Below are positions 1 through 38,686 of a stretch of 38,686 nt of DNA, piece by piece. The first letter of the stretch is position 1. Each line of letters starts with the position of its first letter. Under the pieces are notes generated by a model. The model was given only the letters and a program-made list of their open reading frames with translations. It was not told the origin of the DNA and ran no database searches. Position numbers and translations under genes: made by a program. The stretch is from Deltaproteobacteria bacterium (GTDB taxonomy: Bacteria; Desulfobacterota; DSM-4660; Desulfatiglandales; HGW-15): contig JAFDAM010000013.1 in NCBI GenBank assembly GCA_019313825.1, positions 1 through 38,686 of the forward strand. Reading direction: 5' to 3'.

Positions 1-201
1 AATGGAAAGGAATGCGCTCAGGATGATGCAAAAGGAGTACGCAGCCGATGTCTGTGCCCTTGTCCAGCCGAATTCAGTCAGTATAGGGCTAAAGAAGACT
101 CCAAAACTATATAACGTCCCCCACATAACCGCGGTAGAGATAAAACAGGAGAGGACAATAATATATCCATAGAAAATTTTTGGCTTTCGGGTCTCAACCA
201 A
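1..201 (-). CDS. MFS transporter, OFA (oxalate/formate antiporter-like) family, N-terminal part
   Basis: Only the first 67 codons lie in the window; the gene runs off the left edge. It starts at a TTG at 199-201, which follows an in-frame TAA directly and has an AGGAGG site at 211-216 about nine bases upstream; no ATG is available earlier. The protein begins with a short basic stretch (VETRKPKIFYGY), then a hydrophobic helix (YIIVLSCFISTAVMWGTLYSFGVFF), and the sequence LTEFGWTRAQTS. The FGW(S/T)RA motif after the first membrane helix is typical of the OFA branch of the major facilitator superfamily, which exchanges or takes up small carboxylates such as oxalate and formate. The substrate cannot be read from this fragment. 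It is the last gene of the minus-strand block. Confidence 0.72.
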   Translation of the reverse strand, partial: MVETRKPKIFYGYIIVLSCFISTAVMWGTLYSFGVFFSPILTEFGWTRAQTSAAYSFCIILSAFLSI

Positions 202-320
202 TTACTGATTCCTCCTATCAGGAGCAGCACATGACTGATCAACAACAGGTTCTTTGGCTTCTCGTCTTCTCTATTAAGTGTGCGAATAGTCGTTACGTAG
301 CTCTAGGGCGCGCTAAAATC

Positions 321-665
321 CTATATGGATAGAAGAAATATCCTTTTCGCGTTATCCTCGAATATCTTCTTCTTATCTATATCAGGTATTTCCATCCGTT
401 CTATTGAAGCGATAGTTGTTCCGGTGGCCCTGTCACCGAGCCGGTCATCAAAGGGCATATCGGTTACGATCCGTTCTCTTCAGGGGGTAATTAAGGCGCT
501 CAGGGTGGTAGTGGAACTCGATGGTTGCAGTGGGTTTAGTGCAAATTTTTTCCTGGCTTATCCTGTGGTCAGGATTTGCCCGAACCTTTGTTATCTTTCA
601 ATCTTCCACATTTGCAAGCATCCCGCAATTATTATAGCAGAACATAGAGTTGGCTTTTTTATCAC
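321..665 (-). pseudogene. Chimeric remnant: N-terminus of a molybdopterin oxidoreductase joined to C-terminus of an amidohydrolase
   Basis: A good ribosome binding site (AAGGAGG, 672-678) precedes a GTG at 663-665 that opens as MIKKPTLC, then the frame is lost. In the next frame the reading is FCYNNCGML (Cys cluster of a [4Fe-4S] Mo/W enzyme), a TGA at 598-600, KITKVRANPD, KICTKPTA and FHYHPERLNYPLKR. This matches the first 70 residues of the intact Mo enzymes in this window block by block (for example KLCVKGTASMEYLYHPDRL). From about 479 a third frame gives ERIVTDMPFDDRLGD and ends IFEDNAKRIFLLSI followed by TAG at 321-323, which resembles the C-terminal end of amidohydrolase-2/ACMSD-type metal-dependent hydrolases. 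So a large deletion seems to have joined two neighbouring genes, with a further frameshift and a stop. The Mo part is firm; the amidohydrolase part is likely. It lies 21 bases after the ferredoxin gene, as if once in the same operon. Confidence 0.75.
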
Positions 666-686
666 CGCAAGCCTCCTTCTTTTGAG

Positions 687-905
687 TCACCACGGAAGCG
701 GAATTCTCCTTTCCCTGTCAGGAGTTACGAAGATTGCATCATTGGGGCAGTCAATCTCACAGGCAAAACATGACTGGCAATCTCTCAGATATTTAATGAC
801 CGCCTTTTCAATGGATTCATCAAGCCTGATGACGTCCATGGGACAACTGTCAACACACTCCCCGCAACCTGTACAGAGATCGTGATCTATCCGTCTTATC
901 CCCAT
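687..905 (-). CDS. Small 2x[4Fe-4S] ferredoxin-type subunit, partner of the adjacent flavoprotein
   Basis: This 72-residue protein carries two [4Fe-4S] motifs, CTGCGECVDSCP near residues 12-23 and CQSCFACEIDCP near residues 43-54. It has no signal peptide, so it is cytoplasmic. The ATG overlaps the end of the flavoprotein gene by ten bases and has an AGGGGGG site just upstream, so the two are translationally coupled. The arrangement, a flavoprotein of the fumarate reductase/AprA type with a short ferredoxin of the AprB type, suggests that the ferredoxin carries electrons to or from the FAD. Length and motifs are seen directly; the partnership is inferred from overlap. Confidence 0.85.
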   Translation of the reverse strand: MGIRRIDHDLCTGCGECVDSCPMDVIRLDESIEKAVIKYLRDCQSCFACEIDCPNDAIFVTPDRERRIPLPW

Positions 906-2644
906 TGCACCCCCCTGTTGGTGGCCGCTTCAAAAATAGGGCACAGGTATTTTTCTCTCTTGGGTTTATACTTATAATTATCCACAGGTATGTCCTCAGT
1001 CCATAGCTTGATCTTTTTATTCTCCTGTTTCAGCATGGACCATTTTAGCCAATCCACATTGTCGGTGTAAGGGAAGTCTTCCCTGAGACACCCTTCCCTG
1101 CTCTCCTCTCTCATCAATCTGGATCTTAGATACATCTCCGCCACAAGGACTATACTTTTGGTTTCATTTGCTATTCTGAGATAATGAGGATCTGTGGCAT
1201 AAAGTTGAGGCACTTCTTCATCCCTTATTCTTTCAACCTCTCTTACCGCCTTCTCTATCCTGTCACCTCGGGAGATAACGGTAACTCCATATGGGAGAAG
1301 GGCCTCGTGAATACCCAGGATTACGTGCTCAGGGTCAACGCCGTCTTCTATTTGCAGTGGCAAGAAGGTAAAATCCTTTAGGCGTCTAACCTGCTCCTCA
1401 TATACCTCGGGCTCTTTTGCATCTTTTAAATATTCAGCCGAAAACATACCGGCCCTTGCGCCTGAAATGGATGCACCTGGAAGGGCCGCAAAATGTGGAG
1501 GCCTGGACATGGCGTCCCCGCATGCATATAGACCCTGAAGATCGGTCTCGCATCTGGTGTTAGTCACCGCACCGCCGCCGGTTCCGATGGTTGTATACAG
1601 GGCCGGAGCCCATTCGATCTTCTTGACTATACGATCTCCTACAAGTATGCCTGTCCTTTCAAGTATCATGGTCACTTGAGGAATTGATATTTTCATGATG
1701 TGAATATCTGCAGGCGTTAACGAGGTCATATCGAGATATATGGGCCCCCTTCCTGCCCTTACCTCCATTGCGCTTGCTGCTGAAACAGATGACATACTGG
1801 CAAAATCGCCAAGCTCGCGATCATACTCCTTCATGAATCTTTCACCCTCGGAATTTACGAATCTTCCTCCAAGAGCAATAAACAGGATCAAACCATGGGT
1901 GTCAAAGTCTGTGGCAGTGGTGTGCAGCCTCTCTCCTGTCTCGAACCTTCCCAACCTTGCGCCTGCCCGATATGCCATGGTGCAGGATTCCCCTGTCTGG
2001 AACCTGTGGCAGGAAAATCTGGATTTAAGACCGCAGCCGCCGGAGGCAAGAATAACGGCCCTTGCTTTAATGACCCTGAAGTCGCCTGTCCTTACATCAA
2101 AACCCACAGCCCCTGTAACGCGTTCCTCCGGTCTTCCTTTCTCTGTTAACAGATCGGTTATCATGGTGTTGCCTATGACTTGAACACCGATTTCTTTTAC
2201 CTTCGCGGCCATGGCTGCCATCATCTGAGGGCCGTGGAACATGCCCACCATCTTTGCAAATCTGCCTTTCTTCCTCTTGAAAATCCCGTTCTCGTCTTTT
2301 TCCCAAGTCACCCCATATTGTTCCATATCCAATATCCGGTCATAATTTTCATTCAGCCAGATATTAAGCCACTCTTCTTCGTATATGCCGGCTCCGTATG
2401 CCTCACTAAGCCCCCACAGTTTAACCAGATCCTCCCTGTTGTCTTCGGGGAAGATCATGGTAAATACTCCCGCAGCAAAGGTGGATATGCTATCCTTGCC
2501 TATGGTGCCCTTGCTCACCAGAGTCACCCTTTCGATACCTGCTTCTTTGGCCTTTATGGCCGCAAACGATCCTGCAAGACCGCCTCCTATAACCAGGATG
2601 TCAGTATCAATCCTCTCTTCTTTTATCTCTTTTAAAAAAGACAT
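896..2644 (-). CDS. FAD-dependent oxidoreductase, fumarate reductase/succinate dehydrogenase/AprA flavoprotein family
   Basis: About 582 residues. The N-terminus has the FAD dinucleotide-binding signature DILVIGGGLAGSFAA (residues ~17-31) followed by the acidic and small-residue pattern of the fumarate reductase flavoprotein family. Further on are ARAVILASGGCG (~195-206) and the second FAD-contacting segment CETDLQGLYACGDAM (~370-385). Two in-frame ATGs are present, 2650 and 2644. The AAAGG site abuts the first one and is correctly spaced (about 7 bases) from the second, so 2644 is preferred. There is no Tat or Sec signal, so it works in the cytoplasm, with electrons passing through the overlapping ferredoxin gene. 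Substrate could be an unsaturated acid or acyl-CoA formed by the ring pathway encoded upstream; adenylylsulfate reductase itself is unlikely because AprA is longer and its partner AprB is about twice this ferredoxin's size. Confidence 0.85.
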   Translation of the reverse strand: MSFLKEIKEERIDTDILVIGGGLAGSFAAIKAKEAGIERVTLVSKGTIGKDSISTFAAGVFTMIFPEDNREDLVKLWGLSEAYGAGIYEEEWLNIWLNENYDRILDMEQYGVTWEKDENGIFKRKKGRFAKMVGMFHGPQMMAAMAAKVKEIGVQVIGNTMITDLLTEKGRPEERVTGAVGFDVRTGDFRVIKARAVILASGGCGLKSRFSCHRFQTGESCTMAYRAGARLGRFETGERLHTTATDFDTHGLILFIALGGRFVNSEGERFMKEYDRELGDFASMSSVSAASAMEVRAGRGPIYLDMTSLTPADIHIMKISIPQVTMILERTGILVGDRIVKKIEWAPALYTTIGTGGGAVTNTRCETDLQGLYACGDAMSRPPHFAALPGASISGARAGMFSAEYLKDAKEPEVYEEQVRRLKDFTFLPLQIEDGVDPEHVILGIHEALLPYGVTVISRGDRIEKAVREVERIRDEEVPQLYATDPHYLRIANETKSIVLVAEMYLRSRLMREESREGCLREDFPYTDNVDWLKWSMLKQENKKIKLWTEDIPVDNYKYKPKREKYLCPIFEAATNRGVQWG

Positions 2645-2777
2645 GGTCATACCTTTATTGCATTAATTAGAAAAGCAATCCTGTCCGACATTGGTGCCTG
2701 AAACTTCATACCTGCCCATGCCAGAACTTCTAAATGAAGTAACGGTGCTTGCCTCAAACAAAGAGCTCCTTGAGCGC

Positions 2778-2799
2778 AGCGTTCATTGAGTGGAACGCT
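2778..2799. other. 7-bp hairpin between dctM and the flavoprotein gene
   Basis: AGCGTTC and GAACGCT flank an 8-base loop in the gap between dctM (stop at 2891) and the flavoprotein start. On the minus-strand transcript it is not followed by a T-run, so it is not a standard intrinsic terminator. It could limit read-through or stabilise an mRNA end. The rest of the 246-base gap shows no gene. Confidence 0.35.
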
Positions 2800-2890
2800 C
2801 GAAAAAATTTTTGATATTTCCGCGTTACTAAATTATAGTTCTTATATGCTTGGCTACACATTAAAAAGATCCAGACTTGATTAATTTTTT

Positions 2891-4213
2891 CTAGCCCCCT
2901 GCCCTCATAAGCGAGGGCAACCAGAGAGCCAACACTGGAAAGGCTATTATCAATCCCATGGCTATGGCGTCACATAAAAGGAACGGGAAGGCGGCTTTAT
3001 AGATTTCTTCCATGGTTGTGTCCTTGGGAGCAACGCTTTTCATGACAAACAGGGAAAGCCCGAAAGGAGGTGACGTCAATGCCATTTCCATGTTTATCAG
3101 GAATATGATTCCAAACCACACGGGATCAAATTTCAGGGCGTAGATAACCGGCATAAAGATGGGAAGTGTGATGAGCATAATAGGAACCTGGCCCATGAAC
3201 ATACCCAGAAAGATAAGAACGATTTGCATCACGATGATGATCATTATCGGGGATAAAGGCAGGTTCAATGTAAAGTCAACCATTCCCTGGGTGGCCCCCG
3301 TGAATGCCAGTGTCTGACTAAAGCCCGTGGCGCCGACGATGATCATGAAAATAATAACCGTAAGAGCAAAGGCATTCTGGATCGATTTTTTCAGCATCGC
3401 CCAATTGAGTCTTCCATAAGCGGCAGCTGTCATGAATGTACCAAAAGTACCCGTAGCCGCTGCTTCCGTAGGCGTTGCTATACCTATTATAATGACACCG
3501 ATGACAAGGAAGACAATGAAGCCCATGGGCAGTACATATTTGACGAGATTTATTATCTTTTCACCGAAAGTGCTCGGGCTTACTTCATAGGCCGGTGCAA
3601 TCCCCGGTTGCAGCCAGCATCTCCCTATGATATAGCCAGCATACAGGGTAGCCATGATCAGGCCCGGAATAATAATGGCGATCAGAAGTTTGCCGATAGA
3701 TATCTCTCCAATGGCACCAAGCAGAACAGCCAGGCTGCTCGGAGGAATCATAATGGCCAGGCCGCCGCTGCCCAAAATGGGACCGAGGCTCATGGGTTTT
3801 TTATATCCCCGCTTTTCCATCTCTGGAACCAGCGTCGACCCTAACATGGCCGTGCTTCCCATGCTGGCTCCGGTCAGACATGAAAGTAAGGCTCCACCGA
3901 TAACAGCAAGCAGCCCCAGCCTTCCGGGCAGACGCCCCAGCCATTTATCTATGCTATCCAGCAAATGGACTACCAGTCCCGAATGGTACATCACCTCTCC
4001 CATAAGGATGAAAAGCGGAATTGGCAGGAGCGTAAAGATAGTGACCGACTCAAAGATGTTATTTATAAGCAGTTGTAACCCGGGGGCTCCTCCCCAAAGA
4101 ATATATCCCAAAATAGCATTGATAAACAAAAAACTGAAAGCTACCGGCATGCCGGTAAGCATCAGAAATATCAAACCTCCGAAAATCAAAGCCAGAACCA
4201 TCCACCATTCCAT
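2891..4213 (-). CDS. dctM: TRAP transporter large permease (DctM family), copy 1
   Basis: 440 residues, almost wholly hydrophobic, about twelve to thirteen membrane helices. Family landmarks are FGGLIFLMLTGMPVAF near the start, PLFILMGEVMYHSG (~60-73), GGALLSCLTGASMGSTAMLGS (~90-110) and the loop GGLAIMIPPSS (~135). It forms the ion-driven permease of a tripartite ATP-independent periplasmic carrier with the DctQ and DctP encoded just upstream. The start MEWWM is chosen because the second dctM in this window begins MEWWL at the same point and because a GAGGG site lies upstream; an earlier ATG at 4261 would fall inside hairpin repeats. Roughly 70 percent of residues match the other copy (20473-21786) by eye. 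Confidence 0.93.
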   Translation of the reverse strand: MEWWMVLALIFGGLIFLMLTGMPVAFSFLFINAILGYILWGGAPGLQLLINNIFESVTIFTLLPIPLFILMGEVMYHSGLVVHLLDSIDKWLGRLPGRLGLLAVIGGALLSCLTGASMGSTAMLGSTLVPEMEKRGYKKPMSLGPILGSGGLAIMIPPSSLAVLLGAIGEISIGKLLIAIIIPGLIMATLYAGYIIGRCWLQPGIAPAYEVSPSTFGEKIINLVKYVLPMGFIVFLVIGVIIIGIATPTEAAATGTFGTFMTAAAYGRLNWAMLKKSIQNAFALTVIIFMIIVGATGFSQTLAFTGATQGMVDFTLNLPLSPIMIIIVMQIVLIFLGMFMGQVPIMLITLPIFMPVIYALKFDPVWFGIIFLINMEMALTSPPFGLSLFVMKSVAPKDTTMEEIYKAAFPFLLCDAIAMGLIIAFPVLALWLPSLMRAGG

Positions 4214-4238
4214 ACAATCACATCCCTCAAGTAGATAC

Positions 4239-4314
4239 CCACGGGTCCACGCCCGTGGCACTCCAAAGGCACTAACTTATTTTAGGCATTCACCCCCGGG
4301 CTAACGCCCGGGGG
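4239..4314. repeat. Pair of REP-like GC-rich palindromes
   Basis: Two strong hairpins sit in the dctQ-dctM gap: CCACGGG/CCCGTGG at 4239-4258 with a 6-base loop, and CCCCCGGGC/GCCCGGGGG at 4293-4314 with a 4-base loop. Both carry the same core (an inverted (C)CCGGGC/CACGGG with a short TAAC or TCCACG loop) and are much richer in GC than their surroundings. They look like two units of an interspersed palindromic repeat of the host genome. Lying inside an operon, they could also affect relative dctQ and dctM expression. Confidence 0.55.
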
Positions 4315-4471
4315 CCGCTGTAATTTTTGATAGAATAATAATAAAAAATCAGCATTATTCCAAAGAAGTCCCCACTGCTTTGGCATGGCAAAATGCAACA
4401 GGAGCAAATCGATACTAAGAAAGGTTTTTGCTTTTCAGGGTTCTCTCCCTATGCCTTGAGCATTTGTCCTC

Positions 4472-4996
4472 TTACGACATCACTTTTTTATTGGCTTTTT
4501 CCCATTCCTTAGAAACAAGCATGCTGTAAGCTTTCCTTAAAAACTGCACGAACAGCAGGAAAAAACCAATGGGAATAACCGCGAAGATGGGAAAATCAGG
4601 GGGGCCGACAGCGGTAGGCTGATGGAGTCCCCTTCTAAAATGATCCAGGGTAACAATGGAGCCGAACCAGGTAAAAAGAAGGCAGAGGATTGCCACCAGT
4701 ATTGAGACTATCCCTTTAATCGTTGTTTGCATCTTTTGTTTCAATCGGATGGTGATGAGATCCATCTCGACATGTCCCTCTCTCTTTAAGAGCCAAGCGG
4801 CTCCTAAAAAGGTGATATAGAGAAGGGCATATTCACAAAATTCTATCACCCATTCGGTTCCTCGCCCGAGAAAATACCGCGATAAGACCTCCCAACAGAC
4901 CGCAAGCATCATAGCGGTCATGATACACATGCCCATAATCGCCAGGAAACTAAGAAGAAAATCAAAAACACGCCAGAATCGAATGAATAATTTCAT
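4472..4996 (-). CDS. dctQ: TRAP transporter small permease (DctQ family), copy 1
   Basis: 174 residues with four hydrophobic helices (about 10-35, 48-70, 90-115, 130-155), the size and layout of DctQ proteins. Landmarks shared with the second copy are CWEVLSRYFLGRGTEWVIE and GHVEMDLI in the middle and the end PPDFPIFAVIPIGFFLLFVQF. A binding site AAGGATAAAGG precedes the ATG. The protein joins DctM in the membrane and contacts the substrate-loaded binding protein. It lies between dctP and dctM as in most TRAP operons. Confidence 0.93.
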   Translation of the reverse strand: MKLFIRFWRVFDFLLSFLAIMGMCIMTAMMLAVCWEVLSRYFLGRGTEWVIEFCEYALLYITFLGAAWLLKREGHVEMDLITIRLKQKMQTTIKGIVSILVAILCLLFTWFGSIVTLDHFRRGLHQPTAVGPPDFPIFAVIPIGFFLLFVQFLRKAYSMLVSKEWEKANKKVMS

Positions 4997-5041
4997 ATGC
5001 CTTTATCCTTCTGCAAACTGACTTCTCAAGATAAATGATTG

Positions 5042-5076
5042 TTTCAGGGGAAGGATATTCACCCCTTCCCCTGAAA
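5042..5076 (-). promoter_or_regulatory. Intercistronic 13-bp hairpin between dctP and dctQ (copy 1)
   Basis: TTTCAGGGGAAGG and CCTTCCCCTGAAA form a perfect 13-bp stem with a 9-base loop, between the dctP stop (5153) and the dctQ start (4996). No T-run follows on the minus-strand transcript. Such a stem would protect the 3' end of the dctP message, giving more binding protein than permease. The second TRAP operon has a hairpin of unrelated sequence at the equivalent place (22372-22400). Confidence 0.7.
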
Positions 5077-5152
5077 GTTCATTTCATTTTTTAAGCTAAG
5101 CCCGAGCCAGGTTTCAAATGATTATTGTTAAAGCCAGGACTGTATAGATTAA

Positions 5153-6148
5153 TTACTTTACCAATAATGCCTTTAATTTGGGAGCAGTGTCGGGCGACTT
5201 CTTTGCCAGCTTGTCCCATGCGGAATTATAAATCAGTTTGAGGTAAGCCTCATTATCAGCGGGTGAAAAGGTGATCACTTGTGTCTTTTTACTGTCATAA
5301 ACTAATTGCCTCTGAGCATCACCCTGTTTTATTAAGAATGTCTCTGCCTTTGGATCAAAATCATTATATTTCCAAGCGATTATCCTGTCCTGCAGATCCT
5401 TTGAAAGCTTGCCCCATTTCTTGGGATTTGCAAGCCATGCGACGCTTCCGCGATAGAAGCCGGGCTCGATCATATACTTGGTCACTTCATGCCAGCTAAA
5501 TCCTTTGACGAATCCTATTGTAGTCATCACGAATCCGTCGACCACGCCCCGTTCCATGGCGGTATAAATCTCGGGCATCGCCATCAGCACCGGGGCTGCA
5601 CCCAATGCCTTTACAAGTGGTGAAATCGCCGGGAAAACGCGGATCTTTTTACCGACTATATCCGCCGGAGTTTTAGGATGAAAATTGCTGAACATATAAA
5701 AAGGTCTACCATACGCCATCTCCCCTAAATAGATAAAGCCGGCCTTTTTATGGAGTTCGGAAAATATCTCGAAAAAACCGGAATCCCGAATCTCTTTATG
5801 GGTCTTATTGGAATACATGATTGAGTGTGACACATGCAGCACGGCACTGTAAAAGCTGCAAGAAGTGGCGCACATATCTATTGCCCCGCTCCTCACCGCC
5901 TCGTGCAGCTGAAATCCTGGAATAATCTCAGGCCCGCCGGCCCAGTTGATGAAAGCTTCACCCTTGAACTTCTGATTGAAATCGTTGACGATCATCTCAA
6001 AGGCCTTGATGGTAGGATTTCCTTTGGGAAGGAATGATACGGCCTTGAATTTGACTTCTTGGGCTAAAAGTCCCCCCGAAGCGGCCAATACGAAAAAAGC
6101 GACCAAAAGCATAAAACCCGTAAATTTGAATACTCCCTTTTTTACCAT
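5153..6148 (-). CDS. dctP: TRAP transporter substrate-binding protein (DctP family), copy 1
   Basis: 331 residues. A basic N-terminus and a hydrophobic helix (GFMLLVAFFVLAASG) form a Sec signal peptide, with likely cleavage near residue 29 (GLLAQ), so it is periplasmic. The family core is present: AVRSGAIDMC, GKKIRVFPA (~175-183, with the conserved Arg that pairs with a substrate carboxylate), MPEIYTAMERGVVDG and the closing helices. AAAGGAGG precedes the ATG. The conserved Arg suggests an organic acid as substrate, which fits the decarboxylase genes upstream; the exact acid is unknown. The paralogue at 22460-23482 is clearly related. Confidence 0.93.
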   Translation of the reverse strand: MVKKGVFKFTGFMLLVAFFVLAASGGLLAQEVKFKAVSFLPKGNPTIKAFEMIVNDFNQKFKGEAFINWAGGPEIIPGFQLHEAVRSGAIDMCATSCSFYSAVLHVSHSIMYSNKTHKEIRDSGFFEIFSELHKKAGFIYLGEMAYGRPFYMFSNFHPKTPADIVGKKIRVFPAISPLVKALGAAPVLMAMPEIYTAMERGVVDGFVMTTIGFVKGFSWHEVTKYMIEPGFYRGSVAWLANPKKWGKLSKDLQDRIIAWKYNDFDPKAETFLIKQGDAQRQLVYDSKKTQVITFSPADNEAYLKLIYNSAWDKLAKKSPDTAPKLKALLVK

Positions 6149-6448
6149 TGCTATACCTCCTTTTTATTATCAGTTCAATTTAACCCACAATGCATATATA
6201 TATACATCACCCTTTTACACCTGATTTTATTTTTTAATCTTAGGCATTGATAAATTGAGTATTTTTCAAAAGGCTCAAATTGGCCATGGAGTTATAAATG
6301 ACTTAACAATACAGTCAGCAATCTTCTATTTATGTAACGCTTCGGTATGAACGTAAACCGGTTTGTTTTATGATGGATCATGTTGTAAATCAATCAATTT
6401 TTATAGTCTAATTTATTTTACCAGAATTGGTATGGAAACACAAATTAT
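6149..6448. other. AT-rich upstream region of dctP, no gene seen
   Basis: About 300 bases between dctP and the start of the decayed repeat at 6449. It is AT-rich, with a TATATATATA run at 6195-6204 that may belong to the dctP promoter, but no pair of promoter boxes is convincing. No reading frame resembles a protein. Confidence 0.4.
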
Positions 6449-6636
6449 TGCAAAAGTCGCGCCAAAGTTGAGATATTCCATCTAACAGTCTATAATTTCA
6501 TGTTATATGACAAGCCCCGTTTAAAAATGTCGTTATTCAACTGTCGCATATTGATATTATTTACCATCTCAATTTAAAATAGCCAACCACTCCTGCCCTA
6601 CTTTGATACAACTTACTATATCACCCCTTCCATGAA
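6449..6636. repeat. Intergenic repeat, copy C (most decayed of three)
   Basis: This stretch aligns without gaps, from the TTTGATACAAC box back through an imperfect palindrome (6548-6575), with copy A at 12458-12650, and less closely with copy B at 30402-30566. Copy A and C also share ATCACCCCTTCCA just beyond. Read on the minus strand, it retains codons of the same phase as A and B (QYATV, then scattered matches) with stops in several places, including a TGA at the same codon as in the other two. It lies between a UbiD gene and dctP. Function unknown; probably a very old copy of a mobile or formerly coding element. Confidence 0.5.
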
Positions 6637-6847
6637 AAGTTTAAAGAACGAAAAGACCACGTTACCTTATTGAATAGAAAAAAGCTTTCATAAAGCACTG
6701 CAATCAAAATCCAAAGCCCTTTAAATGGGTTGAGATAGGGCAAGAAATATTGGCCAAAGCCAAAAGGCTTAACTATATCGTCTAAGTATATGAATTTAAT
6801 ACACGTAACACCATAAGCATCGAAACCCGAAAGACCGGCCTCATGTA

Positions 6848-8461
6848 TCAGACCTTCTTCCTGCCCTTTGCCAACTTCTCTCCGGTTAAGAAATGATCGC
6901 CTTTCAGGGCCAGGTCTGCTTCTTCTTCGTTCTCACCGGTCCACAATCCGAGGGAGTAACCGTACCATGGCCGTTTGGGGTTCAGCTTGGGCAGGCCCAG
7001 CTCTTCCCATATCTCTTTTGCATGCTCCATATATTCCTGTTTTGGCAGCGACACCGGTGGGTAGCCCCACTTGCGGGTGGCATCAATGAGCAGACCGGAG
7101 GTATCCGGCCGGGGTGGAATAATGGCAAAGTCTCCCGATGAAAAAGTCCCCGGCTGGTAAGATGAGGGGTCCAGGCCCAGGGCTTTACCAGGCGTGGTTC
7201 TTATATCCAGATGAGGCTGGACACGGTAGCCCATGGCCCAGAATACTGAATCCGTATCCCTGGCGTCAATATCCTCGTCCACAGCTATAATAAATTTACC
7301 CATGTTGGGAGAAAAGCCAGAGGCACAGTTTAAGGCCTGCCAGGGTTGCATAGGGTTAAGCTTCTTTAAGCGGATGACCCAGATGGCGTTGCCTCCGCTG
7401 GCCTCGTGGAGGCAGACCTCCAGTATTCCCGGTATGTTGCATTGATATTTGAGAAACCGATAAATAGTGGCCTCCTGTGCCAGGATTCGGATCTTGCTGT
7501 CCTCGCTGGGTGGAAACTGGCCTATAAATGCGTGATATATGGGATTCTTGCGGAGGGTAATACATCTTACTTCAAAATAAGGGCTGGTTGTCCGGGTCCC
7601 CATATATCCGGTGTATTCGCCAAAGCCGCCCTCTGGCTCCACCTGGTCCGTGGGCATGATCCCTTCCAGTACGATCTCCGCAAAGGCAGGCACCTCGATA
7701 TCCACGGTTTTGCATTTAACCACTTTAATGGGCTCCCTGGCGATGCCGCCGGCCACGGCCAATTCGTCCATACCATAAGGAATCTTGGCCGTGGACACCA
7801 GGCCCAGACAGGGAGGTCCTCCCAGGGCAATGGCCACCTCCAGAGGCCTCCCTAAACTCTTGGCCTTGGTCCAGTGAATGCCCAGGTGCTGGCCGATACC
7901 GAGTTGGATGCCGGTCCTTGTGCGGCTTTTTATATGGACTCGATAGGTGCCTATATTGGGTACGCCGGTTTCAGGATCTTTGGTGATCCATAAACCGGAA
8001 GTGATAAAAGGCGCCGGGTCAAATCCGGGGAGAGAGATAGGCGCAGGGAACTGCTCCAGCCCGCCGCCTTCCTTTTCCAGTTCCTCTCCCATTTGTACGA
8101 CTTCCTGAACCGGGGCCTCCTCTACTAATTCCGCCGCAATTGAGGAGTCTTGGGCTTCTACCCAGCGCGGCTGGATCTCATCAGGCCGGCAATTCATAGC
8201 CAGGGCATAGATATCCCGGCTTGCTGCATGGGCACCAACTACAACGGGCATGTCGTATGTCCTTCCCTTGACATCGGTTACGTTTTCGAAAAGGAAGGCC
8301 TTCCTTTCCTCTTCAGGAAGCCCCCGGAATTGCCAGCGAACCAGAGGCATCAACTCAGTGTCTTTGTTGATCCGTCTTTTTACCCTGACGAGCTTGCCAC
8401 GATCCTCCAACACCTGTAAATACTCTCCAAGATCCTTATAGTAAGGACGGTCAGCTGCCAT
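6848..8461 (-). CDS. UbiD-family prenylated-FMN (de)carboxylase, copy 1
   Basis: 537 residues, starting at MAADRPYY behind a textbook AAGGAGG; an earlier ATG at 8503 has no such site. UbiD-family features are clear: an N-terminal LGEYLQVLEDRGKLVRVKR segment, NIGTYRVHIKS (Arg 174), VPYG-type KIPYGMDELAVAGG (~227-239), and EPEGGFGEYTGY with the paired acids Glu277 and Glu282. Arg plus the two Glu are the catalytic set known from Fdc1 and UbiD enzymes, which use prenylated FMN. The family reversibly (de)carboxylates aromatic, heteroaromatic or alpha,beta-unsaturated acids. EGGFGE replaces the more usual EGPFGE. It follows a Mo enzyme gene in the same direction. No UbiX, which makes the cofactor, lies in the window. 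Confidence 0.93.
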   Translation of the reverse strand: MAADRPYYKDLGEYLQVLEDRGKLVRVKRRINKDTELMPLVRWQFRGLPEEERKAFLFENVTDVKGRTYDMPVVVGAHAASRDIYALAMNCRPDEIQPRWVEAQDSSIAAELVEEAPVQEVVQMGEELEKEGGGLEQFPAPISLPGFDPAPFITSGLWITKDPETGVPNIGTYRVHIKSRTRTGIQLGIGQHLGIHWTKAKSLGRPLEVAIALGGPPCLGLVSTAKIPYGMDELAVAGGIAREPIKVVKCKTVDIEVPAFAEIVLEGIMPTDQVEPEGGFGEYTGYMGTRTTSPYFEVRCITLRKNPIYHAFIGQFPPSEDSKIRILAQEATIYRFLKYQCNIPGILEVCLHEASGGNAIWVIRLKKLNPMQPWQALNCASGFSPNMGKFIIAVDEDIDARDTDSVFWAMGYRVQPHLDIRTTPGKALGLDPSSYQPGTFSSGDFAIIPPRPDTSGLLIDATRKWGYPPVSLPKQEYMEHAKEIWEELGLPKLNPKRPWYGYSLGLWTGENEEEADLALKGDHFLTGEKLAKGRKKV

Positions 8462-8478
8462 GATTCTTCCTCCTTGAT

Positions 8479-8686
8479 TGACGGTCTCGTAAAAAGTTAC
8501 CATTCAATTCATATTTGTGATTATTTGTTACTTATTGGGCCTGGTTCGCTCCCCTTTGGTTATCAAAGAATATTTTCAAAATAATTCGCTTCTACTGAAA
8601 AATCTTTTTATTTAATTTTGGTATCATCTTGAGCTTACGCTCAGAATCACCGGAAAAATGGAACCTGACTTTTTACAGGGCCATCA
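8479..8686. repeat. Inverted-repeat element of about 208 bp between a Mo enzyme gene and a UbiD gene
   Basis: The ends, TGACGGTCTCGTAAAAAGTT (8479-) and TGACTTTTTACAGGGCCATC (8666-), are inverted copies with about five mismatches over 21 bases, sharing a perfect GTAAAAAGT/ACTTTTTAC core. The inside is AT-rich with a small GAGC/GCTC hairpin near 8632-8643 and codes for nothing recognisable. The layout is that of a miniature inverted-repeat element. One end reaches to about 7 bases upstream of the UbiD ribosome binding site, so it forms part of that gene's leader. Confidence 0.45.
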
Positions 8687-8714
8687 AAGCTATCACTACC
8701 ATTTCTTCGGTGGA

Positions 8715-10844
8715 TTAGACAGTGGAAAATGAATTTCGGGCGACTTTATAAACCTTACAAAGTAGGCCTCTTAAACAAGCTGAGCCCATCTCTTTATTAA
8801 AAGGTGGTTTGCTATCGAGGAGAATGTTAATATTTGATTCTTTCCAGCCATATTGATCTCCTGGACCTTTCTCGGGATACCACCATGCATAGCTAATTGA
8901 GACAACCCTAGAGTCGATATCCGCCGTCAGGAGAGCTTTCTGTCTGATTCTTCCCCTCTTGGTCTGGATATAGACCCATTCCCCATTTTCAATATCCAAT
9001 TTTTTCGCTGTTTCAGGGTTTATTTTAACTATTGGGTCCGGATTGAGATTCCTTAAGGATTTAATCTGCCTGTAAGTGGAATGCCAATATTCGGCATCTT
9101 TACAAGATGTTAAAATCAATGGATACTCCTTTGCAAGCTCTGGATCACTATAAAGTGTTTCAGGGGGTTCGGAAAATTGAGGCAAAGGGTCAAAGCCCCA
9201 TTTTTTTAGTCTATCTGAAAATAATTCAACCTTCTTGGATGGTGTATCAAAACCATCTCGTTCATACTTACGGTATACTTTACTACCTCTTATAAATCCT
9301 ATCTCCCTAAATTCATCGAATGTTATATTTATAGGTTGTAATAGTTCATCAAGGATATCGTCTTCATGGTCCCAGTAATATTTACTAAGCCCTGCCCTTT
9401 TTGCAAGCTCGTTTAGAATCTTCAGGTCAGACCAGCATTCACCAATTTGGACCACTTTCTGTTGAACTACAGTCGCTATTGGTGTAGGCTCAGCCTCCAT
9501 TATGCTGTCAAATTCAAAGCAACTTGCAACAGGAAGAACGACATCTGCCATTGCTGCCGTAGGGGTCATAAAGAGTTCAGCCACGGCGATAAAATCCATT
9601 TTTTGAAACGCCTTGTATAATGCCTTTGCATTGGGATGGGTAATGAGAGGATTCGTTCCTTGAATATATGTAGCATGTAATTTATATGGCATTCCTTTTA
9701 GGGCAGCCTTTTCCACGTCCTGCGGTAGCGCGTAATAATTAATGGGTAACATTCCATGTCTTTTGCTTATCCTTTTGTCCCTCCTCTCCAGAGGTATCTC
9801 ATCCCGCAAATCAAATTGTGGTGTGCGTCTCGGGAAAAGTCCTGCGGAAGTCCATTGAGTATCGCCTCCGGGAACTCCTATATTGCCGGTAATGGCTCGA
9901 AGAATTCCTAAAGCGCGTGCAGTCTGAAAGCTATTTACGTTGTTATCAATTGCGTTGCCTGAATAAATTGAAGCGGGCTTAATATTGGCGTACAATCTGG
10001 CTACCTCTTTAACAGTATCTTCAGGCACCCAAGTTATTTCTGAGACTTTTTCAGATGAATATTGTTGAACATGAACCTTAAGCTCCTCAAAGCCTATTGT
10101 CCATTTCTCGACGAAATCTTTATCATGCAATTCTTCATTTATTATTACATTAATCATCCCCAGAGCCAGGGCCAAATCTGTTGCGGGTCGTAATTGGACC
10201 CATGTATCCGCTTTTTTTGCTATATCAATTTTCACGGGATCTACTACTATTAGTTTTGCACCTTTACTCAGCGCATTTTCACAGTCGTTATGATTATAAA
10301 AAAAAGTTTTTGAGGCATTAACCCCCCATAAAAAAATACAGTTCGGGTTGAAATCATAATCCGGAATTGATCTGAAACCATATGTAAAATTTTCCGCAAA
10401 CATTTGCGGTATAAAGCAAACAGGCGCGGAAGAAGTTATGTTTGGTGTCCCGAATGCATTTGCAAACCTTGCCAGACAGTCATCTTGTAATCCTGCTTTA
10501 AACGTCCCACGCATCATGATTACTGACTCGGCTCCATAGTCATTCTTTGCCTTGTTCAATCCCTCAACCACCAAATCGAGCGCTTCGTCCCATGAAACCC
10601 TTTCCCATTGACCGCCTCCTCTCTCTCCTTTTCTTTTAAGGGGATATTTTAAACGATCAGGATGATAGAGATACTCCATTGATGCAGTGCCTTTTACACA
10701 TAATTTTCCTTTGCTATGTAAACTTTCGGGATTTCCCTCTACTTTTGTGACTTTTCCCTCGGAAACATGAACCAGCACCCCGCACCTGCTATAACAAAGC
10801 CCACACACGCTTTTTACAATACCGTTCTTAACTAAATCCTTCAT
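8715..10844 (-). CDS. Molybdopterin (Mo/W-bisPGD) oxidoreductase, acetylene hydratase/PhsA-like, copy 1
   Basis: 709 residues. The N-terminal domain binds one [4Fe-4S] cluster: Cys14, 17, 21 and 49 in CGLCYSRC and GKLCVKG. The bis-MGD fold follows: HPDRLKYPLKR, WERVSWDEAL, then Cys143 in SAPVCFIPQ as the likely metal ligand, LIVVDPVKIDIAKKADTWVQLRPATDLALALGM, and a C-terminal cofactor-binding domain (KIN..TAKKLDIENGEWVYIQT). There is no Tat signal and no adjacent electron-transfer subunit, as in the monomeric cytoplasmic acetylene hydratase; but the Asp that follows the second cluster Cys in that enzyme is a Tyr here, so the reaction may differ. A UbiD gene follows directly downstream and another lies upstream, suggesting a joint hydroxylation/hydration and decarboxylation route. 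Confidence 0.9.
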   Translation of the reverse strand: MKDLVKNGIVKSVCGLCYSRCGVLVHVSEGKVTKVEGNPESLHSKGKLCVKGTASMEYLYHPDRLKYPLKRKGERGGGQWERVSWDEALDLVVEGLNKAKNDYGAESVIMMRGTFKAGLQDDCLARFANAFGTPNITSSAPVCFIPQMFAENFTYGFRSIPDYDFNPNCIFLWGVNASKTFFYNHNDCENALSKGAKLIVVDPVKIDIAKKADTWVQLRPATDLALALGMINVIINEELHDKDFVEKWTIGFEELKVHVQQYSSEKVSEITWVPEDTVKEVARLYANIKPASIYSGNAIDNNVNSFQTARALGILRAITGNIGVPGGDTQWTSAGLFPRRTPQFDLRDEIPLERRDKRISKRHGMLPINYYALPQDVEKAALKGMPYKLHATYIQGTNPLITHPNAKALYKAFQKMDFIAVAELFMTPTAAMADVVLPVASCFEFDSIMEAEPTPIATVVQQKVVQIGECWSDLKILNELAKRAGLSKYYWDHEDDILDELLQPINITFDEFREIGFIRGSKVYRKYERDGFDTPSKKVELFSDRLKKWGFDPLPQFSEPPETLYSDPELAKEYPLILTSCKDAEYWHSTYRQIKSLRNLNPDPIVKINPETAKKLDIENGEWVYIQTKRGRIRQKALLTADIDSRVVSISYAWWYPEKGPGDQYGWKESNINILLDSKPPFNKEMGSACLRGLLCKVYKVARNSFSTV

Positions 10845-10947
10845 TGTTATTTTCCTTCTCTTATTAATAACAAGACAGGCCTTTAATTATCATAAATTGA
10901 AAGTCATTTCCTTGGGGCATGGATTCTTTGCTTTTTTCTATCCTGCC

Positions 10948-12360
10948 TTAATCAACGAAACCATATTCCCGCCAGCGGCTTTCAACCCTGGCAAAATCCT
11001 CATCTCTGGGTTGCACCATCGGAGGAAATTCAAACCCCTTGTATTCAGTAGTGGCATTAATGCCAATCCTTGATGAACGGGTTCCGGGATAAGGACGATC
11101 TTCAGGTGGAATCGATGGGTCTAGATTACAGCCTATACAGCTCTGGTCCGTAACAATGACATCCCTGTGCGGTTGAACCCTGGTAGATAGGGCCCATTCT
11201 ACCTGCGCCCTGTCATAGATATCGATATCTTCATCCACTACTATGGTCCACTTGTGGTTAAATCCGGTGGCCCAGACATATTCAATCACCTGCCGGGCAT
11301 GGCCATGGTAATACTGCCGATCAATCGCCACGATTGTCCTGAAGTTACAGCATCCCATGTCAGTGCAGTAAACCTCCTTTATCCCGGGCAGCCCCGAACG
11401 ATCAAGCTTTTGCCATGTACCGAGGGTATGACCTATCGCCCTCAGGGTAGTGCTTTCGTTGGGAGGTTTTCCTTCCAGTGTGCCCTGTAATATAGGATCA
11501 TGCCTATGGGTTAAAGCAGTGAGTTGAATAAACGGGTTACGAGTTTTAATGCCATAATATCCGGTAAATTCTCCAAAGGGGCCCTCCTCGCGCCAGTCTT
11601 CCAAACGGGGTGAGACTGTCCCTTCAAGAATGATCTCAGCGGTAGCAGGAACTTCCAGGTCAACCGTCTTGCATTTAACTACCTGCAGAGGGTGGCCGAG
11701 AAGGGGACCCGCAAGCGAAAGCTCATCCACACCATAGGGGACCGTAAAGCAACTTGCCGCCAAGGTCGCAGGATCCACTCCTATTGCCACGGCTATCGGC
11801 ATCGGTTTGCCCATTCTCTCGTATTTTCTTAGTGTAAGGCCTGTCTGCTGCGTGGCGTTATAACCCAGGATATTTTTCCCTTTGACTTCCAGGCGATAGA
11901 TGCCTACGTTCTGCACGCCTGTCTCCGGGTCTTTATTAATTACCAGGCCTAGTGTGCCCAGATACCGTCCACCGTCCAGGTTGCCCCACTTGGGCGACGG
12001 AAACTTGGTTATATCTATCTGTTCACCGGTATAAACCTCTTCCTGGCAAACTGCATCTTCTACCAATTGAGATGCCATGGGATTTTTAATCCTATCCCTG
12101 ATATCCCGAAGGATCCCCCGAATAGTCGGTTCCGCACCAATTCCGGCTGCGTATCGTTCATATGTGTCCATGACACCGGCCACAAGCGGGTAATGGCTGT
12201 CCCGCACCTGTTCAAACATGAGAGCCGGTCCTCTTTGATCAAAGACCTTTCGGAGTATAGTGCCTACCTCCAGATCCCAATCAACTTCGACCGGGATTCT
12301 ATGAAGACCTTGAGCCCCTTCAAGATGTTTTAAAAAAGATCGCAAATCGTCAAACGCCAT
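10948..12360 (-). CDS. UbiD-family prenylated-FMN (de)carboxylase, copy 2
   Basis: 470 residues starting behind GGGAGGAG. Conserved elements include the N-terminal DDLRSFLKHLE helix, NVGIYRLEVKG (Arg156), FTVPYGVDELSLAGPL (~205-220) and EEGPFGEFTGYYG with Glu259 and Glu264; the Arg-Glu-Glu set for prenylated-FMN decarboxylation is therefore complete. It is shorter than copy 1 and close in length to copy 3. It lies downstream of the xanthine-dehydrogenase-like gene across a 350-base gap that holds repeat copy A, and 103 bases upstream of a Mo enzyme gene. Substrate is unknown. Its leader contains the inverted repeat ATATTGAAAC/GTTTCAATAT. Confidence 0.93.
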   Translation of the reverse strand: MAFDDLRSFLKHLEGAQGLHRIPVEVDWDLEVGTILRKVFDQRGPALMFEQVRDSHYPLVAGVMDTYERYAAGIGAEPTIRGILRDIRDRIKNPMASQLVEDAVCQEEVYTGEQIDITKFPSPKWGNLDGGRYLGTLGLVINKDPETGVQNVGIYRLEVKGKNILGYNATQQTGLTLRKYERMGKPMPIAVAIGVDPATLAASCFTVPYGVDELSLAGPLLGHPLQVVKCKTVDLEVPATAEIILEGTVSPRLEDWREEGPFGEFTGYYGIKTRNPFIQLTALTHRHDPILQGTLEGKPPNESTTLRAIGHTLGTWQKLDRSGLPGIKEVYCTDMGCCNFRTIVAIDRQYYHGHARQVIEYVWATGFNHKWTIVVDEDIDIYDRAQVEWALSTRVQPHRDVIVTDQSCIGCNLDPSIPPEDRPYPGTRSSRIGINATTEYKGFEFPPMVQPRDEDFARVESRWREYGFVD

Positions 12361-12457
12361 AATTAACTCCTCCCAAATACTCGTTTAAAAGTTGTTCCAT
12401 GGATTGGTCCGCATCCTTCAAGAGCGCACCAAGGTAGCTTATGTTAAAATATAAATA

Positions 12458-12650
12458 TTACGCAAGAATTAGGCCATAAATGCGGTGTGCATTCTAAATG
12501 CCTCTAATCTCATATCTTATTGTAAATCCAGCATAAGACTCACGTTCTATGACTGTAGCATATTGAAACCATTTATCGTTTCAATATGAATCGCCTAAAT
12601 GTATCCAGCCAATTTTGATACAACATCCCGAAATCACCCCTTCCAGGAAC
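12458..12650. repeat. Intergenic repeat, copy A, with 10-bp palindrome arms
   Basis: Closely matches copy B (30402-30566) over about 165 bases without any gap, and copy C (6449-6636) more weakly. A perfect inverted repeat, ATATTGAAAC (12560-12569) and GTTTCAATAT (12578-12587), encloses an 8-base loop. On the minus strand one frame reads as protein-like text (GWIHLGDSY, TGA, NDKWFQYATVIERESYAGF, IRYEIRGI, TAG, then GLILA and TAA). Copies A and B share the TGA. It lies in the leader of the UbiD gene at 10948-12360. It may be a decayed small gene, a mobile repeat or a regulatory leader; no known family is recognised. Confidence 0.6.
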
Positions 12651-12709
12651 TATATGCACACTAATGCAACCCAGGCCTCAACAATCATACACACCGGATC
12701 TAATTTCTT

Positions 12710-15013
12710 TCAAATCGAGCAGTCTCTTTTTTTCTCTAAAAGGGCGCCCAGAACTTTCTCCGGCGTAATGGGAAGGTCTCTTATCCTTACGCTAACAGCA
12801 TCATAGACAGCGTTACCTATGGCCGGCGCTATGGCATTCATTCCCGCTTCCCCTACACTCTTGGCCCCGAAAGGGCCGGACGCGACCGGTTGCTCCACAA
12901 GAATGACCTTGATCTTCGGAAGATCCGGTGCAGAGGGGATTTTATAGGTCGTAAAATTATCGCTTTCGATGATGCCGCTATTCTGATTAATGCGGAACGC
13001 TTCACTTAGACAATATCCTATGCTTTGCACTATGGCGCCCTCAAGTTGTCCCTCCACGGTCATGGGATTTATGGCCCGGCCGATATCATGTGCCAGCACT
13101 ATTTTAAGTACTTTGACTTCAGCTGTATCCACATCCACTTCCACATGTGCAAAGGCTGCCTGGCAGGAGGGAGAGTTTGATCTTGGTTCCCAGGAACATT
13201 TACCTGAAATGTTAAGGCTCTCTCCCTTGAAATTATAGATCGCATCTCTTGCAACGTCCGCAATGGATATCCCTTTATCAGGGGATCCTTTTACGTTTAT
13301 CCACCCTTCCCTGGCTTCCAGATCATCTGATGAAACTTCGAGAGTTTTTGCTGCCCTCTCAAGTAGCTTAACCTTGGCCTGTCTTGCCGCTTTCATGACC
13401 GCATTTCCCATCACATAACATGAGCGGCTTCCATGTTGTCCGGGGTCAAACATGGTGATATCCGTGTCTCCTGAAACCAGGTGAATATCCTCAGGACACA
13501 GCCCCAATTCTTCGGCTGCAATCTGTCCGAGCGCCCCCAGAATACCTTGCCCCATATCGCATGCACTCACCATCAGACTGGCTGATCCGTCTTCATTGAG
13601 CTTAATAAAGGCATTGGTGTGCTCCAGATTAATAGGAAAGGTCCCGCTTACCTGCATGATAATGGCCATGCCCATACCCTGCCTCTTAGCCCCTTCCTTT
13701 TTCATTTCATCTTTCCATCCTATACTATCGGCACCTAACTTGATACATTCGTCAAATGCACAATTTTCTATGGGGACATGGGGTATCCATGAAGGGTCGC
13801 CGGTTCGTCTGTGGTTTAGCAGCCTGAACTCCATAGGCTCCATACCTATCCGTTCCGAAGCCATGTCAATCAACTGCTCCAGAGCCCACATGGCTTGCGG
13901 ATTGCCAAACCCTCGGAACGCCCCGGCCACAGGTGTGTTGGTATAAACGATATTCACTTCACCCCTGGTATTAGGACACCTGTACAGCCACGCAAAGCGG
14001 GCCATCACATTGTTCGCAACCGCACTGCTGCATGAGATATAAGCGCCTGCATCCATAATCACATTCACCTGTAAAGCGGTAATGGAACCATCCTTCGTCA
14101 CACCGATTTTCCCGGTAAGGATAACAGGATGACGTGTTTCAGTAGCAATAAATTGTTCTTCCCTTGAATATTGCATCTTGACCGGCATCCCGGTTTTTTT
14201 TGCCAAAGCGACACAGACAGGTTCAGCACGCAAGCCGATTCCATTGCCAAAAACACCTCCCACGTGCGGGGTAATCCACCTTATCATTCCTTCACGCATA
14301 TCAAAGAGCTCTGCAATTTTTCTTCTTTTGGGAAAAACTTCCTGGCTCGACGACCAGATTGTTAATTTACCTGAGGAATCGAAACGGGCCATGCAAGCCG
14401 TGGGTTCAAGCTGGCAATGTATTGATTTTGAAGTCCTGAAAGTCTCCTCTATTATGTAGTCTGCTTCGTCAAACCCTTTCTTTACGTCTCCTACATTTGT
14501 AGGGAGGGGCTGATACCATGCTATGTTATTATCAGCCGAGTCGTGAATCCTTGGCGCATCAGGTTTCATTGCCTCTTCAGGACCAAAAACCGCGGGCAGT
14601 TCTTCATATTCCACATGAATCAGTTCGAGGGCTGCCTCTGCAATGCTTTCATTTGAGGCCGCAACAGCAGCAACAGCATCGCCAACATGCCTTGCCTTGT
14701 CCGTCAAGACATATTGATCTTTTTTAAACCCTTTAACAATCCTCTCCGTGGCGATAATATCCAGCGCACTTATATTGTACAATCTTTTAGGCACGTCCTC
14801 AAAAGTGATGACTGCCTTTACACCGGGAAGAACCTCGGCCTTAGTCTTATCTATCTTTAGGATTCTTGCATGTGGGAGAGGGCTTCTAAGGACCTTGCCG
14901 ATCAGCGCACCGGGCAGATTGATATCCGTACTATAAAGGGCCGCGCCAGTGGCCTTTTCGGCCGTATCCGGTCTGGGAAGGCGCTTTCCTACAATCGACA
15001 GGTCCCCATCCAT
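12710..15013 (-). CDS. Xanthine dehydrogenase/aldehyde oxidase-type molybdopterin-binding large subunit
   Basis: 767 residues, the size of XdhA/CoxL-type catalytic subunits that bind a mononuclear molybdopterin cofactor. Seen in order: the small alpha/beta hammerhead domain (GKRLPRPDTAEKATGAALYSTDI, residues 9-31, to ~130), ETEF-like STSKSIHCQLEP (~195), GGVFGNGIG (~250), GAFRGFGNPQA (~365, with the substrate-contacting Arg), ACDMGQGILGALGQ (~488) and GAKSVGEAG with the catalytic Glu722. This family hydroxylates carbon next to ring nitrogen or oxidises aldehydes. The [2Fe-2S] and FAD subunits normally encoded beside it are absent from the whole window, so it is an orphan here; they may lie elsewhere. 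Starts at ATG behind GAGGAAATG. It stands between two UbiD genes, which fits attack on an N-heterocyclic or aromatic acid. Confidence 0.9.
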   Translation of the reverse strand: MDGDLSIVGKRLPRPDTAEKATGAALYSTDINLPGALIGKVLRSPLPHARILKIDKTKAEVLPGVKAVITFEDVPKRLYNISALDIIATERIVKGFKKDQYVLTDKARHVGDAVAAVAASNESIAEAALELIHVEYEELPAVFGPEEAMKPDAPRIHDSADNNIAWYQPLPTNVGDVKKGFDEADYIIEETFRTSKSIHCQLEPTACMARFDSSGKLTIWSSSQEVFPKRRKIAELFDMREGMIRWITPHVGGVFGNGIGLRAEPVCVALAKKTGMPVKMQYSREEQFIATETRHPVILTGKIGVTKDGSITALQVNVIMDAGAYISCSSAVANNVMARFAWLYRCPNTRGEVNIVYTNTPVAGAFRGFGNPQAMWALEQLIDMASERIGMEPMEFRLLNHRRTGDPSWIPHVPIENCAFDECIKLGADSIGWKDEMKKEGAKRQGMGMAIIMQVSGTFPINLEHTNAFIKLNEDGSASLMVSACDMGQGILGALGQIAAEELGLCPEDIHLVSGDTDITMFDPGQHGSRSCYVMGNAVMKAARQAKVKLLERAAKTLEVSSDDLEAREGWINVKGSPDKGISIADVARDAIYNFKGESLNISGKCSWEPRSNSPSCQAAFAHVEVDVDTAEVKVLKIVLAHDIGRAINPMTVEGQLEGAIVQSIGYCLSEAFRINQNSGIIESDNFTTYKIPSAPDLPKIKVILVEQPVASGPFGAKSVGEAGMNAIAPAIGNAVYDAVSVRIRDLPITPEKVLGALLEKKRDCSI

Positions 15014-15067
15014 ATGATCATTTCCTCTTGGAATTCAATCAGATTAATATCCTTAATCAACCCCTAT

Positions 15068-16492
15068 TTAATAGCCATACTTAGCCCATTTTGCCAATGC
15101 CTTTTCCCTGATATCGGAGGGGTAAATATGGTCAAAATCACACTTTTTAGGAATATCTTCCGGTTCCCAGTCAGGAGGCCAGGTACAATCAAAATAGGCC
15201 CTCGCTCCCATCAGGTATTTCTGTTCATGCTTTGTCAGCCAGGGAATCAGGGCGATCGTGCGGGTGCGATCCATCTGCACTATTCCGCGTGTGGGATGGC
15301 ATTTACTCACAACCGCATGAATAACCTGCCCCATGTCAAATGGGTCGACGTCGTCTTCAACAACAATTATCCATGGTGTTCCAACTCCCAGACGCGAAGA
15401 CCAAATGGCATGGGCCACATCATCGGCCCTGGCCCTTCCCGCTTTTATGGCAACAACTATAAGTAAAGTAGCTGTCTCAATAAAACCGGAAACACCTGTA
15501 ACAGGCACTCCCTGTGCCCTTAAAATCTCAAGGAATTCCGCCGATTTTGTGACCGAATGAGACACATGCGTGCTGCTTGCAGGATGCCCCTCGCTTCCGG
15601 TAGTCAGTATGGGATTGTTCCTGTGGGTAACCGCCTTGACATGTATGACATATCTGGGTTCCCTCGCACCGCCCATATAGCCGGTATACTCTCCAAACGG
15701 ACCCTCTGCCCTTGTTTCACCTGGCACGATCTCCCCTTCAATGACGATCTCCGACGTATCGGGAACCTGGAGGTCTATGGTTTCACATTTAACCAGCTTT
15801 AAGGCTTCTTTCCTGATTCCGCCTGCTATATCGACCTCTGAGACGCCATAGGGAAGGGGGGACGCGGCGCAAAAGGTTGAAATGGGTTCTACACCAAGCA
15901 CGATAGCTATCTCCATGGGTTTGCCCTTATCTTCCCAGGCCTGTCGATTCCTCATGACATGGGTGTGAGGGCCGCCCTGGATGCCTATCGTATTTCGATC
16001 GTGAAGCATGTGTCTGTGCATTCCCCAGTTCACCCAGTCGCTGTTGGGATCCTTGCTTATGGTAAGGTGCCACGTTCCGATAAAGCGGCCTCCGTCCCCT
16101 TCGTGAATAAAGGGCACGGGAAACTTTAACAGATCAACATCTTCTCCAATACATATATTCTCCTTGCATGGGCCATCATTGACGATTTCAGGTTTAATCG
16201 GCGATTTCTTTCTTGCAAGGTAGGTTTCTATCAATTCTTTGACATGGGTATCAGGGTCCATATCCATGGCAATGGATATTCTCCTGTGGTTGTTCAGGAC
16301 TTCGCCAAATAATGTATAGCCCTCCGGATAATCTTTAACTTTTTGAAAAAACGGTGAAGGCAAACCAGCCTCGTTGGCCCTGCGAATCATGGCACTCGAC
16401 TCCAGGTTCCAGTCAACCGCCTCATCTATTCTAATAGCCTCTCCCTCTGCCTCCAACCTGGCAATGAATTCTCTAATGTCATTGAAAGGCAT
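15068..16492 (-). CDS. UbiD-family prenylated-FMN (de)carboxylase, copy 3
   Basis: 474 residues, starting behind AAGGAGG. The catalytic set is present: NWGMHRHMLHD (Arg160), SPLPYGVSEVDIAGG (~211-225) and RAEGPFGEYTGYMGG with Glu263 and Glu268. Like copy 2 it opens with FNDIREFIARLE and a DWNLE segment. It follows a Mo enzyme gene (16881-18980) across a 388-base gap and precedes the orphan Mo hydroxylase by 54 bases. The three UbiD proteins here differ enough to act on different intermediates, or to be subunits of one complex as in phenylphosphate carboxylase; the sequence does not decide which. Confidence 0.93.
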   Translation of the reverse strand: MPFNDIREFIARLEAEGEAIRIDEAVDWNLESSAMIRRANEAGLPSPFFQKVKDYPEGYTLFGEVLNNHRRISIAMDMDPDTHVKELIETYLARKKSPIKPEIVNDGPCKENICIGEDVDLLKFPVPFIHEGDGGRFIGTWHLTISKDPNSDWVNWGMHRHMLHDRNTIGIQGGPHTHVMRNRQAWEDKGKPMEIAIVLGVEPISTFCAASPLPYGVSEVDIAGGIRKEALKLVKCETIDLQVPDTSEIVIEGEIVPGETRAEGPFGEYTGYMGGAREPRYVIHVKAVTHRNNPILTTGSEGHPASSTHVSHSVTKSAEFLEILRAQGVPVTGVSGFIETATLLIVVAIKAGRARADDVAHAIWSSRLGVGTPWIIVVEDDVDPFDMGQVIHAVVSKCHPTRGIVQMDRTRTIALIPWLTKHEQKYLMGARAYFDCTWPPDWEPEDIPKKCDFDHIYPSDIREKALAKWAKYGY

Positions 16493-16880
16493 GCGTGTTA
16501 CCTCCTTCTGAAAATCTTTAGGTGACTATTTAAGTTGAGAACTTAGTCCTTATTCGCCTGAGTCAGATTAATACAAACCTGCCCTTGCGTGACTACTTAC
16601 TTTTATCATTTTACTTACATCACAGGTTCATCAAGCTGTGCTCAATAATTTCTCAAGAGGATTCATAGGATTTTTGGGTTATTCTCTGTGCCCTCAGCGA
16701 GCGCTGTGAGAGTTATTTGATTTATCCCCTCAAAAGATGTGATTTACGGTTTCCGTAACCAGCATCCCCGCCAAGGCGCGATCTCCGCTTCGCTACGACA
16801 AGTATCGAGCATCCAGTATCGCTTTGCTTAAGCAAATGAGTTAAAGACTTCCCATATCGTCGCTCTGAGAATGCGCTTGT
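16493..16880. other. Intergenic stretch of 388 bases, no gene recognised
   Basis: Between the Mo enzyme copy 2 and UbiD copy 3. It holds a perfect 14-bp palindrome TTTGCTTAAGCAAA (16823-16836) and a CAGCG/CGCTG dyad (near 16693-16704). No frame resembles a protein and no T-tailed terminator is seen. The region could carry a promoter for the downstream UbiD/Mo hydroxylase pair. Confidence 0.4.
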
Positions 16881-18980
16881 CTAAGCCTTATATATCTTGC
16901 AGAGCAACCCTCGCATGTTACAAGACCCCATTTCGTGATTATATGGCGGCTCATTACTTGTCAAAATATTAATATTAGCCTCATCCCATCCATATAATTT
17001 CTCTGCCCCCTTTTCCGGATACCACCACCCATAATCAACTATTACTACTCTTGGATCCAAATCATCTGTTAAGACAGCTTTCTGTTTTATCCTGCCTCGC
17101 CTATTCTCGATATAGATCCAATCGTCATCTTTAATTCCCAGATTTTCTGCTGTTTTAGAATTGATTTCAGTAACAGGTTCCGGATGGATACTGCGCAAGG
17201 CATCTATCTGCCTGCCCTGAGAATGGCGATAACATTGTCGTTTTCGGTTTGTGAAAATCAAAGGGAATTCCTTTGTCAGGTCAGGATCACTATAGGGGGT
17301 CTCAGGAAGTTCCCTGTATATTGGTAACGGATCATATCCCCATTCTTTAAGCTGATCGGAATACAGCTCAACCTTGCCAGAAGGCGTTGAAAAACCTTCT
17401 GTTTCGTATCTACGGTAGCGCGTTGCAGAATTGATTGTCCCAACATTTCTGAATTCGTCAAACGTCATTCCCAGAGGCTTTAACATGGCATCCAATGAAT
17501 CATTCTCTTCAGGAAAATACTCACTTAATTCCAACCTGCCGGCAAGGTTACTTAAAATCTTGTAATCAGACCAGCATTCACCTATCTGCACAACCTTCTG
17601 TTGTACTGACACAACAGGGGTTGTTCCACCCTCAATAATTTCATCAACCTCAAGGTAGCTCCCGGCGGGAAGCACAATGTCCGTCATCTCTGCAGTCGGT
17701 GTCATAAACAATTCAGAGGCTACGGAAAAATCCACCCTTTTAAGCGCCTCGAATACCTCCCTGGAGTTGGGTGAAGTGAGCAATATATTAGTGGCCTGAA
17801 GATATAAAACCTTGATCGGATATGGCTCTTCTTCAAGAACGGCTTTCATAACTGATTCCAGTGTAATCTGGGGCTGGAGGGGTATAAGCCTTAACTCCGC
17901 ATCCGCCCTTTTCTCAAGCTGTCCCGGAGGTAATTTATCAACCGCCCTGGTTTCTGGCCTGAGCCGGCCAAGCACCCCGGACGGTAATCTTGGACAATCA
18001 CCGCCCGGGACATCGATATTGCCGGTAATTGCAGACAGGATTGCAAGGGCGCGGCCTGCACCAAAGCTGTTGATATTAGTATCAAGGGCATTACCCCACA
18101 GGCCGGTAGTGGCAGGCCTGTTCTTGGCATATAGCCTTGCGGCCTCAACAATCTTTTCAGCCGGGATCCATGTAATCTCTTCCGCCTTGTCTGGAGAATA
18201 GTCTTGAACATGTGCCTTAAGCTCTTCAAAGCCGAATGCCCATTGACCGATAAAATCCTTATCATACAAGTTCTCATTTATGATTACATGGATCATGCTC
18301 AGGGCCAGTGCAAGGTCTGAGCCCGGTCTTATTCTCAACCATAAATCCGCTTTTTCAGCCAGATTGCTTCTTCTGGGGTCTACGACGATAAGCTTTGCCC
18401 CATTGTCCTTTGCCCTGATGATATGATCATGCATCCAGATCAGTGATCCCTCTGAATCCAGGCCCCAGTTAAGGATACATGCAGGTGGATATTCCAGGTC
18501 CGGCAGAGGGAAAAAACCGCATGTGACCCTCCAGGATAATATTCCGGGGACCCAGCAGACATGACCCGAATATGCATGGTTGGGTGTTCCGAAAGCGCTG
18601 CCCAGCCTGTGCAGGAAAGCATCCTTGATTCCTTTCATGGAACCCACCAGGAGGGCGACAGACTCTGCGCCATATTTATCCCTGGCTTTGATAAATTCAG
18701 TTGCAACCTCATCCAGTGCCTCATCCCATGAAATCCGCTGCCACTTTCCTTCTCCCCTTTCACCTGCCCTTTTTAACGGGTGTTTTAAGCGGTCGGGATG
18801 GTATAAAAGCTCCAGGGAGTTGGCGCCTTTACTGCACAGAATTCCCCTGTTTACGGGGCTATCAGGATTACCTTCTATCTTGATAACTTTACCTTTTTCC
18901 AGGTGAACAAGTACACCGCAACCTGTATGGCAGAGGCTGCAACTGCTTTGGATCACCTGTTTTTTGTTGGTTTTCATCAT
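16881..18980 (-). CDS. Molybdopterin (Mo/W-bisPGD) oxidoreductase, acetylene hydratase/PhsA-like, copy 2
   Basis: 699 residues and clearly a paralogue of copy 1. The [4Fe-4S] ligands are Cys14, 17, 21 and 49 (CSLCHTGC, GILCSKG); Cys142 in SGHVCWVPG is the likely Mo/W ligand. Next come NWGLDSEGS, LIVVDPRRSNLAEKADLWLRIRPGSDLALALSM and the C-terminal domain (ENLGIKDDDWIYIENRRGRIKQKAVL). There is no Tat signal, so it is cytoplasmic, and no separate Fe-S subunit gene is adjacent. His rather than Asp follows the second cluster Cys, unlike acetylene hydratase. The start is one of two adjacent ATGs (18980 or 18977) with only a weak AGGA upstream. It lies 30 bases after a creatininase-fold gene and before UbiD copy 3, repeating the Mo enzyme-UbiD order of copy 1. 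Confidence 0.9.
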   Translation of the reverse strand: MMKTNKKQVIQSSCSLCHTGCGVLVHLEKGKVIKIEGNPDSPVNRGILCSKGANSLELLYHPDRLKHPLKRAGERGEGKWQRISWDEALDEVATEFIKARDKYGAESVALLVGSMKGIKDAFLHRLGSAFGTPNHAYSGHVCWVPGILSWRVTCGFFPLPDLEYPPACILNWGLDSEGSLIWMHDHIIRAKDNGAKLIVVDPRRSNLAEKADLWLRIRPGSDLALALSMIHVIINENLYDKDFIGQWAFGFEELKAHVQDYSPDKAEEITWIPAEKIVEAARLYAKNRPATTGLWGNALDTNINSFGAGRALAILSAITGNIDVPGGDCPRLPSGVLGRLRPETRAVDKLPPGQLEKRADAELRLIPLQPQITLESVMKAVLEEEPYPIKVLYLQATNILLTSPNSREVFEALKRVDFSVASELFMTPTAEMTDIVLPAGSYLEVDEIIEGGTTPVVSVQQKVVQIGECWSDYKILSNLAGRLELSEYFPEENDSLDAMLKPLGMTFDEFRNVGTINSATRYRRYETEGFSTPSGKVELYSDQLKEWGYDPLPIYRELPETPYSDPDLTKEFPLIFTNRKRQCYRHSQGRQIDALRSIHPEPVTEINSKTAENLGIKDDDWIYIENRRGRIKQKAVLTDDLDPRVVIVDYGWWYPEKGAEKLYGWDEANINILTSNEPPYNHEMGSCNMRGLLCKIYKA

Positions 18981-19010
18981 AGGGGCAATCCTGTTTAGAG
19001 TAAATTTGAC

Positions 19011-19808
19011 CTATTGAATCCTTCCTTCTGACTCCACTATCTCCACGAGCAGCTCCGTTAAACCATCCACACATGCTTCAATAGCTTTCTCACCGTATTC
19101 CTTTGAGGACACAGTCGGATCTCCCATCACACCTGCATCCTCTCCCATCTGTGGAAATTTCCGGGCAGTATGAATCAGTTTCCTTGAGCCATAGAAATCA
19201 CAAGAGAACCATTTCTCCGGCAAGGGAAGAGGGGGGATCTCTTTTACTGCCTCATTCATATCCACATTCTCCGGCTGTATAACAAGGGTGGCGGAAGTTT
19301 CAAGCTCACAGGCATGCGCCATTACATCTGATTTCCGTTCCCCCAGAATAAATTCCGAGCCCAGCACCCACCAGTACACAGCGAAAAGGCCCAGTTCCGG
19401 AAAGTCCGAGGATATCTTGCGAAGAGCTACCGAGATGGGAAGAGTGTTGCTGAAGTGGCCGTTAATGACCAGAATGTTTTTAAACCCCTGGCTGATGAAA
19501 CCCCTGACAATGTCCTCGATAACCCTGATTGTCGTATCCACGGAAAGCCCGACGGTTCCAGGGTAGTGCCGAAAAGTGAAAGTCTCCCCGTAAGAAACAG
19601 GGGGGGCAACCAGTGCCCTGATGTTTTTCTCCTTTCTGACCCTTATTGCGCCCAGTTCCGATACATGGGCGGCGCAACGGGTATCAACACTGAGCGGGAG
19701 GTGCCTTCCATGCTGCTCAAGACAGCCTGTCGGCAAAATAACCACATTGGGTGTCTTTAGGGCCTCCTCAACCTCAGGCCATCGCATATCTTCTAACATG
19801 ACTTTCAT
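19011..19808 (-). CDS. Creatininase-fold metal-dependent amidohydrolase, copy 1
   Basis: 265 residues, the usual length of the creatininase family. The metal-binding segment is GCLEQHGRHLPLSVD with Glu31, His33 and Asp42; NGHFSN gives His118 and HACELETS gives Glu168. These match the ligands of creatinine amidohydrolase, which opens a five-membered C-N ring with two divalent metals. The family also includes formamide deformylases and peptide-trimming enzymes, so the substrate is open. It starts behind AAGGAGA, 13 bases after the ATC-hydrolase-family gene, and runs into the Mo enzyme copy 2. A related copy lies at 23629-24450. Confidence 0.88.
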   Translation of the reverse strand: MKVMLEDMRWPEVEEALKTPNVVILPTGCLEQHGRHLPLSVDTRCAAHVSELGAIRVRKEKNIRALVAPPVSYGETFTFRHYPGTVGLSVDTTIRVIEDIVRGFISQGFKNILVINGHFSNTLPISVALRKISSDFPELGLFAVYWWVLGSEFILGERKSDVMAHACELETSATLVIQPENVDMNEAVKEIPPLPLPEKWFSCDFYGSRKLIHTARKFPQMGEDAGVMGDPTVSSKEYGEKAIEACVDGLTELLVEIVESEGRIQ

Positions 19809-19821
19809 AACGGTCTCCTTT

Positions 19822-20427
19822 TTAATCTTCTATCTCCGCTACAAACTCACAGTAGTCATCTCCATCAAGAAAAAATTTTGTTCTCGCAAATTTCATATCC
19901 GGGTTGAAGCCTTTTGCCCAGGCAGTATCATGGGGGCACATGTATTTTACAACCTCTAGTGTATCCTGATCTTCAGAACAATGCGAGGCTTCCACCAGTC
20001 CTTTCGAATCTCCGGCCCCAAAATTTAGAAGAGACTCTGCTTGAGAACATTTTGTACATCTGAAGAGATATTTCTTTTCTGTCCTTTCAATAACTTCGGG
20101 AATGGGTGCTGTAGGGATGCAGGCCAGAAGGTTAATAGTATTGGCTTCAACATAACCGTCTATGTCTTTGGGGTTGCCCGCTTTTTCTGCCGCATCTTTT
20201 CCCCTCTGAAGGAAAATGGAATACTGGGCCTCTTCGAGAAGCTCCTTTGCCTTCTCTTTGCCGACCTGGGATATTAGCACTTTCACAACCGTAAAGAGAT
20301 CTCGGGCCCTTAAGGCCAACGCGCTTTTAACAAGAGCTTCCTTGCTGATGGAATCCAATTTATCAGCCTCAAGTCCCCGGTGTTGTTCACTCGTAACTAT
20401 AAGACTTACAAAATTCTCTTTGCCCAT
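19822..20427 (-). CDS. L-2-amino-thiazoline-4-carboxylate hydrolase (ATC hydrolase) family protein
   Basis: 201 residues, cytoplasmic. The start is the ATG at 20427, which has AAAGGAGA at 20435-20442; an earlier TTG would overlap that site. The N-terminal half is helical (ISKEALVKSALALRARDLF to the KEKAKELLEEA helix). The C-terminal half has the cysteine-bearing pattern of the family: FRCTKC (~122-127), ASHCSED (~148), YMCPHD (~163) and the closing DGDDYCEFVAEI. Characterised members open the thiazoline ring of ATC to S-carbamoylcysteine, but many relatives have no known role. It sits between dctM copy 2 and a creatininase-fold gene. A second member begins at 38332 on the other strand. Family assignment is from pattern only; function on this substrate is not shown. 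Confidence 0.68.
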   Translation of the reverse strand: MGKENFVSLIVTSEQHRGLEADKLDSISKEALVKSALALRARDLFTVVKVLISQVGKEKAKELLEEAQYSIFLQRGKDAAEKAGNPKDIDGYVEANTINLLACIPTAPIPEVIERTEKKYLFRCTKCSQAESLLNFGAGDSKGLVEASHCSEDQDTLEVVKYMCPHDTAWAKGFNPDMKFARTKFFLDGDDYCEFVAEIED

Positions 20428-20472
20428 AGTGTTGTCTCCTTTCAAAATAGTCTTTTAATGAAATCTCCCTGG

Positions 20473-21786
20473 TTAATACATCAGTTCCGGCAACCATAGT
20501 GCTACGGACGGAAAGGCAATTATCACTGCGATGGCTATAACATCACAATAAAGGAATGGTAAAGCAGCCCGATATATAGTTGCCATTGTAGTATCAGGAG
20601 GGGAAACACTCTTCATGACAAAAAGGGATAACCCGAATGGCGGTGATGTCGTACCCATCTCCATATTGAGAAGATAGATGACAGCAAACCATATAGGGTC
20701 AAAACCCAGTTCATAAATAATGGGCATAAAAATAGGAACCGTAATCATCATGATGGGGACAACGCCCAGAAACATTCCTAAAAAGATCAGCACCAACTGA
20801 ATGGTTATGATAATCATTATGGGAGACAGAGGAAGGCCGGTTGTAAATCGAACCAGCCCCTCGCTGGCACCGGTAAAGGCCATGATCTGGCTGAAACAGG
20901 TTGCAGTTGCAATAATCATAAGCATCATAACAGTGATTCTAAAGGCATTTTTAATGGATTTTTTAACCATATCCCACTTAAGTGTTCCATAAGCCGCAGC
21001 CAAAGCAAAAGTGCCGAAGCAGCCCGTAGCCGCTGCTTCAGTCGGCGTAGCAATACCAACGAAGATAACACCGACGACAAGAAAGATAATGATCGACAGG
21101 GGCAGCACATACTTTACAAGAGAAATGATTTTGTCTGACATGGGAGTTGGGGGAACATAATAAGGTGGGGCAATGGATGGCTGTATCCAGCACCTTATGA
21201 TGATATATCCTGCATACAAAAATGCCATCACAATCCCGGGGATGATAATGGCAACCAACAGCTTGCCGATTGATATCTCCCCAATAGCGCCTAAAAGAAC
21301 GGCCAGGCTGCTCGGGGGAATCATGATGGCAAGCCCTCCGCTACCCAGGATCGGCCCCAGGGTCATGGGTTTTTGATAACCTTTCTTCTCCATCTCGGGA
21401 ACCAACGTTGAACCCAGCATGGCCGTGCTACCCATACTGGCACCTGTCAATGTTGAAAGAAGAGCTCCTCCTGCCACGGCCAGCAGTCCGAGTCTGCCGG
21501 GCATTCGGCCCAATAATTTGTCTAAGGTATCGATCAGGTTTACAACCAGCCCGGAATTGTACATGACTTCGCCCATAAGAATAAACAAGGGCAACGGCAA
21601 TAATGCAAAGATGGTTACTGACTGAAAAGTGCTCCTTATGACCCCATGTAAACCGCTCAGACCTCCCCAGAGGAAATAAGCGAATATGGTGTTCATGAGC
21701 AAAAAAGCGAATGCCACCGGCATTCCGGACAACATCAAAAAAATAAGGCCGCCAAATATGATTAAGAAGACCAACCACCATTCCAT
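20473..21786 (-). CDS. dctM: TRAP transporter large permease (DctM family), copy 2
   Basis: 437 residues with the same helix layout as copy 1 and long identical runs, for example GGLAIMIPPSSLAVLLGAI and PLFILMGEVMY. It starts at MEWWL behind GAGAGG, 24 bases after dctQ copy 2. The near identity of the permeases suggests that the two carriers take related substrates, with the specificity set by the more divergent binding proteins. The next gene downstream is the ATC-hydrolase-family gene, 45 bases away, so uptake and hydrolysis are probably co-transcribed. Confidence 0.93.
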   Translation of the reverse strand: MEWWLVFLIIFGGLIFLMLSGMPVAFAFLLMNTIFAYFLWGGLSGLHGVIRSTFQSVTIFALLPLPLFILMGEVMYNSGLVVNLIDTLDKLLGRMPGRLGLLAVAGGALLSTLTGASMGSTAMLGSTLVPEMEKKGYQKPMTLGPILGSGGLAIMIPPSSLAVLLGAIGEISIGKLLVAIIIPGIVMAFLYAGYIIIRCWIQPSIAPPYYVPPTPMSDKIISLVKYVLPLSIIIFLVVGVIFVGIATPTEAAATGCFGTFALAAAYGTLKWDMVKKSIKNAFRITVMMLMIIATATCFSQIMAFTGASEGLVRFTTGLPLSPIMIIITIQLVLIFLGMFLGVVPIMMITVPIFMPIIYELGFDPIWFAVIYLLNMEMGTTSPPFGLSLFVMKSVSPPDTTMATIYRAALPFLYCDVIAIAVIIAFPSVALWLPELMY

Positions 21787-21810
21787 GTGTAATCACCTCT
21801 CGAAGGTATC

Positions 21811-22335
21811 TTATGCCAATACTCGTTCTTTTTCTTTTTTCGGTTCCTTAACAATCAGAAAGCCGTGGGCCCTTCTCATGAATTGTACAAAAAGTAAAAA
21901 AAAGCCTATGGGGATGACAATAAAGATAGGAAAGTCCGGTGGGGCTACCAGTGTAGGCTGATGAAGACCTCTTTGTAAATGATCCACTGCCACCTCTATA
22001 CCTGACCAGGTAAGAAGAAGGCAAAGAAGGCCGCTTATAATGGAGGTGGTAACCTTAAGAAACCGCTGAGTCCTCGGGTTCAGGAAAGCCATTATAATAT
22101 CCATCTCCACATGTCCCTCATTTTTTAATAACCAGGCAGTACCTAAAAAGGTCATGTACAGCATTGTATATTCACTTAATTCGATGACCCATATTGTCCC
22201 GCGTCCCAAAAAATACCTGGTAAACACTTCCCAGCATACGGCCAACATCATCATAAACAGAAGTACCATCCCTATCACGGCTAACAAACTTAATATGAAA
22301 TCAAATCCGTTCCAAATCTTTTTTATCTTTTCCAT
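21811..22335 (-). CDS. dctQ: TRAP transporter small permease (DctQ family), copy 2
   Basis: 174 residues, identical in length to copy 1, four predicted membrane helices. Shared landmarks include CWEVFTRYFLGRGTIWVIELSEY, GHVEMDII and PPDFPIFIVIPIGFFLLFVQFMRR. An AGAGGA site lies upstream of the ATG at a somewhat long spacing. Works with DctM copy 2 in the inner membrane. Confidence 0.93.
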   Translation of the reverse strand: MEKIKKIWNGFDFILSLLAVIGMVLLFMMMLAVCWEVFTRYFLGRGTIWVIELSEYTMLYMTFLGTAWLLKNEGHVEMDIIMAFLNPRTQRFLKVTTSIISGLLCLLLTWSGIEVAVDHLQRGLHQPTLVAPPDFPIFIVIPIGFFLLFVQFMRRAHGFLIVKEPKKEKERVLA

Positions 22336-22371
22336 ACCAGCAAAATCCTCTAAATTGTTGAGTGGAATAAG

Positions 22372-22400
22372 GCTCAGGGAGGGAAAAATCCCCCCTGAGC
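22372..22400 (-). promoter_or_regulatory. Intercistronic hairpin between dctP and dctQ (copy 2)
   Basis: GCTCAGGGAGGGA and TCCCCCCTGAGC pair into a stem with one A-C mismatch and a 4-base loop, midway between the dctP stop and the dctQ start. It corresponds in place, but not in sequence, to the hairpin at 5042-5076. No T-run follows, so a differential mRNA stability role is more likely than full termination. Confidence 0.65.
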
Positions 22401-22459
22401 GTCACGTTTCTCATTCTATGATTTTTATGGATATATTGATCAATTTCAAAGGATTTCAT

Positions 22460-23482
22460 TCATTGGGAAAGACGGCTTTCATCAAACAGCATCTTCCGCA
22501 ACTTTGGGCCCTCGACCGGCTCCTTTGCTATGATACTCTCCCATGCGGATTCATAGGCCTTTTTTAGATATACCTTGGCATCAGCCGGTGAAAGTTCAAT
22601 AACCTTCACACCACTTTGCTCTACCAATTTTGTCTCGTCATTCGTAAAGTTGACAAACCATTCTCCACCATTAGGATCGGGATCCCATACATTATATTTC
22701 CAATCCTTGATCTTTTTCTGTAAATCTTTTGGAACCTTGTCCCAGCTTTTGGGATTGATCAGGAGAGCCAGACCACCTCGATAAAACGGGGGTTTTATCA
22801 TATACTTGGTCACTTCATGCCAGCTATGGCCCTTTACAAAACCGCCCGTGGACATGACAAACCCATCAACAACTCCCCGGTCCATGGCGGAATATATCTC
22901 GTGCTGTCCCATCATAACAGGGGCTGCCCCCAGGGCTTTCATGAAAGGTGTTATTGCCGGAAAAACACGTATTTTCTTCCCGACAAAATCTTTTAAAGAT
23001 TTGACCTCAAAGTTAGTGAAAATAAAAAACGGCACATCAAATGTGATCTCTCCCAAATATCCTAACCCGATTTTCCTGTGGATTTCTTCATGGATGTCAT
23101 AAAAACCTTTTTTAAGCAGCTCGGCACGCGTGAGGTTTGAAAACATATTGACATGAGACAATGGAGTCAGAGAAGAGTAAAAGCTGCAGGAAGTGAGTGC
23201 CATATCAATCTGTCCGCTCCTGACTGCCTCATGTTGCTGAAATGGACCGATGACTTCAGGCCCACCGAGTAAATTTATTATGACTTGTCCGTTGAACTTC
23301 TTTTTTAGCGCATCTGCAAACATCATAAGATTCTTAGATATGGGCTTACCTTTGGGCTGCATTGTAACTATTTTAAACGTTACTGTTTTTGCTTCGATAT
23401 TAACCACCAGGTATGGTATTAAAGACAGTATTAATAATAGCGTTAAGCCTCCGATGTATTTTTTAAAACTTTTCCTATTCAT
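22460..23482 (-). CDS. dctP: TRAP transporter substrate-binding protein (DctP family), copy 2
   Basis: 340 residues. The N-terminus has a basic MNRKSFKKYIGG and a hydrophobic stretch LTLLLILSLIPYLVV ending near IEAKT, a Sec signal peptide. Core motifs are AVRSGQIDMALTSCSFYSS, GKKIRVFPA (~180, conserved Arg), QHEIYSAMDRGVVDGFVM and HSWHEVTKYMI. It starts behind ACAGGAGGG. Compared with copy 1 the core is well conserved but the C-terminal third and the inserted DPNGGEWFVNF segment differ, consistent with a related but not identical organic-acid ligand. It lies 146 bases after a creatininase-fold gene. Confidence 0.93.
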   Translation of the reverse strand: MNRKSFKKYIGGLTLLLILSLIPYLVVNIEAKTVTFKIVTMQPKGKPISKNLMMFADALKKKFNGQVIINLLGGPEVIGPFQQHEAVRSGQIDMALTSCSFYSSLTPLSHVNMFSNLTRAELLKKGFYDIHEEIHRKIGLGYLGEITFDVPFFIFTNFEVKSLKDFVGKKIRVFPAITPFMKALGAAPVMMGQHEIYSAMDRGVVDGFVMSTGGFVKGHSWHEVTKYMIKPPFYRGGLALLINPKSWDKVPKDLQKKIKDWKYNVWDPDPNGGEWFVNFTNDETKLVEQSGVKVIELSPADAKVYLKKAYESAWESIIAKEPVEGPKLRKMLFDESRLSQ

Positions 23483-23628
23483 TATTAATCCCTCCTGTTA
23501 ATTTTGTAATCGGTTAATACTGAATGAATCACCTCCACTCATGACCACTGTTTATTACTCACCTCCTTTCTGATTAAAAAAATAATTAATATGTGCGATA
23601 GGTCAGTTCCTCCAGAATATCCATCCAT

Positions 23629-24450
23629 CTAATCCTTCTCTTCGTGCTTCATACTCTCTGATTGCGCTATGGCCACAATCATCTCCGCAAGCACGTCAAT
23701 AACCGCAGTATTTATCTTTTCTCCCGCCTCTTTAGTCGCCGGGACCGATCCCTTTAAATGCAGTCCCGAAACTCTTAAACCGGGAACACGGGTGTTGCAA
23801 AAGACCAACCCACGTCCGATAGGGGTCATAAATTTCGGGGGTAGGGACATGCCGTGCGATCCTTCGTAGACCGCATCCTCCATCCGGACATTCTCCGGTT
23901 CTATGGCAAGGGCGACGGCTGTTTCTCTTTCCCCGGCATGACCCTGGACCTCCTTTCCACCATTACAGACACTATCCCACACATCCTGTGCCAGGTTATA
24001 TGAATTGGCTGCAAATAAACCAATATCACTAAATTCCAGTTGAACTTTGCGAATGGCAATGGAGATAGGAGGGGTGTTTTGCCAGTGCCCGTTAAGCACC
24101 AGAATATTTTTAAATCCCTGAAGCACAAGGCTCCGCAAAATATCCGTAATAAGCCCGATGGAAATATCCAGGCTGATTGAGATATCACCGGGCCTGGGCC
24201 TTTCAAAGGGAGGTCCGCCAAACGCTTCACCATAAGCGACGGTTGGAGCCACCAGGACATGAACGTCGTTTTCAGCAGTGACCTTTTTAGCTGCCTCTTC
24301 GGCCAGGTATGTGACGGAAAAGGCATCAAAGTTTACCGGCAGATGTTTACCGTGCTGCTCGGTAGAGCCAACAGGCAGAATAACCACATTGGATTTTTTT
24401 AACACCTCCTCAATCTCAGGTGACCTCATATCCGCAAATCTTACTTTCAT
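23629..24450 (-). CDS. Creatininase-fold metal-dependent amidohydrolase, copy 2
   Basis: 273 residues. Metal ligands are seen in GSTEQHGKHLPVNFD (Glu31, His33, Asp42), LNGHWQN (His122) and HAGERET (Glu174). It has a longer loop than copy 1 after AYGEAFGG (PPFERPRPGD). It starts behind GTAGGAGG. It follows the GrdE-like gene by 68 bases and precedes dctP copy 2, so hydrolase, carrier and GrdE-like protein are likely one transcription unit. Family known reactions are ring opening or amide hydrolysis; the substrate here is unknown. Confidence 0.88.
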   Translation of the reverse strand: MKVRFADMRSPEIEEVLKKSNVVILPVGSTEQHGKHLPVNFDAFSVTYLAEEAAKKVTAENDVHVLVAPTVAYGEAFGGPPFERPRPGDISISLDISIGLITDILRSLVLQGFKNILVLNGHWQNTPPISIAIRKVQLEFSDIGLFAANSYNLAQDVWDSVCNGGKEVQGHAGERETAVALAIEPENVRMEDAVYEGSHGMSLPPKFMTPIGRGLVFCNTRVPGLRVSGLHLKGSVPATKEAGEKINTAVIDVLAEMIVAIAQSESMKHEEKD

Positions 24451-24518
24451 TTTGTTTACCTCCTACAAAAATATTCCTATCGTCTTGACGGATTAGATCC
24501 ATCAGAATTAAATACGGA

Positions 24519-25799
24519 TTAATATTCAACCGAAACAAAGTTTGAATGACCCAGGTTGTCTGGTATTCCTAGGATGTCCCACTTCGATCTTCTAAACTCA
24601 TCATTAATCGACTCGCCTGTTGGGAGTATACCCGGTATTCCTATTATTTTCCCCATAGCAGGGAATTTGAGAGGCTTTGCTAAATTGGCTGTCGCCGTTA
24701 TTGCGTTAACCTTCGGATAGTTAAACAATATACCTCCAGCTCCTGCAGGAGTCATATTCCACATAAGAAGTGCTGTTTTGACACCGAGTTCTTCACACTT
24801 AGCAGCAGCTTGCCCCATATCAATTTCAGGTGCCCCACCCCATGCTTTGGTGAGAATTACTCCATCCGCACCTAATACCGACTTCACAAGCTTGGCCGCC
24901 ATAACTCCCGATCTTTCTATCTCTTGATCAGTGCTATGGGATACTGTAAGAACCACACCACAAAAACAGAGATCCTTTCCGTGTCTGGAGTATAGCTCTT
25001 TGATGACTGAATGGTTTTGAACGGCGTATGTCTCGCCTGCGCCTCCCTTAAAAGCATCAACAATGGCCCCGTCAAAGACTTCATTCGGATGAATAATAGT
25101 CGGGAAAAGACTTCTGATACTGTCACCATAAAAGATAGGCTCACCTCTTATCTTTTCTAGCTGGTTCATATAGACCTGGAAGATGTATGCCACTTTAGGC
25201 AAGCCTTCCATGCCTTTGGAGGTTTCTGTGAGAGGTGGCAATTCATATACCTCTTTTTCATCCGGGACCAATTCTTTTCCTGCGCTGGCCAGGTACACTG
25301 AAGTCTTCAACCCGGCGATTTTAAGGGCTAAGAGATAATCATTCCTATTAACACTATCAGACGGTTTGGGAAGAACCGCTACAATCTGTTTTTTGGAATA
25401 GATGCTGAATTCCGCGGCAGGTCCGGACATATCTAAGATCTTACCAGGCAGATAAGGACCTTTTAAACATAGCTGACTTTGGTCATTAATAATTACAGCA
25501 ACATTACGAAGTACACATGTGCTCCCTTCTCCTGCAATTCCCTGTTTACCTAATGCGCCGGGGAAGTCTTCAACCAAGCTGTCAATTTTTGCCCTTGGCT
25601 CAATAACATCTGCAACTTGCAGTATCCTGCTGTTTTCACCGGGTCTGGCAAGCGCGATATCTACACTTTCAAATCTTTTATCCTTTTGTAAAAGTTCCTT
25701 AAGCTCTTGATGGTCGATCTGGAGTATATTGTTTTTAATCCCAGTCTTACCATTAAGACGCACATCTTTAATGTTAAGTATCCGAAGTTCTAACCTCAC
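24519..25799 (-). CDS. GrdE-like protein (glycine/sarcosine/betaine reductase component B alpha/beta-type) lacking the processing cysteine
   Basis: 426 residues, collinear with the canonical GrdE at 35393-36682: RLELRILNIKDVRL, ALARPGENSRILQVADVIEPRAK, GKILDMSGPAAEFS, FPTIIHPNEVFDGAIV, SVIKELYSRHG and LGADGVILTKAWGG correspond to the same blocks there. True GrdE proteins are cut at an Asn-Cys bond to make a pyruvoyl cofactor; GrdE here has GNCVSACDK. At the matching place this protein reads VDAFKGGAGETY, with no Cys, so self-cleavage and a pyruvoyl group seem impossible. No GrdB-like partner is adjacent. It may be a degenerate substrate-binding or regulatory relative, or use another mechanism. 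The start is a GTG behind a run of G. It leads the creatininase-TRAP-ATC-hydrolase gene set. Confidence 0.82.
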   Translation of the reverse strand: MRLELRILNIKDVRLNGKTGIKNNILQIDHQELKELLQKDKRFESVDIALARPGENSRILQVADVIEPRAKIDSLVEDFPGALGKQGIAGEGSTCVLRNVAVIINDQSQLCLKGPYLPGKILDMSGPAAEFSIYSKKQIVAVLPKPSDSVNRNDYLLALKIAGLKTSVYLASAGKELVPDEKEVYELPPLTETSKGMEGLPKVAYIFQVYMNQLEKIRGEPIFYGDSIRSLFPTIIHPNEVFDGAIVDAFKGGAGETYAVQNHSVIKELYSRHGKDLCFCGVVLTVSHSTDQEIERSGVMAAKLVKSVLGADGVILTKAWGGAPEIDMGQAAAKCEELGVKTALLMWNMTPAGAGGILFNYPKVNAITATANLAKPLKFPAMGKIIGIPGILPTGESINDEFRRSKWDILGIPDNLGHSNFVSVEY

Positions 25800-26149
25800 A
25801 ACCCCCCCCTATTCTATTAAGGATTAACTGGCACCCATCCGAAAATGTATATTTGGACACTTAATGGTTTCCAATATAGAGATGAACAATTTTTCAACGC
25901 TCGCTCAGCTGATTTCAGTTCCATACGGCAGGCGGTATCCTCCATAAACGATTTCCACATCGAAGTAAAAGAATGTTCTGATTGTTGCCCAGCAAAGGAT
26001 CAATAAACACTATTATGACCATAAATCCCTGAATTCCAGTTCCAAGAATTATGTTGATTTACTAAATTGGAAATTTTATTAGCGTTTATTATTGCAGTAA
26101 TTTTGAATTATAGAAATATTATGAATATGTAAACCCACATTTCAAACCT
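25800..26149. other. Upstream region of the GrdE-like gene, no gene seen
   Basis: About 350 AT-rich bases between the GrdE-like start and the possible transposase remnant. A G-run beside the GTG acts as the ribosome binding site. No promoter pair or protein-like frame is convincing. Confidence 0.35.
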
Positions 26150-26272
26150 CTAATTCGAGGCCCAATATTCCAGGAATGCATCATTCAATTCTTTCAGCGT
26201 GGTAATAGAAGAACACGAACTTCTGTTTCTATAATGAGAAGTGAAGCGTAATTTTACAGATTTGCCAGCCAT
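26150..26272 (-). pseudogene. Possible transposase remnant (integrase-core C-terminal end)
   Basis: A 40-codon frame reads MAGKSVKLRFTSHYRNR then SITTLKELNDAFLEYWASN and stops at TAG (26150-26152). The order GK, then SH.R, then TLKELN.AF.EYW resembles the end of DDE integrase-core transposases (GKVERSHRTD ... SLEELN.AL..W). There is no start context or remaining catalytic domain, so this would be a short relic. The match is by eye and weak; a chance frame cannot be excluded. Confidence 0.3.
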
Positions 26273-26432
26273 TTATTAATTGGTCGCATTGATAAGGACT
26301 CTATTTTTCGGATCAAAGTATAGGTGCCTTCCCCTTATGGGTCAAGAAAAAAAGAAACGAAATATATTAGGTATTAGGTTGATATAACGACCCAAGTGAT
26401 TTAGTAGGATCCCAGGAAGTCAGTTAAGGACT

Positions 26433-26981
26433 TTAACCTCCTATTTCATGCCGGTTTGCGTCGGCGCTTTCTGGACGTCCCCTCTTTTCACCCAATATCC
26501 GTATACCTCTTGTGGTCTGATGCACTACTCTTGTCATGGCAAGATCCACACTTGTAGTGACTTCCAAAGGCAAATTTGGCGATAAATACATGAAATAATA
26601 TATCAAGCAAGCAAGATGGTTCATTATCTCGAGTATAGAAGTATAAGTTCTTTTGTGGATAGGAGGTCTATATTTTAACGACAAGAAAGACCTTAATATC
26701 TTTCTTGACTCTGTTTTTTCGAGCCTATCTTCTACATACTTTTTGAAATAATCTTTCCAGGATGGCGGGAAATATTCTACCTTTTTATCCTTAAACTTTT
26801 TAAAAGCATCTTCGGGGTATATCTCTTTTATTAGCTCATCTTCCTTGACAAAAGCTGACCGCACATATTCCCAATAGACTTCTATTAAAAATCTGCTTTT
26901 TGCTTCGCATAATTCACCAATTTCTTTGGTATTAACCTTTAGTGATTCTTCATCCAGAAAATCCTCTGCTTTGCTTAACAT
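26433..26981 (-). CDS. Hypothetical protein, mainly helical, not recognised
   Basis: 182 residues, starting behind AAAAGGGGAATGC. The sequence is rich in Lys, Glu and aromatic residues (VEYFPPSWKDYFKKYVEDRLEKTES) and has one moderately hydrophobic helix (SILEIMNHLACLIYYFMYL, ~116-134) that may be buried or membrane-linked. The tail is basic. No motif was recognised. Codon-like composition and the good binding site favour a real gene. It lies alone between two regions holding gene relics, so it might belong to a mobile or recently acquired segment. Confidence 0.55.
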   Translation of the reverse strand: MLSKAEDFLDEESLKVNTKEIGELCEAKSRFLIEVYWEYVRSAFVKEDELIKEIYPEDAFKKFKDKKVEYFPPSWKDYFKKYVEDRLEKTESRKILRSFLSLKYRPPIHKRTYTSILEIMNHLACLIYYFMYLSPNLPLEVTTSVDLAMTRVVHQTTRGIRILGEKRGRPESADANRHEIGG

Positions 26982-27087
26982 GCATTCCCCTTTTAGTAGA
27001 CTGAAGCGAATAGTTCCCTTTGGAGGTCGAAACTTGATTACCTATAAAAGCGATATTATTGGTTCATCTCCAATTTGGTTGAACAAA

Positions 27088-27393
27088 AGGATTCAAGGGG
27101 TCAAGGGGTCCCCGTAAAAGTGCACGGGATCTTCGACAAATGCTTGTTTTCTAAGATTACTATCAATGCTTTAAGCATCTATAATATGCGGTCATTTTCC
27201 GACCATATCCCTAAGTAATATTTGAGGGAGTAGATACAGCAGCCCTTTTGATCTGGGATATCGGGCCATATATCTCATCTTTTATGAATCTTCTTGAGAA
27301 TCTATAGCTTTCCAAAAAAAGGTTGTACGACATTTGCTACTCTTTACAGATCTTTATAATTCTTGAGCATTTCACTTGACCCCTTGAATCCTA
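27088..27393. repeat. 17-bp inverted repeats flanking a decayed four-helix-bundle gene
   Basis: AGGATTCAAGGGGTCAA (27088-27104) and its exact reverse complement (27377-27393) enclose 272 bases. Both ends continue into more CAAGGGGTC/GACCCTTG-type sequence, so each end looks like a short tandem of the same unit. The enclosed DNA is the four-helix-bundle pseudogene at 27163-27371. Such an arrangement suggests a small mobile cassette; no target-site duplication is clear. Confidence 0.55.
27163..27371 (-). pseudogene. Decayed four-helix-bundle protein gene (S23 / 23S rRNA intervening-sequence protein family)
   Basis: An ATG at 27369-27371 behind AAGGGG opens as MLKNYKDL, the typical start of this family. 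A one-base shift then gives KE, TAG, QMSYNLFLESYRFSRRF (TAG where the family has the Trp of KVWQ), IKDEIYGPISQIKRAAVS, TPSNIT, a second TAG, GYGRKMTAYYRCLKH and a stop. YG.-SQI(R/K)RAAVS.PSNIAEGYGRK is the family signature. Two stops, a frameshift and a missing C-terminal half show that it is dead. The family forms small pentameric helical bundles of unclear role and is often found in rRNA intervening sequences or as scattered genes. Confidence 0.8.
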
Positions 27394-27466
27394 GAACCCT
27401 TGACCACTTTCTCCCAACTAATTGGGAAAAGAACCTTTAAATCAATCCCTTGTTTAAGGTACCACA

Positions 27467-29641
27467 TTAGTTATCCATATCTATTGGATCATATAATGGG
27501 TCACCATCCTTAACCTTGTATATCTTACATAGTAAGGCCCTATAGTTTGAAGAACCTATCGCCACATCGAAAGGGCCTGCATCATCGGTAAGGACATTGG
27601 CATTGCTTGTTAAAAATCGCGCATGCCCCTTTTTCTCCCAATAGCAAAACCCCGCCTGAACGACAACAATGCGAGGATCCATGCCTGCGAAAAGATTTGC
27701 TTTTTGTCTTATCCTGCCTCTCAGCGATTCTATCCACACCCAATCCCCCTCTTCAATGCCATACTCACGCGCCGTGTCCGGATGGATCTGTACGCGAGGG
27801 TAATGCTGCATCTCTCTTATCCATGGGAGATTGGTAAACTGGGTATGAAAGTTGTATGCTACACGTCCACCAGTATTTAATATCAGTGGATACTCTTCAG
27901 CAAGTTCCGGAGTTGAATAATAGCTCTCACAGGGCTCCTCATAATAGGGCAGAGGATCATATCCAAGATCTTCCAGCATTGTAGGACATAGCTCTACTTT
28001 GCCTGTCTTGGTTGGAAACCCTCCTCCTTTTCTCCAATAATCGGTCTTGTACTTGTAGTAAGGTTGGTCTTTGCCCGTCCTGGCCAGCATTACTATTTCT
28101 TTGAAGTCCTCCCACTTTATGTCGGCCTTCCTAAGCTGATAGTTCAGCATATCTTCCACGGTTTCCCATGGCCAAAACTTCGGAGCGACCCTTTTCCCAA
28201 TCTCAAGGTATATCCAGGCTGTCGATCTGGCTTCACCCGGCGGTTCCACTGCCTTGTTATTCGCCCTGACCATGAATCCCGGGTGCATGTCCCATATATC
28301 GTCTTCTTCCAGCCAGTGGGCCACAGGCAGAACTATATCAGCGATCTCACAAAATGTGGACATAAACTGATCTGCAATCGATATGAACTCCAGGTTTAAA
28401 AGCGATTTATATACGTTCTTTGTATTGGTCAAACTGAATAAAAAGTTACCACCATGCTGATGCAACATCCTGATTGCACAATTACCTTCTCTAAGTTGTC
28501 TTAAGACTGTCTCAGTATGGCAGAAACCTGGGGGCCGAAATTTGTACTTATCTCTGCCAATACCCTTTTCCAGGTTTTCCTTTGTTACGTTGTCTGCAAT
28601 CTCCCAGTGGAAGACCTCCATAGGTCCTGTATCCGGGGGAACCCAGCACATCATGCTGCCAGGTCTTTCCACATTGCCTGTTATAGCCATTATGGCGATA
28701 ATTGACAAAGCGTTTGAGTGACTATTATGTATGGCGTCAAGGGGTTCGCCGGTCTGAATGCAGCCGGGTTTTTCAAGGGCAAAGATCCTCGCAGCCTGTA
28801 TAATCTTTTCCTTTGGAATCCATGTAATCTCTGACACTTTTTCGGGCGTGAATTCCCGAACACGATCTTTCAATTTATCGAATCCATCGCACCAGTTGTT
28901 AACAAATTCCTTGTCATATAGATTTTCATAAATGATGATATTGAGCATGCCCATTGCAAGGGCAGCGTCCGTACCGGGTCTTATCTGAAGCCAGAGAGTC
29001 GCCTGGTTAGTAATAGATGTTGCCCTCGGGTCCACGACTATCAGGTTCTTGGCATGTTTTAAGGAATCGAGGAACCATACCGCCATTTCACCGTCTGCAT
29101 TGGTGTGCTCTATCTGTTTGGCCCAGGATATCTGGGTCTTAGGATACTCTCCGCCCCAGCCATGATAATCGCAGTACAACCTGTTGACCCCGAATATGGC
29201 CTCAAACGCCTTAAGCCTGGGGAAATAGCATATATGGCTGGTTCCCAAACCCCGGTTCCCCGTGCCGTAGGAGTTGCCCAGCCTGACCGTATATCTTCCG
29301 TATCCCCTGCCGGTTCCCTGACTGTTGCATACGGAATTCGGCCCATACTGCTCAATAAATCCTTTCATCTTATTACCTATAGTATCAAGGGCTTCGTCCC
29401 AGCTTATCCTTTCCCACTTCCCTTCTCCTCGCTCTCCAACCCGTTTTAAAGGATATGTAAGACGATCAGGGTGATTCATATGCTGAATGCTTGACAATCC
29501 TTTTGCACACATCGTGCCCCTTGTGGGGGAATCCGGATCCCCTTCCAGATAAGTGACGACGCCATTTTCAACGGTTACCAATACACCGCAACCCCCATGA
29601 CAGGCTTTACACGTGCTTCTGATGATTTTCTTTCCGTTCAT
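27467..29641 (-). CDS. Molybdopterin oxidoreductase catalytic subunit, DmsA/PhsA-like, with adjacent Fe-S subunit
   Basis: 724 residues. [4Fe-4S] ligands Cys11, 14, 18 and 45 are in CKACHGGC and GTMCAKG; Cys138 in SHICYFPR is the likely metal ligand. Typical bis-MGD blocks follow: LIVVDPRATSITNQATLWLQIRPGTDAALAMGM (~205-240), VPEKVSEITWIPKEKI-like text, and the C-terminal domain (AREYGIEEGDWVWIESLRGRIRQKANL). It starts behind GGAGG without a Tat signal, so the enzyme is cytoplasmic, unlike most DMSO or thiosulfate reductases. The upstream gene codes for a four-cluster Fe-S subunit, so unlike copies 1 and 2 this enzyme probably does redox chemistry. A cytoplasmic two-subunit relative is pyrogallol-phloroglucinol transhydroxylase, though its subunits are longer. 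Substrate is unknown. Confidence 0.9.
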   Translation of the reverse strand: MNGKKIIRSTCKACHGGCGVLVTVENGVVTYLEGDPDSPTRGTMCAKGLSSIQHMNHPDRLTYPLKRVGERGEGKWERISWDEALDTIGNKMKGFIEQYGPNSVCNSQGTGRGYGRYTVRLGNSYGTGNRGLGTSHICYFPRLKAFEAIFGVNRLYCDYHGWGGEYPKTQISWAKQIEHTNADGEMAVWFLDSLKHAKNLIVVDPRATSITNQATLWLQIRPGTDAALAMGMLNIIIYENLYDKEFVNNWCDGFDKLKDRVREFTPEKVSEITWIPKEKIIQAARIFALEKPGCIQTGEPLDAIHNSHSNALSIIAIMAITGNVERPGSMMCWVPPDTGPMEVFHWEIADNVTKENLEKGIGRDKYKFRPPGFCHTETVLRQLREGNCAIRMLHQHGGNFLFSLTNTKNVYKSLLNLEFISIADQFMSTFCEIADIVLPVAHWLEEDDIWDMHPGFMVRANNKAVEPPGEARSTAWIYLEIGKRVAPKFWPWETVEDMLNYQLRKADIKWEDFKEIVMLARTGKDQPYYKYKTDYWRKGGGFPTKTGKVELCPTMLEDLGYDPLPYYEEPCESYYSTPELAEEYPLILNTGGRVAYNFHTQFTNLPWIREMQHYPRVQIHPDTAREYGIEEGDWVWIESLRGRIRQKANLFAGMDPRIVVVQAGFCYWEKKGHARFLTSNANVLTDDAGPFDVAIGSSNYRALLCKIYKVKDGDPLYDPIDMDN

Positions 29642-29762
29642 GATGCCTCCGTATTAATTCAAATCATAGGCTTGGCACTTAACGAATGTAGTCCAAGAAG
29701 ACATAAAAATTACCATTCCGTATTACATTCATGGATAGTAAAGGTATGGAAAAACACGTTAT

Positions 29763-30305
29763 CTATTCCATAGTCCCTTTGGCTATCCTCTCAACAGCTA
29801 TACGCGAGCGGAGTTTGGATATATCCTCGGGAGAACTAATATATATTGCACTGGCAGGACATGCTGCCTCACAGGCAGTTTTTTTCCCTTCCCTCAACCT
29901 GTCTATACACAGATTACAAAGCACCATTTTTCCATCATCATTATAGCTCGGAGCACCATACGGGCACACCCACAAACATGCCTTACAACCAATACACCTG
30001 TCTCCATCCACAAGAGTTATGCGCGTTTCAGGATCTTTTGAGATAGCTGTTGACGGACACACCTTGATACAAGGGGCATCTTCGCAATGCATACAGGCGA
30101 TACTCACAAAGGGCTGATGTACTTTGCCATCCATACTGATTTCAGGTCCATATTGATACACCTGAAGCAGATTTACCCCTTCGGGCTCGGCCATGGCCCC
30201 GGTGGTGTTATACGGAGGCCACATATGCTTTACCTTGCACGCAATGACACATGCCTTGCAGTTAACGCATAGATCCGGATCACGAAAAACTGACTTACGC
30301 GTCAT
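29763..30305 (-). CDS. Four-[4Fe-4S] ferredoxin-like electron-transfer subunit (DmsB/PsrB/NrfC type)
   Basis: 180 residues with four cysteine clusters in the DmsB order: CVNCKACVIACK (~13-24), CMHCEDAPCIKVCP (~71-84), CIGCKACLWVCPYG (~103-116) and CNLCIDRL...CEAACP (~130-151). The start is an ATG behind GTGGAGGAAG. No signal peptide. It lies 121 bases upstream of the Mo enzyme copy 3 and would wire its single cluster to cytoplasmic electron carriers. No membrane anchor of the DmsC/NrfD type is found nearby, so the pair is likely soluble. Confidence 0.9.
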   Translation of the reverse strand: MTRKSVFRDPDLCVNCKACVIACKVKHMWPPYNTTGAMAEPEGVNLLQVYQYGPEISMDGKVHQPFVSIACMHCEDAPCIKVCPSTAISKDPETRITLVDGDRCIGCKACLWVCPYGAPSYNDDGKMVLCNLCIDRLREGKKTACEAACPASAIYISSPEDISKLRSRIAVERIAKGTME

Positions 30306-30401
30306 GGTCTTCCTCCACTTTATTTGGTTTATTCTATGATCGGCAATATTTTCGATCCATTATCTATGTAATATATCAAATTTGGGTCTGAAACACAAAT
30401 A

Positions 30402-30566
30402 TCACGCAAGAATTAGGCCATAGTTACGGTATAACTTCCAAATGCCTCTAATCTCGAATCTTATTACAAATCCAGCATGAACAATCCGCTCTACAACTGT
30501 ATCATATTGAAGCCATTTATCGTTTCAATATGAATCTCCTAAATGTATCCATCCAGTTTTGACACA
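30402..30566. repeat. Intergenic repeat, copy B, with 10-bp palindrome arms
   Basis: Aligns with copy A (12458-) without gaps for about 165 bases at roughly 80 percent identity. The inverted repeat is ATATTGAAGC (30504-30513) and GTTTCAATAT (30522-30531), one mismatch from perfect. On the minus strand the shared frame reads GWIHLGDSY, TGA, NDKWLQYDTVVERIVHAGF, IRFEIRGIW, RNYGLILA and TGA; here the codon that is TAG in copy A is TGG (Trp). It fills most of the 326-base gap between the MFS exporter and the Fe-S subunit gene and so lies in the leader of the latter. Identity unknown. Confidence 0.6.
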
Positions 30567-30631
30567 ATTTATTTGGGCGTGGATTCTTTACTTTACCGCG
30601 ATCCCCCCATAACGGTGAGCAATGGTCAAGG

Positions 30632-32215
30632 TTAGCCTTGTCTCCCTTCATTTTCAGAGTCGGTCTTCCTGGACATTGAGACAAAGATGATGCTCAGGAC
30701 AAGTCCGATTCCGACAATGATAAGGGCAATCCTGAATATGGAGGTGAAGGATTCGGCAAACATCCCCTTGAGCATATCCACTGTCTCAGTTGGAAACCGT
30801 TCCATCACCTCAGGGCGAATCAGATCCCTGGGATTGGTAATGGCCTGAGCGACTTCCCTGTAGGCCGGATCTTTTCCCAGGGCCGCCAGACGCTTGGTCA
30901 ACCCACGGCTCATTACACCCCCAAGGCTACTGATTATTACGGCACCGCCCAACTGTCTGAAGAACATGGCAGAAGAGGTTGCAACACCTAAGTTTCTTTT
31001 AGAGACACTCGTCTGAATAAGCGTTAGGATCATGGGAGCGGCGAATCCCAGGCCGATTCCCAGGATACTGGTGCTGAGATAAAGCACCCATGCACTGGTC
31101 CCTGCATCGATCTGTGAAAGGATAGCATAGGCAGAGACCATAAATCCGAAACCCAGGGCCAGCAACTTATGATGGCTGACCCTGCCAAGTAACAGGTTTA
31201 CACCACCGGCACTGGCTACTCCCCAAAAAATGCTCAGAGGCATTAGGACTGCCCCGGCCCTGAGGGCTGAAGATTTTATGACAGTCTGGTAGAAAAGGGG
31301 CAGATAGGCAGACACGCTGAAGGTTGCGGCCCCGGCAAAGAATCCCAATGCATTGCACATAGAAAAGGTCTTGATCCGGAACAGTGAAAGAGGAAGAATA
31401 GGCTCCTCTGTCCTCGATTCGTTCCATATAAACACTACTATACAGAAAACGCCTATAACCAAGAGACAGGCATCCAAGGGACTGAAAGGTCTTGTTTCAC
31501 CCTGCCCGGCCACAAGCAGCAGGGCAAGCACACCGCACAGGAGCGTTACCCCCCCGATATAATCAGGCTTGCCGTGTTGTCGATTGCGCACCTTGCCAAG
31601 ACCGGCCGCGACAAGTGCCGCTGCAACAAGCCCGGAGGGCAGATTGATATAAAAGATCCATCGCCAGGATATCTTCTCAACCAATAACCCTCCTATGATG
31701 GGCCCCATTACAGCTGCAAGAGCCCAGACTGCGGCCATTATACCAAGCATGCGGCCAATCTTTTCAGGCGGATATATTGCCCCTATAACAGTCAGGCAGA
31801 GGGCTATAAGCGCACCTCCCCCTGCCCCCTGCAGACCTCGAAAGGCTATGAGCTGATACATGTTCTGAGACATTCCACAAAGTACGGATGCACCGATAAA
31901 GACCCATACGGATGCGAGGAAGATTTTCCTAATGCTGTACATGTCGGCAAGCTTTCCGAATATCGGCGTGGAGACGATAGAGGCCAGGAAGTAGCTGGTA
32001 AAGGCCCAGCTATAGATCTCGAACCCTCCAAGAATTGATATGATTGTGGGCATCGCCGTTCCCATGATTGTGATATCAAGCGCAGCCAGGAACGTGCCTA
32101 TGGCAGCACCCAGGACAGCAAGATTGGTTCGCAGCCTTGATCTCCCGCATTCTGTTTCAACAGGGCTATTGATTTTATCTGATTGATCTGTTGTATCTAC
32201 TCGTTCTGATCCCAT
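30632..32215 (-). CDS. MFS multidrug-type exporter, DHA2 (EmrB/QacA) family, 14 helices
   Basis: 527 residues with about fourteen membrane helices. DHA2 signatures are seen: LDITIMGTAMPTI in helix 1, GKLADMYSIRKIF (motif A, ~85-97), FRGLQGAGGGALIALCLTVI (motif C region), and GRMLGIMAAVWALAAVMGPIIGGLLVE (~150-176). An AAGGAA site precedes the ATG. The family exports drugs, acids or other amphiphiles by proton antiport. It is the first gene of the minus-strand block and could remove toxic aromatic substrates or products. No EmrA-type adaptor lies beside it. Confidence 0.88.
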   Translation of the reverse strand: MGSERVDTTDQSDKINSPVETECGRSRLRTNLAVLGAAIGTFLAALDITIMGTAMPTIISILGGFEIYSWAFTSYFLASIVSTPIFGKLADMYSIRKIFLASVWVFIGASVLCGMSQNMYQLIAFRGLQGAGGGALIALCLTVIGAIYPPEKIGRMLGIMAAVWALAAVMGPIIGGLLVEKISWRWIFYINLPSGLVAAALVAAGLGKVRNRQHGKPDYIGGVTLLCGVLALLLVAGQGETRPFSPLDACLLVIGVFCIVVFIWNESRTEEPILPLSLFRIKTFSMCNALGFFAGAATFSVSAYLPLFYQTVIKSSALRAGAVLMPLSIFWGVASAGGVNLLLGRVSHHKLLALGFGFMVSAYAILSQIDAGTSAWVLYLSTSILGIGLGFAAPMILTLIQTSVSKRNLGVATSSAMFFRQLGGAVIISSLGGVMSRGLTKRLAALGKDPAYREVAQAITNPRDLIRPEVMERFPTETVDMLKGMFAESFTSIFRIALIIVGIGLVLSIIFVSMSRKTDSENEGRQG

Positions 32216-32556
32216 AAAAAATGATTCCTTATAGTAATCTGTGAGTAAATTAATTTGAAAGTAAAAGACAGTTGCAGTGTATAGACTTACACCTGAATAT
32301 AAGTACTATCTCAATAGTCAGGACTATGAGGGCATGGAATCAGGTTAGTCTTGAATACAGACAGATCAGCCCTGATATCAAGGCACGATAAGCTTTTCTG
32401 CAATGACAAGATAATATGAGATAGGCGGTTTGGTGTCAATTACTTTGCCAAAAGCCCTGAATATGCTTGTCAAGACAGCCTTTGATATTTAAACATCTGT
32501 TTAATAAATGCTTACGGATAGTAGGGATCTATGTATTACGACTTGATTTTTCACTA
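32216..32556. other. Divergent intergenic region, left part, no gene seen
   Basis: About 340 AT-rich bases between the leftward exporter gene and the rightward SDR gene. A possible plus-strand promoter, TTGATT at 32543 with TAATTA after 16 bases, runs into the palindrome at 32557-32578. No protein-like frame was found. Confidence 0.35.
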
Positions 32557-32578
32557 ACTTTGGATAATTATCCAGAGT
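32557..32578. promoter_or_regulatory. Operator-like palindrome
   Basis: Perfect 12-bp palindrome GGATAATTATCC at its centre (32562-32573), extending to 22 bases (ACT...AGT) with a single mismatched pair. It overlaps the likely -10 region of a plus-strand promoter. The shape fits a TetR- or MarR-type repressor site, but no such gene is in the window. Its right arm is the target-site duplication of the element inserted next to it. Confidence 0.45.
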
Positions 32579-32699
32579 CAGTAATGTCTGGTTAGGATTT
32601 TGCAATGCCGTCATATGGAAGTTGATGGCCCGTAGGGGTCTCTTTAGAATACAAATGTCATTAATGCAAAATCCTAACCAGACATTACTGATCCAGAGT
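32570..32699. mobile_element. 112-bp MITE-like element with 26-bp perfect terminal inverted repeats and 9-bp target duplication
   Basis: The inverted repeats are 32579-32604 (beginning CAGTAATGTCTGGTTAGGAT) and 32665-32690, exact reverse complements over 26 bases. They are bounded on both sides by ATCCAGAGT (32570-32578 and 32691-32699), a 9-bp direct repeat of the kind left by transposition. Sixty bases between the arms code for nothing. This is a non-autonomous insertion that would need a transposase supplied elsewhere; the 9-bp duplication fits IS4- or ISAs1-like families, but that is only a guess. It lies upstream of the SDR gene and would form a long hairpin in any transcript crossing it. 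Confidence 0.88.
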
Positions 32700-32761
32700 G
32701 GTGTTTAAAGAGGATATAAGATAATAACAATCTTAATGTCAGTGATACGGAGGGGTTAATC

Positions 32762-33253
32762 ATGCAGTTACGTAAAAACACCGCATTCATAACCGGCGGA
32801 GGTTCAGGAATAGGTCTCGCACTCGCAAAGGAAATCGATATCAATTTCAGGGCGAATGTCCGTTTGACAAAACTTTTTTTGCCAATTCTGATGGAGGCAC
32901 ATGAAGCGGCGATCATAAATGTATCTTCCTTCTTGGGTATTGTACCGAAAAAAGATTCACCAGGCTATTGCGCTTCAAAGGCTGCCATACATGCCTTTTC
33001 CAAGGCCTTGCGATACCGGCTGGAGGATTCCCCTGTTAAGGTCTTTGAGATTATTCCTCCAATTGTGGATACCCCAATGACAAAAAGGCTGGGCCCCTCT
33101 GTCCCCAAGATGTCTCCTGAATCATTGGCAAAGGAAGTGTTTCTCGGTTTGAAGAAGGATAAATATGAGATACATCCGGGGAAGACAAAGAATGCGCTTC
33201 TGATCAACAGGTTTTTCCCGGCATATACGGAAAGGATGGCGAAAAAGAGATAG
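32762..33253 (+). pseudogene. Short-chain dehydrogenase (DltE-like SDR) with internal in-frame deletion
   Basis: 163 residues where SDR proteins have about 250. The start, behind ACGGAGGGG, gives TAFITGGGSGIGLALAKE, the NAD(P)-binding motif. It then jumps directly to IDINFRANVRLTKLFLPILM, so some 70 residues including the acidic cofactor-selecting position and the NNAG motif are missing. The rest is complete: INVSSFLG (catalytic Ser), GYCASKAAIHAFSKALRY (Tyr-x3-Lys) and EIIPPIVDTPMTKR, closest in style to DltE-like oxidoreductases. The frame is kept, so a shortened protein could be made, but the fold would be broken. The MITE in its promoter region suggests that expression is not maintained either. 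Confidence 0.75.
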
Positions 33254-33360
33254 TTGGTGTCGGAACCGGATAAAAGATCTGCGGTTAATCTGATTTTTTC
33301 AATACTACATACTTAATTGGAATGTAATATCACGAATTGCTGATAGAAGAGATAAAAACG

Positions 33361-34965
33361 ATGAAAACACAGTTTGTTTCACACCGTCCACTGGTTATGG
33401 GCAATGACTGGATGATTGTTGCAGGGCACCCACTCGCCTCACAGGCCGGAGCGGCCATCCTCCAGGAGGGAGGCACTGCGGTTGACGCGGCTATTGCTGC
33501 GAATGCCGTCCTGGGGGTGGTCAGACCCCACATGAATGGGCTCGGCGGAGATCTCTTTGCTTTAGTTTACATGGCACAAACCGGGCAGTTAAAGGCACTT
33601 AACGCCAGCGGTCGTTCACCATACAGGGCAAGTTGCGAGACATACACTGAGATGGGCCTTGATCGTATCCCGCCCAAGGGTGTATTGTCCGCAACCGTGC
33701 CAGGTGTAGTCGACGGGTGGGCCGAACTGATCAGAAAATACGGCTGTATGGACCTCGACCGACTCTTGAGGCGTGCGATCGACCTGGCTGAAATCGGCTT
33801 TCCTGTCTACAGGGAGCTGACCTGGTTCATTGAAAAGTGGGCGGAAACGCTTAAGAGATCAGCGGCCGCGGAGAAGGTCTTTTTTAGCCGTGGCCGTGCA
33901 CCGGTGCCCGGCGAGCGTCTTGTGCAGTCTGATCTGGCAAAATCCTTGAAAAAAATTGCTGAGACAGGGAGAGATGTGTTTTATCGTGGTGAACTCGGCG
34001 AGACTCTAATTGATTTTTCAAATGAATCAGGAGGCCTATTCTCAATTGAAGACATGGCCGATCATAGATCGACCTGGCATGATCCTATCCAGACTGATTA
34101 TCGAGGTTATACCCTGTGCACGCATCCGCCCAACAGTCAGGGAATCGCTTGGCCCATGATTGCCAACATTGTTGAAAACTGTGACCTGGCAGGAGCCGGT
34201 CATAACACGGCTGATTATGTCCATCAAATTGTCGAGGCAACAAAACTGGCCTTTGCTGACCGAGATCGATATGTATGCGATCCGGAATTTCACCATGTCC
34301 CGGTCGAAAGGATGCTTGAAAAGGATTATGCAAGAAAGCAATTCATCAGGCTCAGCAAAGAGGCGGCAGCGACCCCTATTGAACCGACTGACTTTAGTAG
34401 CTCAGGTGAGGACACCGTATACCTGGCTGTAGTCGACCAACACGGCAATGCCGTATCTTTGATCCAGAGCCTTTACGAGCCGTTTGGCAGCGGGACCATG
34501 ATCGACGGCACCGGTATCTTGTTACATAACCGGGGCAGGGATTTTCGTTTGGATACTCGCCACATCAACTGTCTCGAACCACACAAGCGCCCTTATCACA
34601 CCCTTACCCCGGCCATGATCCTCAAGGGCGAACATCCTTTTGCCGTGCTTGGTTCACCGGGCGCCGACGGCCAGACTCAGACACTCATGCAAGTAACATG
34701 CAACTTAATAGAGTTCGGCGCTGACCCGCAGGAGGCCGTTGAAGCAGCCAGGTGGCGATACAATCCGGACAACAGCATTTCAATAGAGGACCGGTTTCCA
34801 GGGGAGACGATCAACGGTCTCAAGGCAAAGGGGCACCAGCTTAACATCAGATCTGACTGGGACGCTGTCTGCGGTGGCGCGCAGGTCATTCTAATCGATC
34901 GGGAGAATCATGCGCTTTTTGCCGGGGCAGACCCGCGCCGGCAGGGATATGCAATCGGACACTAG
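33361..34965 (+). CDS. Gamma-glutamyltransferase family protein (Ntn hydrolase)
   Basis: 534 residues. The start is the ATG at 33361 (MKTQFVSHRP) behind AGAAGAGA. The family fold is clear: VAGHPLASQAGAAILQEGGTAVDAAIAAN (~24-52), GLGGDLFALVY, ATVPGVVDGW (~118), PPNSQGIAW (~255), EATKLAFADRD (~290), then GEDTVYLAVVDQHGNAVSL, where Thr352 is the likely new N-terminus and nucleophile after self-cleavage, and GSPGADGQTQTLMQV (~438). There is no signal peptide, so it resembles cytoplasmic YwrD-like members. It could cut gamma-glutamyl amides, such as glutathione or conjugates. It is upstream of the glycine-responsive genes, but separated by 427 bases and a promoter. Confidence 0.9.
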   Translation: MKTQFVSHRPLVMGNDWMIVAGHPLASQAGAAILQEGGTAVDAAIAANAVLGVVRPHMNGLGGDLFALVYMAQTGQLKALNASGRSPYRASCETYTEMGLDRIPPKGVLSATVPGVVDGWAELIRKYGCMDLDRLLRRAIDLAEIGFPVYRELTWFIEKWAETLKRSAAAEKVFFSRGRAPVPGERLVQSDLAKSLKKIAETGRDVFYRGELGETLIDFSNESGGLFSIEDMADHRSTWHDPIQTDYRGYTLCTHPPNSQGIAWPMIANIVENCDLAGAGHNTADYVHQIVEATKLAFADRDRYVCDPEFHHVPVERMLEKDYARKQFIRLSKEAAATPIEPTDFSSSGEDTVYLAVVDQHGNAVSLIQSLYEPFGSGTMIDGTGILLHNRGRDFRLDTRHINCLEPHKRPYHTLTPAMILKGEHPFAVLGSPGADGQTQTLMQVTCNLIEFGADPQEAVEAARWRYNPDNSISIEDRFPGETINGLKAKGHQLNIRSDWDAVCGGAQVILIDRENHALFAGADPRRQGYAIGH

Positions 34966-35094
34966 TTTTATTACCATTTCTCTTGACACGTAAAACTTTT
35001 CCCTCATAACCCATAAACATTCACATTGCACGGGGGGCAGTAGAAAAGTGAAAGCGTTTCAAGGTCCGGGAGTGATTTGCCATCGTTTTTTCCC

Positions 35095-35122
35095 TTGACG
35101 CATATTCATTTCTCTGTAATAA
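35095..35122 (+). promoter_or_regulatory. Sigma-70-type promoter of the glycine riboswitch operon
   Basis: TTGACG (35095-35100) and TAATAA (35117-35122) with a 16-base spacer. Transcription would start near 35130, immediately before the first aptamer, which is what a riboswitch leader needs. The preceding stretch from 34966 holds no gene. Confidence 0.6.
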
Positions 35123-35130
35123 TACGAAAC

Positions 35131-35346
35131 AATGGATTTTGGGAGAGACCCCGCTGGTTAGATTTTTACACCACCATGCGAGGCGCCGAAGGTGCAACCC
35201 CGATAGTTCGGGGGAAACTCTCAGGCAAAAGGACTGCGATCCATTTTATCCTCTGGAGAGAGCTTTATAAAAGGCCACCGAAGGGGAAAGCCCAAGGCCG
35301 TCCGTCATGGGTAATCTCTCAGGTAAAAGGACAGGGGAGCTTTCGG
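35131..35346 (+). ncRNA. Tandem glycine riboswitch (two aptamers)
   Basis: Two consecutive glycine aptamers. The first (about 35131-35246) opens GGGAGAGACC, has CGCCGAAGGTGCAA and closes AAACTCTCAGGCAAAAGGACTG, with an ATGGAT/ATCCAT P1 helix around it. The second (about 35248-35346) opens CTGGAGAGAGC, has CACCGAAGGGGAAA and closes AATCTCTCAGGTAAAAGGACAG. These are the conserved core elements of the glycine (gcvT) riboswitch, with a short linker as in cooperative tandem types. The terminator directly follows and shares bases with the second aptamer, so glycine binding should let transcription reach grdE. Confidence 0.94.
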
Positions 35347-35379
35347 GACAACCCGTAAGTTCCCCTGTCCTTTTTTTTT
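35327..35379 (+). terminator. Intrinsic terminator forming the expression platform of the glycine riboswitch
   Basis: AGGACAGGGGA and TCCCCTGTCCT pair, with an inner CGGG/CCCG stem, and nine T residues follow at 35371-35379. The left arm is the closing strand (P1) of the second aptamer, so ligand binding and terminator formation exclude each other. The T-run ends just before the grdE ribosome binding site. Confidence 0.9.
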
Positions 35380-35392
35380 GGGAGGTTTCACA

Positions 35393-36682
35393 ATGACATT
35401 GGAATTAGGACGCATATTGATCGAAGAGGTCAAGTGGGGGCGAAAGACCCTTATAAAAAAGAGGTCCCTGTATATTGATAGAGACGAACTTATTAAGAAG
35501 GCGCAAGGGGGTGATACCCGCATCACCTCTATCACTGCGGAAATTGCAAGGCCTGGTGAAAGCACACGCATAATACCGGTTAAAGACGTGATTGAACCCC
35601 GTGTTAAAGTTGAAGGGCGCGGTGGGATATTCCCGGGTTTTATCTCAGGTGTGGAGACAGTCGGCAGTGGAAGGACCCATGTGCTTCAAGGTTGTTCAGT
35701 GGTGACGGTTGGGCAGGTCGTGGGATTTCAGGAAGGTATGATAGACATGAACGGCCCGGGCGCAGAATACACTTCCTTCTCGAAACTCCTGAATATCGCC
35801 CTGATAATCGATGTCGCAAACAACGTCTCTAAACATGAGCATGAGGAATTGCTTCGTCTTGCCGGTCTGCGTGCCGCCGCGTATCTGGGTGAAGCGGGAC
35901 GCGATGTCAAACCGGGCAGAGTAGACCGGTTTGAATTTAAGAGACCATCTTCGATAAATGAAGGCAGTAAAGATCTTCCCAGGATAGCCTATCTCTATAT
36001 GCTGCTAAGCCAGGGTCTGCTCCATGACAGCTATCTCTACGGGCAAAATGTGAAAAACGTCTTACCCACTCTCCTGCTTCCCACAGAGGTCATGGACGGC
36101 GCCGTTGTAAGCGGCAATTGCGTCTCAGCCTGTGACAAAAACACGACCTACCATCATCAGAACAATCCCATTATTGAGGAACTGTTGATGAGGGACGGGG
36201 TCGATCTCAATTTTGTCGGGATAATCGTATCCAATACAAATATTACGCTAAGGGATAAACAGAGATCTTCGGATTACGCCGTCAAGCTGGTGGAATTGCT
36301 GGGCGCGGATGGTGTGGTCATCTCGAAGGAGGGCTTTGGGAATCCGGACGCGGATGTCATGATGAACTGCGCCAAGATTGAGGAAAAGGGAATTGCCACC
36401 GTCATGGTCACCGATGAATTCGCCGGGATTGACGGAGGTTCGCAATCGCTGGCCGATTCAACCCCCCATGCCAATGCCGTAATCAGCGTGGGAAATGCCA
36501 ATGAATTGATCTCACTTCCACCCATGGATAAGGTCATCGGCGATGAAAGGATAATAGAGAAATTAGCAGGAGGAATGTCCGGCAGCCTAAGCGTAGAAGG
36601 CGGAATCACTGCCGAACTTCAGGTAATTATGGGGGCTACGAATGAGTTGGGATTCGAAACACTGTCCTCGAGGGAGGTGTAG
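35393..36682 (+). CDS. grdE: Glycine reductase component B, alpha/beta subunit proprotein (GrdE)
   Basis: 429 residues, starting at ATG 35393 behind GGGAGG. The GrdE family blocks are present in order, including EIARPGESTRIIPVKDVIEPR, MNGPGAEYTSFS, LPTLLLPTEVMDGAVV and the processing site VSGNCVSACDKNTTY. Family knowledge: the chain is cut between Asn and Cys and the Cys (Cys243 here) becomes a pyruvoyl group that binds the amine substrate as a Schiff base. With GrdB it passes a carboxymethyl group to selenoprotein GrdA. Control by a glycine riboswitch supports glycine rather than sarcosine or betaine as substrate. It ends 8 bases before grdB. GrdA, GrdC and GrdD are not in the window. Confidence 0.92.
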   Translation: MTLELGRILIEEVKWGRKTLIKKRSLYIDRDELIKKAQGGDTRITSITAEIARPGESTRIIPVKDVIEPRVKVEGRGGIFPGFISGVETVGSGRTHVLQGCSVVTVGQVVGFQEGMIDMNGPGAEYTSFSKLLNIALIIDVANNVSKHEHEELLRLAGLRAAAYLGEAGRDVKPGRVDRFEFKRPSSINEGSKDLPRIAYLYMLLSQGLLHDSYLYGQNVKNVLPTLLLPTEVMDGAVVSGNCVSACDKNTTYHHQNNPIIEELLMRDGVDLNFVGIIVSNTNITLRDKQRSSDYAVKLVELLGADGVVISKEGFGNPDADVMMNCAKIEEKGIATVMVTDEFAGIDGGSQSLADSTPHANAVISVGNANELISLPPMDKVIGDERIIEKLAGGMSGSLSVEGGITAELQVIMGATNELGFETLSSREV

Positions 36683-36690
36683 GGTTTGCT

Positions 36691-37998
36691 ATGGAACGAA
36701 AATATCGAGTTGTTCACTATTTGAATCAGTTTTTCGGCCGGATTGGCGGAGAGGATAAGGCCGGCACAGGGCCATTGGGCAGAGAGGGGGCCGTTGGGCC
36801 GGGCCTTCTCTTCCAGGAGTTTTTTGGACATGATGCTGAAGTTGTTGGGACGGTTATATGCGGCGATAACTATTTCAACGAGCACCCGCAGGAGGCAAAG
36901 GACAAATTGCTTGAGTTTATTAAGGGTTACGGGCCGGATATCCTGTTGGCCGGGCCGGCTTTTAACGCGGGAAGGTATGGGATCGCCTGCGGGGCAATCT
37001 GCAGCCACGTATCGGATCAGTTGGGAATCACTTCCGTGACGGGCATGTTCTCTGAAAATGCCGGGGTGGAGTTATACAGGAAGTCCGCCTATATCATTGA
37101 AACAAAGGCCTCGCTTACGGGCATGAAGGACGCGTCCGGGAAGATGGTCACGTTGGCGATGAAACTGGCAAGGGGGGAACGTCTTATCTCTCCCGAGGAA
37201 GAAGGCTATATCCCGAAGGGTGTCCGTATGAACTACTCTGCTGACAAAAAAGGGGCTGCAAGGGCTGTGGATATGCTCCTGAAGAAATTAAAGGGAGAGC
37301 CGTTTACTACCGAGTATTGTATGCCGGTTTTCGATCGTGTAGAGGTCCTGCCTCCCATAGATAATTTAAGTGAGATAACGCTGGCCCTGATTACGAGCGG
37401 AGGAATCGTTCCAAGGGGCAATCCTGATCACATTGAGGCCTCCAGCGCGAAAAGATACGGGAAGTACGATATCCAAGGAGTTGACCAGCTGAGACCGGAT
37501 GAATATGAGACGGCCCACGGCGGTTATGACCCAACCTATGCCAATGAGGACCCGCACCGGGTCCTGCCCCTTGACGTGATAAGGGAGATGGAACAGGAGG
37601 GTGTGATCGACAGGCTCTATCCATATTATTATGCCACGGTGGGGAATGGGACCTCTGTGGCTAATGCAAAGGAGTTTGCCCAAAAGATAGTAAAGGATCT
37701 AATAAGAGATGGTGTCCAAGCCGTTATCATCAGTTCCACATGAGGCTCATGCACTCGTTGCGGGGCAACGATGGCAAAGGAGATAGAGAGGGCCGGTATC
37801 TTAACGGTACATATCTGTACTATTGTCCCAATCTCCAAAACGGTTGGCGCTAACAGGATCATCCCTGCTTCGGCCATTCCCTATCCCCTGGGAGATCCGT
37901 CGAAGTCCAGGGAAGAAGAGAGGGCGTTGCGGCGGAAAATGGTGGAAAAGGCTTTCAATGCAATAAAGACAAAAATTGATGGCCAGAAGGTATTTTAG
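36691..37998 (+). CDS. grdB: Glycine reductase component B, gamma subunit selenoprotein (GrdB), with in-frame UGA as selenocysteine
   Basis: 435 residues if the TGA at 37741-37743 (codon 351) is read as selenocysteine; a conventional reading would stop at 350. After the TGA the same frame continues GSCTRCGATMAKEIERAG to the TAG at 37996-37998, and IISST-U-GSCTRCGATM is the family active-site motif with Sec. The N-terminal part has FFGRIGGEDKA, GPAFNAGRYG and the AYIIETKAS block. Full length matches known GrdB proteins (about 436). The start is an ATG close behind GGAGGTG at the end of grdE. GrdB binds the substrate with the GrdE pyruvoyl subunit and cleaves the C-N bond, with Sec as nucleophile. 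A stem-loop follows the UGA as expected of a bacterial SECIS. Confidence 0.93.
37741..37770 (+). promoter_or_regulatory. Selenocysteine UGA and putative bacterial SECIS stem-loop of grdB
   Basis: The UGA codon at 37741-37743 is followed 12 bases later by CGTTGC-GGG-GCAACG (37756-37770), a perfect 6-bp stem with a GGG loop, possibly closing with longer flanking pairs. Bacterial SECIS elements lie directly 3' of the UGA inside the coding frame, with a G-rich apical loop read by SelB. Position and shape match; exact SelB contacts cannot be checked by eye. Confidence 0.72.
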
Positions 37999-38029
37999 TA
38001 CTCATACTGGTTTGGATCAGCAAAATCCT

Positions 38030-38058
38030 TTGACAAATTGAATCAGGTATTATATAAG
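38030..38058 (+). promoter_or_regulatory. Sigma-70-type promoter upstream of the ATC-hydrolase-family gene
   Basis: TTGACA (38030-38035), a 17-base spacer and TATAAG (38053-38058). Transcription would start near 38065, leaving an unusually long leader of about 265 bases before the ATG at 38332. The leader (part of the 333-base gap after grdB) has no recognised RNA motif. So the last gene has its own promoter besides any read-through from the grd operon. Confidence 0.55.
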
Positions 38059-38331
38059 CCTTCAAAGTTAGAGTGTCAACTATTAATATAGTCATTAATT
38101 CTGCTTTCAGACTTTTATCTGCATATATCAAGCCTTTGATTTATTTGGTTTAGACAAAGGACAATTGTGAAGGGTGTTGATGCTTTGTTCTTTCACTATG
38201 ACTTTCTTTTTATAGTCGCTTATCCAAAATGATTTATTGCTTTAACATTAAGACTATTAAAACGGTTATCATTGTCAGATATTCACCAAATAACTTTACA
38301 CGTAAATCATTTTTAAAAGGAGGAGAATATT

Positions 38332-38686
38332 ATGGTAACACTGGATGAAAAATTGGCGAGTGTGTCGAGGAGAAAGCTTGCAGAATTGGCGATGGATGCC
38401 TCCGCACGTAACGTAGCCGCTTACTCACAGATGCTTTTGGATGAGTTGGGTAAAGAGAGGGCTATGGAGGTAATCTATAAAAAACGATTTGATGATTCCT
38501 TTAAAATAGGGAAAAGGAACGGCGAAAGACTTGGTGAAAAGACAAAGGAACTTGCCACTCTGGCAGAACATGGAAGTAAAAGTTTTAACCAGCCTTTCGT
38601 AACTCCCAATGAAGTCGTTGAGCTGTCTGAAACAAGGTATGTTACAAGGACAAAAGGCTGCCTGATGGGTGAGGCAATTTTGAGAT
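38332..38686 (+). CDS. ATC-hydrolase-family protein, N-terminal part
   Basis: The gene starts at ATG 38332 behind AAGGAGGAG (38317-38325) and runs off the right edge after 118 codons. The helical N-terminal half can be aligned with the protein of 19822-20427: SRRKLAELAMDASARN with SKEALVKSALALRAR, LLDELGKERAMEVI with LISQVGKEKAKELL, and ETRYVTRTKGC with EKKYLFRCTKC. The cysteine-rich C-terminal half lies outside the window, so the family is inferred by this paralogy alone. It follows grdE and grdB on the same strand. Confidence 0.6.
   Translation, partial: MVTLDEKLASVSRRKLAELAMDASARNVAAYSQMLLDELGKERAMEVIYKKRFDDSFKIGKRNGERLGEKTKELATLAEHGSKSFNQPFVTPNEVVELSETRYVTRTKGCLMGEAILR

Follow-up and report, generated by a model that had tools for sequence, protein, structure and literature searches.

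A GrdE-type protein without the Asn-Cys processing site, probably the substrate-binding subunit of a pyruvoyl-free, selenium-dependent protein B

Accounts of glycine-reductase chemistry usually invoke a pyruvoyl group as the activator of the substrate amine. The stretch of DNA analysed here (38,686 nucleotides, referred to below as the window) contains a gene for a canonical GrdE with the pyruvoyl-processing segment and, apart from it, a gene for a GrdE-type protein in which this segment is replaced. What does such a protein do, and is it still part of a selenoenzyme? The features that bear on this question are listed in Table 1.

Table 1. Features of the window discussed in the text.
Feature	Position	Strand	Remarks
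Cys-less GrdE-type (PF09338) subunit, predicted to be unprocessed	24519..25799	-	426 aa; 302 bits to PF09338
Loop replacing the SGNCVSACDK pyruvoyl-processing segment	25032..25064	-	residues 246-256, IVDAFKGGAGE; loop in AlphaFold model
Creatininase-family amidohydrolase	23629..24450	-	PF02633; 68 bp downstream of the Cys-less gene, at GrdB's place in relatives
TRAP transporter substrate-binding protein DctP	22460..23482	-	profile match
TRAP transporter small permease DctQ	21811..22335	-	profile match
TRAP transporter large permease DctM	20473..21786	-	profile match
ATC_hydrolase-family protein	19822..20445	-	PF14196; in the putative operon of the Cys-less gene
Second creatininase-family amidohydrolase	19011..19808	-	profile match
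Canonical GrdE with GNCVSAC processing site	35378..36682	+	ATG at 35393 is the likelier start
Canonical GrdB selenoprotein	36691..37998	+	UGA 37741-37743, SST-U-GSCTRCG, CxxC kept; sole GrdB found in own genome

The Cys-less gene is intact and starts with a GTG codon, and the PF09338 profile (glycine/sarcosine/betaine reductase component B subunits) covers residues 1–388 of its product with an E value of 7e-90 (score cut-off, 22.2). The protein could be aligned over its whole length with the local canonical GrdE at 33% identity, which bears out the collinearity described in the initial annotation, and it is 44–50% identical to relatives in other genomes. It scored 245.8 bits with the GrdG model (NF040793) and 199.9 bits with the FarE model (NF053623), against curated cut-offs of 780 and 675, respectively, and it differs from betaine GrdI in its loop, in having a TRAP instead of a BCCT transporter, and in occupying a separate branch of the tree. 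The columns conserved throughout the family are mostly kept (50 of 54). Of 136 columns conserved in its own clade (clade A, see below), 18 are changed, including C57S, G99N, N139I and P264S, more than in any other clade member apart from L056. As read from the alignment, these deviations could reflect a changed partner or role. The GC content around the gene (0.43–0.44) is similar to that of its downstream neighbours.

All 74 sampled sequences that have the NCVSAC motif share the processing segment S-G-N-C-V-S-A-C-D-K without variation. Its place in the window protein is taken by D248-A-F-K-G-G-A-G-E256, as originally noted, with a deletion of three residues; Lys251 stands opposite the processed Cys, and the alignment shows no Ser, Thr or Cys within the replacement segment that might substitute for it. 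The flanks of the segment are retained, namely DGA (243–245), T257 and N262. The clade A relatives mostly have Arg or another residue at the position of the processed Cys, but never Ser, Thr or Cys, while the His of a QNH motif (His263), which follows the conserved Asn, does not vary within clade A or its sister group and is mostly Asn in the canonical form. Judged by its sequence, the window protein cannot form a pyruvoyl group from Cys, in agreement with the initial annotation, and, since it lacks the Asn-Cys processing site, it would carry no pyruvoyl group.

AlphaFold models of the window protein (pLDDT 86.6, pTM 0.90) and the canonical GrdE (pLDDT 86.4, pTM 0.89) have the same fold, with a near-identical order of elements, and the processing segment forms a loop in both. 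No sequence relative of the window protein was found in the PDB, and Foldseek searches with the two models gave no confident hit (best E 0.05 and 0.017, TM about 0.2). The GrdE-family fold thus seems not yet to have been solved structurally.

A tree of 51 rows, from which the loop columns had been left out, placed the window protein in a Cys-less clade, denoted clade A (SH-aLRT 98), which comprises 13 rows in this tree and 14 in the full set, and whose members come from Thermodesulfobacteriota, Pseudomonadota, Planctomycetota and Bacillota. We found no description of this clade in the literature searched. Forcing the window protein to group with processed GrdE, GrdG-like and GrdI sequences cost 141 lnL and was rejected by the AU test (p 6.8e-59), indicating that it belongs to an old subfamily and ruling out a recent degenerate copy of the local GrdE. 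The number of Cys changes needed was two on the free 84-row tree and one on the 51-row tree, and a tree in which all Cys-less rows were held together with GrdI fitted equally well (p-AU 0.69). The Cys may thus have been lost either one time or two, in the latter case separately in GrdI. PrdA, used as an outgroup, joined the Cys-containing side on a very long branch. The GrdB partners group in their own tree according to the type of E subunit.

The loss is not peculiar to this locus. We sampled 126 distinct PF09338 proteins, choosing them around the window protein and not as a census. Asn-Cys is missing from 46 of them, most of which precede a GrdB containing an in-frame UGA. With 45 other distinct homologues in this state, the loss in the window protein is not a matter of chance. 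The initial annotation had proposed such a count, together with a structure model and an alignment of the cleavage site; the latter two returned the canonical GrdE fold and a lysine in a loop without Cys. Most of the Cys-less forms fall in one large part of the tree, with members from Thermodesulfobacteriota, Pseudomonadota, Planctomycetota, Chloroflexota, Bacillota and Synergistota.

Further variety was seen among the Cys-less proteins of other genomes. A subclade from Synergistaceae genomes (L210, L213, L237) has the loop DGAI(A/S)(H/P)CGGFRCVTTY, followed by a GrdB with GTSTRCG. At L051/L202 and L054, the genome encodes a second, different Cys-less E type besides the clade A pair, with the loop CGHYNLSVAIKN or CGHYDLPMCMKN; the second E of L054 continues into part of a GrdB-like sequence, perhaps as a broken fusion. 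Two betaproteobacterial MAGs, G465 and G467 (L195, L196, L199, L200, L201), have four and five GrdE-type genes; Asn-Cys is absent from all of those read, and Sec-GrdB, GrdA and GrdC are present in those genomes.

What the relatives do is suggested by their neighbours. GrdB lies directly after the E gene in all 13 of the other clade A genes. An in-frame UGA and the motif TST-U-GTSTR were read in 12 of these GrdB partners, one of which (L046) continues as GTSTRGG, and the 13th runs off its contig. One locus, L054 in G066, had been taken as lacking GrdB, which proved wrong: an antisense ORF had been called, and the other strand translates to a GrdB with UGA. Fuller operons are found in the taxonomic family of the window organism, with the orders E-GrdB-DctP-DctQ-DctM-GrdC-Trx-GrdA (G066), E-GrdB-GrdC-Trx-GrdA (G071) and GrdA-E-GrdB (G081), and in the sister group of clade A (L057, E-GrdB-IclR-GrdC-Trx-GrdA). 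GrdA was present in 12 and GrdC in 11 of the 16 genomes checked. Several clade A members adjoin TRAP or TctA transporters. Since transporters of these types mostly carry carboxylates, the substrate is inferred to be a carboxylate.

The selenocysteine motif of GrdB varies with the type of E subunit. Partners of canonical subunits read U-G-T-C-T-R-C, and those of Cys-less subunits mostly U-G-T-S-T-R-C or U-G-T-G. Among the E/GrdB pairs, 72 have both Asn-Cys and CxxC, 26 have neither, and 10 and 4 are discordant (7 of the 10 being GrdI-type), counts that describe a pattern and not a statistical proof, since the co-loss rests on one or two independent changes in the tree.

In the window, the order is E, creatininase, DctP, DctQ, DctM, ATC_hydrolase-family gene and second creatininase, so that a creatininase occupies the position expected for GrdB, while the TRAP part parallels that of G066. 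Neither GrdB, GrdA nor GrdC was found beside the Cys-less gene, and a tblastn search of the window with 144 GrdB sequences returned no GrdB remnant near it; the matches were the canonical GrdB and others that were spurious or of E type. The break in E-GrdB adjacency in this contig is real. The separation from GrdB, GrdA and GrdC/D, as described in the initial annotation, therefore holds for the window; it does not hold as a general feature, given the GrdB beside every other clade member, several of them with GrdA, GrdC and thioredoxin as well. A search of the organism's own genome found only the canonical GrdB and neither GrdA nor GrdC, but that genome is 65% complete, so that absences outside the contig cannot count as real. 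The in-frame UGA of the canonical GrdB makes it very likely that the genome uses selenocysteine, though GrdA was not found there.

The remainder of the window contains other metabolic genes. The reverse strand between 896 and 20445 encodes decarboxylases of the UbiD type (three as judged by similarity), two molybdopterin oxidoreductases, one subunit of the xanthine-dehydrogenase type, two TRAP transporters and a flavoprotein resembling fumarate reductase. A second ATC_hydrolase-like gene (38332–38686) follows just after the canonical GrdB; it is cut by the end of the contig and has no Pfam match at 1e-5.

According to the initial annotation, no chemistry has been described for a GrdE fold that lacks pyruvoyl. 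This is contradicted by FarE of fluoroacetate reduction and GrdI of betaine reduction, which lack the cysteines and are not pro-proteins (PMC10838667), so that the absence of pyruvoyl has precedents. Like FarE (NF053623; PMC10838667), the window protein is a Cys-less, unprocessed E subunit with a shortened loop. At two FarE loci, one above the curated cut-off and one just below it, the loop reads DGAVIFRYWENTY or DGAVIYRYWDSTY, and the GrdB partner (FarB) has VST-U-GTSTRCG, closely similar to the clade A motif. The GrdB partners of the clade A relatives share with FarB the UxxS in place of UxxC, and the substrate of FarE/FarB is a non-amine carboxylate. Unlike FarE, which has FRYWEN and sits on a long separate branch, the window protein has the DAFKGGAGE loop, and its gene has no adjoining GrdB.

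GrdI resembles the window protein in being an unprocessed GrdE-type subunit, and its substrate cannot form a Schiff base. The E subunits found beside BCCT (betaine-family) transporters, which were taken as GrdI, read SGSFMPCSSK or SGSFMPTSSK, and their partners keep CxxC. They are set apart from the window protein by this loop, which has no deletion, by the GTCTRCG motif of the partner, by the BCCT neighbour and by their position on a different branch. With the GrdE and GrdG pro-proteins, the window protein shares the fold, the length, the DGA...T...N frame and, in its relatives, the GrdB partner, but it lacks their Asn-Cys site and pyruvoyl. It would belong with the known subunits of protein B that do without pyruvoyl, as FarE and GrdI do.

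PrdA and PrdD/PrdE of D-proline reductase have the same domain and are distant homologues. PrdA has Thr-Cys at the aligned cleavage site (Lys251 in the window protein); it differs in an extra N-terminal region, a very long branch and PrdB instead of GrdB as its partner. In the Prd loci (L239, L240 and others in L238–L245), PrdA is accompanied by proteins taken as PrdD and PrdE. These cover columns 3–239 and 245–344 of the GrdE-type profile, as if a PrdA/GrdE-type protein had been split into two genes at the site of pyruvoyl cleavage.

Taken from sequence and gene context, the window protein is probably an E subunit that stays unprocessed and binds the substrate in a protein B of the glycine-reductase type, one that depends on selenium, lacks pyruvoyl and acts on a non-amine carboxylate. 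A substrate-binding role is the most likely one because all 13 other clade A genes are paired with GrdB and fuller operons occur in the same taxonomic family. The E subunit would bind an alpha-substituted carboxylate for which no Schiff base is required, that is, neither a primary nor a secondary amine. The selenolate of GrdB would then attack the alpha carbon directly and expel the leaving group, as inferred for FarEB (fluoride) and GrdHI (trimethylamine), and the resulting selenoether would be handed to GrdA, from which GrdC (with GrdD) would release an acyl-phosphate, with thioredoxin as the reductant. Our best guess is that the window protein pairs in trans with a GrdB, either an unassembled one or the canonical one in the window.

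The main competing explanation is that the gene was cut off from GrdB and took on a new role outside the selenoenzyme, for example in substrate binding or sensing with the adjacent creatininase. The creatininase stands 68 bp downstream, where 13 of 13 clade relatives have GrdB, the window holds no remnant of GrdB, and apart from L056 no clade member is more diverged at the conserved columns. However, most residues conserved across the family have been retained, and GrdA and GrdC, needed by the canonical GrdE/GrdB as well, are likewise missing from this partial genome, so that we consider the explanation rather unlikely. That the protein stands outside the selenoenzyme altogether and works with both the creatininase and the TRAP transporter, for instance as the subunit that binds substrate in a complex for amide hydrolysis or sensing, is to be regarded as unlikely. 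As an inactive paralogue, the protein might instead stabilise GrdB, whether the canonical or the missing one, without binding substrate. A passage in PMC3091704 cites Grobe et al. 2007 for GrdE-derived proteins that stabilise GrdB, and a like role is suggested there for PrdD/PrdE. Such a scaffold is quite unlikely: the relatives pair one-to-one with their own GrdB types, several of them in whole operons, as expected of substrate-specific subunits, and identities of at most 50% with the closest relatives suggest that specificities have diversified.

Two other explanations concern the missing motif itself. A pyruvoyl or other covalent carbonyl might be formed from a different residue, since classical pyruvoyl enzymes use Ser and clade A has the conserved cysteines C57 (absent from the window protein), C95 and C335. 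The loop of the window protein has lost three residues and is free of Ser, Thr and Cys, that of the clade has no conserved nucleophile, and C95 and C335 are distant from the loop in sequence, which makes this highly improbable. Decay of a duplicated canonical GrdE, with which the gene shares genome and family and whose motif it has lost, is scarcely credible: the grouping with processed GrdE and GrdI was rejected, the protein is closer to relatives in other genomes than to the local GrdE, the ORF is intact, and the conserved residues are mostly kept.

The preferred reading, a substrate-binding subunit of a pyruvoyl-free protein B, has a wider bearing. More than one third of the distinct GrdE-type subunits in the sample, which was centred on the window protein, lack the site that makes pyruvoyl, and fluoroacetate reductase was the sole such case for a non-amine carboxylate found in the literature searched. 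This points to under-explored selenium-dependent reductases for non-amine carboxylates, for which concrete operons are now at hand.
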